The notes beneath the pieces were generated by a model, which saw only the letters and a program-made list of their open reading frames with translations, had not been told where the DNA came from and made no database searches. A program made the position numbers and the translations under genes. Below, one piece after another: positions 1-64,000 of a DNA stretch of 64,000 nucleotides (positions are counted from its first letter, which is position 1; the number at the start of each line of letters is the position of its first letter). Source of the DNA: Bdellovibrionales bacterium (GTDB taxonomy: Bacteria > Bdellovibrionota > Bdellovibrionia > Bdellovibrionales > Bdellovibrionaceae); the NCBI GenBank assembly GCA_018266295.1, contig JAFEAQ010000004.1, forward strand, positions 310,001 to 374,000, given 5' to 3'.

Positions 1-2
1 AT

Positions 3-1079
3 ATTCCGGGTTTTAAGGTTGATAAGCACTCTACCGGCGGGGTCGGCGACAAAACCAGTTTGATCTTAGGACCCGTTGTGGCCGCAGCAGGAATTGCTGT
101 GCCCATGATTTCAGGCCGCGGCCTCGGTCATACCGGTGGAACGCTCGACAAACTTGAAAGCATTCCTGGTTTTAATACTCAGCTTGATTTGCAGACATTT
201 AAAAAAATGATCGCGAAACATCAAATTTGTTTTATCGGTCAGACCAAAGAAATTTGTCCTGCCGATAAGAAAATCTATGCTCTTCGCGATGTGACGGCGA
301 CAATTGAAAGCTTGCCGCTGATTTGCGCAAGTATCATGTCAAAAAAGATCGCCGAAGGTATTGATGGCCTTGTTCTCGACGTCAAATACGGTTCGGGCGC
401 GTTTATGAAGCGTCCGGAAGACGCTGAAGAGCTTGCAAAAAAACTTATGGGCATTGCTCAAGGTTACGGCAAAAAAGTTGTGGCAATGCTTACAAACATG
501 GATCAGCCGCTCGGCCGTTTCGCCGGAAATTCTCTTGAGGTGGAAGAGTGCGTGGAGATCATGCAGGGCAAAGAACATCGCTTTTACCATGATACTCGGG
601 AACTGAGCTTGTGGCTCTCGGCACATATGCTGCACATGTCTGGAAAAGTAAAAACCGCCGATGATGGTTACAAACTTGCGACTGAAATGCTCGTTTCCGG
701 TAAAGCATATAAAAAATTTGAAGAACTGTGCTCGATCCACAGCGGGAACCTATCGGCATTGCCAAAACCAAAATACAAAATCACTATTCCCGCAGAGAAA
801 TCCGGTTTTGTGAGTGCATTTAACACAGAATCTATCGGTGTTGCGGGTATCTTGATTAAAGCCGGCCGTGCAGTGACAACAGATGTGATTGCTCCAACGG
901 CGGGTATTGAGTTCCATGCAAAAGTATCGGATTCTATTCAGGCAGGAGAGCCTATTTACACTCTTCACGGAGATGATTTACAGCTCTTAGAATCTGCAGT
1001 TCCTATGCTCAAATCCTCAGTCACTATCTCCTTGCAAAAACCGGCAAGTCCGAGTTTGATACTTAAAACTCTTGTTTAG
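3..1079 (+). CDS. deoA: Pyrimidine-nucleoside (thymidine) phosphorylase, 5'-truncated by window edge
   Basis: The enzyme splits thymidine or uridine with phosphate to the free base and (deoxy)ribose-1-phosphate in cytosolic nucleoside salvage. The open frame runs in from the window edge, and its first visible residues contain the family signature DKHSTGGVGDKTSL, which binds phosphate and sugar. The middle holds DGLVLDVKYGSGAFMK and the C-terminal part (AGIEFHAKVSDSIQAGEPIYTLHGDD) is the lipoyl-like PYNP C-terminal domain. About 359 residues are visible; full-length family members have about 430-440, so roughly the first 80 lie outside. The TTG at 60 is internal and is not the start. It is 8 nt from a purine nucleoside phosphorylase gene, so the two probably form a salvage operon. 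Substrate preference (thymidine only, or both pyrimidines) cannot be read from the sequence. Confidence 0.93.
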   Translation: MPGFKVDKHSTGGVGDKTSLILGPVVAAAGIAVPMISGRGLGHTGGTLDKLESIPGFNTQLDLQTFKKMIAKHQICFIGQTKEICPADKKIYALRDVTATIESLPLICASIMSKKIAEGIDGLVLDVKYGSGAFMKRPEDAEELAKKLMGIAQGYGKKVVAMLTNMDQPLGRFAGNSLEVEECVEIMQGKEHRFYHDTRELSLWLSAHMLHMSGKVKTADDGYKLATEMLVSGKAYKKFEELCSIHSGNLSALPKPKYKITIPAEKSGFVSAFNTESIGVAGILIKAGRAVTTDVIAPTAGIEFHAKVSDSIQAGEPIYTLHGDDLQLLESAVPMLKSSVTISLQKPASPSLILKTLV

Positions 1080-1087
1080 AGGAAACT

Positions 1088-1903
1088 ATGGTATTTCAAA
1101 AGCTGACTGAAACTGTAAAATACATTCGCTCGATCTCTGCCAGCAAGCCACGTGTCGGAATTACATTGGGCTCCGGCCTAGGTGCTTTCGTTAAAGAGCT
1201 CGAAGTCGAACACACGATTCCTTATCACGAAATTCCTTATTTCATGCCCCCAACGGTTGAAGGCCACCAAGGCAATTTGATCTTTGGTAAAGTCGGCTCT
1301 CAGCAGGTGGTGGTTCTTCAAGGACGCAATCACTACTACGAAGGCCACAATATGGAAACCGTTGTGTTTCCGACAAGAACTCTAGCGCTTTTGGGTATCG
1401 AATCTTTGATTCTTACAAATTCGGCCGGCGGTTTCGGTGAAACAATGCAGGCTGGTGATTTCATGATCATTGAAGACCACATCAATTTGATGGGCACAAA
1501 CCCACTCATGGGCCCAAACATTAAAGAATTGGGTCCTCGTTTCCCGGATATGACGGAAGCGTATGATAAAAAACTGATCGAAAAAATGGAACAAACGTTC
1601 CAAAAGCAAAATATCCGCTATCATAAGGGCATCTACTGCGGCGTAAGTGGTCCTACTTACGAAACGCCGGCAGAAGTTCGCTACTTGAAATTGATTGGCG
1701 GCAAAGCAGTAGGTATGAGCACGGTGCCTGAAGTGATCGCGGCAAATCATCTGGGTTTGCGTGTGGCTGCTTTAAGCTGCATTACGAATTTAGCAGCAGG
1801 CATCTCTCGTCAGAAACTTTCTCACCAAGAAGTGACTGATACTGCAAAGCAAGTTGAGAAGCAATTTACAGGCTTCTTGAAAGAGTTTGTTCAGTCCATC
1901 TAG
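1088..1903 (+). CDS. punA: Purine nucleoside phosphorylase (trimeric PNP type)
   Basis: This 271-residue protein phosphorolyses purine nucleosides (inosine, guanosine or xanthosine) to base and ribose-1-phosphate. Family signatures are visible: GITLGSGLGAF near the N-terminus (phosphate loop), YYEGHNM, the LTNSAGGF segment, and GVSGPTYETPAEV followed by GMSTVPEVIAANH, which forms the purine pocket. The length is normal for the PNP/XapA/PunA family. The start ATG follows GAGGAAACT. It lies 8 nt after the pyrimidine phosphorylase and 12 nt before an unknown gene, so all three are probably co-transcribed. For a predator living on host nucleic acids such salvage makes sense, but that is inference. 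Confidence 0.93.
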   Translation: MVFQKLTETVKYIRSISASKPRVGITLGSGLGAFVKELEVEHTIPYHEIPYFMPPTVEGHQGNLIFGKVGSQQVVVLQGRNHYYEGHNMETVVFPTRTLALLGIESLILTNSAGGFGETMQAGDFMIIEDHINLMGTNPLMGPNIKELGPRFPDMTEAYDKKLIEKMEQTFQKQNIRYHKGIYCGVSGPTYETPAEVRYLKLIGGKAVGMSTVPEVIAANHLGLRVAALSCITNLAAGISRQKLSHQEVTDTAKQVEKQFTGFLKEFVQSI

Positions 1904-1915
1904 AGGTAGGCATCT

Positions 1916-2581
1916 ATGTTGGTTTTAAATGAGAACACATCGAAGCAAGAACAAAGGCTAAGAACCGAGTTCATTGCGCTGGCGATAGGTTTAGCAAAAA
2001 TGCTCAACGAAGCTGGTACAAAAACTCAGGCAGGCTTAGAAGGCTTCCCTCATTTTGACAACCTCGAGCTTCACGACAAAAAAGTCGCTATTGAAAGCCT
2101 GCGTTTTTATCATGATCTTTGCCGCGATCAGGTTGATGAAGGTCAGCCTTTGCGCGACAGCAAGAAATTTACTTGGCGGGCGCTTGTAAAGTTGGGTTTG
2201 AGTCCACAATCTGACTTCTTGGATCGCATTGAAAGCGGCGATATTGTGGAACTTTATAACGAAGAGCAGGTTCAGCTTTTCCGCAACCTCGAGTTTTTCG
2301 ATATTTGTTCTTACACAATTGAAGAGCTTTTCTGTATCCAATGGTGGAGACTTTTCCGCCGTGATGAAGCCGTTTCCAAAAGCATCGTTCAACTCGTCAG
2401 TGATCTTTTTCAAAGGAAGTATCCTAACGGCGTGAGCGGTCCGCTCCCACAACACTTAGTTGTGGAATCTATCTCCCGCGATAAATTCAAGATGGATTTC
2501 TATATGAAATATATTGGCCCCCTTTACAAAAATAAAAAGGTCGGCGCCCTGATTTGTATTGAGCAAGCGGCCCTCGTTTAG
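1916..2581 (+). CDS. Conserved-looking protein of unknown function
   Basis: I do not recognise this 221-residue protein. It has no signal peptide or membrane segment. The first 45 residues are polar and helical, followed by a mixed alpha/beta composition with an aromatic-rich stretch (FFDICSYTIEELFCIQWWRLF) near residue 130. A good ribosome-binding site (GAGGTAGG) precedes the ATG and it sits 12 nt after punA, which supports co-expression with nucleoside salvage. Codon use and composition look like those of its neighbours, so it is a real gene and not a shadow. No function is proposed. Confidence 0.8.
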   Translation: MLVLNENTSKQEQRLRTEFIALAIGLAKMLNEAGTKTQAGLEGFPHFDNLELHDKKVAIESLRFYHDLCRDQVDEGQPLRDSKKFTWRALVKLGLSPQSDFLDRIESGDIVELYNEEQVQLFRNLEFFDICSYTIEELFCIQWWRLFRRDEAVSKSIVQLVSDLFQRKYPNGVSGPLPQHLVVESISRDKFKMDFYMKYIGPLYKNKKVGALICIEQAALV

Positions 2582-2601
2582 AGGCCGCGCCCTAGGTCTA
2601 G

Positions 2602-2626
2602 TTGACCCATTTCAAGACTATATAAT
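2602..2626 (+). promoter_or_regulatory. Possible sigma70-like promoter upstream of the subtilase gene
   Basis: TTGACC at 2602-2607 and a perfect TATAAT at 2621-2626 lie in the 130-bp gap before the subtilase gene. The spacer is only 13 nt, shorter than the usual 16-18, so the -35 match may be accidental. The TATAAT box itself is the stronger evidence. Confidence 0.3.
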
Positions 2627-2711
2627 TTGCAAAACCAGCCGATGAGCTAACCGAGGTACTTCGTTTCGCTTGTCTCACTGATGGGACCAGCAAGGTTCCT
2701 CGGGAGACAAC

Positions 2712-3962
2712 ATGGACGTTGGATTTCGCTCGATCATAGCTCTTACATTTGCCTCTGTTTCTATTTCCGCGTGCAGCCCAAAAACGACGACTTCGGTTTT
2801 TCCAGAGAGTGGCAACTACGCAAGCTCTCGCTGCTCGGGCCAAGCGCTCACTACACGCTACATCGTGCAGTGGGAAGACGGAAAATTCTCGGTTGAAACG
2901 GCCGCGAGTCTCGATCATTTCAAAAAAGATTTCCTCGAACCAAACTTAGATAAAATTCGCAAAGTTGAATACGATCGCATCGTGAAGTTTGAGCGCAGTA
3001 CCGACTCCGGCACTGTAAATACGAATGATCTGAACCCCGACGATTACTGGGGACAGAACATGGTTCAAGCCGGCAGCGTTTGGAGCCAAGGTGTTTACGG
3101 TCAGAACGTGATCATCGGTGTGGTTGATTCTTTCGTCGATACGACGGGCACTCAGATCGCTCCGCGAATTGCTTACAATACCGGCGAAGTTCCGGGCAAC
3201 GGTGTCGACGACGATCGCAACGGCTTCGTTGATGATTACGCCGGCTATAGCTTTATTTCAGATCCCACTCCGGGCGCTGCTGTGAGCGAACACGGAACCC
3301 ACGTTTCAGGTATCATTGCAGCTGATTCGACAAAGGGTTACATGAAGGGCATGGCTCCGCAGGCAAAATTGATTCCTGCGCCGTTCATCGATAGCGCCAA
3401 GGGCGGCTCGATCGGTGACGCGATCTTAGCTCTACAATATGTGAGCTCTCGTGGAGCAAAGATCATCAACGCCAGCTGGGGTGGAGCTCCGTGCATGGAT
3501 TCTCTCCGCAACGCGTTCATTGATCTCAACAACAAAGGGATCCTTGTGGTGGTTGCCGCGGGTAATGACGGGACAGATATTGATTATTCTCCGGACTACC
3601 CTGCCGCTTTCAACATGCCAAACCAGTTGACCGTCGCGGCTTCGACGGCGGCGGACTATATGGCCTCTTGGTCAAATAGCGGTTTTAGTTTGGTTCACTT
3701 GGCGGCTCCGGGCGCAGACATTCTCAGTACTTTGCCGGGAAATCGCCTTGGTTACATGAGCGGAACCTCCATGGCGGCTCCATTTGTTACTGGCGCCGCG
3801 GCTCTCCTCTGGAGTGACCGTCCTCAAGCAACGGCATTACAGATTAAGAGCGCCTTGATGCAATCCGTCGACGTCACTGCGACCCACGAATTTAAAGTTC
3901 AAACGATGGGCCGCATGAACGTCAAAAAAGCCCTCGATACTCTTCGCCAAATGGTTCCTTAG
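2712..3962 (+). CDS. Subtilisin-family (S8) serine protease, predicted lipoprotein
   Basis: This is a 416-residue secreted protease. The N-terminus is a lipoprotein signal with lipobox S-I-S-A-C, predicting a lipidated Cys21. After a propeptide-like region (about 40-110) comes an S8 peptidase domain with the complete triad: Asp139 (GVVDS), His194 (EHGTHVSG) and Ser353 (GTSMAAPF), plus oxyanion Asn285 (AAGND). A GNGVDDDRNGFVDD stretch (162-175) resembles an inserted calcium-binding loop seen in many bacterial subtilases. ATG follows GGGAGACAAC. It is flanked by housekeeping genes and is probably monocistronic. Envelope-anchored or released proteases are common in predatory bacteria; a role in prey digestion is inference only. 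Confidence 0.93.
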   Translation: MDVGFRSIIALTFASVSISACSPKTTTSVFPESGNYASSRCSGQALTTRYIVQWEDGKFSVETAASLDHFKKDFLEPNLDKIRKVEYDRIVKFERSTDSGTVNTNDLNPDDYWGQNMVQAGSVWSQGVYGQNVIIGVVDSFVDTTGTQIAPRIAYNTGEVPGNGVDDDRNGFVDDYAGYSFISDPTPGAAVSEHGTHVSGIIAADSTKGYMKGMAPQAKLIPAPFIDSAKGGSIGDAILALQYVSSRGAKIINASWGGAPCMDSLRNAFIDLNNKGILVVVAAGNDGTDIDYSPDYPAAFNMPNQLTVAASTAADYMASWSNSGFSLVHLAAPGADILSTLPGNRLGYMSGTSMAAPFVTGAAALLWSDRPQATALQIKSALMQSVDVTATHEFKVQTMGRMNVKKALDTLRQMVP

Positions 3963-4029
3963 CGCAGCGCCGTAAGCCATTGCTGCGCGTCCACTATTTC
4001 GAGTGAGATTCAGCCTCGACCCATGGTAA

Positions 4030-4062
4030 AAACCCTCTTTCAAGTTCTTTTGGAAAGGGTTT
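4030..4062 (+). promoter_or_regulatory. Hairpin burying the asnS ribosome-binding site
   Basis: AAACCCT (4030-4036) pairs with AGGGTTT (4056-4062). After a bulged C the stem continues with TTTCAA pairing to TTGGAA (one G-U), leaving a 6-nt loop at 4044-4049. The Shine-Dalgarno GGAAAGGG (4052-4059) of asnS lies inside the 3' arm, so folding should reduce translation. No U-run follows, so it does not look like a terminator. Confidence 0.5.
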
Positions 4063-4065
4063 CTC

Positions 4066-5355
4066 ATGAGGTATTATATCTCTGATCTAAAAGATTATGT
4101 GGGTCAGAAAGTAGAGCTCAAAGGTTGGGTCTACAACACCCGCTCATCTGGTAAAGTTAAGTTTCTTGAACTTCGCGATGGCACAGGCACAGTTCCTTGC
4201 ATCTTCTTCCAAGCTGATTGCGGCGACGCCGCCTATGCGTTGTTTGACCAAATGTCGCAAGAAAGTTCCGTTCGCGTTGTCGGCGTGGTTCGTGAACATC
4301 CTAAGCGCAAAGGTGAATTCGAAATCGGCGTGAGTGAAGCAGAAATTCTCGGCAAAGCTGAGGGTTATCCAATCACTCCGAAAGAGCACGGCACAGACTT
4401 CTTGATGGACAACCGTCACTTGTGGATCCGTTCAAAACGCCAACACGCGATTTTGCGCGTCCGTGCGGAGATTATCGCGGCTATTCGCGATTTCTTTGAC
4501 GGCAAAGGCTTCACTCTGACAGACGCTCCGATCTTTACTCCGGCTGCGTGTGAAGGAACTTCGAATCTTTTCGAAACTCAGTACTTCGACGAAAAAGCTT
4601 ACTTGTCACAATCAGGTCAGCTCTACATGGAAGCAACGGCGCGTGCCTTCGGTAAAGTGTATTGCTTCGGTCCTACTTTCCGCGCAGAGAAATCTAAAAC
4701 TCGTCGTCACTTGATCGAGTTCTGGATGGTTGAGCCGGAAGTGGCATTCAACGACATGTACGACAACATGGAGCTCGCGGAGCAATTCGTTGAGTACATC
4801 GTTCAGCGTGTTTTGAAAAACCGTGCGGACGAGTTGAAGGCGCTTGAGCGCGATACAAGCAAATTATCTCCGATCATCGCTCCATTCCCTAAGCTTCACT
4901 ACAAAGAAGCTGTGGAAATCATCTTGAAAGAAAATCCTGCTTTCGTTGTGGGCGACGACTTCGGCGCACCTGACGAAACCATTATCTCATCAAAATTCGA
5001 CAAACCTGTGTTCGTGCATCACTACCCTGCTGCGGTGAAAGCTTTCTATATGAAAGAAGATCCGAAAGATCCAGGATACGCGATGGGTTCGGACCTTTTG
5101 GCAACAGAGGGTTACGGCGAAATGATCGGTGGCGGTCAGCGTGAAGAGAGCATCGAAACTCTTTTGCGTAAAATCAAAGAACACGGCTTGAAAGAAGCTG
5201 ATTTTGCTTGGTACCTCGATGTCCGTCGCTATGGCTCAGTTCCTAGCAGCGGTTTCGGCTTGGGCCTTGAAAGAACAGTGGCGTGGATCTGTGGTTTGCC
5301 TCACATTCGTGAGACGATTCCATTCCCTCGCTTGTACGGTCGCTCTTATCCTTAA
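4066..5355 (+). CDS. asnS: Asparaginyl-tRNA synthetase
   Basis: A class IIb aminoacyl-tRNA synthetase that charges tRNA-Asn with asparagine. Residues 1-100 form the OB-fold anticodon-binding domain ([26 protein letters not shown]). The catalytic core has motif 2 ([21 protein letters not shown]) and motif 3 ([27 protein letters not shown]). The EPE and HIRE-PFPR forms fit AsnRS better than AspRS. At 429 residues it is slightly short of the usual 430-470. ATG follows GGAAAGGG, which lies in a hairpin. An intact AsnRS means the cell need not depend on GatCAB transamidation for Asn-tRNA. Confidence 0.95.
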
Positions 5356-5373
5356 ACTCTTATTGGAGAATAC

Positions 5374-6936
5374 ATGGAAGAAACAAATACTCTTCAGCAA
5401 AGACTCGCTGACCTCGACAGAAGAAACGAGCAAGCAATGCAAGGTGGCGGTGCTGCCAAGGTTGCAAAGCACAAACAAGGCGGACGCCTTTCTGCTCGTG
5501 AGCGCTTAGATATCCTTTTGGATCCAGGCAGCTTCGTTGAGATGGATCGTTTCGTTACTCATCGTTGCACGAATTTCGGTATGGATAAAACCGCAGTTCC
5601 TGGCGACGGTATCATCACTGGTTACGGCCGCGTGAATGGTAAGTTGGTTTACGTTTCTAGCCAAGACTTCACTGTCATTGGCGGCTCAATGTCTCGCACT
5701 CAAGCTAACAAAGTCTGCAAAGTGATGGATCTCGCAGCGAAAAACGGTGCGCCTTTTATTTGCTTGAATGACTCCGGCGGCGCTCGTATCCAAGAGGGTA
5801 TCGAAGCTCTCGGTGGTTACGCTGATATCTTTACTCGCAACGTAATGTGCTCTGGCCTCGTTCCGCAAATCACTGCGATCATGGGCCCATGCGCTGGTGG
5901 TGCGGTTTATTCTCCATCTATCACGGACTTCGTTTTCATGGTGAAAAACACGAGCTACATGTTCGTAACTGGTCCTGATGTAATTAAGACTGTAACTCAC
6001 GAAGAAGTAACTAAAGAGGAATTGGGTGGCGCAACCACTCACTCTTCGAAGTCCGGCGTTGCTCACTTTGCGACGAACGATGACAAGCACTGCTTGCTTA
6101 TGATTCGTGAGCTTTTGAGCTTCGTTCCTTCAAACAACTTGGACGATGCTCCGACATTGCCAACCAAAGATCGTCCAGATCGCTTGGTTGAAGCTTTGAA
6201 TACTTTGATTCCAGACAACCCTAAGAAACCTTATGACATGCTCAATATCATCACTGAGTGCGTGGATGAGGGTTACTTCTTGGAAGTTCACAAACACTAC
6301 GCTCAGAATGTGATCGTAGGCTTTGCGCGCTTTAACGGCCGCAGCGTTGGTATCGTTGCGAATCAGCCAAATATCTTGGCTGGTTGCTTGAATATCGAAG
6401 CGTCTCGCAAGGCGGCTCGTTTTATCCGCTTCTGTGACTCTTTCAACATTCCCGTTGTGAGCTTCGTAGACGTTCCGGGCTTCTTGCCTGGTAAAGACCA
6501 AGAATGGAACGGCATTATCACTCATGGTGCGAAGTTGCTTTATGCTTACGCCGAGGCGACAGTTCCAAAAATCACTGTCATCACTCGCAAGGCTTACGGT
6601 GGCGCTTACATCGTTATGGGTTCTAAGCTTCTTCGTTCTGATGTGAATCTCGCCTACCCTTCTGCGGAAATCGCGGTTATGGGTGCTGATGGTGCGGTAA
6701 ACATCATCTTCCGTGAAGAAATTGCGAAGGCAAAAGATCCAGCAGCTGAGCGCGCACGCTTGACGGCTGAATACGAAGCGAAGTTCAGCAATCCATACGT
6801 GTCTGCAGAGCTTGGCTACACGGACGAAGTGATCGAACCTGCGTTGACTCGTAAACGCATCATTGATTCGTTGGAAATGCTTAAAAATAAACGTGACGTT
6901 ATGCCGGCGAAAAAACACGGCAACATTCCTCTGTAG
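5374..6936 (+). CDS. pccB: Acyl-CoA carboxylase carboxyltransferase (beta) subunit, propionyl-CoA carboxylase type
   Basis: This 520-residue protein is the carboxyltransferase of a biotin-dependent acyl-CoA carboxylase; it moves CO2 from carboxybiotin to an acyl-CoA, most likely propionyl-CoA. The N-half crotonase fold contains [17 protein letters not shown] and [11 protein letters not shown]. The C-half contains [33 protein letters not shown] and [13 protein letters not shown], both typical of PccB/MmdA. It is the first gene of a three-gene set with biotin carboxylase (9 nt downstream) and a biotin carrier, so the complex is encoded as separate subunits. A decarboxylase role is less likely because a biotin carboxylase is present. 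Acyl chain preference cannot be fixed by eye. Confidence 0.92.
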
Positions 6937-6945
6937 GAGTTTGGT

Positions 6946-8451
6946 ATGCAGAAGCCTTTTAATAAGATTCTCATCGCAAACAGAGGGGAAATCGCGATCC
7001 GCATTATCCGTGCGTGCCGCGAGCTAGGAATCACCTCTGTAGCGGTCTTCAGTGATGCAGACCGAGACAGCTTGCACGTCTTCCTGGCGGATGAGGCCTA
7101 TCACATCGGCCCATCCCCTTCGAAAGAAAGCTATTTGAACTATCGTAAAATCTTAGAGGTCGCTAAAACTGCCGGTGCCGACGCTGTCCACCCTGGTTAT
7201 GGCTTCCTCTCTGAGAACACGACTTTCGCTAAGGCCTGCGTCGATGCAGGAATCAACTTCATCGGCCCGACTCCGGAAAACATCGATGCTATGGGAGACA
7301 AAATCTCTTCGAAGCTTCTGATGAAAAAAGCCGGTGTTCCGACAGTTCCTGGTTCTGACGGCGGCGTTGAGACAGTTGAAGAAGCACTCTCGATCGCAGA
7401 AAGAATCGGCCTTCCGATCATCATCAAGGCGACCGCCGGCGGTGGCGGTAAAGGGATGCGCGTAGTTCGTAAGATGGACGAGCTTGAAAGTGCTTACCGC
7501 GCTTGCCGCTCTGAAGGTCAGAACTACTTCGCAAACCCGACTGTTTACATCGAGAAGTTCGTTAACGATCCAAAACACATCGAGATCCAGGTTTTCGGCG
7601 ATAAACACAATAACCATGTTCACTTATTTGAACGTGAGTGCTCTGTTCAACGTCGTAATCAAAAGATCATCGAAGAGTGTCCTTCTCCTTCAGTTCCGAA
7701 CGAAGTTCGCTTGAAAATGGGCGCGGCAGCTGTTCGCGCGGCTAAGCAAATCAACTACGTTGGTGCTGGTACAATCGAGTTCATCTTCGACAATCAGACG
7801 AAAGAATTCTACTTCATGGAGATGAATACACGTCTTCAAGTAGAGCATCCGATCACTGAGATCGTATGTGGTTTCGACTTGGTGAAAGAGCAGATCTTTG
7901 TAGCTGCCGGCCGTCCTCTGAGCTTTAAGCAAGAAGATATCCGCCAGAAGGGTCATGCGATTGAAGCGCGTATCTGTGCGGAAGATCCTATCACATACAA
8001 ACCATCTCCAGGTGTGATTCGTGCCTGCCGTCACCCACAAGGTCCTGGCTTGCGTATCGACTCTTATGCTTATCCTGGTTACGAAGTGCCTATCTTCTAC
8101 GATCCAATGATCGCGAAGGTGATTACTTTTGGTGAGACTCGTGATGAGGCCATCGATCGTATGCAGCGTGCTTTGACTGAGTTTGTATTAACGGGAATTA
8201 AAACCAACATCGTTCTTCACAAGACGATCTTGGATCATCCGAAATTCCGTGATGGTTCTTACACGACTCAGTTTATCGAAAAGAACTTCGAAGTTATCGA
8301 ACCGTTACTCTTTAAAGAGATCGACGATCCGATGTTCTTAATTGCTGCTGCCATTACGGCGTATAACGACCGCAAGTCGAAAGACGTTCGCCAGCTCAAT
8401 ATTACTTCTAACTGGAAGCGTACGGGCCGTAAGCTTCAATTGAGGACTTAA
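6946..8451 (+). CDS. accC: Biotin carboxylase subunit of acyl-CoA carboxylase
   Basis: The 501-residue ATP-grasp enzyme carboxylates carrier-bound biotin using ATP and bicarbonate. Visible are the N-terminal FNKILIANRGEIAIRIIRACRELG, the ATP-binding glycine loop KATAGGGGKGMRVV, EKFVNDPKHIEIQVFGD, the catalytic region FYFMEMNTRLQVEHPITE, and the C-terminal domain with KPSPGVIRACRHPQGPGLRIDS. It starts 9 nt after the carboxyltransferase and ends 2 nt before the biotin carrier gene, implying tight co-translation. A housekeeping AccC for fatty-acid synthesis may exist elsewhere, so this one probably serves the propionyl-CoA-type complex. Confidence 0.93.
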   Translation: MQKPFNKILIANRGEIAIRIIRACRELGITSVAVFSDADRDSLHVFLADEAYHIGPSPSKESYLNYRKILEVAKTAGADAVHPGYGFLSENTTFAKACVDAGINFIGPTPENIDAMGDKISSKLLMKKAGVPTVPGSDGGVETVEEALSIAERIGLPIIIKATAGGGGKGMRVVRKMDELESAYRACRSEGQNYFANPTVYIEKFVNDPKHIEIQVFGDKHNNHVHLFERECSVQRRNQKIIEECPSPSVPNEVRLKMGAAAVRAAKQINYVGAGTIEFIFDNQTKEFYFMEMNTRLQVEHPITEIVCGFDLVKEQIFVAAGRPLSFKQEDIRQKGHAIEARICAEDPITYKPSPGVIRACRHPQGPGLRIDSYAYPGYEVPIFYDPMIAKVITFGETRDEAIDRMQRALTEFVLTGIKTNIVLHKTILDHPKFRDGSYTTQFIEKNFEVIEPLLFKEIDDPMFLIAAAITAYNDRKSKDVRQLNITSNWKRTGRKLQLRT

Positions 8452-8453
8452 TT

Positions 8454-8984
8454 ATGTATTTCGAAGCAGAAATTAAAGGCCGCAAGTACAAAGTCGACGT
8501 CACCGAGCAAAGATCTAGCTGGAAAATTTCCCTTCAAGAAGAGGGTAAAGACTGGAAGCACTACGATATCTCTAAGAACGATTATAAGTTCGCGGAGGAG
8601 TACGTGAGCTTCCTTTTCGAAGGTAAGTCTTATTTGATCGATGTTGTTGGACAAGATACTGAGTACACAGTTTTCGCGCGCAACTCGTTCCGTACTATCA
8701 AAATCTTCAATGATGAAATGCTCTTGCATGAATCACTGAAGAAAGGTGGCGGTTTCGGTGGCGATGAAGAACTCAAGGCCGGTATGCCTGGAAAAATCAT
8801 CGAAATCTTCGCGAAAAAAGGCGATGTCGTGAAAGCGAATAAGCCACTTCTTATTATGGAAGCCATGAAAATGGAAAATGAGATGCGTGCGTCTCGTGAC
8901 GTGAAGATCAAGGAGATCCTCGTTAAACAAGGTGATAGCGTCGAAACAGGTGCTGTTATGATTAAATTCGAGGAGCCTTCTTAA
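8454..8984 (+). CDS. Biotin carboxyl carrier protein of the acyl-CoA carboxylase
   Basis: A 176-residue biotin carrier. The C-terminal about 75 residues form a biotinyl/lipoyl domain with the biotinylation motif EAMKM, so Lys139 is the predicted biotin site. It is preceded by KAGMPGKIIEIFAKKGDVVKANKP and followed by the matching hairpin KQGDSVETG. Residues 1-90 are a beta-rich region that resembles the BT domain joining carrier to carboxyltransferase in propionyl-CoA carboxylases. A Gly-rich linker (KKGGGFGGDEE) connects the two. It is the last gene of the carboxylase set, 2 nt after biotin carboxylase. Confidence 0.9.
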   Translation: MYFEAEIKGRKYKVDVTEQRSSWKISLQEEGKDWKHYDISKNDYKFAEEYVSFLFEGKSYLIDVVGQDTEYTVFARNSFRTIKIFNDEMLLHESLKKGGGFGGDEELKAGMPGKIIEIFAKKGDVVKANKPLLIMEAMKMENEMRASRDVKIKEILVKQGDSVETGAVMIKFEEPS

Positions 8985-9004
8985 ACTTTCCCTAGGAGGT
9001 TTCT

Positions 9005-9976
9005 TTGAACCAAACTCTGCTTTTTCCCATTGCAGAGTTTTGGTGGCTATATTTAGCCTTTGTCGGTTTTGTGATTGGGATGTTGGCCCTTGATTTGGGG
9101 GTCTTTCATAAACACTCACACACCGTTGGATTCAAAGAAGCCTTGCTCTGGTCTCTTACCTGGATTTCTCTCGCCCTTCTTTTCAATCTCGGTCTTTATT
9201 ATATCTCTCTCGACACATTTCATGATCCGGCCATTGCCAAAGAAGTCTCTTTGGAGTTCTTAGCTGGCTACCTGATTGAGAAATCACTCTCGATCGACAA
9301 CATTTTCATTTTCGTCGTCGTCTTTGGTTTCTTTGCAATCCCAGCAAAGTATCAGCACCGGGTTTTGTTTTTCGGGATCCTTGGCGCTCTTGTCTTTCGA
9401 GCCATTTTTATCGCCCTTGGAACTTTGCTAATTCAATATCATGCTGTCGTGATTCTGTTTGGAGTATTCTTGATCATTACGGGCGTCCGCATGGCCGTTA
9501 AGAACGAAGTCCACGTAGACCCTTCCTCGAATTGGTTGATTAAGTTTCTAAAACAGCGACTGCGCGTAACTGATCACCTTGAAGATGATCATTTCTTTGT
9601 GAAGCACGAGGGACTGACCTATGCGACGCCACTTTTTATTGCGTTGGTTTTTTTAGAAATGACAGACATCGTTTTTGCGGTCGACTCAGTCCCCGCTATC
9701 TTTGCTATTTCGAAAGAACCTTTGATCGTCTTTACTTCAAATATCTTTGCAATTTTGGGGCTGCGTTCTCTTTATTTCCTGCTCGCTGGGGTCATCACGA
9801 AGTTTCATCTGCTCCGCTATGGCCTCGCCGCCGTTCTGGTCTTTGTGGGGCTAAAGATGGTGTGGCTCAATGATCTTTATGATGGGAAGTTCCCGATCGG
9901 CTGGTCGCTTATCATCATCGCACTCTGTATTGGCGGCTCGATGATCGCATCCCTGATCATCAAGCCTCGCCATTAG
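9005..9976 (+). CDS. TerC-family integral membrane protein
   Basis: This 323-residue protein has about nine hydrophobic segments and matches the TerC/Alx family, whose members are linked to tellurite resistance and to metal (Mn) export. Family marks are FLAGYLIEKSLSIDNIFIF and LVFLEMTDIVFAVDSVPAIFAIS, each with the conserved acidic residue inside a membrane helix. TTG is the likely start because AGGAGG lies just upstream. It begins 20 nt after the biotin carrier gene and may be in the same transcript. Its convergent neighbour ends only 2 nt away. Substrate is not known from sequence. Confidence 0.9.
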   Translation: MNQTLLFPIAEFWWLYLAFVGFVIGMLALDLGVFHKHSHTVGFKEALLWSLTWISLALLFNLGLYYISLDTFHDPAIAKEVSLEFLAGYLIEKSLSIDNIFIFVVVFGFFAIPAKYQHRVLFFGILGALVFRAIFIALGTLLIQYHAVVILFGVFLIITGVRMAVKNEVHVDPSSNWLIKFLKQRLRVTDHLEDDHFFVKHEGLTYATPLFIALVFLEMTDIVFAVDSVPAIFAISKEPLIVFTSNIFAILGLRSLYFLLAGVITKFHLLRYGLAAVLVFVGLKMVWLNDLYDGKFPIGWSLIIIALCIGGSMIASLIIKPRH

Positions 9977-9978
9977 CA

Positions 9979-10956
9979 CTACTGAAACACACCGTCCATG
10001 GTGATATTCTTAGCATTAAAGCTCGTTCTGCGAATAGATTCCATGAAACCTGTTTGACATTGGCCACGAAGAACCGCGTCCCCCGCACCAATCATTGCTG
10101 TGTAAACACCATCGACCTGAAGCACATTTAAAGAAGTAATTACGCCCATATTCGGCGCAACTTTTCTAAGACTCGACAGAAAGTGATCCCGGGAATCACA
10201 AGACATGAGTCCTAAAATAGAAGGCTTATGACTGCCTTGCAGTCCCGAGATCATTCTCTTTAAGCCCGGGCGATTCGGTTTATAGTAACCGTTGTAATTT
10301 ACTTTGTTCGTTCCCTTAATCAGAATCGGCGGATTGAAATCAGGCCCGCCACCATTGCGAGAATGTCCAAAATAGAAAACAACATCCGCATTTTGAAGCG
10401 CATCCCGGAACTGGGCTTGTGATGCCGCGGAACGATCCGCTTGTTCGCCAGCATATCTACCGATATTTGCACTGTAGTACTCAGACACCGAAGGGTAGTA
10501 CATCTGAATTTTCGCAAGAACGCTCTTACCCTGAATGTTAACTCGTTTTGTGAACTGATAGGTGCTGTCTTGGTTGAACCCGCAGAACTCAGCATCGCCA
10601 GGGCATCTTCCGGTTAGAATACCTCGCACTGCCTGATACGCGCCAGGATCGATCGATGGACTATAGCCGTAATTTGTGCCATCCTTGTTTACTTCTGTGC
10701 CGGTTGTCCAATCGAAGTAGCCCATGATTATGCGGATATCGAGAACTCCGTCGTTGATCATCCGATTGTATCGACTGACACATCTATCTCTTTGGGCGGC
10801 CGGTAGACGGTCTAACCTGTCTGTATCGAGTCGGCCAAGACTTTTCAGATAATCTCGGCCCATGCTGGTGAAATCCCTTTCGTACAAAGTTGCTTTTGCC
10901 TGAGATGCAGTCACCACGATGGCAAGTAACAATAATAACTTTCGAAGATTGTCCAT
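9979..10956 (-). CDS. Secreted protein of unknown function with possible caspase-like His/Cys pair
   Basis: I start this at the ATG at 10956 because AGGGGA lies 6-8 nt upstream and a clean signal peptide follows (MDNLRKLLLLLAIVVTASQAKA). The mature part is about 300 residues. Two hydrophobic strands end in suggestive residues: DVVFYFGHSRNGGG and PSILGLMSCDSRDHF. A beta strand ending in His-Ser/Gly and a later strand ending in Cys-Asp-Ser resembles the His and Cys sites of clan CD (caspase/clostripain-like) peptidases. That is inference; no family was confirmed. It has four other cysteines, which could form disulphides in the periplasm. It stands alone between convergent TerC and the tat genes. 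Confidence 0.82.
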   Translation of the reverse strand: MDNLRKLLLLLAIVVTASQAKATLYERDFTSMGRDYLKSLGRLDTDRLDRLPAAQRDRCVSRYNRMINDGVLDIRIIMGYFDWTTGTEVNKDGTNYGYSPSIDPGAYQAVRGILTGRCPGDAEFCGFNQDSTYQFTKRVNIQGKSVLAKIQMYYPSVSEYYSANIGRYAGEQADRSAASQAQFRDALQNADVVFYFGHSRNGGGPDFNPPILIKGTNKVNYNGYYKPNRPGLKRMISGLQGSHKPSILGLMSCDSRDHFLSSLRKVAPNMGVITSLNVLQVDGVYTAMIGAGDAVLRGQCQTGFMESIRRTSFNAKNITMDGVFQ

Positions 10957-11040
10957 AATCCCCTCCCCGCTAAAAAGCTTAGAGAAGGAATGCAAAATGT
11001 ATTTGAATTTGTTGAGATGAATTCAGCAAAAGGGAATTTA

Positions 11041-11805
11041 TTATTCCCGTTCGTTAACTGCCGCGAGGGCTTTTTTCTTCTCAAAGAAACCGACAAAGAA
11101 CACGGCAATTTCATATAACACAATCATAGGTACCAACATCATGATCATGCTGAGCAAATCAGGTGGAGTGATAATCGCCGCAGCCACCGCCAGAGTCATA
11201 ATCGCATAACGTCGTTTATCACGCAGGAATTTTTGCGTAACAACACCCATCAGGCCCAAGATGATCAATATCAACGGGAGCTCAAACGCCGCACCGAAAA
11301 CCAAACACATTTGAGTGAAGAAGCCCAAATAGTGATCAATCGTGATCATCGGTTTGTCGACATCGCCTCCGTAGGTCATCAAAAAGTGAAAAGCCATTGG
11401 TAAAACGACGTAATAAGAAAACGCCGTGCCCAGCATGAAGAGGCCTGAACCTGCACCGATGAATCCAACAGCGTACTTTTTTTCTTTAGAGTAAAGACCC
11501 GGAGCAACGAACAACCAAACTTGGTAAAGCCAGAATGGACAAGAAATAATCACACCGCACACAAAAGAGATTTTTAAATGCGCAATGAATTTATCCATTG
11601 GTGCTGTAAACACCAAACCGCCTGTCGGCAAATAAGGAGCAATCGGCAAGCGAACGAAGTTAAAAATCTTCTCACTGAAACCATAGCAAATGCCTGTAGC
11701 AATAATAAGTGCATAGCCGGCATACATGATACGAACGCGAAGCTCACTCAGATGCTCTACAAGACTTTGATACTTTTCGTCGCGTTGATCGTTGGTTTCA
11801 ATCAT
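11041..11805 (-). CDS. tatC: Twin-arginine translocase subunit TatC
   Basis: TatC binds twin-arginine signal peptides and forms the receptor of the Tat export pathway in the inner membrane. The 254-residue protein has six membrane segments. Conserved features include SLVEHLSELRVRI at the N-terminus, FTAPMDKFIAHLKISF, FGAAFELPLILIILGLMGVVT and AAIITPPDLLSMIMMLVPMIVLYE. It overlaps the preceding tatB by 4 nt (ATGA), so the two are translationally coupled. The length matches the family. Confidence 0.95.
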   Translation of the reverse strand: MIETNDQRDEKYQSLVEHLSELRVRIMYAGYALIIATGICYGFSEKIFNFVRLPIAPYLPTGGLVFTAPMDKFIAHLKISFVCGVIISCPFWLYQVWLFVAPGLYSKEKKYAVGFIGAGSGLFMLGTAFSYYVVLPMAFHFLMTYGGDVDKPMITIDHYLGFFTQMCLVFGAAFELPLILIILGLMGVVTQKFLRDKRRYAIMTLAVAAAIITPPDLLSMIMMLVPMIVLYEIAVFFVGFFEKKKALAAVNERE

Positions 11806-12128
11806 GATTTTTTCGTTTCAGAAGAATCGGCAGGTTTGGCCTCTTCTTTGACCTCTTGGATTGCTTCGTCTTTGGCAAAAGGCTCAGAGGGAGCGTAATT
11901 GCCACCTTCATTTGGTTTGTGAGCTTTTTGTTCAGGCTTATCTTCGAGGCGAATTGGGTCGATTTTTACTTGAGCACGAAGTTCTTCACTAAAAGAATTT
12001 GAAGCGCGGCGAAGCTCATTGAGCAAGCGACCAAGAGTTCTTGCAACCTCTGGCAATTGTTTTGGACCAATCACCACGAGAGCCAAGATGGCTAAAAATA
12101 TAATTTCCGGCAAACTCAAACCTAGCAT
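11802..12128 (-). CDS. tatB: Sec-independent translocase subunit TatB (TatA/B family)
   Basis: A 108-residue protein with one N-terminal membrane helix (LSLPEIIFLAILALVVI), the hinge GPKQLPEVARTLG, then an amphipathic helix and a charged, low-complexity tail. The GP-x-x-LP hinge and glutamate at residue 8 favour TatB over TatA. It is the first gene of a tatB-tatC pair with 4-nt overlap. No separate TatA is seen nearby, so either TatA is elsewhere or this protein serves both roles. Confidence 0.88.
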   Translation of the reverse strand: MLGLSLPEIIFLAILALVVIGPKQLPEVARTLGRLLNELRRASNSFSEELRAQVKIDPIRLEDKPEQKAHKPNEGGNYAPSEPFAKDEAIQEVKEEAKPADSSETKKS

Positions 12129-12167
12129 GATTTTAACATAGCGAAAGGGCCCGGCGCAGTCACGCGT

Positions 12168-12812
12168 TTAATACTGACGGCCTCTTTTGGCTTGGTCCTG
12201 GGTCATAGGAAGAACGCCCATTTCCGTCAATTTTTCGCGCGCCAGCTCAGAGCCGGTCGTCATATAGCGGTCGTATAGCCGCAGAACACTCTCGTTGCTC
12301 TTAATAAGGGAGCTATGGCTGATATAGGTTAGCACGTCCACGAAATCAATAAAGCGACGAGAAATAGTTGAGTAGACCTTGGCTGTGGTGTCCTCGCGCA
12401 CACATGTTGCCAGTGTCGCATACGCGACTCCGCCCATATTCACGTAGTAATCCACATCCACAATTTTACGCTGAAGGGAGTCGCCAAAAAACCCACTCAT
12501 ATAGAGTGAGCGATCACCTAACTTTTTAAGCAACTCCACCTTCACAATTTGGTCTTGAGCGTTGTTGGCGTGAAGGTACATTTCCGCTAAAGTTTTAGGA
12601 ACCTTGCGGCCTTGTTCATCATAGTCAGGATCAAAGAGATTCTTGGCATCAAGGTAATACTGAAGGAGATCAACAAGGTAAGTCTCGACATGGGGATAAG
12701 TTTCCAACTTGCGTTGAGCAAAACCCTGCCGCACGAGATCCTTAAAAAAATCCCCCGGAGATACGAAAAGTTCAGCACCTGCGTTCTGTTGTTTCGACTC
12801 TTTTTGAGACAC
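12168..12812 (-). CDS. Protein of unknown function between tat genes and M16 peptidase
   Basis: This is a 214-residue soluble protein that I do not recognise. There is no signal peptide. The sequence is mostly helical, with a conserved-looking core: DLVRQGFAQRKLETYPHVETYLVDLLQYYLDAKNLFDP, then LYMSGFFGDSLQRKIVDVDYYVNMGGVAY, then FVDVLTYISHSS. The pattern of aromatic residues spaced in helices suggests an all-alpha domain. It is transcribed in the same direction as the M16 peptidase upstream (78-nt gap) and tatBC downstream (39-nt gap), so it may be part of that transcript. Confidence 0.78.
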   Translation of the reverse strand: MSQKESKQQNAGAELFVSPGDFFKDLVRQGFAQRKLETYPHVETYLVDLLQYYLDAKNLFDPDYDEQGRKVPKTLAEMYLHANNAQDQIVKVELLKKLGDRSLYMSGFFGDSLQRKIVDVDYYVNMGGVAYATLATCVREDTTAKVYSTISRRFIDFVDVLTYISHSSLIKSNESVLRLYDRYMTTGSELAREKLTEMGVLPMTQDQAKRGRQY

Positions 12813-12890
12813 GCTTTATCCTCTGACTTTCATTATATCAGATTATTTTGGAACGGCGCCAAATTCTCAAAACGAGCCAAGACCTAGGGC

Positions 12891-15491
12891 TTAAAACGGA
12901 TTTTGTGGTCCTACCACGCTGATCACGAAATGCTGCTTAAAGAGTCTTTCCGCCAAAGCCTGTAAATCCGCGGCTTTCACGGCGAAGTACTTATCGGCAA
13001 CATCTAGACCTTCGCGTGGATCTAGCCCGTAAATACGGTCGAAAAGAATGCTGTTACTGATCGCACTCTTTCTTTGGAGGTCAATATCATGGCGCCCAAC
13101 GATGTATCTTTGGGCACGCAACAGTTCCTGCTCAGGGACTTTTGTTTCGATGAGCTTACGGAATTCTTCCTTCATCATTGCAATCGCTTTTTTCACTTTT
13201 TCAGGCGAACAGCCGATGTACGCACCGAAGTATCCGGCCTCGAGCCCTTCCATACGCATAGGTGCTACAGAGTATGCGAGTGAGTTTTTATCGCGAAGTT
13301 CAATGAAGAGTCTGCCGCCCTGGCCCGACAAAATCGATTGGATCACTTCCAATTGATAGCGTTCTTCATCGGTGATGGTTAAGCCACGAACACCCATAAC
13401 CACGTGACTTTGCTCTTTTTTAGATTCTTGATAGAGGTAATGTTCTTGCTTGATAGGATCGAGCGAGAACGTGCTTTCAAACTTCTCGCCCTTCGGCAGT
13501 TCAGAAGCCAGCTTTTTAAGACTTTCCATCCAGAACGATTTATCGAAATCACCCACGACTGAAATAGTGAAGTTGCGGGACGCTACGATTTTTTCATAAT
13601 ACGCGCGAAGCGCGTCGGTCTGAATTTGTGAAATACTTTCTTGCGTGCCCATCATATCGCGAGCATATGGATGACCACTAAAAAGTGTCTTCATAAACTG
13701 CAGTATCGCAATCTGCGACGGGTTGTCATTGCGAGACTTGATCTGATTTTTCAGAATTTGCTTTTCACGTTCAATCACCTCAGACGGGAACAGTGGCGCT
13801 GCCAACACGTCTGAGAAAACTTCAAACATCGGCTTCTCATAGACAGAAAGATAATCCATGCTCACGCCGACAGAATTTCGGCCCGAGAAAGCGCCCAGGC
13901 CCGCGGCCATTTCGTCGATTTTCAGATTGAGCTCAGTTTCATTGAACTTCTTGCCGCCACCTGTCCACGCGCGCGAGAACATCTCAGTCAAACCCGCTTG
14001 CGATTCTGGTTCAGCACGCAAACCGCCCAGGAAACCCGCACGGACAGAGACTGTCGGCGTTTCTTTCTGAGCCTTAAATAGAACAGTCACTCCTGGCGCA
14101 ATTGTGACTTCTTCAACGTCGGTCGCGGCTCCCCCGCTGGATTTTAGGGACAGCTTTTTCGGCGTAAACTTCACTGGCTTTGCTTTTTTAGCAGGCTTGG
14201 CTTTTAACGAGTTTTTTAAATCTTTAGCAAACTGCTGGCAGATTTTTTCAACTTTTTTGACGTCTGTTTTCGTCAACACACAAATACTCAACTGATCCGC
14301 CGTGAAATATTTTTTCGCAACCTTCGAGATGTCTTCAGGCTTCAGGGCATAGATCTGTTTAAGGTATTTCTTAAAATACTCGTGATCGCCCATATAAAAC
14401 TCAAGCGTTCCGGCTTTGCGGGCAATTCCATCCACTGTTTCAAGTGAATAAATTTGCTCACTCGCTAAGTTCGTCACGGCTTTTTGCATCTCGGCGGCAC
14501 TTGGCGGGTTGTTCACGATTTCAACGATGTGCTCACGAATTTTCGTCAGAGACTCTTCGAAGTTCACATTATCAAGGCCCATAGAAACGGCAAGAACTCC
14601 AGCATCTTGCGGAGTAAACGCATAAGATCCCACGGAGTTTGTCAGTGGCTTTTCCAGCCGCAATGAATGCATTAAGCGCGAGCTGTCACCCTGGCCCAGA
14701 ATCAAACTCATAACCTCTAATGCCGGTACGTCTTTGTGTTTAACATTCGGTGCCGGCCAAGCAAGATAGGCCACTGTTTGCTCAAACGTCGACTCTTGAA
14801 CTTTGATTTGGTTTTTCTTTACTGGCTTAATTTTCGGTCGAGTCGAACGGCGTAATTTGTAGTCTTTGAAGTCGCCAAAGTACTTTTGCACTTTCTTTTT
14901 CATTTCCGCCGATTCAAAGTCACCGGAAATAACGAGGAACATATTGCGCGGAACGTAACGCGAGTGAAAGAAGTCTGCGATTTTCTTAGCTGAAAACTTA
15001 CGAACGTTTTTATCGTAACCAATTACGGGGATTGCATATGGATGTCCCTTAAAGACGCTTGAAAACATCATTTGGCTGCCCGCACGGCTTAGGCTGTCTT
15101 GGCCACGTTTGATTTCTTCGATAACGACTTCGCGCTCATTATCAATTTCCTGCGGGTCAAATGTCGGGAAGCCCATCATCTCACTGATCACGTCCAAACC
15201 CACATCTGCAAACTGCTTCGAAATAGTTACATAGAAAACCGTTTGGTCAAAAGACGTATAGGCATTGAGTTCCCCGCCAGAGGCCTCCACCACCGATGCG
15301 ATTTCGCCCACTTTGTATTTACGAGTGCCTTTAAAGACCAAATGCTCGATAAAGTGACTAATGCCTTCTTCAGTCTTTTTTTCATCGGCGCTTCCGGTTT
15401 TCACCCACATTTGTACTGAAATCACCGGAGACTTATGAGATTCTAACAAAAGTACTTTAAGGCCGTTTTTTAGTTGAAATTTTTTAGACAT
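12891..15491 (-). CDS. M16 family zinc metallopeptidase, two fused modules
   Basis: An 866-residue peptidase made of two M16 (insulinase/processing-peptidase) halves. The first half has the inverted zinc motif H-F-I-E-H at residues 46-50 and the downstream acidic helix (DNEREVVIEEI), so it should be catalytic. A Lys/Pro-rich linker follows near 425-455 (KAKPAKKAKPVKFTPKK). The second half (about 460-866) begins EVTIAPGVTVLFKAQ and lacks HxxEH, as expected of the substrate-holding module. Many bacteria encode the two modules as separate genes; here they are one chain. No export signal is seen, so it is probably cytosolic. It is divergent from hemW with a 18-nt gap. Confidence 0.9.
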   Translation of the reverse strand: MSKKFQLKNGLKVLLLESHKSPVISVQMWVKTGSADEKKTEEGISHFIEHLVFKGTRKYKVGEIASVVEASGGELNAYTSFDQTVFYVTISKQFADVGLDVISEMMGFPTFDPQEIDNEREVVIEEIKRGQDSLSRAGSQMMFSSVFKGHPYAIPVIGYDKNVRKFSAKKIADFFHSRYVPRNMFLVISGDFESAEMKKKVQKYFGDFKDYKLRRSTRPKIKPVKKNQIKVQESTFEQTVAYLAWPAPNVKHKDVPALEVMSLILGQGDSSRLMHSLRLEKPLTNSVGSYAFTPQDAGVLAVSMGLDNVNFEESLTKIREHIVEIVNNPPSAAEMQKAVTNLASEQIYSLETVDGIARKAGTLEFYMGDHEYFKKYLKQIYALKPEDISKVAKKYFTADQLSICVLTKTDVKKVEKICQQFAKDLKNSLKAKPAKKAKPVKFTPKKLSLKSSGGAATDVEEVTIAPGVTVLFKAQKETPTVSVRAGFLGGLRAEPESQAGLTEMFSRAWTGGGKKFNETELNLKIDEMAAGLGAFSGRNSVGVSMDYLSVYEKPMFEVFSDVLAAPLFPSEVIEREKQILKNQIKSRNDNPSQIAILQFMKTLFSGHPYARDMMGTQESISQIQTDALRAYYEKIVASRNFTISVVGDFDKSFWMESLKKLASELPKGEKFESTFSLDPIKQEHYLYQESKKEQSHVVMGVRGLTITDEERYQLEVIQSILSGQGGRLFIELRDKNSLAYSVAPMRMEGLEAGYFGAYIGCSPEKVKKAIAMMKEEFRKLIETKVPEQELLRAQRYIVGRHDIDLQRKSAISNSILFDRIYGLDPREGLDVADKYFAVKAADLQALAERLFKQHFVISVVGPQNPF

Positions 15492-15509
15492 AACCTAAGT
15501 AGTGCTCCT

Positions 15510-16685
15510 ATGAGTTTTGGAATTTACGTTCACATTCCCTACTGTATCCAGCGTTGCACGTATTGCGACTTTGCGACCTATGAGCAGTTTAAAATCCTGC
15601 CGCCGCAGAAGTATGTCGAACTTCTCTTTGAAGAAATCCGCCAAAAGAAGGCCTACTACCCAGCTCGCCCACTTGATACTTTGTACTTCGGTGGAGGCAC
15701 GCCCAGCCTTATTCCTTCAGAGCTTATTGTAGCCATTATTCAAGAACTCGCAAAGCACGGCTTCACGACTGGACCTCAAACCGAAATCACGATCGAGATC
15801 AACCCAGCTACTGTGGACGAAAAGAAACTCGCCATGTACCTTAGCGCGGGCGTCAACCGCTTTAGTGTCGGCGCTCAGACCTTTGACGACCGTTTGCTAA
15901 AGATGGTTCATCGCGAACACAATGCTCAGCAGACGTTGGATACCCTAGCTCTTCTGCGTAAGCACAATTTGAATTTCAGCTTCGATATTCTTTTCGCCCT
16001 GCCTTCACAAACTGTCGAAGGTCTTCAGCGCGACGTTGATATTGCAATTGAGCAAGGTGCAAAACACATCAGCCCCTATTGCCTAACCGTGCCTGAGGGG
16101 CATCCCTTGTCAAAAGGCCGACCGATTGAAGACGATCAGGTCTCGATGTTTGAGATTATTTCTGAAAGATTGCAGTCTCGTGGCTTCCATCAATACGAAA
16201 TCTCGAACTTCAGCCTGCCCGGCTACGAATCTCGCCATAACGTTCTCTACTGGGCAGATGAAGAGTATTGGGGATTGGGACTCAGTGCGCACTCTTACTC
16301 TAAGAACGCACCTTGGGGCCTTCGTTATTGGAATCTTTCGAATATTAACGAGTATGAAAAACAGATCCTGTCACAAACTGGGAAGGCATTCACAAGTCCC
16401 GACAGTCAGTTGCCTGACACCCAGTATGAACGCCTCGATAAACATCAATCATTGACGGATTTCTGTCATACTTCTTTGCGTATGTTGAGTGGCCTTGATC
16501 CGGTCAAGTTAACCACCAAGTTTTCCACAGAAACCGCTGACAAAGTGCTGAAAATTCTGCGTCGTTTACAGACTCATAATTGGCTCCAGATCAATGACAA
16601 TGGGCATTGGTCCCTGACAAAAGAGGGCGTTCTTATCAGCAACCAAATCTTCGCTCAATTGACGTTTTTAGAGGACGAGATTTAG
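15510..16685 (+). CDS. hemW: Radical-SAM haem chaperone HemW (coproporphyrinogen III oxidase-like)
   Basis: A 391-residue radical S-adenosylmethionine protein. The cluster motif C-x3-C-x2-C is at Cys12, Cys16 and Cys19 (YCIQRCTYCDF), followed by DTLYFGGGTPSL, ITIEINPATVD, GVNRFSVGAQTFDD and GFHQYEISNFSLPGYESRHNVLYW. These are HemW marks; true HemN is longer and has a different N-terminal extension. I chose the ATG at 15510 because the family motif YVHIPYC should lie within 10 residues of the start and an earlier start would overlap the divergent M16 gene. HemW is thought to insert or carry haem; a direct oxidase role is less likely. Confidence 0.88.
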   Translation: MSFGIYVHIPYCIQRCTYCDFATYEQFKILPPQKYVELLFEEIRQKKAYYPARPLDTLYFGGGTPSLIPSELIVAIIQELAKHGFTTGPQTEITIEINPATVDEKKLAMYLSAGVNRFSVGAQTFDDRLLKMVHREHNAQQTLDTLALLRKHNLNFSFDILFALPSQTVEGLQRDVDIAIEQGAKHISPYCLTVPEGHPLSKGRPIEDDQVSMFEIISERLQSRGFHQYEISNFSLPGYESRHNVLYWADEEYWGLGLSAHSYSKNAPWGLRYWNLSNINEYEKQILSQTGKAFTSPDSQLPDTQYERLDKHQSLTDFCHTSLRMLSGLDPVKLTTKFSTETADKVLKILRRLQTHNWLQINDNGHWSLTKEGVLISNQIFAQLTFLEDEI

Positions 16686-16695
16686 CTCTGTCACA

Positions 16696-16724
16696 TTGAC
16701 TTTTCCCAATGAGTACACAATCTT
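16696..16724 (+). promoter_or_regulatory. Possible promoter for grpE-dnaJ
   Basis: TTGACT at 16696-16701 lies 17 nt before AATCTT at 16719-16724, which matches only three of six -10 positions. It is in the 70-bp gap upstream of grpE. No CIRCE inverted repeat was seen here. Confidence 0.3.
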
Positions 16725-16758
16725 AGTTTGATGTATATTGTACTTAAAGGAGTCTCTT

Positions 16759-17286
16759 GTGTCTGATCAAAATCCAGCGGATCAAAACGATAAACCAGCT
16801 TCTGATGGAGCCACTTCTTTTGACGTTTCTTCTGAGATCAAAAAACTTCAGGAGCAAAGCGAAAAATACAAAAATGATTATCTTTATCTGCGTGCGGAAT
16901 TTGAAAATTACAAACGCAACGCAATTAAAGAACGTTCTGAGGCTTTGAAGTATGGTTCTGAGCGCATCGTGAACGACGTTCTTGGTGTTGTAGATAACTT
17001 TGAGCGCGCACTACAAACCAAAGTCACTCCGGAATCTTTTAATAATTTTGTTCAAGGTGTGGAGATGACGGCCAGCGAATTGAAGGCCGTTCTTCAGCGC
17101 AATGGCGTCACCGAGGTTAAGTGTGAGGGCACTGCCTTCGACCCGAACTTCATGGAGGCTCTCAGTTCCGAGCCAACAAATGATGTTCCTCCGGGCCATG
17201 TCGCCCGCGTTTTCAAAAAAGCGTACAAACTTCACGACAAGGTGATTCGCCCTGCTCAAGTGGTGGTTGCGAAGAAACCTGAGTAA
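16759..17286 (+). CDS. grpE: GrpE nucleotide exchange factor of Hsp70
   Basis: GrpE releases ADP from DnaK. I start at GTG 16759, giving 175 residues, because TTAAAGGAG lies 7 nt upstream. An acidic disordered N-terminus is followed by the long dimeric helix ([56 protein letters not shown]) and a C-terminal beta domain ([49 protein letters not shown]). It is followed 14 nt later by a dnaJ-type gene. dnaK itself is not in the window. Confidence 0.95.
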
Positions 17287-17300
17287 AGAGGAGCTCTCTC

Positions 17301-18314
17301 TTGTCTAAAAAAGACTACTATTCACTTTTAAACGTTGCCCGCTCAGCAACTGCGGATGAGATCAAAAAAGCTTACCGCAAGCTCGCGATGCAATATCACC
17401 CGGATAAAAATCCCGGCGATAAAAAGGCTGAAGAAAAGTTTAAAGAATTCTCTGAAGCTTACGAAGTGCTCAGCGATCCCAAAAAGCGCGAGATGTATGA
17501 CCAATTCGGTCATGCCGGCGCACAAGGTGGATTCGGTGGAGCTGGCGGTCCTTTTGGGGGCGCCGGTGGCTTTGGCGGATTCGGCGGTGGTGGCGGCGGT
17601 GCAGGCCAAGGCCAAGATCCATTCCAAGATATTTTCGGCGACGTATTCAGCGAGATCTTCGGAGCTCGCGGTTACAGTGGCGGCCCTGGTGCTGGCACTG
17701 GTGGTCCTCGCCGTCGTCAGCAAAAAGGGTCCGACCTTCGTTATACTTTGAATATCGCCTTTGAAGAATCTGCTCTCGGCACAGAGAAAGTGATCAGCTT
17801 TGTTCGTCAGCGCAATGGCAAAGACGAAACTGCAAAGCTCGCGGTCAATGTTCCTGCCGGCGTAAAAGAGGACCAACGTCTGAAGCTCGCAGGCGAGGGC
17901 GATAGTCCTGCTGGCGGCGGCGCTGCCGGCGATCTGTATGTCATAATCAAAATCCAAGACCATCCGCTATTTAAGCGCCAGGAAAACGATATCCTGATGG
18001 ATCTTCCTGTCACTTACACGGATGCTATTCTTGGGACTTCTGTGGAAATCCCGACTTTGTCTGGCAAAGCGGTGATTCGTATTCCTCCGGGAACGCACAC
18101 AGGACAGACCTTCCGGTTAAAGGGCAAAGGATTCCCTAAAATCGGTGGTTTTGGTTCCGGAGACATGATGGTTCGCCTGATTGTCGATACGCCAGAGAAA
18201 ATTAGTAATCGACAAAAAGAACTGCTCGAAGAACTTTCGAAAGCCGGCGATGAAACGCCGTTGGTAAAGGCCTTTAAAGAGAAGGCAGCAAACATCATGA
18301 GGAATAAAAAATGA
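17301..18314 (+). CDS. DnaJ-type co-chaperone lacking the zinc finger (class B, CbpA-like)
   Basis: This 337-residue Hsp40 stimulates DnaK ATPase and binds unfolded substrates. It has an N-terminal J-domain (about 4-68) with the HPD motif ([19 protein letters not shown]) and a Gly/Phe-rich linker (75-130), then directly two C-terminal substrate-binding beta domains (from [22 protein letters not shown]). The four CxxCxGxG repeats of class A DnaJ are absent, so it is a class B protein like CbpA. TTG at 17301 is the likely start, following GAGGAGCT. It lies 14 nt after grpE and overlaps the next lipoprotein gene by 4 nt. Confidence 0.93.
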
Positions 18315-20023
18315 GAAAAGGATTTCTAATTCTCTCTGCGCTGAGCTTGGCAGCGTGTGCCGGTGTGCAAACCAAAAGACCGGAACTTCAAGGCCAACAG
18401 CAACCACCGCAAAAAGGTCGCCCAGGCCAAATGCCGGTGATGACACAGGTGCCTGCTCCAGGCGGAAAGCAGGTCGGCGGCATGGGCCAGCAGCTTCCGC
18501 AGCAGCAACGCACAAACGCTGCGCGTGTGCGTGAGCTCGAAGCAGCCGGCGATTATATGCAAGCCCTTAAAGAGAGCGTGAACTTTTCTGTCAGCGCAAC
18601 CACTCCTCAAGAACAAGAATCTTTCAGACTCAAAAGTGTTGAAATCGTTGAAGGCAAATTGAATCAAGAGCAACTTGAAAAAGTCGCGCGCGATTCTGAT
18701 TTTGGCTTTGCTCGCGGTTACGCTCTTTTCCGTTTGGGTGAAATGTCGCTTGAAGACCGCGACAAAGAGCGCGCTAGAAAGTACTTCTCAAACGTTGGCG
18801 AGTTCTTACCGGGCAGTGATCTTGCTCTTCGCGCTCAGGATATTTTATCTCAACTTGAAAGCAGCAAATTTGTAGAATCTAAAACTATCGGTGTGGTTCT
18901 TCCTTTGACGGGCAAAGCCGCCTCGGTTGGTCAAAAAGCTTTGCGTGGCGTAGAAATGGGTCTAGGCCTCAACAACCCAGGCTCGGGCTTCCGTCTGGCT
19001 GTCATGGATAGCGAAGGCAATCCCGACAACGCACGCCGTGGCGTGGAACGCCTGGTAAAAGAAGATAATGCGATCGCAATTGTCGGTAGCCTTCTCAGCA
19101 AAACCGCTCCAGCCGTGGCCTCTAAAGCAGATGAGTTGGGTGTTCCCACCATCGGTCTTTCACAAAAGTCCGGTTTGACTGAGCTCGGCCCAACTGTTTT
19201 CCGTAACGCACTAACGAGCGAAATGCAGGTACGTTATCTCGTTCGCACCGCGATGGAAGACTACGGGATGAAACGTTTCGCCATCGTTTATCCAAACGAT
19301 CCTTACGGCATTGAGTACACAAACTTATTCTGGGATGAAGTCCTTGCACGTGGTGGAACGATTGCTTCTGCACAGGTTTACAATCCAAAAGAAACAGACT
19401 TCCGTTATGTGATTCAACGTCTTGTCGGCACTTACTACATTGAAGGCCGCGTAGATGAGTACAAAGCCCGTCTCGCTAAAATGAGTGAAGACTCTGACAA
19501 GAAAAAGAAATCCGTCCGGACCTCTCACGAAGAAGAAGTTTTACCACCCATTACAGATTTTGATGCTGTATTTATTCCAGACAGCGCAAAGGCTATGGGT
19601 CAAATCGCCGCCTTCCTTTCGTTCTCAGGCGTTAAGGGCGTAAAGCTCATGGGGACCAACCTATGGAATACCCCAGGCCTAGCTAAACGTGCCGGGAACT
19701 TCGTTAATAACCTTATTTTTGTAGATAGCTTCCTCCCTGCGACGGCGACTCATTCCCGCTTCGTTCAGGAGTATAAAGCGCTCTATAACGAAGAGCCTTC
19801 CCTGATTGAAATCCAAGCCTATGACTCCGCTTTGATTTTACGTCAGCTGGTCGCTCAAGGTGCGGCTACGCGTGAGTCTTTGACTCGTGAGCTGAGCTCG
19901 TTGAAAAAATTTCCAGGCGCATTAGGCACCCTGAATATGACTCAGGATCGCGAAGTTCAACGCCCTTTAATGGCACTGACGCTTGAAAAAGGCGAAGTTG
20001 TTCCATTAAAAATTCAAAAATAA
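18311..20023 (+). CDS. LpoA-like / periplasmic-binding-fold lipoprotein
   Basis: A 570-residue predicted lipoprotein: signal peptide [16 protein letters not shown] with lipobox L-A-A-C, lipidated Cys16. A Pro/Gln-rich linker (22-70) is followed by a helical, TPR-like region (75-180) and a type I periplasmic-binding fold (190-570) beginning [28 protein letters not shown]. Tandem TPR plus substrate-binding fold on a lipid anchor is the architecture of LpoA, the outer-membrane activator of PBP1A. Sequence similarity to ABC-type Leu/Ile/Val receptors is equally visible, so the role is inferred from layout. A charged insertion ([18 protein letters not shown]) sits near 395-410. The start overlaps the dnaJ stop by 4 nt. 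Confidence 0.83.
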
Positions 20024-20037
20024 TTTTTCCGCTAACC

Positions 20038-20108
20038 GGCCCCCTAGGAGCGACTGTCCTAGTCCTCAACAGTGTGAATGAACACACTGAATCATTAGAG
20101 AGGGGGCC
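20038..20108 (+). promoter_or_regulatory. Three-way-junction-like leader burying the SD of the first TraR/DksA gene
   Basis: GGCCCCCT (20038-20045) pairs perfectly with AGGGGGCC (20101-20108), an 8-bp GC stem that includes the ribosome-binding purines and ends 2 nt before the ATG at 20111. Inside are two further hairpins: CTAGGA/TCCTAG (20044-20062, whose first two bases compete with the outer stem) and CAGTGTG/CACACTG (20070-20089). No U-run follows, so a terminator is unlikely. It looks like a structured 5' leader. Confidence 0.55.
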
Positions 20109-20110
20109 TT

Positions 20111-20485
20111 ATGAACACGCATTTATCACCACAAACAATCGCAGAGTGCAGAAAAAAATTGATCTCGATGAGACAAGATTTGCTCAATCGTGTTCGTATG
20201 GCACAACTCGACTTTGGGCATGTTGAGAAAAGCAGTGGTGACGAGGTTGATCAAACCGTTGCTCAACTTGCCGAAAATCATTTTCTCATTGCGCAAGAAA
20301 GAATGCGCACACAGCTCATCGAAATAGACCAAGCGCTTGCACGTATTGAGAATGGCACTTACGGAATCTGTGAAGAAACCGAAGAACCAATCGAAACAGA
20401 ACGTCTTTTCGCAGTGCCATGGACTCGTCTCAGCATTGAAGGTGCTGAAATTCAAGAAGCTATGACACGCAAGTTCGCGCGCTAG
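20111..20485 (+). CDS. TraR/DksA-family protein without an intact zinc finger
   Basis: A 124-residue member of the TraR/DksA family, which bind the RNA polymerase secondary channel and alter transcription, often with ppGpp. The N-terminal coiled coil (about 6-90) carries an acidic tip, SSGDEVDQTVAQ, similar to the DxxDxA tip of DksA. The C-terminal segment ENGTYGICEETEEPIETERLFAVPWTRLSIEGAE aligns with the zinc-finger region, but only one of the four cysteines remains, so zinc binding is not expected. Cysteine-less DksA paralogues are known (DksA2 type). It is followed by a second paralogue with all four cysteines. The ATG is preceded by a structured leader. Confidence 0.88.
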   Translation: MNTHLSPQTIAECRKKLISMRQDLLNRVRMAQLDFGHVEKSSGDEVDQTVAQLAENHFLIAQERMRTQLIEIDQALARIENGTYGICEETEEPIETERLFAVPWTRLSIEGAEIQEAMTRKFAR

Positions 20486-20504
20486 GAGGGCTTTTCAAGC
20501 CCTC
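20486..20504 (+). terminator. Hairpin just after the first TraR/DksA gene (no U-run)
   Basis: GAGGGCTT (20486-20493) pairs perfectly with AAGCCCTC (20497-20504) across a 3-nt loop, starting one nucleotide after the stop codon. It lacks a following U-run, so it may protect the 3' end or help a downstream terminator and may not terminate by itself. Confidence 0.45.
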
Positions 20505-20520
20505 GCGAGGCGTTAGGATT

Positions 20521-20552
20521 GTGCTGAGAGTTTTAGCACTACACTTTTTTTT
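20521..20552 (+). terminator. Probable weak intrinsic terminator
   Basis: GTGCT (20521-20525) pairs with AGCAC (20535-20539) and eight Ts follow at 20545-20552 after a 5-nt offset. The short stem and the offset make it weak. With the hairpin at 20486-20504 it separates the two TraR/DksA genes. Confidence 0.4.
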
Positions 20553-20569
20553 GATGACACCAAATCATT

Positions 20570-20655
20570 CCTTCGTAAGATGCACTCAGTTTTCGGCCAA
20601 GGATCATCCTTAAGTTTTTTGTTTTGAAGTGATTCATTCAGTGAGCTTACGAAGG
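20570..20655 (+). promoter_or_regulatory. Long-range inverted repeat burying the SD of the second TraR/DksA gene
   Basis: CCTTCGTAAG (20570-20579) is a perfect 10-bp complement of CTTACGAAGG (20646-20655). CACT/AGTG inside the loop can extend the stem across a small internal loop, and AAGGA/TCCTT forms an inner hairpin. The SD of the next gene (GAAGGGGG, ATG at 20664) overlaps the 3' arm. It resembles the leader of the paralogue upstream in layout but not in sequence. Confidence 0.5.
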
Positions 20656-20663
20656 GGGTAAAG

Positions 20664-21023
20664 ATGAACTCAACCGAACTCAGCGCAATCAGAGAGTCTC
20701 TCCTTTCACAGAAGAGTGCTATTCTGAACAAAACGAGCGAGTTTAAGCAAGAGCAGTCCAAGACTGTCACGGTATCCGATGAGGCCGAGGCTGCTTCCAT
20801 AGATTTATCAAACAACATCTCTATTCATTTGCATGAAAGAGATCGCACTTCATTATTCATGATTGAGCGTGCTCTCGGAAAAATTTCCGAAGGGACTTAC
20901 GGCCAGTGTGAATGTTGCGGCGGTTCCATCAATCCTCGACGTCTTCAAGCTAGACCTTTTACCACTATGTGCATTGAGTGCATGGAGGACCAAGAGGATC
21001 TACGTAATTCCTACCAACAATAG
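20664..21023 (+). CDS. TraR/DksA-family zinc-finger transcription regulator
   Basis: A 119-residue DksA/TraR-type protein that should bind in the RNA polymerase secondary channel. The N-terminal coiled coil runs to about residue 80, with a tip SDEAEAAS where the usual DxxDxA reads DxxExA. The C-terminal zinc finger is complete: GQCECCGG, then RRLQARPFTTMCIECMED, giving two CxxC pairs. It is shorter than E. coli DksA (151), closer to the DksA-like proteins of deltaproteobacteria. The SD GAAGGGGG is placed well for the ATG but lies in a long inverted repeat. No partner gene follows closely; lon is 166 nt downstream. Confidence 0.9.
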   Translation: MNSTELSAIRESLLSQKSAILNKTSEFKQEQSKTVTVSDEAEAASIDLSNNISIHLHERDRTSLFMIERALGKISEGTYGQCECCGGSINPRRLQARPFTTMCIECMEDQEDLRNSYQQ

Positions 21024-21053
21024 ACCTGTTTAGCTCTCATTGGATGAGGACTT

Positions 21054-21069
21054 CTGACATGGATGTCAG
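21054..21069. promoter_or_regulatory. Palindrome upstream of lon, possible operator
   Basis: CTGACAT-GG-ATGTCAG is a perfect 7-bp inverted repeat with a 2-nt centre, about 120 nt upstream of the lon start. The compact symmetric form fits a dimeric repressor site better than a terminator because no clear U-run follows. The binding protein is unknown. Confidence 0.35.
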
Positions 21070-21189
21070 TCTTGATTTTACTGATTTTCCATAGATCTAG
21101 CCGTTTTTTCCTTAAAGCCTTTTTAAAGCTGCTCCGACAAGTATTTCAGACAGAAACACTTATTTCCCGCCTGGAAGCGGAGGAGCCAC

Positions 21190-23601
21190 ATGAGCTTTGA
21201 CGAAAAAGTACTAGAGATCCCGCAGACACTTCCCATGTTGCCAGTTCGCGATATCGTTGTATTTCCTTACATGATTATTCCACTCTTTGTGGGACGTGAG
21301 GCTTCGATCCGCTCTGTTGAAGAAGCATTGGCTAAGAATCGCCTGATCTTCTTGGCTTCACAAAAAGATATCAACGAAGAAAATCCAACTCCAGAATCAA
21401 TCTACACAGTCGGTACTGTGGCGATGATCATGAGAATGCGTAAGCTTTCTGATGGCCGCGTAAAAATCTTGATTCAAGGTGTGGCTAAAGCACGTGTTAA
21501 AAACTACGTGAAGACAGCCCCAAGCTTTGAAGTTGCCGTTGATAAAATCGACGAATCACAATTCCAAGTTCCTGCATCTGAATCAGAAGCTCTGATCAGA
21601 ACTGCAAAAGAACATATCGAAAGAATTATCGCTTTAGGTCGTCCTCTTTCTCCGGACATCCTTTTGGTTCTTGATGATGTCAACGATCCAGGTCGCGTAG
21701 CAGACCTCGTTGCTAGTAACTTGGGTATCAAAGTTCAAGACGCTCAAAAAGTTCTTGAGACTTCTGAGCCAAAAGAAAGACTTAAAATCGTCAACGAGCT
21801 TCTCGCTGCAGAGATTGAAGTTATGCAAATGCAAGCTAAGATCCGCACGAATGCTAAAGACGAAATGTCTAAAACTCAGCGTGAATACTTCTTGCGCGAG
21901 CAAATGAAGGCTATAAAGAACGAACTCGGCGAGCAAGACTCGAAGTCCGAGGAAATGGAAGAACTCCGCGAAAAAATCGTCAACGCGGGTATGCCTCCAG
22001 CAGTAGAAACTGAAGCTTTGAAGCAAATGGCTCGTCTTGAGCGTATGCATCCAGATGCAAGTGAAGCAACAATGGTGCGCACTTACCTCGACTGGATGGT
22101 AGACCTTCCATGGTCTAAGAAAACTGAAGACGTTCTTGATTTGGCGAAAGCTAAAGAAATCCTTGATGACGATCACTACGATCTTCAAAAAGCAAAAGAT
22201 CGCGTTTTGGAATTCCTCGCGGTTCGTAAATTAAAACAATCTATCAAAGGTCCTATCCTTTGCTTCGCGGGTCCTCCTGGTGTAGGTAAAACTTCTCTTG
22301 GTCGCTCAATCGCGAAATCAATGGGTCGTGAGTACTTCCGTATCGCTCTCGGCGGCGTGAAAGACGAAGCTGAAATCCGCGGTCACCGTCGTACTTATGT
22401 TGGTGCAATGCCAGGTAAAGTGATTCAAGCACTTCGCCAAGCTAAAACTAACAACCCAGTGATCGTTCTCGATGAAGTTGATAAACTCGGTTCTGATTTC
22501 CGTGGTGACCCATCAGCAGCAATGTTGGAGGTTTTGGATCCAGAACAAAACTCAACTTTCCGCGACAATTACTTAAATGTTGATTTCGATCTTTCAAACG
22601 TATTGTTCATCGCAACTGCGAACGTGTTGGAGAATATCCCACCAGCTTTGCGTGACCGTATGGAAATCATCAACATCCCTGGTTACACAGAGAACGATAA
22701 GTTGTTGATCACTAAGAAACATTTGATCGACAGACAGATCGAAGCCAACGGTATCACGAACGAAAACATCAGCTTTACTGATGAAGGTATCAGATACTTG
22801 ATCGGCGGCTACACTCGTGAAGCAGGTCTTCGTAACCTCGAGCGCGAAGTCGGTTCTATCTGCCGTAAAGTGGCTAAGATGGTTGTGATGAGCGAAACTA
22901 AATTCGTAGAGGTAAATGCTACGACTGTTCCAGAACTTCTTGGCCCTCCACGCTTCTTGCGTGAAGACAAATTGCCAGATTCTCAAGTAGGTATCGTACA
23001 AGGTCTTGCTTGGACTCAGGCTGGCGGTGAAGTTCTGCACGTTGAAGCCCTGAAAATGAAAGGCAAAGGCGGCTTGATGCTGACTGGCCAATTGGGTGAC
23101 GTAATGAAGGAATCTGCTCACGCAGCAATGAGCTATACAAAAGCTCACATGGAAGAACTCGATATCCCAGCTGACTTCTTCGAGAAGTTTGATATCCACG
23201 TTCACTTGCCAGCAGGCGCTATCCCTAAAGATGGTCCTTCAGCAGGTATCACTCTGACAACAGCTCTTGTGAGCTTGATGACGGACACTCCTGTTCGCCA
23301 TGACATCGCAATGACTGGTGAAGTAACACTGCAAGGCCGTGTACTTCCTGTCGGTGGTATCCGTGAAAAATGCTTGGCAGCTTTGAACCAAGGTATCACG
23401 AACGTGATCGTACCGTTCGCGAATGCTAAGGACCTCACTGATATTCCTAAGCAGTTTAAAGATAAAATGAATTTCATCTTGGCTGAAAACCTCGATGAAG
23501 TTTTCGCGGTAGTCTTTGACAAAAATGCCAAGGGAGTTAAGAAAACTCCTGGCGGCAAAAAAGACGGCAAAAAGCCAAAAGCTCCAGCAGCTGCAGCTTA
23601 G
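21190..23601 (+). CDS. lon: ATP-dependent Lon protease
   Basis: An 803-residue LonA protease that degrades misfolded and regulatory proteins in the cytosol. The N-terminal LON domain begins LPMLPVRDIVVFPYMIIPLFVGR. The AAA+ module has Walker A GPPGVGKT at 361-368 and Walker B PVIVLDEVDKLG. The protease domain has catalytic Ser684 in KDGPSAGITL, with the partner lysine in GGIREKCLAA. The C-terminus carries an extra Lys/Gly/Ala-rich tail (KKTPGGKKDGKKPKAPAAAA) not needed for the fold. The ATG follows GCGGAGGAG. A strong terminator follows it, then the SLATT/cyclase cassette. Confidence 0.97.
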   Translation: MSFDEKVLEIPQTLPMLPVRDIVVFPYMIIPLFVGREASIRSVEEALAKNRLIFLASQKDINEENPTPESIYTVGTVAMIMRMRKLSDGRVKILIQGVAKARVKNYVKTAPSFEVAVDKIDESQFQVPASESEALIRTAKEHIERIIALGRPLSPDILLVLDDVNDPGRVADLVASNLGIKVQDAQKVLETSEPKERLKIVNELLAAEIEVMQMQAKIRTNAKDEMSKTQREYFLREQMKAIKNELGEQDSKSEEMEELREKIVNAGMPPAVETEALKQMARLERMHPDASEATMVRTYLDWMVDLPWSKKTEDVLDLAKAKEILDDDHYDLQKAKDRVLEFLAVRKLKQSIKGPILCFAGPPGVGKTSLGRSIAKSMGREYFRIALGGVKDEAEIRGHRRTYVGAMPGKVIQALRQAKTNNPVIVLDEVDKLGSDFRGDPSAAMLEVLDPEQNSTFRDNYLNVDFDLSNVLFIATANVLENIPPALRDRMEIINIPGYTENDKLLITKKHLIDRQIEANGITNENISFTDEGIRYLIGGYTREAGLRNLEREVGSICRKVAKMVVMSETKFVEVNATTVPELLGPPRFLREDKLPDSQVGIVQGLAWTQAGGEVLHVEALKMKGKGGLMLTGQLGDVMKESAHAAMSYTKAHMEELDIPADFFEKFDIHVHLPAGAIPKDGPSAGITLTTALVSLMTDTPVRHDIAMTGEVTLQGRVLPVGGIREKCLAALNQGITNVIVPFANAKDLTDIPKQFKDKMNFILAENLDEVFAVVFDKNAKGVKKTPGGKKDGKKPKAPAAAA

Positions 23602-23663
23602 TTGTTCACTGGCCGATCCCCTTGGGCTCGGCTCCCGCAACATCGCTCCTCCCTAAGAGCAAT

Positions 23664-23692
23664 AAAAAGCCAGGTCTAGTACCTGGCTTTTT
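23664..23692 (+). terminator. Intrinsic terminator after lon
   Basis: AAAAAGCCAGGT (23664-23675) pairs perfectly with ACCTGGCTTTTT (23681-23692) over a 5-nt loop. The 12-bp stem ends in a T-rich tract. It marks the left border of the SLATT/cyclase cassette. Confidence 0.9.
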
Positions 23693-23721
23693 ATTATTAA
23701 CAGACTAAACAAGTTTAGTCT
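23692..23721 (+). promoter_or_regulatory. -10-like box and 20-bp palindrome touching the SLATT start codon
   Basis: AGACTAAAC (23702-23710), AA, GTTTAGTCT (23713-23721) is a perfect 9-bp inverted repeat whose last base touches the ATG at 23722. TATTAT at 23692-23697 is a plausible -10 box, which would put the transcript start inside or just before the palindrome. No Shine-Dalgarno is visible. Together this suggests a repressor operator on a short or leaderless transcript. No clear -35 is seen. Confidence 0.45.
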
Positions 23722-24402
23722 ATGGCCGATATATATTACATGAAAATTACCGATCAAAATGTTATCGTAGAGTTCCGAAAACGCCTTCAAACAACTCAGT
23801 ATTGCCGATTTAATTACAGTGAGCGCCTTAGAGAGAGTGGGAATTCAATTCAAACTTTGATTACTTTCTATTCTCTTCTCTCTGCTTTAATTTCCACTCT
23901 CTCATTGGCAAATGTTTTAACATTAAATAATCTTCCAGCTGCTATCTCCGCCTTTTTTGGAGTCGCGATCGCTACGGCTTCCTCAGTACTCAGTAGTGGA
24001 AAATATCAAGAACGTTCTTCGAAAGCATTAGACTGCGGGAATAGTATTGGAGAACTAATATCAAATATCGATGCCTATGCAAATAATGATAAGCTGGAAG
24101 TTCCAATCGATGTCTACAATAGTTTAAATAAGAAGTATTACGACCTGCTAAAAGAGTATGAAAATCATAACGAGATCGATAAGCTCGCTTCAGATTTAAA
24201 TAACAAAAGTAAAGAGATAAAAAACTATCTGAAAATTAATTCTGTTGGCAAGTGGTTTGCTAAGGATTTTTTTCTTATAGTCGCATTGTATTTTAAAGTA
24301 ACTCTGAGCCTTATCTTGAAAAGGCGTCCGTATGTTCAGATTTTCTTTTTTCTTGGTGTATTGATTTTAGCGGCTGCAATTAAATGTCTTCAAGTTAAGT
24401 GA
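23722..24402 (+). CDS. SLATT-domain-like transmembrane protein, predicted effector of a nucleotide-signalling system
   Basis: The 226-residue protein has a polar N-terminus (RFNYSERLRESGNSIQTL), two closely spaced membrane helices (about 45-65 and 72-92), a cytosolic helical stretch (95-175) and more hydrophobic segments near 183-199 and 205-221. The N-terminal RxxY-xxRL pattern running straight into a 2-TM hairpin, then GKYQERSSKALDCGNSIGELI, resembles the SLATT family (SMODS/SLOG-associating 2-TM effector), thought to form pores that kill or arrest the cell when activated. The family call is by eye. The next gene, 7 nt away, looks like a diadenylate cyclase. Composition is AT-rich: three hand-counted 60-bp lines gave 38, 35 and 23 % GC against 47 % for one lon line. 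The start could instead be the Met at codon 7. Confidence 0.78.
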   Translation: MADIYYMKITDQNVIVEFRKRLQTTQYCRFNYSERLRESGNSIQTLITFYSLLSALISTLSLANVLTLNNLPAAISAFFGVAIATASSVLSSGKYQERSSKALDCGNSIGELISNIDAYANNDKLEVPIDVYNSLNKKYYDLLKEYENHNEIDKLASDLNNKSKEIKNYLKINSVGKWFAKDFFLIVALYFKVTLSLILKRRPYVQIFFFLGVLILAAAIKCLQVK

Positions 24403-24409
24403 GGCTATT

Positions 24410-25780
24410 ATGAGTTTTGTTTTTTTTAAGAAGAGAACTGCTTCTCAACTTAGAACTAAACACGGCTACCCGTCTGATGTGGCGGATATTCTTTATGAAT
24501 ACCTTATGCGGGTCGGCAGAAAGCGTGTAAACCGCAGTGCTCTCAGAAAAATTCTGGAAGTTTGCTTTTTTGCTAGTATGCGTACCGAAGAAGGAAAAGA
24601 AATATCATTTACAGTTGTATATGCTAATCCTAAATCCCCCGACCCACTTCCACCCAAACGCGTTAGGCCCCATAGATGGACCTTTGTCTCCTTCAAGGAC
24701 AAATCACCTTTTAATATCAAGAATATAGTCAAACTCTCAAGTGCAATTAATCCTGCGTTTTCAGCTGTTGCCGTTTTTGTAGATAAGAGCGGAACCCCAA
24801 TTATCTGGGGCGCTACCGATCAAGAGGTTGTATATAGACGATCTGTGAATCACGATCGCAGTGGATCTTTCGGAAGACCAGGAATTTTTCAAGTTGAAGT
24901 TGAAGGGCCTGGAATAATTTCCGTTTATGACGGTAATGTCTTAGTTACGACTTTACGCAATCAAAGCATAGTCTCAGAGTTTCACAATGTTTTTGAGGAA
25001 GGACCCATTTTTAAGAAGCTTGTTCCTTATATACAAGATTTTGCAATTAAAGTTCATTCTAGAATTGAAAAACAATCTATCGATCTAGAATACGATTGGA
25101 TACCGGACATACGGGATGCTTGGCTGTCTGTTTTCCGAAAAGTTCTACTTCAAATTCGTCGAACTCGACATGGTGGCGCAATTATTCTTAATCCTACAAA
25201 TCGGAAAGCAAATCTTCATATAAAATACGACTTAAGATATGATCGACTGAATAAGAATCTCCAAGATAAGGTATTTAACTATATCTTAAGAAATGAATAT
25301 GCCGAGGAAGTCCATCATCGATACACTAGCCAAGACTCCAACGCTATGCCAGTCTCTCTTTATCTAAATGAGTCAGTTGCTAATGATGCCTATGAAGACA
25401 ATCAAGAGGCAGAAATTGGTTGTTTAAATTTCATCTCCTCAATGTCGCGAGTTGACGGCGCCATTTTGCTTTCTAAGGGTCTTATTACTAGCGGTTTTGG
25501 AGTTGAAATTCGTGAGCGTCGAGAGGCAAAGAGTGTCTATTTAGCATCGAAATCTGATCCAAAAGCCCGACACCTCAAGAAGCTTGATCCAACGCAATTT
25601 GGAACGCGCCACCGCTCAATGATTCGTTACTGCTACTACAATCCTTCAGCTGTTGGTTTCGTTATTTCGCAAGACGGTGACGTGCGAGTCATGACTCGGG
25701 TTGGATCAAAGCTACTTGTTTGGGAAAATATTCAAGTTGAAGATATTATCTCCGGGAGAGATCCTATCGAATTAGACTAA
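24410..25780 (+). CDS. Putative diadenylate cyclase (DAC/DisA_N domain) with N-terminal sensor-like region
   Basis: This 456-residue protein carries both hallmark DAC motifs in its C-terminal part: DGA at 349-351 (SRVDGAILLSKGLITSGFG) and RHR at 400-402 (FGTRHRSMIRYCYYNPSAVGFVISQDGDVRV). In DisA and CdaA these residues bind ATP to make cyclic di-AMP. The first strand of the fold is probably GGAIIL (255-260). There is an unusually long insert (about 262-345) between it and DGA. Residues 20-220 form a separate mixed alpha/beta domain, comparable in position to the predicted sensor domains (DACNV, DACND, DACNG and relatives) described for conflict-associated DAC proteins. No membrane segment is seen, unlike CdaA. 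GAGG lies 7 nt before the ATG. It is co-transcribed with the SLATT-like gene. The product could differ from c-di-AMP. Confidence 0.82.
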   Translation: MSFVFFKKRTASQLRTKHGYPSDVADILYEYLMRVGRKRVNRSALRKILEVCFFASMRTEEGKEISFTVVYANPKSPDPLPPKRVRPHRWTFVSFKDKSPFNIKNIVKLSSAINPAFSAVAVFVDKSGTPIIWGATDQEVVYRRSVNHDRSGSFGRPGIFQVEVEGPGIISVYDGNVLVTTLRNQSIVSEFHNVFEEGPIFKKLVPYIQDFAIKVHSRIEKQSIDLEYDWIPDIRDAWLSVFRKVLLQIRRTRHGGAIILNPTNRKANLHIKYDLRYDRLNKNLQDKVFNYILRNEYAEEVHHRYTSQDSNAMPVSLYLNESVANDAYEDNQEAEIGCLNFISSMSRVDGAILLSKGLITSGFGVEIRERREAKSVYLASKSDPKARHLKKLDPTQFGTRHRSMIRYCYYNPSAVGFVISQDGDVRVMTRVGSKLLVWENIQVEDIISGRDPIELD

Positions 25781-25810
25781 TTTCACTTAGAATATCCTGC
25801 TTTAGAGCTT

Positions 25811-26536
25811 CTATTTTTCGTTGTAATGATAAACATCAGTGAGCCGGCCCTGCTCATCATAGTAATAAATCGTTGTGGTCTTGCCTTTTGTATCTTGGAT
25901 CGATTCGACGGTTCCATTATTTCGGTAATTTACGCTTTGAAAAGTTCCGTTGGCTTTGCTTTCATACGATACTTCGGTGAATGGCCGGTCATTTTCAGGT
26001 GCCCGGCGAGTCACTTTATCACCGCCCGGGTATTCGATTTGTTCTACCGCGGTATCGCCGCTTCTTTTCCACTGAACGACGTGACCATCATCGAAAGTAT
26101 CGTATTCATATTGCTCAAGACCCTGATCGTTCATGCCAACGAAAACCGGCTCTGCTTTTGGAGGTGTATTGAAAGTCCCCACTGCCTTTAAATAATCTAG
26201 AATCATCTTTTGCTGAGGTGATTGATCTAGGTAGGTAATTTCAGAAGGAGTAATCCAAGAGCCCTTACTCGCCTCTTTCTTTTTTGGAGAAGCATCAATG
26301 GCTTTCGTAGCAGGTGCTGTTGTGGGCACATCGGATTTTGCGACTTTCGTAGCCGTCGCTGACGGTTTTGGCTTTTCAGAATCTGATTTAGAAACCGGCG
26401 CGGCTGTTACCGTATTGGAAGTGACTTCCGGCGCCGGTTCTTGATTGGCTTGGTATCCACGGAATACCAGCCAAGACATGGCCAAAACCACGAGTGCTAA
26501 CGACCCTAAAAAGAAGAATCGCATTTTGGCCGACAT
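25811..26536 (-). CDS. Membrane-anchored protein with C-terminal YD-like repeats, unknown function
   Basis: A 241-residue protein with a short cytosolic start, one N-terminal membrane helix (MRFFFLGSLALVVLAMSWLVF) and a Pro/Ala/Thr/Lys-rich spacer (30-90). It ends in a beta-rich region containing repeated segments: GMNDQGLEQYEYDTFDDG, NYRNNGTVESIQDTKGKTT and YYYDEQGRLTDVYHYNEK. These resemble single YD/RHS-type repeats, which make beta strands. The chain is probably an envelope protein anchored in the inner membrane and spanning part of the periplasm. It lies 9 nt downstream of a small secreted-protein gene and is likely in the same transcript. Function unknown. Confidence 0.78.
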   Translation of the reverse strand: MSAKMRFFFLGSLALVVLAMSWLVFRGYQANQEPAPEVTSNTVTAAPVSKSDSEKPKPSATATKVAKSDVPTTAPATKAIDASPKKKEASKGSWITPSEITYLDQSPQQKMILDYLKAVGTFNTPPKAEPVFVGMNDQGLEQYEYDTFDDGHVVQWKRSGDTAVEQIEYPGGDKVTRRAPENDRPFTEVSYESKANGTFQSVNYRNNGTVESIQDTKGKTTTIYYYDEQGRLTDVYHYNEK

Positions 26537-26545
26537 GGGAGGGGT

Positions 26546-26848
26546 TTACTTTTTATCAAGAACAAAAACTTTGTCTTCACCGCTCTCTTTAGTGGTAAAG
26601 AGCTGGGCTTTTGGGAACTCTTCTTTCATGTACTTGAGCTCCTCTTTCACGTCACCACGAACGGTGCGCTTCAGACATTTGAAAGTTTTGTTTTCTGAGC
26701 AGATAGAATCGTAAGTAGAGTTAAATTCCTCAGAACCCTCTTTGGCCTTCAGAACTTTACCGCAGTCTTTAAGATCGCCCGTTTTGCAGTGATTTGCCTG
26801 GGCAGCTACACTCAACAATAAAATTGCACTTACCAAAACAGATTTCAT
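26546..26848 (-). CDS. Small secreted cysteine-containing protein, unknown function
   Basis: This 100-residue protein has a typical signal peptide (MKSVLVSAILLLSVAAQA) and a mature part of about 80 residues with four cysteines (HCKTGDLKDCGK, SICSENKTFKCLK). That even number suggests two disulphides in the periplasm. The rest is Lys/Glu-rich and helical. AGGAGAAA precedes its ATG. It sits between an HTH/coiled-coil gene (11 nt upstream) and a membrane-anchored YD-like protein gene, all on the minus strand, so the three probably form one transcript. I do not recognise a family. Confidence 0.78.
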   Translation of the reverse strand: MKSVLVSAILLLSVAAQANHCKTGDLKDCGKVLKAKEGSEEFNSTYDSICSENKTFKCLKRTVRGDVKEELKYMKEEFPKAQLFTTKESGEDKVFVLDKK

Positions 26849-26859
26849 AGGTTTTTCTC

Positions 26860-27354
26860 CTATTGTTTAAATCCTTTGAGTCTTTCGTTTTCGCTTTCAA
26901 GAACACGCACCAAAGTTTTCAGATCTGCGACCTCATCTTTGAGCATCAACATCTGTTCTTCTTTTTCTTGGAGGATTTGCGTGTAAGCTTTTTTGAGTTC
27001 GGTCAGAAGTTTATTAGCTGCTGTAAGGATCGGCTCGTCGTTTTTTGCCATAGCAATTTTATCTGAGATGTCCGGTTTAGAAGACGCAGAACTCGGAGCC
27101 GTTTGGTTTCCTTGATGAGCACCCACCTGTGCGAGGTCGCTTTCTAGGGAGGGGCGATGTACGCGCTGGTGGGTACTCATCGGTTCGTCGATAATAAAGT
27201 ATTTACCATCTTCGAGCCTGTACTTAATATCTTCAGCTTTGATCCGACGACGTAGCGTGCTCACACTCACTTTGTACTTAGTTGAGTAGTCCATCAGGAC
27301 CAACCAAGACTCATTCGTGTTGGGAGTTCTCTCCCCGTTAGGCATACTAGTCAT
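26860..27354 (-). CDS. Putative DNA-binding protein: N-terminal helix-turn-helix, C-terminal coiled coil
   Basis: About 164 residues. The N-terminal part (MDYSTKYKVSVSTLRRRIKAEDIKYRLEDGKYFI) looks like the winged helix-turn-helix of MerR/excisionase-type proteins: a recognition helix STLRRRIK followed by a beta hairpin wing. A Ser/Pro-rich linker follows, then a long C-terminal coiled coil (about 100-160: LLTELKKAYTQILQEKEEQMLMLKDEVADLKTLVRVLESENERLK). The coiled coil should make it a dimer. I start at ATG 27354 because GGCGGAG lies 5 nt upstream; GTG at 27360 would be too close to it. It could regulate the two secreted-protein genes behind it, which is inference. Confidence 0.78.
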   Translation of the reverse strand: MTSMPNGERTPNTNESWLVLMDYSTKYKVSVSTLRRRIKAEDIKYRLEDGKYFIIDEPMSTHQRVHRPSLESDLAQVGAHQGNQTAPSSASSKPDISDKIAMAKNDEPILTAANKLLTELKKAYTQILQEKEEQMLMLKDEVADLKTLVRVLESENERLKGFKQ

Positions 27355-27360
27355 CTTCAC

Positions 27361-27592
27361 TCCGCCTATTCAGCTGTCTCCAGCTTGCGTAATCAGTTTT
27401 ATCACACCAAGGTCGACTGTCAAATTTATCAGCCTTTTGTGTGATTACTCAGCCAATTTCTCGACCTGAGGCTGGGTATTCACACTGTTCACCCTAGACC
27501 ATGGTCCTATTCAAGCCGCTGTTCCCGCGCTGATCAAGGGTTTTCGACCATTCTTCCGTTGAATATCTCATAATTAGTGGAATAATTTTCCC
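27361..27592. other. Intergenic region between divergent HTH and patatin genes
   Basis: A 232-bp non-coding stretch between divergent genes. It must hold promoters for both directions, but I see no convincing -35/-10 pair, no strong hairpin with a U-run and no tRNA. It is the second-longest non-coding gap after the dnaA-dnaN origin. Confidence 0.5.
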
Positions 27593-28792
27593 ATGCGTAT
27601 TCGAGAGAAAAAGAAGATAGCCCTAGTCTTGAGTGGAGGAGGAATTAAAGCCGCCGCCTTTCATATCGGGGTGCTTCTGGCCCTTAAAGAACTCGGTTTC
27701 AACACCGCTGGCGGGCAAAAAGAGATCGTGCGTCAAAAGTATCCCGACGATCTTCCGCTCACGATTCGCATGTATGTTGGCTCCAGCGCCGGAGCTTTTG
27801 TGGCTTCGGTTCTTGCAGCCGGCTACCCGATTGAATCTTTGATCAATGCTTTCCAAGTTGGTTCCGGAAATGAGCCCGTCTTTAATAAGGACGACATTCA
27901 ATATCTGAAGCCGATGAGTTACCGCGACATTTTTAGCGTGAATGGGATGAATATCCTAAACCTCATCCCCGATACTTTTTTGCGCAAATCTTTGGTGGCC
28001 GGCGGGATTGAAACCTTCGTTAAGAATGGATTCAAACTCAACGGGCTCTTCACGACCAAAGGCTTGGAGAAATATCTCCGCAAAGAGGTGCTGATCGAGA
28101 ACGACTTTGCCCGTTTGGGTGTTGAGTTGTTTGTGATCGGGACTCAGTTGAATCATACCCGTAAGGCGATTTTCGGGAATTTTCCTGAGGAATCAAAAAA
28201 CGGAACCACTAAGTATATAGGATATTCCACCATCAGCGAGGCTGTTGCTTGTTCAGCTTCTCTTCCGCCGGTGTTTTCACCGTACGGAATTACTCGGCCT
28301 GACGGCAAAGAGATCTTCTATTTCGATGGCGAGATCCGCGATACTTTGTCGACTCACGTAGCGGCTGATCATGGTGCCGACTTAGTGATTTCATCTTACT
28401 CGGTCCAGCCTTATCACTATACTCCGGAAATGGGTTCGCTTCATAAGTACGGAATCCCGGTGATTATTAACCAAGCTCTGTACCAAGTGATCCAACAGAA
28501 AATTGCGAAGCATATCGAATACCAATCTAATATGCGCAAGATTTATCAGGAAGTAGATGGGTTCTTTAAAGAACATAAGCTTCCGGACGAGCTCCGCACT
28601 CAGTTATTAGACAAGGTTCGTGAAAACGGTAAGTTCAAACCGGGTGTTGACTATATATATATCCATCCTCGCCCGCAGAACTATGAGATGTTCTTCGTCG
28701 ACCATTTTAGTTTAAATCCACAGATTCTAGCTCGAATTGTCAGAGTCGGATTTAAATCCGCTTATAATACTTTAAGACATCACGATCTGTAG
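27593..28792 (+). CDS. Patatin-like phospholipase
   Basis: A 399-residue patatin-fold lipid acyl hydrolase. The glycine-rich oxyanion loop SGGGIKAAAFHIGVL lies at 14-28, the nucleophile is Ser65 in GSSAG, and the dyad aspartate is Asp245 in FDGE, all in the expected order. There is no signal peptide, so the protein is cytosolic or exported by another route. The C-terminal part (about 260-399) is an extra domain without a clear family. Bacterial patatins hydrolyse phospholipid acyl chains and some are toxins or anti-phage effectors. It stands as a single gene facing the nuo operon, with a shared bidirectional terminator. Whether it acts in lipid recycling, prey lysis or defence is open. Confidence 0.92.
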   Translation: MRIREKKKIALVLSGGGIKAAAFHIGVLLALKELGFNTAGGQKEIVRQKYPDDLPLTIRMYVGSSAGAFVASVLAAGYPIESLINAFQVGSGNEPVFNKDDIQYLKPMSYRDIFSVNGMNILNLIPDTFLRKSLVAGGIETFVKNGFKLNGLFTTKGLEKYLRKEVLIENDFARLGVELFVIGTQLNHTRKAIFGNFPEESKNGTTKYIGYSTISEAVACSASLPPVFSPYGITRPDGKEIFYFDGEIRDTLSTHVAADHGADLVISSYSVQPYHYTPEMGSLHKYGIPVIINQALYQVIQQKIAKHIEYQSNMRKIYQEVDGFFKEHKLPDELRTQLLDKVRENGKFKPGVDYIYIHPRPQNYEMFFVDHFSLNPQILARIVRVGFKSAYNTLRHHDL

Positions 28793-28828
28793 TTGTCTAG
28801 GAAAGACCACAAGGTTTTGGGCATAAAA

Positions 28829-28852
28829 AAACCCGGGATAACCCGGGTTTTT
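28829..28852. terminator. Bidirectional intrinsic terminator between patatin gene and nuoN
   Basis: AAACCCGGG (28829-28837) and CCCGGGTTT (28842-28850) form a perfect 9-bp stem with a 4-nt loop. A-runs on the left and T-runs on the right let it work on both strands for the two convergent transcripts. Confidence 0.9.
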
Positions 28853-28873
28853 CATTTCTAGCTTTAGCCAGAA

Positions 28874-30337
28874 CTACATCAAACTCTTTTCAACAGCTGT
28901 AAAGATCGGGCCAGATACCAGGCCGAGCAATACGATACAAACTGCAGAAACAAGAACTGTTACAGTTGTTGCATTCAAAGAGTGACCCGCAACTTCTGCA
29001 TCGCCCTCTTTCATGTACATTACAACGACTGGACGGAGATAGTAGTAAACACTGATGACAGAGCTCAACACACCCCAGATTGTTAGCCACAAGAGGCCTT
29101 CACCGATCGCTGCGTTGAAAAGATAGAATTTACCGAAGAAACCAACTGTCGGTGGGATCCCCGCCAAAGACAAGAGGAAGATTGTAAAGCAAAGTGCCAA
29201 CAAAGGACGTCTGCTTGCCAAACCTGCCAAATCATCGACATTCACTACCGAATTCTCTGAACTTTCAAGCATGCTTACGATTGCGAAACAGCCCAAGGTC
29301 ATCAATGCGTAACTGATCAAGTAGAAGATCACCCCAGAAGCACCAAAAGAACCAACATCGCTGACGCCTGCGGTGATAATACCCACTAAGATATAACCTG
29401 AGTGAGCAACACTTGAGTATGCGATCATGCGTTTCAAGTTGTTTTGCAAAATCGCTGCTACGTTACCAACGATCATCGTGATCACTGCCAACCACTGAAG
29501 AACGTCGAAAAGGTTTTGAGAACCTTCCAAGCTTCGAGTTGCAATGATTCTCAAGAACGCCGCAAACGATACTGTTTTCACAGCTGTTGCCATGAAACCA
29601 GAAAGCGGAGTCGGCGCACCTTGATAAACATCCGGAGTCCATGCGTGGAACGGAGCAATCGATACTTTAAAGCAGAAGCCCACGATCACGAACGTGATAC
29701 CGAACAAGAACAAGCGGCTAGTCGCCACCAAGTTTCTTGCCGTTTCCAAGAAGTCCAAGATGTTTGTGCTGCCAGTAGAGCCGAAGATGAACGCCACACC
29801 GTAAAGGAAGATCGCAGAAGCGAAGCCGCCCAATACGAAGTATTTCAATGCCGCTTCTTTCGCGAGCTTTTCTTCGTGGCTCATGCCGATCATCAAGTAC
29901 AAAGACAAAGACATTGTCTCAAGACCGATGAAGATCATCAAAAGATCGGCCGCAGAAACCAGGATCAACATACCTAAAGCTGAGCTCAGAGTTAAGAAAA
30001 CCAACTCAGAAAACTGATTTCCTTTTGTCGCTGGATTTTCGTACATCAAAACCAAAGAACCCGCAGCCGCTGCGAGTGCGATGATGCCCATCCACTGAGT
30101 AATACCGTCAAATACAAGGCTATGCGAGAAAGCCGTTGCACCGGTCGCACCTGCAAAAATACCCAAAAGAACCGCTGCGATCACAAGCCCGATCAAGCCT
30201 TGGATCAAAGTAGACAAAGGATTCTGCTCGCGATTGCCTCTCAACACTTTGAGAGTGATCGGGATCAAGCTCACCAAGAAGAGCGCAATCATCGGCGAAA
30301 TAAGAAGTAGATCGTTAATTGAGATATTCGCTTTCAT
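28874..30337 (-). CDS. nuoN: NADH-quinone oxidoreductase subunit N
   Basis: A 487-residue, about 14-helix antiporter-like subunit of the complex I membrane arm. Family marks are GLETMSLSLYLMIGM, FKVSIAPFHAWTPDVYQGAPTPLSGFMATAVKTVSFAAFLR and NLKRMIAYSSVAHSGYILVG, with the conserved lysines inside helices. It is the last gene of the nuo set and its start overlaps the nuoM stop by 1 nt. Confidence 0.95.
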   Translation of the reverse strand: MKANISINDLLLISPMIALFLVSLIPITLKVLRGNREQNPLSTLIQGLIGLVIAAVLLGIFAGATGATAFSHSLVFDGITQWMGIIALAAAAGSLVLMYENPATKGNQFSELVFLTLSSALGMLILVSAADLLMIFIGLETMSLSLYLMIGMSHEEKLAKEAALKYFVLGGFASAIFLYGVAFIFGSTGSTNILDFLETARNLVATSRLFLFGITFVIVGFCFKVSIAPFHAWTPDVYQGAPTPLSGFMATAVKTVSFAAFLRIIATRSLEGSQNLFDVLQWLAVITMIVGNVAAILQNNLKRMIAYSSVAHSGYILVGIITAGVSDVGSFGASGVIFYLISYALMTLGCFAIVSMLESSENSVVNVDDLAGLASRRPLLALCFTIFLLSLAGIPPTVGFFGKFYLFNAAIGEGLLWLTIWGVLSSVISVYYYLRPVVVMYMKEGDAEVAGHSLNATTVTVLVSAVCIVLLGLVSGPIFTAVEKSLM

Positions 30338-31971
30338 TATTTAGTCGCTCCCTCTTGTGCTGCTGGAGTTGCTTGCTCTGTTGGAGCCGGAGTAGATTCC
30401 GACGCCGCTGCAGGCGCTGTTTCTGTTGCTGCTGGTGTAGCAGCTTCGGCCTGAGAAGCGCCGTAGATTGTGAGGCTGTAGCCAGAGCGATTTTGGATCA
30501 AATGCTCAACGCTGGCTTTAGACCAATCAAGGAACTGATTCGGGAAAAGACCCATCCAGAACACCATGATAACAAGCGGAACCATCACGGCGATTTCGCG
30601 CATATTAAGATCATGAAGTGGGTGATGATCATCTTTCACCAATTCACCTTGCTGGCCAAAGAATACACGTTTGAACATCCAAAGCATGTAAACCGCACCC
30701 AAAACAACACCAAGAACTGCAACATATGCATAAGCTGGCATCGCTTTGAAAGTACCGAGCAAGATCAAGAACTCGCCGACGAAACCGTTCGTCATTGGAA
30801 CCGCGATCGAAGACAAAGTGATGATAAAGAAGAAGATCGTGAAGATTGGCAATACGCCTGCCAAACCACCGTACTTAGAAATCTCACGTGAGTGAGTTCT
30901 TTCGTAAATCATACCGATCAAGATGAACAATGCGCCGGTAGAGATACCGTGATTCAACATTTGGTACAGAGAACCCTGCAAACCAAACGCGTTGAATGCG
31001 AACATACCGATCAATACATAACCCATGTGAGAAACTGAAGAGTATGCCACAAGTTTCTTGATATCCGGCTGAACCATCGCGACCAGGGCACCGTAAACGA
31101 TCCCGATCACACCGATCAACATGAACAACCAGGCCCAGTATTCAGATGCTTCTGGGAACAAAGGAATCACCCAGCGAAGGAATGAGTAAGTACCCATTTT
31201 CAACATCACGGCCGCCAAGATCACAGAACCTGGAGTCGGCGCCTCAACGTGGGCGTCAGGCAACCAAGTGTGAAGTGGGAAGACCGGAACTTTGATCGCA
31301 AATGCCAATGCAAATGCAAAGAAGAGCAATGTTTGAAGGCTGAAGAACTGACCGCCAACAAACGGGATCTTTAACTTATAGAACTCAAGCAAGCTTGCAC
31401 TCATTTGGCCAGTTGCCTCTTGCGTGAGATACATCATATAGATCATCGCTACGAGCATCAAAACTGAACCGGCGAAAGTGAAGATGAAGAACTTCACTGT
31501 CGCGTAGATACGTCTTGCACCACCCCAGATACCAACCATGAAGTACATTGGTACAAGAGAAAGCTCCCAGAACACGTAGTAGAAGATCGCATCCATCGCC
31601 AAGAAAGTACCCAACATTGCTGTTTGCAGAACAAAGAGGCTAACGTGGAAGCCTTTTACGCGCTTATCAATCGATGTCCAGCTCGCAAGGATAATGATCG
31701 GCATAAGGAATGTCGTCATGATCACAAGCCACAAAGACAAACCGTCGATACCCATGAAGTAAGAGATACCAAAACGCTCGATCCACACATGTCTTTCAAC
31801 GAGTTGAAGGGCTGCGGAGCTTGCGTCGAATCTTTGCAGAATGCTAAGGCTCAAGATGAATTCGATAATCGCAAAACCGAAAGCCAAAGGACGAATCGAG
31901 TTCGTCTTCGGCCAGAGGGCGATAATCAGGGCAAATAAAAGAGGCAGAAAAACAATCGCGCTGAGTAACAT
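30337..31971 (-). CDS. nuoM: NADH-quinone oxidoreductase subunit M, with Ala/Pro/Thr-rich tail
   Basis: A 544-residue antiporter-like complex I subunit. It shows YYVFWELSLVPMYFMVGIWGG, FPLHTWLPDAHVEAPTPGSVILAAVMLKMGTYSFLRW and IKKLVAYSSVSHMGYVLIGMFAFN. After the last membrane helix there is an unusual soluble extension of about 50 residues rich in Ala, Thr, Pro and Glu (TPAATETAPAAASESTPAPTEQATPAAQEGATK). Such a tail is not part of the usual NuoM of about 500 residues. It lies between nuoL (4 nt) and nuoN (1-nt overlap). Confidence 0.95.
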   Translation of the reverse strand: MLLSAIVFLPLLFALIIALWPKTNSIRPLAFGFAIIEFILSLSILQRFDASSAALQLVERHVWIERFGISYFMGIDGLSLWLVIMTTFLMPIIILASWTSIDKRVKGFHVSLFVLQTAMLGTFLAMDAIFYYVFWELSLVPMYFMVGIWGGARRIYATVKFFIFTFAGSVLMLVAMIYMMYLTQEATGQMSASLLEFYKLKIPFVGGQFFSLQTLLFFAFALAFAIKVPVFPLHTWLPDAHVEAPTPGSVILAAVMLKMGTYSFLRWVIPLFPEASEYWAWLFMLIGVIGIVYGALVAMVQPDIKKLVAYSSVSHMGYVLIGMFAFNAFGLQGSLYQMLNHGISTGALFILIGMIYERTHSREISKYGGLAGVLPIFTIFFFIITLSSIAVPMTNGFVGEFLILLGTFKAMPAYAYVAVLGVVLGAVYMLWMFKRVFFGQQGELVKDDHHPLHDLNMREIAVMVPLVIMVFWMGLFPNQFLDWSKASVEHLIQNRSGYSLTIYGASQAEAATPAATETAPAAASESTPAPTEQATPAAQEGATK

Positions 31972-31975
31972 GAAA

Positions 31976-33913
31976 TTACCTCATCAAAAGGATGGAGAGA
32001 ACAAATACCAAGCCAATACCAATATACATTGCATATTGCTGCATATTGCCCGTTTGAAGTGAACGAACGAGAGAACCCCCGCCCTTCACAACATCGCTCA
32101 CCCAGTAAGTGCATTTATCAATAAAGTTAACGTCTACGTAGTACCAAAGAACGCGGCTGAACTTAACCAACGGATTGATAATCGCTCCGAAGTAAGCTTC
32201 GTCCACGAAGTACTTGTGGTAAATAGCTTTGTAAACTGGACCCAAACCTTGCGCCACTTTTTCAGAGCTGCCTGGTTTGCGAACATACATTTGGAAAGCA
32301 ACAATCGCAGAAACCGCCGCCAAACCAACTGAGATCGCCATAAAAGTCCACTCGAGGCTCGCATCATGATGACCTTCTGCCGCTGCTGGAACTTCTTTGA
32401 TCAAAGGATGCAACCAGTGTTCCCAAACATTAGGGATGCCACCAAAGACTTCGCCGATTACGTGCGGAATGCCGATCCAACCGCCGATCACTGACAAAAC
32501 GCCAAGAACGATCAACGGGATTGTCATCATCGCATCAGATTCGTGCGGATGAACATCCTTAGGAACACGGCTGCCGCCCCAGAAAGTCAGAGCCATCAAA
32601 CGTGTCATATAGAACGCAGTTAAAGTCGCGCCCAACGCACCTGCCGCCCACAAAGCTGGGTGACCGTACGGAGAGGTAAATGCCTCCCACAAGATCTCAT
32701 CCTTAGAGAAGAACCCTGCGAATGGTGGCATACCGATGATTGCAAGCCAGCCCAACAAGAACGTGAAGTGAGTGATTGGCATGTACTTCTTCAAACCACC
32801 CATCTTGCGGATATCTTGCTCTTCGTGCATCGCATGGATCACAGAACCAGAACCCAAGAACATAAGGGCTTTAAAGAATGCGTGAGTCATCAAGTGGAAC
32901 ATTGCCGCGCCGAAAGCTCCCACGCCGCAAGCCAAGAACATATAGCCAAGCTGAGAAACTGTCGAGTAAGCGAGAACCTTCTTGATATCCCATTGGGTCA
33001 TACCGATCGTTGCCGCCATCACTGCAGTCGCAGCACCAATGATTGCAATCACAGCCATTGTATTAGGAGCAACAACAAACAAAGGATTCAAACGCACGAT
33101 CATGTACACGCCGGCAGTCACCATCGTCGCGGCATGGATCAACGCCGAAACTGGAGTTGGACCTGCCATCGCGTCTGGAAGCCAAACATACAATGGAATC
33201 TGCGCGGACTTACCAGTCGCACCGATAAAGAGGAACAAAGTACCCAAAGTCACAGCACCCAACCAAGAGGCCTCAGCTGTGGTTGGCGCCAAAGCATTCA
33301 ACTCGTGGAAGTTCAAAGTTCCGAAAGTCAGGAACAAGATGAACATACCAAGCAAGAAAGCCGCGTCACCCACACGGTTTGTAACGAAGGCTTTCATACC
33401 AGCCGCCGCTTTTTCTTTGTCTGTGAACCAGAAACCGATCAAGAGGTAAGAGCAAAGACCTACGCCCTCCCAACCAACGAACATCACAAGCAAGTTGCTA
33501 CCGAGAACGAGGAGCAACATATTAAAGATAAAGAGATTCAAGTACGCGAAGTACTTAGCAACGCCTTTATCGTGGTGCATGTAGCTGATCGAGAACAAGT
33601 GGATCAAAGAACCAACGCCCGTAATGATCAAGATCATGATCGAGCTGATTTCATCGACAACAAAAGCCGCATCGATCTTCAGGTTGCCGACCGTGATCCA
33701 CTCAAAGAAGGTGACTACGATACGACGGCTTTCTTCCGGTGAGCTAACAACGTCAGCTACCAAAAGAACCGCCGAAATGAAGGAGATGAACACAGCTGCC
33801 GTGGCGATTGAGCCCGCAACTATGTAGTTGTGCTTTTTATAACGGAAGCCATTGATCAAAAAGCCGATGAACGGGCTGAGGATCAAAATCGACATCAGGA
33901 TGGTATGATTCAT
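31976..33913 (-). CDS. nuoL: NADH-quinone oxidoreductase subunit L
   Basis: A 645-residue membrane-arm subunit with about 16 helices and the long lateral helix near the C-terminus. Marks: FVGWEGVGLCSYLLIGFW, GKSAQIPLYVWLPDAMAGPTPVSALIHAATMVTAGVYMIVR, IKKVLAYSTVSQLGYMFLACG, and HAFFKALMFLGSGSVIHAMHEEQDIRKMGGL. The protein pumps protons or sodium as part of complex I. It sits 6 nt after nuoK and 4 nt before nuoM in one operon. Confidence 0.96.
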   Translation of the reverse strand: MNHTILMSILILSPFIGFLINGFRYKKHNYIVAGSIATAAVFISFISAVLLVADVVSSPEESRRIVVTFFEWITVGNLKIDAAFVVDEISSIMILIITGVGSLIHLFSISYMHHDKGVAKYFAYLNLFIFNMLLLVLGSNLLVMFVGWEGVGLCSYLLIGFWFTDKEKAAAGMKAFVTNRVGDAAFLLGMFILFLTFGTLNFHELNALAPTTAEASWLGAVTLGTLFLFIGATGKSAQIPLYVWLPDAMAGPTPVSALIHAATMVTAGVYMIVRLNPLFVVAPNTMAVIAIIGAATAVMAATIGMTQWDIKKVLAYSTVSQLGYMFLACGVGAFGAAMFHLMTHAFFKALMFLGSGSVIHAMHEEQDIRKMGGLKKYMPITHFTFLLGWLAIIGMPPFAGFFSKDEILWEAFTSPYGHPALWAAGALGATLTAFYMTRLMALTFWGGSRVPKDVHPHESDAMMTIPLIVLGVLSVIGGWIGIPHVIGEVFGGIPNVWEHWLHPLIKEVPAAAEGHHDASLEWTFMAISVGLAAVSAIVAFQMYVRKPGSSEKVAQGLGPVYKAIYHKYFVDEAYFGAIINPLVKFSRVLWYYVDVNFIDKCTYWVSDVVKGGGSLVRSLQTGNMQQYAMYIGIGLVFVLSILLMR

Positions 33914-33919
33914 TGGCGA

Positions 33920-34246
33920 TTATCCCTTCAGGTGCTCGAAGAAGCGGATGTTCACTTCTTTATAACGTTTGAAAATTGAAACCGCGATAGCCAAACCAAC
34001 CGCAGCTTCAGCCGCAGCGATCGTCATCACGAAGAACACAAGAACTTGGCCATCGAGTTTATCGAGGTACTTGCTGAAAGCGACAAAGCTGATATTTACA
34101 GCGTTCAACATCAACTCGATAGACATCAAAAGAACAATAATGTTTCTTCTGATAAGAACCCCAGCCATTCCGGTTACGAAAAGTAATGCAGAAAGAACGA
34201 GGTAGTGATTCAAACCAACATTGGTAATGATATCAGTGCTTGGCAT
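33920..34246 (-). CDS. nuoK: NADH-quinone oxidoreductase subunit K
   Basis: A three-helix, 108-residue membrane subunit of complex I. I start at ATG 34246 because AAGGTGG lies 7-8 nt upstream and this gives the usual length of about 100; the longer frame adds eight atypical residues. Conserved features: [36 protein letters not shown] with the essential membrane Glu, and [19 protein letters not shown] with the second. Its start overlaps the nuoJ 3' end by 14 nt. Confidence 0.93.
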
Positions 34247-34763
34247 GTGTTCCACCTTTACTGCGCGCAAGACCTACAACTCCGATTGCGATAACCAAAA
34301 GCAAGATGCCAAGGGCCTCGAAACCAAGAATATATTTTGTAAATAAGAGAACTCCGAGGTTGTGAGTTGTATCAACACCCGCCACAACCGCTTTTGCCGC
34401 TGGCTTTTCGGCAAACTCGATGCTCATGCTAAATGCACCAGCAAGGAATCCTGCCAAAGTACCGATCGTTGCGATCTTTAATAAACCGCTGATCTTACCG
34501 CGAGAGAACGTTCCCAGCTCCGTCTTTAAGTCGAAAAGCATCAGAACCATGACGAAGAGAACCAACACCGCACCGGCGTAAACGATCATCTGAACGCCCG
34601 CAATGAAGTATGCGCCTAAAGTAGCGAACAACGCGGAGACGCCCACCATTGTCATCGCCAAGCAAAGGGCTGAGTAAATCGGATTAGAAACCAAAACAAC
34701 AGCAAGACCACTGATCAGGGTCACCGCTGCTAACAACCAAAATAAAAAACTATCTGCTGTCAC
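34233..34763 (-). CDS. nuoJ: NADH-quinone oxidoreductase subunit J
   Basis: A five-helix, 176-residue membrane-arm subunit. The segment [35 protein letters not shown] is diagnostic for NuoJ and includes the pi-bulge helix involved in coupling. The start is a GTG. It lies 9 nt after nuoH and overlaps nuoK by 14 nt, so it belongs to the same operon. Confidence 0.93.
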
Positions 34764-34772
34764 AATAAACCT

Positions 34773-35900
34773 CTACCAAACTTGTGAAACTGCGAAAATG
34801 ACTAACGCTGAAAGGATGGTGTTAGCCAACGCCCAAGGGAGCATTGTTTTCCAGCCCAAATCCATCAATTGATCGTATCTGAAACGCGGCAAAGTCCAAC
34901 GAACCCAAATAAAGATCCAAAGGAAGATTCCAAGTTTAACAGTGAACGAAATGAAGTGGATCAAAGATGTCAAAGCGCTCGCGCCGTTAGCAGTGCCAAC
35001 GATGCCCAAGGCCCATTGATAAACTTGCTCAGTCGTTGTCCAAGGAATGTTGTAACCGCCGAAAAAGAAAGTTGCCATCAAACCTGAAGCAACCATCATG
35101 TGACCGTACTCACCGATGAAGAACAGCAACATTTTGAAGCCGCCGTACTCCGTATGAAAGCCGGCAACCAATTCCGCTTCGCCTTCCGCCAAATCGAATG
35201 GCAAACGGTTTGATTCGGCGAAAGTTGCCGCAAAGAAAATCACAGCTGCCAACGGTTGATAGAAGATACCCCAGTTAGGCAACCAGCTCGTTGCGATCGT
35301 GTTACCGAAAGCATGGAACACCATCGTGCCCTGCTGAGCCGCGATCATTTCGCTCAAGTTGAACGTGCCGTACATCATGATGATGCCCACGATTGAAAGA
35401 CCGAGAGCCAATTCGTAACTGATCGTTTGGGCACTCGCACGCAATGCGCCCATCAGAGCGTATTTGTTTCCAGATCCCCAACCCGCCATCAAAATCGTGT
35501 AGGCCGCCAAGGATGAAACACCCAAGATGAACACGATGCCAACGCCGATATCATAGCCTTGAATTGCAAACGTGTAGTTATCCCATTTGAGCGGAGAGCC
35601 CATCGGAATTGCCGCAAAACCCAAAGTACCAGGAATCAAGGCGAAGACCGGAGCCGCATAGAAGAGCAACTTAGTTGCTGCTTTCGGGCTGAACTCTTCT
35701 TTCGTGAGGAACTTCACCGCATCGGCAAGAAGCTGCATCAAACCCAAAGGACCCACGCGATTTGGACCGAAACGGTTTTGAATGAAGCCAGATCCGCGAC
35801 GCTCAAGCCATACAAGGATAGGAACCGCTTGAACCATCAACAAAAACACAAGAACAAGCTTAATACAGTTAATCGTTATTTCGAATGCATCAGAACCCAT
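34773..35900 (-). CDS. nuoH: NADH-quinone oxidoreductase subunit H
   Basis: A 375-residue quinone-site membrane subunit linking the arms of complex I. Marks are VPILVWLERRGSGFIQNRFGPNRVGPLGLMQLLADAVKFLTKEEF and ESNRLPFDLAEGEAELVAGFHTEYGGFKMLLFFIGEYGHMM, which form the quinone chamber. It is usually preceded by nuoG or nuoD and followed by nuoI. Here it lies directly between nuoA (3-nt gap) and nuoJ, with no nuoI. Confidence 0.96.
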   Translation of the reverse strand: MGSDAFEITINCIKLVLVFLLMVQAVPILVWLERRGSGFIQNRFGPNRVGPLGLMQLLADAVKFLTKEEFSPKAATKLLFYAAPVFALIPGTLGFAAIPMGSPLKWDNYTFAIQGYDIGVGIVFILGVSSLAAYTILMAGWGSGNKYALMGALRASAQTISYELALGLSIVGIIMMYGTFNLSEMIAAQQGTMVFHAFGNTIATSWLPNWGIFYQPLAAVIFFAATFAESNRLPFDLAEGEAELVAGFHTEYGGFKMLLFFIGEYGHMMVASGLMATFFFGGYNIPWTTTEQVYQWALGIVGTANGASALTSLIHFISFTVKLGIFLWIFIWVRWTLPRFRYDQLMDLGWKTMLPWALANTILSALVIFAVSQVW

Positions 35901-35903
35901 GAT

Positions 35904-36272
35904 CTAGTCCCACTCCAAAGCTTTTGATTTGATTTCCCAGAAAAGTCCAAAGATGAAAACAGCGATGAAGATCATCATGGCGATCAAAGCGTAAGCGCCG
36001 ATTCCGGACGCCATCATTTCTTTGAAGCTCGTTGCCCATGGATACATGAAGATGATCTCGATATCGAAAAGGATGAAGAGGATTGCAGTAAGATAGAATT
36101 TTACGGAAACGCGTGTTTCCTTTTTTTCTTGTCCAGGGATACCGCACTCATATGGCGCCAGCTTTACTTCGTCTTGAAATTTTTTGCCGCCGCACAGGCG
36201 ACCCAAGTACAAACACAAGCAGCCAAACACCGCTACGAACACAGTGATAAATATAACTCCGCCTAATGGCAC
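35904..36272 (-). CDS. nuoA: NADH-quinone oxidoreductase subunit A
   Basis: A three-helix, 122-residue subunit. Conserved ApYECGIPG appears as LAPYECGIPGQEKKETRVSVKFYLTAILFILFDIEIIFMYPWA, which is diagnostic. The GTG start is preceded by GGGGAGGAAG. It is the first gene of the operon, and a sigma70-like promoter lies about 40-65 nt upstream. In most genomes nuoB follows nuoA; here nuoH follows after 3 nt. Confidence 0.95.
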   Translation of the reverse strand: MPLGGVIFITVFVAVFGCLCLYLGRLCGGKKFQDEVKLAPYECGIPGQEKKETRVSVKFYLTAILFILFDIEIIFMYPWATSFKEMMASGIGAYALIAMMIFIAVFIFGLFWEIKSKALEWD

Positions 36273-36287
36273 AGCTTCCTCCCCTTA

Positions 36288-36319
36288 TTGACACGTTATT
36301 GAGAATAATCCTTTATACT
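36288..36319 (+). promoter_or_regulatory. Possible mfd promoter
   Basis: A perfect TTGACA (36288-36293) is followed by TATACT (36314-36319), one mismatch from TATAAT. The 20-nt spacer is long for sigma70. It lies 70 nt upstream of mfd and overlaps the reverse nuo promoter. Confidence 0.35.
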
Positions 36320-36340
36320 CATGCCTTGCGTGAAATCCAA
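36312..36340 (-). promoter_or_regulatory. Probable sigma70-like promoter of the nuo operon
   Basis: Read on the minus strand, TTGGAT (36335-36340) is followed after exactly 17 nt by TATAAA (36312-36317), five of six matches to the -10 consensus. It lies 40 nt upstream of nuoA. Confidence 0.5.
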
Positions 36341-36388
36341 GAAATATGAATGGAAAGATCACCTAACTAGTGGCAACATCACACAAAA

Positions 36389-39300
36389 ATGAAAACAGAG
36401 TTAGTCCATACAAGACTCGAGACTCTTCTAGAAAGAGCCTTTGAATCTAAAAAAGCAAAAATTCAGGTTGTTGGAAGCTCCTCCGAGTTGCCGCTTTCTT
36501 TCTTTTTGTCTCAAACTTACTCTAAGCAAATTAACAACTTGCCGCATCTAGTAATCACTGGCAGTCATCACTCCGCAGAGGAGTTAGAGCGACTCATTCG
36601 CTTCTTTGATCCGCAAAAGAGCTGCTACATATTTAATCATTTCGACGTTTCACCTTACTCGGGTCTTTATCCAAACGCGCGTTCCATTGGGGACCGCTTG
36701 CAGTTTCTCTACCGAGCTCAACATGCGAAGCCCGGGGAAATCTTCATCACCTCAATTCAAGCGCTGTGTCAAAAAACGATTCCTTTCAAAGAACTTAAGG
36801 ATCACACACACATCTGGAGTTCAGGAACCGAGCTCCCAGACAATATTGCTAATTTTTTAAACAATCTTGGCTACCAGTCAGCTCCAATGGTGGAGGACTC
36901 CGGTCAGTATGCTTTGCGTGGTGGGATCATCGATATCTTTTCGCCGGCGCAAACTCGCCCGGTTCGTATCGAACTTTTCGGCGATCAAATTGAAAGTCTG
37001 CGATTCTTTAATCCGGTTGATCAGCGAAGCCAGGAAGAAATCTCAAAAGCGGCGGTGGTTCCTGCTCGCGAAATTCTTTTCCGCGATGATTATCACGAAG
37101 AGCTGTTGAAAAACTTCCGGAAAACTCTTGAAGGCCGCAAAATCGACAAGGGTGAATCCGAAGAACTTCTGCGTTCACTTGTTTTGAAAAACTATTTCCC
37201 AGGTACAGAGTTCTTACTTCCCTATTTTTATAAGAAGCTCGCAACTGCTTTTGATCATTTTAATTCATCGCTCAATATCTGGTTGCTCGATCCATTAGAG
37301 ATATCTCGTTACGCAGATGATTTGATCGCAGATATGAAGCAGGATTTTGGCAACTCGGATACAGCTGTCATCCGTCCTGAAATCAAAGATCTCTATACTC
37401 CTTTTGATGAACTCGAACTTCCTTCGGATTCCCGGCAGATTTATTTTTCAAAGCTTGAATATCTCGAAGAGGAAAACTCAGATTCGGTAAAGATCGAGTA
37501 TCGTGCGGCACCGGTAACGGACTTCTCTAATATTAGCCTTTCGTTCTCGCCGAGTTCGGACCCGTGGCTGCAGGCTGCGAAAACAAAACTCGGTCGCTGG
37601 AAAGAGGATCGTTATAAAATATTTGTCGGTATTAAAAACCAATCGCAGATGGAAAGGCTTGGCCACATCATCGAGCGCTTAGATTTTAAACCGATCAAGT
37701 GCGACGCCAATGAGTATTTGTGGGACACTTGGATCCAAAACCAAGATTCTTCTGGCAATATTATTCATCTGATTCCACGCTACTTGCCCGAAAGCCTCCG
37801 CTTAGAAGAAGAGCAGATCATCTTTTTGCGCGAAGAAGACTTCTTCGGCCGCAAACAACGTGTAACGGAATCAAAAGGTTCTGAAGATTTCCAAAAGCAA
37901 GCAAAGCGTTTGAGCTTCGGTGATTTGAAGCCGGGCGATTTGGTTGTCCACGTCAAACACGGAATTGGTGTTTATGAAGGACTTAAAATCATGCCTATTA
38001 ACGGCATTGATTCAGAATTCATTCAAGTAGGCTACAAAGATAAGGATAAACTCTATCTTCCTGTATATCGCGTTGGCCAACTTCAAAAGTATTCGGGGGC
38101 TTCACAAACGACCATTCTTGATAAGCTTGGCGGCGTTGGTTGGGAAAAAACCAAAACCAAAGTTAAGAACCAGCTTCGCGATATTGCTCACGATCTTTTG
38201 GCGCTTTATGCAAAGCGGGCCGAGATTGAGCGCATTCCAATGCCAATCAATGAAAACGAGTATGAACTCTTCGAAAATGGTTTTGCTTATGAAGAAACCG
38301 AAGACCAGCTGCGTGCCGTTCGTGACATCGCCAAGGACTTCGCATCAACAAAGCCGATGGATCGCCTGATTTGCGGCGACGTGGGCTTTGGTAAAACCGA
38401 GGTTGCAATGCGTGCGGCTTTCTTTGCGGTACAAAATCGCAAACAAGTTGCAGTCCTTGCGCCGACAACAGTTCTCGCATTCCAGCACTTAGAGACCTTT
38501 AAAAAACGCTTCCAAGGTTGGCCAGTTGAAATCAAAGCCCTGAACCGCTTTGTGACAACGGCTGAAGCAAAACAAATCACAAAGGGCACGGCTGAGGGCA
38601 AGGTCGATATCCTTATCGGAACACATCGAATCCTCAGCAAAGACGTGAGCTTTAAAGATCTTGGCTTACTCATTATCGATGAAGAGCAAAAGTTTGGTGT
38701 TACTCACAAAGAGAAGATTAAAAAAATGCGCACGAACGTGGATTCAATCACGCTTTCAGCGACGCCAATTCCGCGCACACTTAATATGAGTCTTGCGGGT
38801 GTTCGCGACCTGAGTTTGATTAATACAGCTCCTGTCGATCGCCTGCCGACAAGAACATTTGTTTGTAAGTTCGATGAAGAAACTATCCGTAAAGCCATCG
38901 AGGCCGAAATCGGCCGTGGCGGTCAGGTGTATTTCATCCATAACCGCGTGCAAAGTATTTACGGTATCGCCGATGAGATCCGCGCAATTGTTCCAAAGGC
39001 CCGCATCCGCGTCGCCCACGGGCAAATGAATGAAGACGAGCTCGAAAAAACAATGCTGGAATTCTTCCATCACGAGATCGATGTCCTCGTTTGTACGGCG
39101 ATCGTTGAGTCTGGCATGGATATCCCGCGCGCGAACACCATGTTCATCGACCAGGCTCAAATGTTTGGCCTGAGTCAATTGTATCAATTGCGCGGACGTG
39201 TTGGCCGAAGTAAAGCCCGTGCTTATTGCTATTTGATGATGCCGCGAGATCGCAAACTCGAAAAAGACGCACAAGAGCGCCTCAAAATCATTCAAGAAAA

Positions 39301-39910
39301 CTCGTCTCTCGGTAGCGGTATTAAAATCGCACAGTATGATTTAGAGTTGCGTGGTGCCGGCAATATGCTTGGCGATGATCAATCAGGTCACGTCAATGCT
39401 GTTGGTTACGAACTCTATATGGAGCTTCTGCAAGAGGCACTCGCTGAGGCTAAAGGCGAAGCCGTTGACGATATCGAGCTTGATCCAGAAATCAACTTGC
39501 GCATCCCCGCAATGATTCCAGATAAGTACATTGCCGATATCCGCATTCGTCTCAGTTACTATAAAGCATTGGCTGACATTAACTCTACGGATGATTTAGA
39601 TCGTATCGAAGAAGAGCTCAAAGATCAGTTCGGCGAAATTCCAGAGCCGACATTGAATTTGATGGGCGTGATGCTCATTAGAAAACTCTGTAAAGATCTC
39701 GGTGTACGTGATCTGAGCGCGGGAGTAAAAACTGTTTCTTTGATCTTTACTGAGAAGACCCCACTGAAACCAGAGACCGCTATTCAGCTCGCAATGCGCG
39801 AGAATAAAAAATACGCCATCACGCCTGATAACCGTTTAAATATCCGCATGAACACTATTACTTGGGCGAATGTTTACGAAGAACTCGAGTATCTCTTAAA
39901 ACAAACTTAG
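36389..39910 (+). CDS. mfd: Transcription-repair coupling factor Mfd
   Basis: An 1173-residue DNA translocase that removes stalled RNA polymerase and recruits UvrA. The N-terminal UvrB-homology module includes YALRGGIIDIFSPAQTRPVRIELFGDQIESLRFF. The RNA-polymerase-interacting domain contains FGDLKPGDLVVHVKHGIGVYEGL. The helicase has Walker A GDVGFGKT at 663-670, the DEEQ box (IIDEEQKFGV), and RGRVGRSKARAYCYLM. The C-terminal UvrA-inhibitory domain follows. Length is close to E. coli Mfd (1148). It is monocistronic; its stop overlaps the convergent gene by 4 nt. Confidence 0.97.
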   Translation: MKTELVHTRLETLLERAFESKKAKIQVVGSSSELPLSFFLSQTYSKQINNLPHLVITGSHHSAEELERLIRFFDPQKSCYIFNHFDVSPYSGLYPNARSIGDRLQFLYRAQHAKPGEIFITSIQALCQKTIPFKELKDHTHIWSSGTELPDNIANFLNNLGYQSAPMVEDSGQYALRGGIIDIFSPAQTRPVRIELFGDQIESLRFFNPVDQRSQEEISKAAVVPAREILFRDDYHEELLKNFRKTLEGRKIDKGESEELLRSLVLKNYFPGTEFLLPYFYKKLATAFDHFNSSLNIWLLDPLEISRYADDLIADMKQDFGNSDTAVIRPEIKDLYTPFDELELPSDSRQIYFSKLEYLEEENSDSVKIEYRAAPVTDFSNISLSFSPSSDPWLQAAKTKLGRWKEDRYKIFVGIKNQSQMERLGHIIERLDFKPIKCDANEYLWDTWIQNQDSSGNIIHLIPRYLPESLRLEEEQIIFLREEDFFGRKQRVTESKGSEDFQKQAKRLSFGDLKPGDLVVHVKHGIGVYEGLKIMPINGIDSEFIQVGYKDKDKLYLPVYRVGQLQKYSGASQTTILDKLGGVGWEKTKTKVKNQLRDIAHDLLALYAKRAEIERIPMPINENEYELFENGFAYEETEDQLRAVRDIAKDFASTKPMDRLICGDVGFGKTEVAMRAAFFAVQNRKQVAVLAPTTVLAFQHLETFKKRFQGWPVEIKALNRFVTTAEAKQITKGTAEGKVDILIGTHRILSKDVSFKDLGLLIIDEEQKFGVTHKEKIKKMRTNVDSITLSATPIPRTLNMSLAGVRDLSLINTAPVDRLPTRTFVCKFDEETIRKAIEAEIGRGGQVYFIHNRVQSIYGIADEIRAIVPKARIRVAHGQMNEDELEKTMLEFFHHEIDVLVCTAIVESGMDIPRANTMFIDQAQMFGLSQLYQLRGRVGRSKARAYCYLMMPRDRKLEKDAQERLKIIQENSSLGSGIKIAQYDLELRGAGNMLGDDQSGHVNAVGYELYMELLQEALAEAKGEAVDDIELDPEINLRIPAMIPDKYIADIRIRLSYYKALADINSTDDLDRIEEELKDQFGEIPEPTLNLMGVMLIRKLCKDLGVRDLSAGVKTVSLIFTEKTPLKPETAIQLAMRENKKYAITPDNRLNIRMNTITWANVYEELEYLLKQT

Positions 39911-40692
39911 AACTCGAGGCGAATGCCTGCACCAAACATGAAATCCGTGCTGGTATCAGGGTCTTCTGAATTAGAACTTGGTTCGTACTTAGACATAAAG
40001 ACATCTAAATAAGTATTTTGCAGGCTGTATTCGGAAATAGTTCTCTTCGAATAAGAGGGATCGAGCCAATCCAACTGAAACAAAAGCCCCATTTGATAGT
40101 AAATCGTATCAACGGCATGGCTATATCCAACATCATCCGCTTTTTCTTCAATGCCGAGGTTCTGATAGCCAATCGTTCCGTAAGGAACAACATACGGTTC
40201 ATTAAACATATTATCTGCCAAGTAGCTCACAGAACCGCGAACCTTTGTGAGTGTCAGTGTTCTCTTTACACCAGAGGCATCGTCGGAAATCGAACCATAA
40301 CCGTAACCGACAGTCGCAAGAAGAGATCCTAGAATGAAATTGTACTTATAACTGAAATCGACATTCACGAGAGGAAACTCGGTTTCACCGAACATCTCTT
40401 GGTAGAACGTTTTGAAGTCCGCAATAGAGACATAGCGATCGAGCATCACGTTCTCATAGCCGGCATCAAACATAAAACCATTCGTTTCACGGCGTTGTTT
40501 GTACGGAGCTTGAACGTTGACGGGGTAGTGAAGTTCCACGAGGTCGCTGGCTGTGCGATAGTCCTCGACGGGAGGAGCGTCCTCTTCCGCAGCCACGGCA
40601 GTGCTTACGATCAAGGTCGTAATAAGACAGACCAAGGTCGCTGTCAGCAAATCGTAAGCCTTAAGACGTAAGTTCATTTTCTTCATAACCAC
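39907..40692 (-). CDS. Predicted outer-membrane beta-barrel protein, unknown function
   Basis: A protein of about 260 residues with an N-terminal signal peptide (LLTATLVCLITTLIVSTAVAA). It has alternating polar/aromatic strands (FPLVNVDFSYKYNFILGSLLATVGYGYG, TLTLTKVRGSVSYLAD, YYQMGLLFQLDW, DFMFGAGIRLEF) and a terminal Phe, the usual signal for outer-membrane barrel assembly. I do not recognise a family. The start may be GTG 40692 (AGGCGAGA upstream) or ATG 40686 or 40677; all keep the signal peptide. It is divergent from the GH3 gene and convergent with mfd. Confidence 0.82.
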   Translation of the reverse strand: MVMKKMNLRLKAYDLLTATLVCLITTLIVSTAVAAEEDAPPVEDYRTASDLVELHYPVNVQAPYKQRRETNGFMFDAGYENVMLDRYVSIADFKTFYQEMFGETEFPLVNVDFSYKYNFILGSLLATVGYGYGSISDDASGVKRTLTLTKVRGSVSYLADNMFNEPYVVPYGTIGYQNLGIEEKADDVGYSHAVDTIYYQMGLLFQLDWLDPSYSKRTISEYSLQNTYLDVFMSKYEPSSNSEDPDTSTDFMFGAGIRLEF

Positions 40693-40737
40693 GCATTCTC
40701 GCCTGTAGTGGGAGGACGAAACTGTTATTCTTATTCT

Positions 40738-42393
40738 ATGGAAGTTTGTTTCCGCGGTGTTATTGGTTTTTTAATTTTGCTTCTATTTCCCGCCTTTGTG
40801 ACAGCTCAGACACCTCCATCAGTAGAGGAAATGAGTCTCGATCAGAAGGTGGGCCAGCTCTTTTTGATCGGCTTCCCACAAACAAGTGTTGATCCGCAAC
40901 TCGAAGCGTTTGTAAAAAAATATAAAATCTCTTCTTTCATTCTATTTAAGCGAAATATTTCTTCTCTCGCGCAAGTTGCGCAGATGAATTCAAAATTGCA
41001 AAATCTCGCTCTGGAATCGACGAAAACGTTACCGTTTATTGCCGTCGATCAAGAAGGTGGGCAAGTTGCACGCGTTCCTACTCGCCCACCGATTCCGAGT
41101 GCAATGTCGATTGGTCAAACTCAAGACTCCGCCCTTGCGCTTTCTCTCGGCCAAGAGACCGCAAAGATCATTCGGATTCTCGGTTTCAATATGAACTTAG
41201 CGCCGGTGCTTGATATCAGTAGCCCTGAAAGCGATAGTTTTATCGGTCTCAGATCCTTCGGTTCAAGTGCTGAGAACGTCAGTTCTATCGGCGTTTCCCT
41301 CTCAAAGGGCTTGCTTGATGAGGCTGTAATTCCAACTGCAAAGCACTTTCCAGGTGTTGGCTCGATCAACGATGATCCACACAAAAAGACTGTGGAGTAC
41401 AAAGCTTCTGCCGAAACGCTTTATGAACGAGATTTAAAACCCTTCGAAGAGTTTTCAAAACTCGGCAGCAATACAGCGATCATGCTCTCGCATTTTAGCT
41501 ATCCGACTCTAGATGCAACAAAGACGCCGGCGACTCTTTCACCTAAGATCATTAAAGAGATTCTGCGCAAGCAGATTGGCTATAACGGTCTTGTAATTAC
41601 AGACGATATTCAGATGAAGGGGCTCTCTGAAGTTAGCAATCCCTATGAGGCTGGCCTTCGCGCCCTCAAAGCTGGTGCAGATATCATCATGATGACTTGG
41701 TCCTTCAAAGACCAGGCAAAGGCCATTGAGCACGTCAAACAGGCCGTCGTAAAAGGCGAGCTCCCTATGGCGGAGCTCAACGAAAAGGTCGCACGTATTC
41801 TCGCAGTTAAAAAGTATCTCCACGATAAAACGCCCCAACTCGGTGGAATTAAAAGCCCGAGCGTCATCGCTCTTTCTACCAAAAAACTTCGTGAAATCGA
41901 GTCTCGCATTCTTGATTTCAATATCAAAGTGGCAATGCAAAAAGCAAAATCAACCACAGGCGATGATCGCGCTCCGGCCGCTATTCCTGAAAAGTCGATC
42001 TCTAGTAAAAAGCCTATCTGTGTCTTTTCGCCCATGACGGAGTTCATCGATTCGTTTAAAAAGTCGAATCTCCCGATGATGGCAATCAAAACCACAGCGA
42101 AAACCAAGCCGCAAAGCCTTGTCAACTCGATGGCCAAGGCCTCTTGCAGCTACGGCGTTTACGCGGTCTACGGCCGGAAAACCGCTGTGGTATTAGAAAA
42201 TCTGCCGAAGGCCATCGCGAAAAAATTCTTAGTTGTAAACCTGAATACGCCCAGCCTTATTCCTGACTCCGAGAAGTTTCTCAATGTAGTAAATCTCTAT
42301 TTCCCTCATCCAGAGGCGGGAAAAAAAGTCGCTGACAATCTGCGCACATTAGCCAGGCGAGGAGCGATTGGAGACTTCGCCACCAACGAATGA
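40738..42393 (+). CDS. Secreted glycoside hydrolase family 3 (beta-N-acetylhexosaminidase, NagZ-like)
   Basis: A GH3 enzyme of about 551 residues from ATG 40738; GTG 40708 is an alternative in-frame start close to GGGAGGA. A signal peptide (FLILLLFPAFVTAQ) sends it out of the cytosol, unlike E. coli NagZ. Marks: GQLFLIGFP, PFIAVDQEGGQVARVP, MNLAPVLDI, GLRSFGSS and PTAKHFPGVGSINDDPHKKTV, where D/H in the loop match the Asp-His pair of NagZ. Next come LVITDDIQMKGL with the nucleophile Asp, and GADIIMM. Residues after about 370 form an extra C-terminal domain of uncertain function. Substrates are probably beta-GlcNAc units of peptidoglycan or chitin. Confidence 0.9.
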   Translation: MEVCFRGVIGFLILLLFPAFVTAQTPPSVEEMSLDQKVGQLFLIGFPQTSVDPQLEAFVKKYKISSFILFKRNISSLAQVAQMNSKLQNLALESTKTLPFIAVDQEGGQVARVPTRPPIPSAMSIGQTQDSALALSLGQETAKIIRILGFNMNLAPVLDISSPESDSFIGLRSFGSSAENVSSIGVSLSKGLLDEAVIPTAKHFPGVGSINDDPHKKTVEYKASAETLYERDLKPFEEFSKLGSNTAIMLSHFSYPTLDATKTPATLSPKIIKEILRKQIGYNGLVITDDIQMKGLSEVSNPYEAGLRALKAGADIIMMTWSFKDQAKAIEHVKQAVVKGELPMAELNEKVARILAVKKYLHDKTPQLGGIKSPSVIALSTKKLREIESRILDFNIKVAMQKAKSTTGDDRAPAAIPEKSISSKKPICVFSPMTEFIDSFKKSNLPMMAIKTTAKTKPQSLVNSMAKASCSYGVYAVYGRKTAVVLENLPKAIAKKFLVVNLNTPSLIPDSEKFLNVVNLYFPHPEAGKKVADNLRTLARRGAIGDFATNE

Positions 42394-42424
42394 CAACAAC
42401 GATAGTGACGAGGATTCAGAATAA

Positions 42425-42453
42425 AAAAGCCCGGGTTTATCACCCGGGCTTTT
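42425..42453. terminator. Bidirectional terminator between GH3 gene and atpC
   Basis: AAAAGCCCGGGT (42425-42436) pairs perfectly with ACCCGGGCTTTT (42442-42453) over a 5-nt loop. T- and A-runs on the two sides serve both convergent transcripts. The stem core resembles the terminator after nuoN. Confidence 0.9.
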
Positions 42454-42479
42454 CGTTTTTTTTAATATAAACTTGAACC

Positions 42480-42890
42480 TTATGTCCAAGTGCCAGGAAA
42501 GATTTCCATTCCTGTTCTAGCTTTCGCCACTTCTCTTTGAGCCTCTGCCCATTGCTCTTCATCCAAAGACTCAGTGCTGAGTTTGCGCTCAGCTTCAGCC
42601 AATGCTTTTTTGAGGTCTTCGATTTGCAGATCAACAGGAACTGCAGCGTACTCAGCCAAGATGTTCACACCTTGTGGGCTTACTTGGCAGTAACCCCAGC
42701 TGATTGCCACTCTCTGCTCAGCTTGACCTTTGAGTTTGTATCTCAAAATGCCAGTCTCAAGCGTAGTGATCAAAGGAGCGTGACCAGGGAGAATATTTAG
42801 TTCTCCTTTAAAAGCCGGAACCGTTACCTCTTCAATTTCTTGATCGATAACGAGTCTTTTTTCCGGAGTCACGAGTGTTAATGTAAACAT
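42480..42890 (-). CDS. atpC: F-type ATP synthase epsilon subunit
   Basis: A 136-residue central-stalk subunit. The N-terminal beta sandwich (FTLTLVTPEKRLVIDQEIEEVTVPAFKGELNILPGHAPLITTLETGILRY) is typical; the C-terminal helical hairpin (DLQIEDLKKALAEAERKLSTESLDEEQWAEAQREVAKAR) can inhibit ATP hydrolysis. It is the last gene of the F1 operon, 9 nt after atpD, followed by a strong terminator. Confidence 0.95.
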   Translation of the reverse strand: MFTLTLVTPEKRLVIDQEIEEVTVPAFKGELNILPGHAPLITTLETGILRYKLKGQAEQRVAISWGYCQVSPQGVNILAEYAAVPVDLQIEDLKKALAEAERKLSTESLDEEQWAEAQREVAKARTGMEIFPGTWT

Positions 42891-42899
42891 AAGTTATCC

Positions 42900-44318
<1,419 letters not shown>

Positions 44319-44322
44319 CTAA

Positions 44323-45204
44323 TTATTTCAGCGCTTCTGCGCCAGACACGATTTCTGTTAATTCTGTAGTAATTTTTTCTTGTCTCAATTTGTTGTATGT
44401 CAGCGTGTAAGAGTTGATCATCTCTTTCGCATTGTTTGTCGCATTCTCCATGGCAGTCATACGAGCACCATGTTCTGCGGCAACGCTTTCTGACATCACT
44501 CTGTATACTTGAAGATCGAAGTGCTTCACCAACAATTGTTCAATGATTTGTTGAGGAGCGGGTTCGAAGATCATGTCGACAGAGAAGCCCACTGCTGTTC
44601 CAGTCGTGTCGAAAGAAGTTTTTTCAACATCGATAGGTAGAAGGGTCTCACAAACAACCTGTTGAGAGATCGCTGATTTGAACTCATTGTAAACCAAACG
44701 AATCTCATCATAGTCACCAGAGAGATATTGCTTCATCAAGCGATCTGCCACGTGCGAAGCCAAGTCATATGAAATGTCCTTATCCAAGCGAGTGATAGAA
44801 TCGATGGCTTTGTAGCCCTTCTTAGTGAAGTAATCATTCCCTTTACGACCGATGAAAAGGAAGTCGATCTTTTCGTAGCTTTTTACATTTTGCTTATAAT
44901 AGTTCTCTGCGAATTTGTTGATGCTCGCATTGAAACCACCGCAAAGACCACGATCTGAAGTCAAAACAACCAAAAGAACTTTTTTAACTTCTGGTTTTTG
45001 TTCCATCAGAGGGTGAGAAACTTTGTTAGTGATAGCGATATCAGCAATTACTTTTCGCAAAGTAAGAGCGTAAGGACGCATATTTTGAATATTATTCTGC
45101 GCCTTACGTAATTTCGCAGCAGAGACGAGTTTCATCGCCTTTGTAATCTGCTGCGTATTTTTAGTGGACTCGATACGAGCCCTGATATCCTTTAAACTCG
45201 CCAT
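44323..45204 (-). CDS. atpG: F-type ATP synthase gamma subunit
   Basis: A 293-residue rotor shaft subunit. The N-terminal helix (MASLKDIRARIESTKNTQQITKAMKLVSAAKLRKAQ) and C-terminal helix (SESVAAEHGARMTAMENATNNAKEMINSYTLTYNKLRQEKITTELTEIVSGAEAL) form the shaft. The middle is a Rossmann-like domain with TSDRGLCGGFNASINK. It sits between atpA and atpD. Confidence 0.96.
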   Translation of the reverse strand: MASLKDIRARIESTKNTQQITKAMKLVSAAKLRKAQNNIQNMRPYALTLRKVIADIAITNKVSHPLMEQKPEVKKVLLVVLTSDRGLCGGFNASINKFAENYYKQNVKSYEKIDFLFIGRKGNDYFTKKGYKAIDSITRLDKDISYDLASHVADRLMKQYLSGDYDEIRLVYNEFKSAISQQVVCETLLPIDVEKTSFDTTGTAVGFSVDMIFEPAPQQIIEQLLVKHFDLQVYRVMSESVAAEHGARMTAMENATNNAKEMINSYTLTYNKLRQEKITTELTEIVSGAEALK

Positions 45205-45216
45205 TTCGGCACCCTA

Positions 45217-47287
<2,071 letters not shown>

Positions 47288-47291
<4 letters not shown>

Positions 47292-47857
47292 GGATTTACC
47301 GCCTGTACTTTATTAACAAATTCGCTTTGAAGTTTTTGGTGATCAGCAGAACCGATGTCTTTAGAAAGAACAGCTTTTGCCGCCTCCAAAGAGTCTTTCA
47401 AAAGCTGCTCGCGAAGATGCGTTTGAGCTTTTTGAATTTCAATTTTTGCAGTTTGCTCAGCTTCATTTTTAATACGAGCTGCCTGCTCTTGAGCTTCTTT
47501 AATCAGAGATTGCTTCATGTCGTTAGCTTCGGCTTTTGCGCGAGCAAGGCTGTCGTCTTGAGAAGCTTCCAATTGATCAAGCTTGTGCTTGATATCTACG
47601 AATTGCTTTTCAGCGGCTTCGCGAGCTGCTTGAGATTTTTGAGCAGCCGCCAAGTAACCAGATTTGCGCTCAGAGTAGAATTTTACAACAGTGCCTTTCA
47701 AGAAATAGAAAAGACCGCCGAACAAAATGGCGACATTGATTGCTTGATACAAAACAACTTTAGGAACTTCAACCGGGCCCTCAGCGTGGTGTTCGCCGCC
47801 AGAGGCAAAAGCTGCGCTTGTTCCAAGTACTAAAAGAAACGGAATCCACTTATTCAT
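47288..47857 (-). CDS. atpF: F-type ATP synthase b subunit with signal-peptide-like N-terminus
   Basis: A 189-residue peripheral-stalk subunit. A hydrophobic start (WIPFLLVLGTSAAFASGGEHHAEG) looks like a cleavable signal peptide and lies before the usual membrane helix (AINVAILFGGLFYFLKGTVVKFY). The rest is a long charged coiled coil (from SERKSGYLAAAQKSQAAREAAEKQF). An N-terminal signal on subunit b is known from some other lineages. It follows the b' gene by 8 nt. Confidence 0.9.
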
Positions 47858-47865
47858 ATTGTCTC

Positions 47866-48300
47866 TTACTTTCCCAAAAGCTTTTGAGTGATTACTACAG
47901 ATACATTTGTAGTTTCAGCTCTTAACGCCGCAGTCGTAGCTTGAATTGATTGTGCGATTTTTTGATTGTTCGCCTCGAGCAATGCAGCAGCATCAGAACG
48001 AGCCTTACCAACAAGAGCATCGAACTCTTTCAAAGCATCTGTACGATGAGCATCGTAGATGTCTTTGATTTTCTTCGTCACTTCTTTAGCCTTCGTTTGG
48101 TATTCAGAGTGAAGCTCTGTTGATTTTTTTTGGAACTCTTGAGCCAAATCTTCGCCGCCCAAAGTGCGCTTTTCGCGCTCTTCAAGAGCTTTATAATATG
48201 GCGTAAAGAGATACAGATTTAAAAAGAAGAACGCACAAATAAAGATCCCGAACTGGATCAGTGCGGTGCCATTAATTCCTAATTGTTGGATAATTTCCAT
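47866..48300 (-). CDS. F-type ATP synthase b' (second b-type) subunit
   Basis: A 144-residue b-type stalk subunit. I start at ATG 48300 (MEIIQQLGINGTALIQFGIFICAFFFLNLYLFTPYYKALEERE), which puts the membrane helix where the family has it. A longer frame to 48345 adds 15 atypical residues. The C-terminal coiled coil pairs with subunit b. Two different b subunits are typical of photosynthetic and alphaproteobacterial enzymes and of some predatory bacteria. It is the first gene of the operon as seen here; genes for a and c are not upstream. Confidence 0.88.
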   Translation of the reverse strand: MEIIQQLGINGTALIQFGIFICAFFFLNLYLFTPYYKALEEREKRTLGGEDLAQEFQKKSTELHSEYQTKAKEVTKKIKDIYDAHRTDALKEFDALVGKARSDAAALLEANNQKIAQSIQATTAALRAETTNVSVVITQKLLGK

Positions 48301-48406
48301 TTTATTGAAATCCCTACTGTTTTTTTGGAACCTCGGGATTAGCATTTTTGGAAATAAATGGTCAAGGCGAAACTAGCTTTAAATCAGCGTAAACAAAGGG
48401 CTTTGA

Positions 48407-48772
48407 CTAAGACTTCGGCATGTACGAAGCACCCTCAAATACGACCCCTTCGTCGATTCGAAGACTTGGCGAGGTCACGGTGCCCTTAAAAACTGCGGGT
48501 GGGTGCATTATAACTCTGCGACGGGCAAAGAGATTTCCCTCTACGCGGCCAGAAATAATGATGGTATCGGCCTCAACTTGGGCTTGGATGTTGGCGGTGT
48601 TGTTAATTACCACCGTATCATTAGTAAAGATTTCACCGACGAACTCGCCGCCGATTTGGACGGTGCCCTCAAAACTGAGTTTTCCCTCAAAGCGGGTCCC
48701 GTAATCTAATATAGACGTTACGTGACCCGTGAGAAAATCATCATTGTTTGAAAGAGCTTTTAGTTCTGCCAT
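48407..48772 (-). CDS. Bactofilin
   Basis: This 121-residue cytoskeletal protein polymerises without nucleotide into filaments that position cell-wall and chromosome-partition proteins. It is almost all right-handed beta helix, with hydrophobic repeats such as YGTRFEGKLSFEGTVQIGGEFVGEIFTNDTVVINNTANIQAQVEADTIIISGRVEGNLFARRRVIM. Its start overlaps parB by 13 nt, so it is the third gene of a parA-parB-bactofilin set. Bactofilins next to parAB are known from myxobacteria, where they hold ParABS near the poles; the same link is plausible here. Confidence 0.93.
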   Translation of the reverse strand: MAELKALSNNDDFLTGHVTSILDYGTRFEGKLSFEGTVQIGGEFVGEIFTNDTVVINNTANIQAQVEADTIIISGRVEGNLFARRRVIMHPPAVFKGTVTSPSLRIDEGVVFEGASYMPKS

Positions 48773-49827
48773 CCTTGTTTCAACCTATCCACGATTTGAG
48801 TCAGCTCATCATCTGAATAGAAATGAACTGCGATTTTTCCCTTGGAATTAGCATAATCAATATTGACCTTGGTTCCTAGGATCTTTTGCAGTTCGTCGCA
48901 AAGGCCGGAAATGAGTCTCTGCGTCACATTTTGATCGATGGTCGACTCACGCTCTGGGGAGGAGCTTGGGTTTTGAGCGTCAGCCACCATTTTCTCTAAC
49001 TTACGCACAGAAAGTTTATCGCTAATTACTTTCTTCGCGAACTCAATTTGCTTCTTTGGATCCGGCAAAGACAAAAGCACCTTTGCATGTCCGACAGAAA
49101 GCTCGCCATCAATAATAAGTTTTCGTGCCTCTGTAGGGAGGGACAACAAACGAACCGCATTCGCCACAGTTGCGCGATCGCGGCCCACTTTATCTGCCAC
49201 TTGTTGTTGAGACATTTTGAACTCATTAATAAGACGGAAGTAACCTTCGGCCTCTTCAATCGGATTCAAATCTTCACGTTGAATATTTTCGATGATCGCG
49301 AGCTCTAAAGTCTCTTGGTCATCAAAGTTCTTAATTAAAACAGGAACTTCATGCAGCCCAGCAGACTGCGCAGCTCTCCAGCGGCGCTCACCGGCTACGA
49401 TCTCAAGGCGACCACCGGCGATTTTACGTGCGATGATTGGCTGAAGAATGCCGTTCTCTTTAATAGATTGTGCGAGCTCTTGCAGAGATTCTTTTTCAAA
49501 GCTTTTGCGAGGCTGAAACTGACCTGAAGCCAGCTTATCAATGGCAACCTGCCAAACTTTTCCCTCAGTATTAATAGGAGCAGCTGCCGGCGCAGGAGCC
49601 GGGGTTGCAACCGTAGCAGTTGGTGCAGCGGCAGCCGGAGCCGGCTTAGCAGAAGCACCCGCAAAATTCTGAGCCGGCTTGTTTTGGATAACCTTTTGGG
49701 TATCCAAATTATCGGCCATCGTCTTGCTTGCCATACCTTCGGCTGCAGGACCTCCACCCAACAAAGATCCGAGGCCACGTCCTAGGCCCTTCTTTTTGTT
49801 AGAGTTTTCAGCATTCAAATCAGACAT
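48760..49827 (-). CDS. parB: Chromosome-partition protein ParB (Spo0J)
   Basis: A 355-residue CTPase and parS-binding protein. After a Lys/Gly-rich start (NKKKGLGRGLGSLLGG), a long Ala/Pro linker (about 30-85) precedes the ParB/Srx domain with LQELAQSIKENGILQPIIARKIAGGRLEIVAGERRWRAAQSAG. The helix-turn-helix MSQQQVADKVGRDRATVANAVRLL and the C-terminal dimer domain follow. It overlaps parA by 8 nt. Matching parS sites lie just upstream of the operon. Confidence 0.96.
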   Translation of the reverse strand: MSDLNAENSNKKKGLGRGLGSLLGGGPAAEGMASKTMADNLDTQKVIQNKPAQNFAGASAKPAPAAAAPTATVATPAPAPAAAPINTEGKVWQVAIDKLASGQFQPRKSFEKESLQELAQSIKENGILQPIIARKIAGGRLEIVAGERRWRAAQSAGLHEVPVLIKNFDDQETLELAIIENIQREDLNPIEEAEGYFRLINEFKMSQQQVADKVGRDRATVANAVRLLSLPTEARKLIIDGELSVGHAKVLLSLPDPKKQIEFAKKVISDKLSVRKLEKMVADAQNPSSSPERESTIDQNVTQRLISGLCDELQKILGTKVNIDYANSKGKIAVHFYSDDELTQIVDRLKQGWQN

Positions 49828-50632
49828 TTACAGTCTCCTGTTGCGGTCTTTGTTCGGTCGCTTTCGCTGCGGTTCTTTGCTCAACTTCTTTGGCAAGATC
49901 GTAGTACTTGGTCGCGCCGATTGATTTTTGGTCGTATTCAAAGATGGACTGACCATGGCTAGGCGCCTCGCTCAAACGAACATTTCTTGGAATGATCGCA
50001 TTGAAAACTTTGTCGCCGAAATGGTTCTTAATTTCAGTCACAACTTGGTGGCTGAGATTATTTCTCGTATCAAACATCGTGAGAACGATGCCCTCTATAT
50101 GTAATTGCGGATTAAGATTTTTCTTAATCAAACCTGCTGTATTCAAAAGTTGGCTCAAGCCTTCGAGCGCATAGTATTCACATTGAAGTGGAACCAAAAA
50201 ACTGTCTGCAGCAGTGAGTGCATTCAGGGTCAAAAGACCCAAAGATGGTGGGCAATCAATAAGGACGTAGTCGTAAAGATCGCCAATGCTTGCGATAGCA
50301 GACTTTAGTCTGTATTCTCGCTGCGGCATGTCAACAAGCTCAATCTCTGCTCCTACCAAATCTGGATTCGCAGTGATTACTTGAAGGTTCTCATCTTTTG
50401 TTTTTTGAATAGTCTCTTGAATATCTCTTTCGCCGATCAAAACGTGATAGACGTTTGAATCCTGACTCTCGTATCTTTTGATACCCAAACCACTGGATGC
50501 ATTCCCTTGCGGATCCATGTCGATGAGTAGGACTTTCTTACCTAGAGATGCCAAAGCAGAAGAGAGATTCACTGAAGTGGTAGTTTTGCCTACTCCACCC
50601 TTTTGATTAGCTATGCAAATTGTCTTAGCCAT
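49820..50632 (-). CDS. parA: Chromosome-partition ATPase ParA (Soj)
   Basis: The 270-residue Walker-type ATPase drives origin segregation with ParB. The deviant Walker A KGGVGKTT lies at 11-18, with IDMDPQGNASSGLG and DYVLIDCPPSLGLLT following. I start at ATG 50632 since GGAGG is 8 nt upstream, while TTG at 50638 is too close. A parS-like site lies 86 nt upstream of this start, so the operon may be autoregulated by ParB. Confidence 0.96.
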   Translation of the reverse strand: MAKTICIANQKGGVGKTTTSVNLSSALASLGKKVLLIDMDPQGNASSGLGIKRYESQDSNVYHVLIGERDIQETIQKTKDENLQVITANPDLVGAEIELVDMPQREYRLKSAIASIGDLYDYVLIDCPPSLGLLTLNALTAADSFLVPLQCEYYALEGLSQLLNTAGLIKKNLNPQLHIEGIVLTMFDTRNNLSHQVVTEIKNHFGDKVFNAIIPRNVRLSEAPSHGQSIFEYDQKSIGATKYYDLAKEVEQRTAAKATEQRPQQETVNV

Positions 50633-50717
50633 GCTCAATTCCTCCGTGATTTATCAAAAGTCCTGCATTTTTTTCACGATGGCAAGTTTTTCCTAATGTT
50701 TTACGCAAATATTCCGA

Positions 50718-50733
50718 TGTTCCACGTAGAACA
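50718..50733 (+). promoter_or_regulatory. parS centromere site 1
   Basis: TGTTCCACGTAGAACA differs at one base from the palindrome TGTTCCACGTGGAACA, the common form of bacterial parS bound by ParB. It lies between divergent parA and a lipoprotein gene. It is the exact reverse complement of the site at 51297. Confidence 0.88.
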
Positions 50734-50743
50734 TCGGGTGATT

Positions 50744-51283
50744 ATGCGTATTTTCGTCCTACTACTCATCACAATCGGCCTTTTTGGCTGTAATAAGCCC
50801 AATCCGAATCCGGAATTGGCTGATGAGATCTATCAAGACCTCACTACCCAGGCTGGTGAAGTGAAGAAAGAGGCCGAATCTGAGAAAAAGAAGCTCGAGG
50901 GCTTTAAAAAGGATATTGAAAAGGCCGTCCCCCAGACAGGTGAAATTAAACACGCCCAAAAGCGCTATTTCGAGTCGGAATTAAGAGTTCAGAAGCTCGA
51001 GCAGCTCGCTAAATACTACGAGATAAAAGCGGCCGATAGAATGCACTACACGAAGACCGAATATCTTAAAGCCTTCAAAGCCGGCAAGCCTTGGCCTACA
51101 GAAGAGGAACTCGCGGCCTACAAGCAGTATAAACTCTCGGCCCGTGTAGATGGCGGCTGGGACTCCCGCAAGCGCGTAAAAGCCTATGAAAAAGACCGCG
51201 GCATCGCCTCTGACGGCGCAAAAGGCGGTGAAAAAGGTGAAAAAGGCGCAAAAAAACCCGAATCTGAGCCAAAAGGCGAATAA
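50744..51283 (+). CDS. Small lipoprotein with coiled coil, lying between two parS sites
   Basis: A 179-residue predicted lipoprotein. ATG 50744 is chosen because it opens a clean signal peptide MRIFVLLLITIGLFGC with lipobox L-F-G-C (Cys16); earlier starts would put a polar stretch and the parS site in the coding region. The body is a charged helix (AGEVKKEAESEKKKLEGFKKDIEKA) followed by a tyrosine-rich segment (KYYEIKAADRMHYTKTEYLKAFKAG). It ends in a Lys/Glu/Gly tail with GEKGEKG repeats. I do not recognise a family. Its last codons hold the terminator of the convergent rsmG operon. Confidence 0.8.
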   Translation: MRIFVLLLITIGLFGCNKPNPNPELADEIYQDLTTQAGEVKKEAESEKKKLEGFKKDIEKAVPQTGEIKHAQKRYFESELRVQKLEQLAKYYEIKAADRMHYTKTEYLKAFKAGKPWPTEEELAAYKQYKLSARVDGGWDSRKRVKAYEKDRGIASDGAKGGEKGEKGAKKPESEPKGE

Positions 51284-51289
51284 TTCGGG
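51250..51289 (-). terminator. Intrinsic terminator of the mnmE-mnmG-rsmG transcript
   Basis: On the minus strand CCCGAAT (51283-51289) pairs with ATTCGGG (51257-51263), with an inner GCC/GGC hairpin, and is followed by seven Ts (51250-51256). It lies inside the 3' end of the convergent lipoprotein gene. Confidence 0.75.
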
Positions 51290-51296
51290 CTAAAAA

Positions 51297-51312
51297 TGTT
51301 CTACGTGGAACA
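51297..51312 (-). promoter_or_regulatory. parS centromere site 2
   Basis: TGTTCTACGTGGAACA read on the plus strand is the exact reverse complement of site 1 (50718-50733) and one base from the palindromic consensus. It sits between the lipoprotein gene stop and the rsmG stop. Confidence 0.88.
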
Positions 51313-51314
51313 AA

Positions 51315-51974
51315 TCAGGCTAATTTATCTGTTTTAATCACTGAAAACTTAACTTCTCCGATCGGCAGGCGGTATTCCCCTACCAATCCTGGTGTCCAAA
51401 GAGAGCAAAGCTGAATCGGAATTTCAGAAACCTCCATACCCCACTGTTCGCCCTTAAGGTGGTACACAATACCGCCCTTTGGAACAATCTTACGAAGAAG
51501 AAGAATCACTTTTGAAATTGAGGCAAATCCGCGAGTCATAACATACTGAACGGTGCCTTCCTTTAAGGTATCTGGCTTAACATTTAAAACATCTGCATTC
51601 GGAATCTGAGCAACTGCAATGATGTGTTTTAAAAACTCACACTTGCGCTGATCTGGATCTACGACATGGACTTTTACTTTCGGGTTCAAAATCGCAAAAA
51701 CAAGGCCCGGAAAGCCGTTCCCCATACTAAGGTCATAGATTTCAGTCATGCGTGAATTTGATTTTGCAATAACGCGTGAAGCCAAAATGCTATCAGCAAA
51801 ATGAAGTGCATCGGCCATGGGAATTGTCTTTGGAGAAACCAAACTTAATGTCTTATTAAATTTAGTGAGCTCTTCGTTGTAGATTTTAAACTGCTTCTGG
51901 ATCTCTGGACTCAAGTCTGGGAACCAGGTTTCCATACGCCAGTGACTAGTTGGTAATTCTTGATTCTCCGCCAA
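51315..51974 (-). CDS. rsmG: 16S rRNA (guanine-N7) methyltransferase RsmG
   Basis: A 219-residue SAM-dependent methylase that modifies G527 of 16S rRNA. The Rossmann core has DLSMGNGFPGLVFAI (usually GxGAGFPG) and VHVVDPDQRKCEFLKHIIA, then VMTRGFASISKVILLLRKIVPKGG. The start is probably TTG 51974, since AAGAGGT is at good distance; ATG 51935 has no such site. It overlaps mnmG by 29 nt. Loss of this gene gives low-level streptomycin resistance in other bacteria. Confidence 0.92.
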   Translation of the reverse strand: MAENQELPTSHWRMETWFPDLSPEIQKQFKIYNEELTKFNKTLSLVSPKTIPMADALHFADSILASRVIAKSNSRMTEIYDLSMGNGFPGLVFAILNPKVKVHVVDPDQRKCEFLKHIIAVAQIPNADVLNVKPDTLKEGTVQYVMTRGFASISKVILLLRKIVPKGGIVYHLKGEQWGMEVSEIPIQLCSLWTPGLVGEYRLPIGEVKFSVIKTDKLA

Positions 51975-53853
51975 GAGCGACCTCTTTCAGCTTTTTGTGA
52001 CCTTTAAGATAGATCATTATAGCTTGAATCGCTGATGGATTAACACCACTTATGCGTTGAGCTTGGCCTAAGGTACGTGGCTTAACTTGCGAAAGTTTTG
52101 TGACCTCTTCGTTCGAAAGCCCGCGAATTTCTTTGTAAGAAAGTTCTTCTGGGAGACGCAATTCTTCAAGACGTTTGGACTGCTCGATAAGTTCCATCTG
52201 TCTTTTTACGTAGCCCGAGTACTTCACTTCGATTTCGACCGGCTCAGACACATTCGGATCCAAATCCATCTCAAAACCAAAGTCTTGCAACGTAGAACAA
52301 GAAATCTCAGGACGACGTAATAACTCTTCGAAACTAACGGGTTTTAGTAAAACTGAAGTGCCCAAAGCCGTGAGCTTTTCCTGCGTTTCAGCCACCGGAA
52401 AGAGCCGTTCTGAGCGTAATTTCTCGATCATTGTCGAGCGGCGTTCTTTTAAATTTCTGAGTGACTGAATAGACTCAGGATTTACTAAACCAGCACCGAT
52501 AGCGACCTCACCTAAGCGATCGATAGTATTATCTTCTCTTAGAACAAGACGATGTTCGGCTCTGGAAGTAAACATGCGATAAGGCTCGTTTGTTCCTTTG
52601 GTTACCAAGTCATCGATGAGGACCCCGATGTAAGCTTGGTCGCGGCCGAGAACAAATTCTTCTCGGCCCAAAACAGAGTGCGCGGCATTCACGCCGGCAA
52701 TCAAACCTTGAGCACCGGCTTCTTCGTAACCAGAGGTTCCGTTGATTTGACCTGCTAAGAAAAGTTGGCGGATGGTTCGTGTTTCAAGGCGATGCCAGAT
52801 TTGGGTCGGCTCGATGAAATCATACTCGACCGCATAACCTGGACGAACGATTTTTACGTTCTCTAACCCCGGAATGGTTTTCAAAAATTCGTACTGAACC
52901 TCTTCCGGCAAACTTGTCGAAATCCCTTGGAGATAAATCAGATCTGTATTCAGACCTTCGGGTTCTAAGAAGGTTTGGTGGCTGTCTTTGTCCGCGAAGC
53001 GTGTGACTTTATCTTCGATACTTGGGCAATACCTTGGTCCAGTGCCTTCAATGTTGCCACAGAACATAGGAGATTTATCGAGATTCGCACGAATGATTTC
53101 ATGGGTCTTCTCAGAAGTGCGGGACAAGTAACAAGCCACTTGCGGAAGTTTGAACTGCCTTTCAGAGCGGAAACTAAATGGATAGAACTTTTCATCCCCG
53201 TACTGAGGCAAAGTCTTACTCCAATCGATGGAATCTTTATGAAGACGCGCGGGAGTGCCCGTTTTTAGGCGGCGAACTGTGAACCCGAAATCTGCGAGCT
53301 GATTTGAAAGACCGATAGAGGCTTTATCCCCTACTCGGCCACCAGGTGTCTGAGTCAGACCAATATGCATAACTCCGTTCATGAAAGTTCCGGCCGTAAT
53401 CACCGTTGCTTTTGAGCGGATTTCAGAGCCATCTTGCAAAACCACGCCCACACACAGATCTTTTTCCAAAATCAGGCGTTTTACTTCACCTTGAAGCAAA
53501 GAAATATTTGGATGATTGCGAAGTTGCTCAGTCATGTACTGAGAGTAAAGCTGCTTATCAGACTGAACACGAGTGCCGCGAACCGCGGGACCCTTGCTGG
53601 CATTCAGGCGTTTAAATTGAATGCAAGTTTCATCGGCCGCCAGACCCATTTGACCGCCAAGCACATCAATCTCGCGAACCATATGGCCTTTTGCAAGACC
53701 ACCGATCGAAGGATTGCAGCTCATGTAAGCGATGCGATCTAAATTTGTCGTAACTACAAGCGTGTTCAAGCCCAAGCGTGCAGATGCAAGACATGCTTCT
53801 ACTCCGGCGTGGCCGGCACCGACTACAATGACATCATATTGGGACATACTCAT
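51946..53853 (-). CDS. mnmG: tRNA modification enzyme MnmG (GidA)
   Basis: A FAD-dependent enzyme of about 635 residues that with MnmE makes the cmnm5U34 wobble modification. The dinucleotide fold YDVIVVGAGHAGVEACLASARLG, the MSCNPSIGGLAKGHMVREIDVLGGQMG segment, VITAGTFMNGVMHIG and FTSRAEHRLVLREDNTIDRL are typical. I start at ATG 53853, which avoids overlap with mnmE; ATG 53847 or a start at 53871 are alternatives. It lies 2 nt after mnmE. Confidence 0.95.
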   Translation of the reverse strand: MSMSQYDVIVVGAGHAGVEACLASARLGLNTLVVTTNLDRIAYMSCNPSIGGLAKGHMVREIDVLGGQMGLAADETCIQFKRLNASKGPAVRGTRVQSDKQLYSQYMTEQLRNHPNISLLQGEVKRLILEKDLCVGVVLQDGSEIRSKATVITAGTFMNGVMHIGLTQTPGGRVGDKASIGLSNQLADFGFTVRRLKTGTPARLHKDSIDWSKTLPQYGDEKFYPFSFRSERQFKLPQVACYLSRTSEKTHEIIRANLDKSPMFCGNIEGTGPRYCPSIEDKVTRFADKDSHQTFLEPEGLNTDLIYLQGISTSLPEEVQYEFLKTIPGLENVKIVRPGYAVEYDFIEPTQIWHRLETRTIRQLFLAGQINGTSGYEEAGAQGLIAGVNAAHSVLGREEFVLGRDQAYIGVLIDDLVTKGTNEPYRMFTSRAEHRLVLREDNTIDRLGEVAIGAGLVNPESIQSLRNLKERRSTMIEKLRSERLFPVAETQEKLTALGTSVLLKPVSFEELLRRPEISCSTLQDFGFEMDLDPNVSEPVEIEVKYSGYVKRQMELIEQSKRLEELRLPEELSYKEIRGLSNEEVTKLSQVKPRTLGQAQRISGVNPSAIQAIMIYLKGHKKLKEVALGGESRITN

Positions 53854-53855
53854 AA

Positions 53856-55256
53856 TTATTTTCCGAGACAAAACTCTTTAAACACACGATCCATTACTTG
53901 GTCGTCGAAGCGTTTACCGAGAGTTTCTTGGACAGCAATCAAAGCTTCTTTGAGTTCAATTGCTAAGAATTCAGAACCAAGACCCTCTTTCAGCAACTGC
54001 TGACAGCGAACGATGTTTGAAAGGGCCTTCGAAAGGTTCTCATAGTGACGAGCATTCGAAAGTAAGACGTAATCCTGAAGATCCGTCTGCGAGAAACGAC
54101 CCGAAATCTCTTTCAAAATCAACGCTCTGGCATTTTGATCGAGAGCGCTGACAAAGAAAAGGTTTCTCTTGGCGAAATCCGCGTATTGGGTAAGTTTTTC
54201 AAACCCAGGCGTCTGAGTCGGCTCTTTCACGAGGTCCGCCTTATTGCCAATCACAAAGAGGTTTGTTTTGGCGAGCTGCTTTAAGAGCTCCTCATCCTCT
54301 GGCTGAATACCCGTAGTGAGATCAAAGACAAAAAGCACGACATCAGCCTCTGTATGGGCTTCCCGGCTCTTTTTAATGCCGATCTGCTCAACGATGTCAG
54401 ATGTATGGTTGCGAATCCCCGCCGTGTCTAAAAACGTGAATTTAAGGCCATTAAACTGGGTGTCCCCGGAGATCACATCCCGGGTCGTCCCTGCCACGTC
54501 CGTGACAATGGCGCGCTCCTCTTCCAGGAAGAGGTTTAACAGGCTCGATTTACCCACATTCGGGCGGCCCGCCAAAGCAATGCGGACACCATCTTTGAGA
54601 ATGCGCCCCGCTTTATAGGATTGAACTAGGGATTTAAGCCCCTCTTCAACATCCTGAAGGCGGTTTATAACGACATCGTTAGAAATGAGCTCAAGGCCCT
54701 CGGTCGAAAAATCAATGCCGGCTTCCATATGGGCCATCAGCCAAGTCACATCATTTTCAATGCCTTCGAGCTTCTGAGAAAGCTGACCTTTCAACTGTCT
54801 GAGAGCGAGCTTTTGGGCTTTATCACTTTGGCTTTCAATCAAGGCCAAGACGCTTTCTGCCTGAACTAGATCCACATTGCCGTTCATGAAAGAACGATAA
54901 GTGAACTCGCCTTTATCAGCACTGCGAGCTCCACCGGCGATGAGAAGATTTAAAATGTTCTGACAGATTTGCGGGTTTCCATGGCAAGAAATCTCGAGAG
55001 TTTCTTCTCCCGTAAATGATCTGCCTTTTTGAAAGTAAGTGACCAGCACTTCATCGATGTCTTCGTGAGCGTGAGAGTCATGAAGAGTGCCGAAATAAAC
55101 TCGATGAGTTTCCACTTTAGAAGGTAAAAAACCCGCAATTTTGCGGGTGACTTCAAGGGCGTGGGGCCCGGATACGCGGATAACAGAGATCCCACCTACA
55201 CCGTGAGGTGTGGACACCGCACAGATCGTTTGGGAGTCTCTGTCGCCACCGTACAT
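53856..55256 (-). CDS. mnmE: tRNA modification GTPase MnmE (TrmE)
   Basis: A 466-residue GTPase partner of MnmG. The N-terminal folate-binding domain has TPHGVGGISVIRVSG and EISCHGNPQICQNILNLLIAGGAR. The helical domain carries an inserted G domain with P-loop GRPNVGKS (230-237) and NKAD. The C-terminal catalytic motif is C-x-G-K (CLGK, 463-466). It follows jag by 6 nt. Confidence 0.96.
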   Translation of the reverse strand: MYGGDRDSQTICAVSTPHGVGGISVIRVSGPHALEVTRKIAGFLPSKVETHRVYFGTLHDSHAHEDIDEVLVTYFQKGRSFTGEETLEISCHGNPQICQNILNLLIAGGARSADKGEFTYRSFMNGNVDLVQAESVLALIESQSDKAQKLALRQLKGQLSQKLEGIENDVTWLMAHMEAGIDFSTEGLELISNDVVINRLQDVEEGLKSLVQSYKAGRILKDGVRIALAGRPNVGKSSLLNLFLEEERAIVTDVAGTTRDVISGDTQFNGLKFTFLDTAGIRNHTSDIVEQIGIKKSREAHTEADVVLFVFDLTTGIQPEDEELLKQLAKTNLFVIGNKADLVKEPTQTPGFEKLTQYADFAKRNLFFVSALDQNARALILKEISGRFSQTDLQDYVLLSNARHYENLSKALSNIVRCQQLLKEGLGSEFLAIELKEALIAVQETLGKRFDDQVMDRVFKEFCLGK

Positions 55257-55262
55257 AGACTG

Positions 55263-55823
55263 CTATTCTCCAGCAGTCTCTTGAGCTTGAGCGTTGTTAT
55301 TAGCGCCCTTCGCTGGGTAGATTTTGATTTTCTTATAAAGGCCTTCGCCCAAAGAACGGCTTTTTACGCGTGGGTCTTGAGCCAAGTATTGGTGAACAAC
55401 TTTGCGATCTTTCGGAGGAAGAGCGCGGTAGTACACAGACTTACCTTGCTCGATCGCGATTGTTTTCAAGTTTTCAGCGCGCTCAATAAGAGCTGCCGCA
55501 GATTCATCACGGTAGCCACCACAGTCTACTGTGATGTTTGTTTTATCTTCTGGGAAATTGTGCTGAACAACGCGTTTCAAGAACAATTGGAAAGCATCCA
55601 ACATTTGTCCTTTTTTATCTTTCAAAAGCTCTTCATCAGAACCAGAGAATTCGATCGCCAAAACACCTTCCGTGTCTGACTCTTTCTCGTAGTTAATTTT
55701 GAATGAAAGATCGAATTGTCCTTTTTCAATAATACCAGTCAAGGTGTCGTGAACGAGGGTTTCTACTTCGCCACCAGAACTTTTGCTTTTGCCGCCAAAC
55801 AGTTTACTAAAAAATCCGGCCAT
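55263..55823 (-). CDS. jag: RNA-binding protein Jag/KhpB (KH and R3H domains)
   Basis: A 186-residue RNA-binding protein. The N-terminal segment FFSKLFGGKSKSSGGEVE corresponds to Jag-N; the middle is a KH domain (about 45-115: EGVLAIEFSGSDEELLKDKKGQMLDAFQLFLKRVV). The C-terminal R3H domain contains RAENLKTIAIEQGKSVYYRALPPKDRKVVHQYLAQDPRVKSRSLGEG. KhpB proteins bind many RNAs and affect cell elongation. It sits between yidC (9 nt) and mnmE (6 nt), the usual location. Confidence 0.92.
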   Translation of the reverse strand: MAGFFSKLFGGKSKSSGGEVETLVHDTLTGIIEKGQFDLSFKINYEKESDTEGVLAIEFSGSDEELLKDKKGQMLDAFQLFLKRVVQHNFPEDKTNITVDCGGYRDESAAALIERAENLKTIAIEQGKSVYYRALPPKDRKVVHQYLAQDPRVKSRSLGEGLYKKIKIYPAKGANNNAQAQETAGE

Positions 55824-55832
55824 TATTTCCTC

Positions 55833-57446
55833 CTAGGCAGTCGCTTTTTTTGAGTCTCTTAAGAAAAAGAATTGTTGAGTAATACCGAAGATCGCACTGA
55901 CCGTCATATAAAGGGTCAATCCGCTCGGAAGTTGAAGCATGAATAGAATGAAAACCAACGGCAAGAAAGCCATGATCTTCGCTTGTGCTGGATCCATCGT
56001 GGTTGGAGTCATCTTCTGTTGTAAGAACATGGTTCCACCCATCAAGATCGGTAATACATAGAACTTATCTGCAGAACTCAAATCATGGATCCATCCATAG
56101 AACGGAGAATGATAAAGCTCGATGCTAGAGCCGATAACGCGATAAAGAGCGAAGAACACAGGGATTTGAAGAAGCATTGGTAAGCAACCACCGATTGGAT
56201 TTGCTTTATGTTCTTTCATCAACGCCATTGTTTCGCGGTTCAAAGCCATTGGGTCGTCTTTATATTTCTCACGCAAAGTCTGCAACAAAGGCTGAATCTC
56301 TTGCATCGCCTTCATTGATTTTGCAGACATCAAGGCAAATGGAAGAACGCAAAGACGCACGAGCAAAGTAAGACAAATAATCGCAAGACCCCAGTTACCA
56401 ACAACTGTGTAGAATGCCTTCATAATGTAAAGCAAAGGGCGAGCGATGAAACCAAAGAAACCATGGTCAATAATGCTAGGTAATTCTGGGTCGATGGCTT
56501 TCAAAGTCTCGATAGATTTAGGGCCTGCATAAAGAATTTGTTCTAATGCAATTGTTTGGCTTGCTTGCGCTGGCTTATAGATTAACTCCGCATAAGCTGT
56601 TTTAGCAGCAACGTTTGAATGCAAAGCTGTCTCTGGAATGATTTCAGACTTATCAACGATCGCCGCTGAGAAATACTGAGTGCTTGCGGAGAGTAAAGAA
56701 ACTTGTGGGAATGATTTCGCAACATTCTCTTTTGCAGAGCTGAAGTTCACAGTTTCAGATTTACCACCATTGTGTTTTACGAAGAAATCTTGGTGCTGAT
56801 AAGAAGGCATTAAGAATGAAGTTGATTGAGGTACGGTTACTTTCTCAGGGATAACCAAAGTTACACCTTGAGCAATTTCAGCTGATGGTTTTTCAATCAC
56901 AACTTTATTCGTGAAAGCCTGTTTCTCAACGTCGTACTTCAAAGTACGAGTCACAGTGGATTCACCCACCTGGGCGGTTCCCACGTACTGACCTGGAGCT
57001 TCTTCTTTAAGGTCGAAGTTCACGGGAGCTGCTTGCGCCGCGAGCTTTAATTCAAAGAGAGATTCAGTATCTGATTGGCCGACTTTAATAGGGTTTTTAT
57101 CGTAATCGACATACTTATTAAGTACGACATTCTTCAAACCCATCCCGTGATTCGTGATTGTGAATGAAATATTGTCGTCTTTAAAGTCGAAGGATTTTTC
57201 AGCGACAACTTGGCCAGGTGTCGATTTAGTTTCGACCGTTTGACCTGGAGTTCCTACAGTGGTTTCACCTGTCGTAGGTGCTGCTGTAGTCGTCGTTTCA
57301 GTTGTTGCGGTTTTTTGAGCCGGCTTGTTGTAGTTCGGGTACTTTTTAGTGAGGTAAGTTTGCCAGCCAAACCATACGGCGCCAACAAGAACGAGAGCGA
57401 GAATGGTTTTAGGATCAAAGAACGAGCTTTTATTTTGCTCTTGCAT
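55833..57446 (-). CDS. yidC: Membrane protein insertase YidC
   Basis: A 537-residue insertase that places proteins into the inner membrane. I start at ATG 57446 because GGAG lies 6 nt upstream; the ATG between would touch the SD. The N-terminal helix (ILALVLVGAVWFGWQTYL) is followed by a Thr/Gln-rich spacer, a large periplasmic domain (about 75-345) and the conserved insertase core (NWGLAIICLTLLVRLCVLPFALMSAKSMKAMQEIQPLLQTLREKYKDDP). The conserved core arginine lies in LLVRLC. The periplasmic domain marks a Gram-negative YidC. Confidence 0.96.
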   Translation of the reverse strand: MQEQNKSSFFDPKTILALVLVGAVWFGWQTYLTKKYPNYNKPAQKTATTETTTTAAPTTGETTVGTPGQTVETKSTPGQVVAEKSFDFKDDNISFTITNHGMGLKNVVLNKYVDYDKNPIKVGQSDTESLFELKLAAQAAPVNFDLKEEAPGQYVGTAQVGESTVTRTLKYDVEKQAFTNKVVIEKPSAEIAQGVTLVIPEKVTVPQSTSFLMPSYQHQDFFVKHNGGKSETVNFSSAKENVAKSFPQVSLLSASTQYFSAAIVDKSEIIPETALHSNVAAKTAYAELIYKPAQASQTIALEQILYAGPKSIETLKAIDPELPSIIDHGFFGFIARPLLYIMKAFYTVVGNWGLAIICLTLLVRLCVLPFALMSAKSMKAMQEIQPLLQTLREKYKDDPMALNRETMALMKEHKANPIGGCLPMLLQIPVFFALYRVIGSSIELYHSPFYGWIHDLSSADKFYVLPILMGGTMFLQQKMTPTTMDPAQAKIMAFLPLVFILFMLQLPSGLTLYMTVSAIFGITQQFFFLRDSKKATA

Positions 57447-57732
57447 GGGCATCTCCTGTGCAGCCACAAGTCGGAACCGGATCAAAACCAAAAGTTCCGC
57501 CAGGACGGCATTTCAAAATTCTTTTACTGATTAAATAAATCGCAGAGAAGAAGTTGTGAGTTTTGATGGCTTCAACAGCATATTCAGAGCAACTCGGAGT
57601 GAAACGGCAAGTTCCACCCATATGAGTTGTCCCAAGAGTCCTATAAGTTGCTACGAACAAAAGTAGCAAAGACTTAGGAAGACTTTGAAAGAATCTCAAG
57701 ACCGGTGTCCATGGCTTTTTTGAACTCGTCAT
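57430..57732 (-). CDS. yidD: Membrane protein insertion efficiency factor YidD
   Basis: A 100-residue protein from ATG 57732. The conserved core TYRTLGTTHMGGTCRFTPSCSEYAVEAIKTHNFFSAIYLISKRILKCRPGGTFGFDPVP matches YidD, which helps YidC insert membrane proteins. The gene overlaps rnpA by 59 nt upstream and yidC by 17 nt downstream. It ends with extra cysteines (CGCTGD). The upstream frame is open but lacks family similarity. Confidence 0.92.
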   Translation of the reverse strand: MTSSKKPWTPVLRFFQSLPKSLLLLFVATYRTLGTTHMGGTCRFTPSCSEYAVEAIKTHNFFSAIYLISKRILKCRPGGTFGFDPVPTCGCTGDAHARAK

Positions 57733-58045
57733 ATTTGAGTCCTTTATAAAAGCCCTGGTCGATGGGTTTAAAGATAATGTTGATGGAGACGTCAATCGGC
57801 GATCCTGTCTGGTTCGACCTATCAACGAAGTCCCTAAAGTATTCCCGTGCCCAACGCTTCAATTTATTGCGCACAACTGCAGAGCCGACTTTACGGCTTG
57901 CAGTCACGCCAAAATGTAGCCCTTTTGGACCCTTTTTTGAGTAGTTCAAAAGGAGCCATTTCGTTGGCCAGGCTCTTTTTCCAGTCTTTTTAAGAGAGAG
58001 AAATTCGGAACTTCGTTTAATTACAACGGGTCGACTATTTTCCAC
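57674..58045 (-). CDS. rnpA: Ribonuclease P protein component
   Basis: A 123-residue basic protein that binds the RNase P RNA and helps mature tRNA 5' ends. The key motif is [29 protein letters not shown] (RNR box). It starts within the end of rpmH (11-nt overlap), and its 3' part overlaps yidD by 59 nt. Confidence 0.94.
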
Positions 58046-58184
58046 CAGTTGAAACCGTTAAACGTTTTCTTCCTTTTGCACGACGGCGAGAGATAACATC
58101 TGTACCAGCTTTAGTAGCCATTCTAGCGCGGAAACCGTGTTTGTTTTTACGACGACGATTAGATGGTTGGTAAGTACGTTTCAT
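58035..58184 (-). CDS. rpmH: 50S ribosomal protein L34
   Basis: A 49-residue protein starting [18 protein letters not shown], the hallmark of L34, with [25 protein letters not shown] following. ATG 58184 is set by AGGAG 6 nt upstream. It is the first gene of the rpmH-rnpA-yidD-yidC-jag-mnmE-mnmG-rsmG run and is divergent from dnaA. Confidence 0.97.
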
Positions 58185-58250
58185 TTTCAACTCCTGGTGA
58201 AACATTTTTGACGCTTTAGGACGTCCTGCCACTCTTTTAGGTGGACGCCG

Positions 58251-58279
58251 AATTAATCACAATGCAGCAATAAGGTCAA
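58251..58279 (-). promoter_or_regulatory. Possible promoter of the rpmH operon
   Basis: On the minus strand TTGACC (58274-58279) is followed after 17 nt by TTAATT (58251-58256). Spacing is ideal but the -10 match is only three of six. It would give a leader of about 60 nt. Confidence 0.4.
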
Positions 58280-58347
58280 CTGTTGAAAACTTCGACAGGC
58301 CCTGCTAAAGATTTTTGGCGCGTTCTGCTGCAATTCTGAACACGAGC

Positions 58348-58381
58348 TGAGGGGTCAGTTTGAGGGGTCATCCACGTGGAT
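58348..58381 (+). promoter_or_regulatory. Direct repeat and palindrome at the dnaA start
   Basis: TGAGGGGTCA occurs twice (58348-58357 and 58361-58370, 3 nt apart). It is followed immediately by the perfect palindrome ATCCACGTGGAT (58370-58381), which contains the GTG start of dnaA. The second GAGGGG serves as SD. The palindrome core TCCACGTGGA is shared with parS. Confidence 0.5.
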
Positions 58382-59803
58382 ATTAATAATTCGTTTTGGG
58401 CACAAATTAAAACCAAGATGAAAAGCCGCAATCTGAATAACAAGTACCTTGAGACTTGGCTGGATCCTATTGAGTATCTATCCACTTCGGGTTCTTCAGA
58501 ACGTCCTCGTATTGTTCTTGGTGTGCCAAACGCCCTTCATCAATATTACGTGACTCAGAATCTGCAAGATCAAATTTACACCGAAATTTCAGATAGTTAC
58601 AAGAATCCGTTTGAAGTTGAATTCGTGATCACAGGGAACAAACCACCTCTTCCGCCGGAGAATCCTTTAGCTTTGGATGAAGCAATCACCGCGAACGAGC
58701 AGGCCCAGTTCCGTCCACAAGCTCCGGCGCCTACTCATCAAGCTGCCCAGGTGACTACTCAAAATAATAAGTCTGACTTTTTGAACACAGAATTGACCTT
58801 TTCTACTTTCGTTGTTGGAAAAAATTCAGAGTTCGCCCATGCCGCCTGCTTTAACGTGGCTCGGAACCCAGGGGCGGATGATTACAACCCTCTATATATA
58901 TTCGGACCTGTGGGAATGGGTAAAACGCATCTATTAAATGCGGCCGGAAACTATATCCGTGAACAATTCCCGCATCTTAGAATTACCTATATCTCTGCAG
59001 AACGCTTTTTGAATGAGTGCGTGGCGGCCCTTCGCCACTATCAAATGGATAAGTTCCGCCAGAAATATCGTGAAAACTCCGACATCCTATTAGTCGACGA
59101 CGTACAGTATATTGGACGTGGTGAGGCTGTTCAGGAGGAGTTTTTCCACACAATCAATAACTTCATCGACCGTAAAAAACAGGTTATTTTAGCCAGCGAT
59201 CGCATGCCTAAGGATATCTTAGGCCTTGAAGACCGCAGCCGTACCCGTCTTGAACGCGGTTTGATCGCAGACATCACAATGCCGGATTTGGAAACGAGAA
59301 TTGCAATTCTTCGTTATAAAGCCGAAAAATTTGGCGTGCGTATGCCTGAAGATGTGGTTAATCACATTGCCCGCATTTCTAAACGCTCGATTCGTGAACT
59401 TGAAGGCAACCTTAAAAAGGTAAAAATTTATTCTGAGCTTCAAGGGCTTAGTATCGACTACGACCTGGTTAAAAAGATCCTTTCACATCATGAAAGCCAG
59501 TCGACGATTTCTTTGGAAGAGATTCAAAAGCTCGTAGCGGATCATTTTAAAGTTAAAATCACGGATCTAAAATCTAGCACGCGCGCTAAACCTATCGTAG
59601 TGCCGCGCCAGATCGCGATGTATTTGATTAAAAAGTTTTTGGATAGATCACTCGTTGATATTGGTAAAGCTTTTGGTGGCAAAGATCACACAACTGTGAT
59701 GAATGCCCTTGAAAGAGTCCAACATCTACAAGCAACTGACCAAGATATTATGAAAGATATCGAAGAGTTGGAGCAAAGGATCCACAATATCACAGGAGTG
59801 TGA
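58376..59803 (+). CDS. dnaA: Chromosomal replication initiator DnaA
   Basis: A 475-residue AAA+ initiator. Domain I is residues 1-85, and a Pro/Gln-rich linker (90-130) is domain II. Domain III has Walker A GPVGMGKT at 177-184 and Walker B ILLVDDVQYI. Domain IV ends with the DnaA-box-binding signature FGGKDHTTVMNALERVQ. GTG 58376 is set by GAGGGG 9 nt upstream. The gene is divergent from rpmH and precedes the origin. Confidence 0.97.
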   Translation: MDINNSFWAQIKTKMKSRNLNNKYLETWLDPIEYLSTSGSSERPRIVLGVPNALHQYYVTQNLQDQIYTEISDSYKNPFEVEFVITGNKPPLPPENPLALDEAITANEQAQFRPQAPAPTHQAAQVTTQNNKSDFLNTELTFSTFVVGKNSEFAHAACFNVARNPGADDYNPLYIFGPVGMGKTHLLNAAGNYIREQFPHLRITYISAERFLNECVAALRHYQMDKFRQKYRENSDILLVDDVQYIGRGEAVQEEFFHTINNFIDRKKQVILASDRMPKDILGLEDRSRTRLERGLIADITMPDLETRIAILRYKAEKFGVRMPEDVVNHIARISKRSIRELEGNLKKVKIYSELQGLSIDYDLVKKILSHHESQSTISLEEIQKLVADHFKVKITDLKSSTRAKPIVVPRQIAMYLIKKFLDRSLVDIGKAFGGKDHTTVMNALERVQHLQATDQDIMKDIEELEQRIHNITGV

Positions 59804-60036
59804 ATGTGGACTGTGGATAAGCCTGTGGAAAGATTTGAGGGTAAAAATGTGCATTCAACTTACCCACAAATTTGAAAAATCCTAGGGCGACCTGAAGAGG
59901 TTTTTATCCACTGAAAAAATTGAACGGATTTAATAACTTAAAGGGTATTTGGATTTATCCACAAGCCTACTACTACTACTAGTATTTATATTAATAGTAA
60001 TAGATATATAAGGGATTCAAATAAGAGGGACTCATC
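59804..60036. other. Predicted replication origin (oriC) between dnaA and dnaN
   Basis: A 233-bp AT-rich gap holding two perfect DnaA boxes, TGTGGATAA (59812-59820, reverse orientation) and TTATCCACA (59955-59963). It also has near-matches TTACCCACA (59860-59868) and TTATCCACT (59904-59912), each with one mismatch. The rightmost box is followed by a 4-nt spacer and the run (TAC)4-TAG at 59968-59982. A very AT-rich tract (59983-60020) fits the unwinding element. Gene order supports the call. Confidence 0.9.
59968..59982 (+). repeat. DnaA-trio element
   Basis: Four TAC triplets followed by TAG stand 4 nt after the perfect DnaA box at 59955-59963. The arrangement box - short GC spacer - trio run - AT tract is the one known from B. 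subtilis oriC, where the trios guide DnaA onto single strands. Here the trios are unusually regular. Confidence 0.8.
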
Positions 60037-61143
60037 ATGAGATTGGAAATCGATAAAAGAGATTTACTAGGATTAATCGGTAAGACTCAGAACATTGTAG
60101 AAAAAAGAAATACAATGCCGATTCTCGTAAACATTCTTTTAGAAGCTGAAAATGATGCACTCAAGGTTTTTGCAACAGACCTTGAAGTGAGCCTCACAGA
60201 CCAAACTAAAATTAAAGTGATTCAACCAGGTAAAGTTGCGGTCAGCGCGAAAAGCCTTTTTGATATCGCTAAGGAACTTTCTGAAGGAACGATCCAATTA
60301 ATTAAGAAAGAAAACAACTGGCTTGAAATCAAGCAAGGTAAGTACACTTCTAAAATTGTTGGTATCAGCGCAGACGAATATCCGATCTTCCCTACTTACA
60401 ATGCTCAATCATTCATTAAAGTTCAGGCAGAAGTTTTGAAAGATATGATCGATAAAACGATTTTCAGCGTGTCGACGGATGAAACTCGTTACCACTTGAA
60501 TGGTGTTTATTTCGAAATCGTTGGTGGCACGGGTTTTAGAATGGTTGCAACTGACGGTCATAGAATGAGTATCGTGAATCGTACACAAAACGATTCTAAA
60601 TCTGCAGCTTCTCCAGGTGTTATCATCCCTCGTAAAGGTCTCGGTGAGATCAAAAAATTGTTGGATGGTGTGGATGGCACTGTGGAAATCGCGATTGAAG
60701 GTTCTCAATTTATTTTGAAACACTCTTCAACGACTTTGATGATTCGTTTGATCGAAGGAAAGTATCCGAATTATCAACAGTTTATTCCACAGAAACTCAC
60801 TCAGAGAGTGCAAATCAACCGTGAACATTTCCTCACTTCGTTGAAGCGTGTATCATTGTTGGCTAATCAAAAATCAAAAGCGGTTTTGTTGAACCTGACA
60901 AATGGTAAAATGGAAATCTCTTCTAACAACCCTGAATTGGGTGACGCTAAAGAAGAGATCGAAGTTGACTACTCAGGAAATGAAATGAAGATCGGCTTCA
61001 ATGCGAAGTTCATCACAGATATTTTGACTAGCATGAATGACGATCGCGTCGATTTCGAATTGAATGATCAACTCTCTCCAGGACTTGTACGCCCTCATAA
61101 CGACGCGACTTACACTTGCGTTCTTATGCCTATGAGAATTTGA
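60037..61143 (+). CDS. dnaN: DNA polymerase III beta sliding clamp
   Basis: A 368-residue ring-forming processivity clamp made of three similar domains. Typical segments are RNTMPILVNILLEAENDALKVFATDLEVSL, FSVSTDETRYHLNGVYFEI, MVATDGHRMSIV and the C-terminal CVLMPMRI. The ATG follows AAGAGGG. It lies right after oriC, and its stop TGA overlaps the recF start by 1 nt. Confidence 0.97.
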   Translation: MRLEIDKRDLLGLIGKTQNIVEKRNTMPILVNILLEAENDALKVFATDLEVSLTDQTKIKVIQPGKVAVSAKSLFDIAKELSEGTIQLIKKENNWLEIKQGKYTSKIVGISADEYPIFPTYNAQSFIKVQAEVLKDMIDKTIFSVSTDETRYHLNGVYFEIVGGTGFRMVATDGHRMSIVNRTQNDSKSAASPGVIIPRKGLGEIKKLLDGVDGTVEIAIEGSQFILKHSSTTLMIRLIEGKYPNYQQFIPQKLTQRVQINREHFLTSLKRVSLLANQKSKAVLLNLTNGKMEISSNNPELGDAKEEIEVDYSGNEMKIGFNAKFITDILTSMNDDRVDFELNDQLSPGLVRPHNDATYTCVLMPMRI

Positions 61144-62264
61144 TGTTTTTTGAAAAGATCAGAATCCACAACTTTCGAAACTTCGTGGATTCTCAAGCAG
61201 AGTTTTCTCCGAGATTAAATGTCTTTCTCGGAGAAAACGGCCAAGGTAAAACAAATCTCCTCGAAGCCCTTTATCTCACTCTTCAAGGAGACACCTTTCG
61301 CTACGCTGACAATGTGAATCTCATCCGTAGCAATATTGATTTCTCGCTTCTACAAGCACTCGTTCGCGAAAAAGATCTGACCTACGAGCTTAAAACTCAA
61401 ATCATGAAAAGCCGTAAGCATAGTTTTCTGAACGGAAAACGTGTGAGCTCTGCGGATCTTCGTAAAGAATTTTCGGCTGTGGTGTTTTCGCCAGAGAGTC
61501 TGGCTTCGATTAAAGAAGGTGCGGATTTTCGCCGCACTTTGATTGATGATTTGCTGATTAGTTTCAACAAACGAAACGCTGATTTGATCTCAGAATTTCG
61601 CAAAGCGCTAAAAACGCGTAACAGAATTTTGAAAAATTACGTCGAGAACCAAGAGGACAAAGCCAGCACATTGCGCTTAATCGAGAGTATAAACCCTTCT
61701 TTCCTACGTTTGGGTGCTCAGCTAGCCACCGCCCGGATTGCGGCTCTCCAGGGCCTTTTGAAGGAATTTAACAGTGCGATGCAATATATTTCCAACAATT
61801 CGACCGAAATTGGCGTTGAGTACATCATCTCAGGGCAAAATGCGCTTAGTTTTAGTGCACAAGATGTGTTTGATGCACTACAAAAACGCTGCGAAGAATT
61901 GCGTGATGCAGAGCTCTCTGGCGGAGTCAGTTTAGTCGGTCCGCACAAGCACGATATCGTGTTCCTATATGGGCAAAAAGACTCGCGTTTTTATTGTTCG
62001 CAGGGGCAGCAAAGAGCCATCATATTATCTTTCAAAATGGCTCAAATTGTGTATCATAGGAAGGCTCACGACGTTTACCCAATTTTGATGTTGGATGATG
62101 TCTTATCTGAACTCGATCAACAGAAGCGGGACTCACTGATTACGTTCTTACACGAGATCAATACCCAGATTTTTGTGACGACGACAGACTTCACTCTGCC
62201 GAAGAGTTTTTCTTTGGATGAAGTGACTGTTTTAAAAATTAACAACGGGCAAATTCTTCAGTGA
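61143..62264 (+). CDS. recF: DNA replication and repair protein RecF
   Basis: A 373-residue SMC-like ATPase that helps load RecA at gaps. I start at ATG 61143, overlapping the dnaN stop by 1 nt; upstream codons belong to dnaN. Walker A GENGQGKT lies at 30-37. The signature VSLVGPHKHDIVF and the Walker B-like LMLDDVLSELDQQKR are present, and ends in KINNGQIL. Confidence 0.95.
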   Translation: MFFEKIRIHNFRNFVDSQAEFSPRLNVFLGENGQGKTNLLEALYLTLQGDTFRYADNVNLIRSNIDFSLLQALVREKDLTYELKTQIMKSRKHSFLNGKRVSSADLRKEFSAVVFSPESLASIKEGADFRRTLIDDLLISFNKRNADLISEFRKALKTRNRILKNYVENQEDKASTLRLIESINPSFLRLGAQLATARIAALQGLLKEFNSAMQYISNNSTEIGVEYIISGQNALSFSAQDVFDALQKRCEELRDAELSGGVSLVGPHKHDIVFLYGQKDSRFYCSQGQQRAIILSFKMAQIVYHRKAHDVYPILMLDDVLSELDQQKRDSLITFLHEINTQIFVTTTDFTLPKSFSLDEVTVLKINNGQILQ

Positions 62265-62279
62265 TTAAATTTTAACTGA

Positions 62280-64000
<1,721 letters not shown>

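Follow-up and report, generated by a model that had tools for sequence, protein, structure and literature searches.

The window analysed here is a stretch of 64,000 nucleotides from a Bdellovibrionales bacterium (contig JAFEAQ010000004.1), and all features described below lie on its forward strand. A gene for a periplasmic-binding-protein/LppC-like lipoprotein of 570 aa (18311–20023; an ORF matching PF13458 at E 5.5e-41 and PF04348 at E 1.9e-9, and kept in relatives) is followed by a first DksA/TraR-family gene of 124 aa (20111–20485), which matches PF01258 at E 2.2e-8 and TIGR02420 at E 7.8e-17 with 61.7 bits, below the cut-off of 115.5. Beyond it come a hairpin that resembles an intrinsic terminator and is followed by a long T run (20521–20552, recognized from the sequence), a second DksA/TraR-family gene of 119 aa (20664–21023; an ORF with family profile matches) and lon. 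The order lipoprotein, first DksA/TraR, second DksA/TraR, lon is widely kept among relatives, some loci lacking the second DksA/TraR gene or showing only part of this order. By eye, the first DksA/TraR protein has a single cysteine left in its zinc-finger region (GICEETEEPIE), and the second has two CxxC pairs.

The 73 nt directly upstream of the first DksA/TraR gene (20038–20110) form a strong predicted fold. The initial annotation had described here a perfect 8-bp stem that includes the Shine-Dalgarno sequence (SD) and encloses two hairpins, a junction 2 nt before the ATG and no U-run, and each of these elements was found in its place. Specifically, GGCCCCCT (20038–20045) pairs with AGGGGGCC (20101–20108) over 8 bp with 0 mismatches, the SD GGGGG (20102–20106) sits within the 3' arm of this closing stem, the ATG begins at 20111, 2 nt beyond it, the enclosed hairpins span 20048–20067 and 20070–20089, and a U-run is missing from the whole of 20038–20110. 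The minimum free energy is -34.0 kcal/mol (z -5.05), whereas dinucleotide shuffles averaged -19.05 ± 2.96 and 0/200 were as stable; a wider fold of 20000–20180 gave z -2.40, with 6/200 shuffles equally stable. Among the 37 genes with a usable SD, out of 56 called by script in the window, the first DksA/TraR gene has the least accessible SD (0.000 vs a median of 0.35).

A conserved promoter-like motif and its candidate sigma factor

The comparison of leaders was based on searches for the protein in 66 genomes of the family and in genome contigs, the latter giving 67 loci. Their neighbourhood set orthologues apart from a paralogue with another kind of upstream region, giving 78 loci with a lipoprotein or lon neighbour, 74 of which supplied non-identical leaders with 130 nt upstream; L003 (same place as L001), L177 (no start codon found), a duplicate of L002, and G047:C83 and G056:C143 (contig start or fragmentary) were left out. 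A motif of approximately TTAACC-N18-GTCTWA precedes the gene in 70/74 of these leaders, 65 by a strict pattern of (C/T)TAACC, 17–19 nt and then (G/A/C)TC, and 5 by a looser match; the four leaders that do not carry it are L004, L028, L030 and L038. The blocks are 18 nt apart in 60 of the 65 strict matches, 19 nt in 4 and 17 nt in 1, and the second block (-10) and the ATG are separated by 18 to 92 nt, depending on the orthologue leader. With this near-fixed block spacing and variable distance to the gene, the motif behaves as a promoter, not as an RNA fold. A single fixed pattern occurred in 60/74 orthologue leaders, with 0.19 expected in shuffles and 1/74 for the backward pattern, and in 0/108 leaders of homologues outside this neighbourhood, a control set consisting mostly of the paralogue with some distant homologues. 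Many of the paralogue leaders (among L006–L053), which were read but not counted, have in common another conserved promoter-like block, at the end of which a near-palindrome, AGTTCCAAATTGGCACT, covers the likely start and is possibly an operator.

In the window, the putative ECF-type promoter comprises a -35 element CTAACC at 20032–20037 (TAACC in 65/65 spacing-18 leaders, which were picked by a pattern containing TAACC), an 18-nt spacer at 20038–20055 placed by the spacing comparison, and a -10 element GTCCTA at 20056–20061 (G in 54 and the last-position A in 60 of the 65 spacing-18 leaders). Transcription would start at about A20068 (20066–20070), as judged from the distance to the -10 element, a C at the fifth position after it in 54/65 leaders and the modelled SD accessibility. 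Since 20032–20061 matches the conserved promoter-like motif, it is improbable that the 73 nt form one RNA leader; the single structured leader of the initial annotation is thus real as a fold and probably not as one transcript. The left hairpin (20048–20067) is built from spacer, -10 and initiation region, and is absent from the consensus fold of 24 genus-level leaders.

The same N18 motif was found just upstream of 48/58 orthologues of one ECF sigma gene (orthologues were present in 58/66 genomes at E ≤ 1e-60), with six more having N17 or N19, for a total of 54, and four having none. At the 48 N18 loci, it starts 25 to 89 nt ahead of the aligned ECF gene start; translation of the ECF gene in the window's genome likely begins at the sixth codon. 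Autoregulated ECF promoters usually look like this, with AACC and GTC blocks about 18 nt apart just before the SD and start of the ECF gene. Because the motif sits before the ECF sigma gene as well, it is very probably the autoregulated promoter of that sigma factor. In turn, this sigma factor is probably the orthologue of Bd0743 of B. bacteriovorus, an ECF (Group IV, RpoE-like) sigma factor that has been tied to chaperone control, the classical E. coli RpoE consensus being reported as lacking (Lambert et al. 2012, PMC3464611). Read by eye, the genus orthologues match in region 4 the Bd0743 residues listed in Table 1 of that paper (R, F, N, P, D, T, K, A, A, M, K, R plus a 4-residue insertion, assumed to be NYRH), with the difference that at one listed position the window genome's own ECF protein carries K in place of N; this comparison covered the orthologues of the motif-bearing ECF sigma alone, in a genome whose ECF sigmas give seven PF08281 matches. 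Neither a TTAACC-N18-GTCTWA promoter nor a DksA/TraR target was found in the portion of PMC3464611 considered here.

The exact pattern occurs at one site in the window's genome, at the first DksA/TraR gene (backward control, 6), and with one mismatch allowed at 58 sites vs 124 backward, one of the 58 abutting the ECF sigma gene. Over the 66 genomes there was no genome-wide enrichment (172 sites vs 173 backward); as the motif is no commoner than its backward control, the regulon seen by the exact motif is small. A scan of 29 of the 58 one-mismatch loci (L230–L258) for an SD-bearing gene close downstream found one, a second lon gene (L234); the second lon also lies behind an exact motif in one other genome (L213). 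Other genes observed behind the motif were a SpoVR-like gene directly downstream in two genomes (L208, which matches PF04293, and L210), secreted-looking small proteins of 72–86 aa (L196, L202, L204, L207) and a group of 64-aa proteins (L212, L214, L216). Of the small motif-linked proteins, the two members scanned (L204, L214) gave no Pfam match.

Predicted accessibility of the ribosome site in long and short RNA

The stop codon of the lipoprotein gene lies 8 nt before the -35 element in the window (median 29 nt in the genus set), and a terminator-like site between that stop and the ATG is absent from the window and present in 6/68 leaders. With so short a stop-to-promoter gap and so few terminator-like sites, RNA reading through from upstream is likely, its presumed source being the lipoprotein gene. 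The 5' arm of the closing stem (20038–20045) coincides with the first 8 nt of the promoter spacer, so promoter-started RNA would lack it and only upstream-started RNA would carry it. In the model at 37 °C, RNA reading in from 20024 had an unpaired probability of 0.000 at the SD; all starts in 20066–20070 gave 0.55, and starts at 20062–20064 just 0.05–0.24. The ATG of the first DksA/TraR gene was predicted to be more paired in the short RNA (0.17 unpaired vs 0.59 in the long). The short mRNA is predicted to begin with a 5'-terminal hairpin, CAGTGTG-AATGAA-CACACTG (20070–20089); such a first hairpin was predicted in 24/24 genus-level short leaders, in which stems and sequences differ, and these short RNAs were not unusually stable (mean z -1.27).

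The analysis was extended to the 70 motif-bearing leaders, divided into a “genus” set of 24 (L001 plus 23/24 genomes of genus g4, spanning the window genus and a Bdellovibrio-like genus) and 46 others, which include G025 (L113) and of which some are close relatives of each other. For read-through RNA, mean SD accessibility was 0.04 in the genus set (24/24 <0.3) and 0.26 in the others (27/46 <0.3). For short RNA, the means were 0.38 and 0.52, respectively, with values still <0.3 in 4/24 and 6/46, and the gain of short over long exceeded 0.3 in 17/24 and 24/46. The long RNAs had a mean stability z of -4.0 in the genus set (24/24 below -2) and of -1.9 in the 41 others scored (17 below -2), 5/46 being too short for scoring. 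According to these models, the window genus and the Bdellovibrio-like genus both preserve SD burial in read-through RNA. The claim of the initial annotation that the ribosome-binding site is hidden thus stands, in the model, for RNA entering from upstream, with the SD buried in 24/24 genus-level leaders, and not for promoter-started RNA, which lacks the 5' arm. Six leaders of four other motif genes (second lon, SpoVR, 64-aa, 79-aa) gave long-RNA accessibilities of 0.41–0.55, calculated over a stretch around the SD wider than the SD six-mer used elsewhere; one of the second-lon leaders (L213) also partly closes in long RNA (0.43 vs 0.68).

Evidence for selection and competing explanations

Across all 70 leaders, a leader's own arm paired with its own SD better than did swapped arms (z -6.5; genus p 0.012, others p 0.0002). 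In the genus set, the energies were -20.4 kcal/mol for own and -19.3 kcal/mol for swapped pairs, and p rose to 0.022, 0.15 and 0.16 when the set was thinned to 19, 10 (<75% identity) and 5 (<60%) leaders; p remained ≤0.0005 when the others were thinned to 39–45 leaders. These p values overstate independence because the 24 genus leaders share ancestry. Replacement of the spacer raised mean SD accessibility from 0.185 to 0.245 with shuffled spacers (p 9e-6), to 0.237 with the spacers of other orthologues (p 1e-4) and to 0.363 with those of the ECF loci (p 2.5e-10), the 34 ECF spacers having been picked by pattern, so that a few may not be real promoter spacers. For the others alone, the effect was weak with shuffled (p 0.046) and orthologue spacers (p 0.16) and strong with ECF spacers (p 2.5e-6). 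In the window leader, 0/100 spacer shuffles closed the SD as well as the native spacer. Contiguous helices of ≥7 bp were present in 22/24 genus leaders, compared with 86% of swapped pairs (p 0.045), and in 16/46 others, compared with 37% of swapped pairs (p 0.15).

The consensus fold given by RNAalifold for the 24 genus leaders lacked the closing stem and had 6 pairs at -1.53 kcal/mol, with a covariation term of -0.25 and one pair changed on both sides. The alignment used follows the promoter, while the arm slides relative to it; the missing column-wise stem is read here as the result of this sliding, yet it counts against a conserved RNA stem. The conservation in relatives on which the initial annotation was to be judged is therefore divided, SD burial being kept in the genus and the closing stem missing from the RNAalifold consensus, so that only the own-versus-swapped comparisons argue for this stem. 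Taken together, selection for SD burial in these genera is likely, not proved, and a lock beyond them is uncertain.

The explanation that competes most closely is that the promoter alone is functional, the complementarity to the SD being a by-product of a C-rich spacer beside a G-rich SD, with read-through rare or irrelevant. The weak lock signal outside the genus, the lack of column-wise covariation, genus swapped pairs nearly as strong as own ones and the terminator-like site in the gap of a few relatives all agree with this. However, most ECF-locus spacers are not C-rich, and the SD would be more open with them in place, so the promoter itself does not demand a C-rich spacer. Moreover, the SD is buried in 24/24 genus-level leaders despite differing arm register and flanking pairs, whereas the six leaders of the four other motif genes have the long-RNA values given above. 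On balance this explanation appears unlikely, at somewhat more than one chance in four by our reckoning of the evidence.

Two further explanations concern the nature of the conserved blocks and of the fold. The blocks could form a two-part operator for a regulator common to the ECF and DksA/TraR genes instead of a sigma promoter, in keeping with the few genomic sites, the absence of genome-wide enrichment and a sigma dependence deduced from sequence; this is very unlikely given that the AACC/GTC arrangement before an ECF gene has the usual look described above and that the conserved C follows the -10 element at promoter distance. Still less probable is a cis-regulatory RNA proper acting on one long leader, whether a thermosensor, a riboswitch or an autoregulatory site for DksA/TraR or another protein. 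RNA thermometers and riboswitches can mask an SD by pairing near the ATG, and the present element resembles them in this pairing, in its strong fold and in an SD burial that is kept in the genus, but differs in having no melting range in the model, no Rfam match and a structure interrupted by a promoter-like motif. The SD was 0.000–0.001 unpaired at 20 to 45 °C and 0.014 at 70 °C, so that the thermosensor put forward by the initial annotation is not borne out by the model. Its suggestion of a small riboswitch also fell away, with no Rfam match at gathering score (at E ≤ 1, a single chance-level snoRNA match on the opposite strand) and with the conserved blocks upstream of the inferred start. 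Furthermore, blocks of near-fixed spacing also precede an unrelated gene, that of the ECF sigma, and the -10-to-ATG distance is as variable as noted above, neither of which fits a single regulatory leader. Of the suggestions in the initial annotation, a protein-binding site is the one that may still apply, although the 5' hairpin predicted in all 24 genus-level short leaders differs in sequence among them.

Proposed mechanism and comparison with known systems

The reading favored here, to which we give a probability of roughly 60%, is that the element is a promoter-embedded lock on the ribosome site, most translation of the gene coming from RNA of its own stress promoter. The region 20032–20061 would be a promoter recognized by the autoregulated ECF sigma that is probably the Bd0743 orthologue, an assignment strongly supported by the comparison of sequences. 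Because this promoter follows the lipoprotein stop after an 8-nt gap that has no terminator, upstream RNA could run through it. In such read-through RNA, the spacer is predicted to pair with the SD and close the start site, a folding prediction kept in the genus, so little DksA/TraR-like protein would be made from it. Under an active ECF sigma, transcripts would begin near 20068 with the 5' arm untranscribed, carrying a small 5' hairpin and leaving the SD available. As the SD would be free just in promoter-started RNA, translation would occur mainly from the stress promoter.

The leader of the second DksA/TraR gene (20552–20663) offers a possible parallel. It contains a promoter-like site made of TGATGACA (20552–20559) and TAAGAT (20576–20581), which is no commoner than chance (1 site vs 1.6 expected in the region). 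Inside this site (20552–20581) lies the 5' arm CCTTCGTAAG (20570–20579) of an analogous predicted stem, whose 3' arm CTTACGAAGG (20646–20655) reaches into the second gene's SD. In the model, SD accessibility rose from 0.10 in RNA begun at 20540 to 0.46 in RNA begun at 20588, and with just 84 nt upstream, which excludes the 5' arm, the SD was open (0.44). The whole fold was not unusual (z -1.12, 27/200 shuffles as stable). Among relatives, 9 loci had no start and 55 gave second leaders, 44 of them with a TGAC element and 42 used, including L083 and L089, in which a wrong site was probably caught; own arms outperformed swapped ones in these 42 leaders (z -4.3), with p 0.11 for 21 genus leaders and p 0.0096 for 21 others. 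A TTTTTTGATGACA-like block is common to the second leaders of many relatives. These data are suggestive only of a similar lock plan with a different promoter-like sequence. A broader version, in which isoform-gated translation is built into the locus, with spacers carrying an anti-SD and used on two tandem DksA/TraR genes with different promoters, thereby guarding the regulator from leak out of a chaperone or lipoprotein gene, is proposed tentatively, at odds of about one in three.

The analysis provides a concrete promoter consensus and the first predicted targets for an RpoE-like sigma factor of predatory bacteria, for which the portion of PMC3464611 considered here gives none. It also advises caution, as folding an intergenic region as a single leader can mislead when a promoter lies inside it. 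The open-access literature listings searched showed nothing pertinent on such a bacterial lock or on this motif.

The nearest precedent is gene e (lysozyme) of phage T4, which by analogy of plan is of the same kind. In T4 gene e, soc, 49 and I-TevI, the ribosome-binding site is sequestered in early read-through RNA, and in gene e the late promoter sits in the DNA from which the 5' strand of the helix is transcribed, with a measured 100-fold effect, as described in the part of PMC3014915 considered here. The two systems, as far as that part of the source describes the phage gene, would share an SD held in a helix of upstream-started RNA, an alternative-sigma promoter that encodes the 5' strand, and promoter-started RNA that does not contain this strand. 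For the present locus, folding places the SD in a helix of the modelled read-through RNA and the 5' strand inside the assigned promoter. They differ in that the T4 arrangement depends on phage gp55 and its effect has been measured (same source), whereas here a DksA/TraR-like gene on a bacterial chromosome would be served by an ECF-type sigma with an effect deduced from models, and in that SD burial is kept here in the 24 genus-level leaders examined. The locus offers a testable bacterial-chromosome counterpart of the T4 gene e arrangement, in which the same DNA would serve as promoter spacer for one transcript and as translational lock in the other, and a chromosomal, ECF-driven, DksA/TraR form of this plan would be new.
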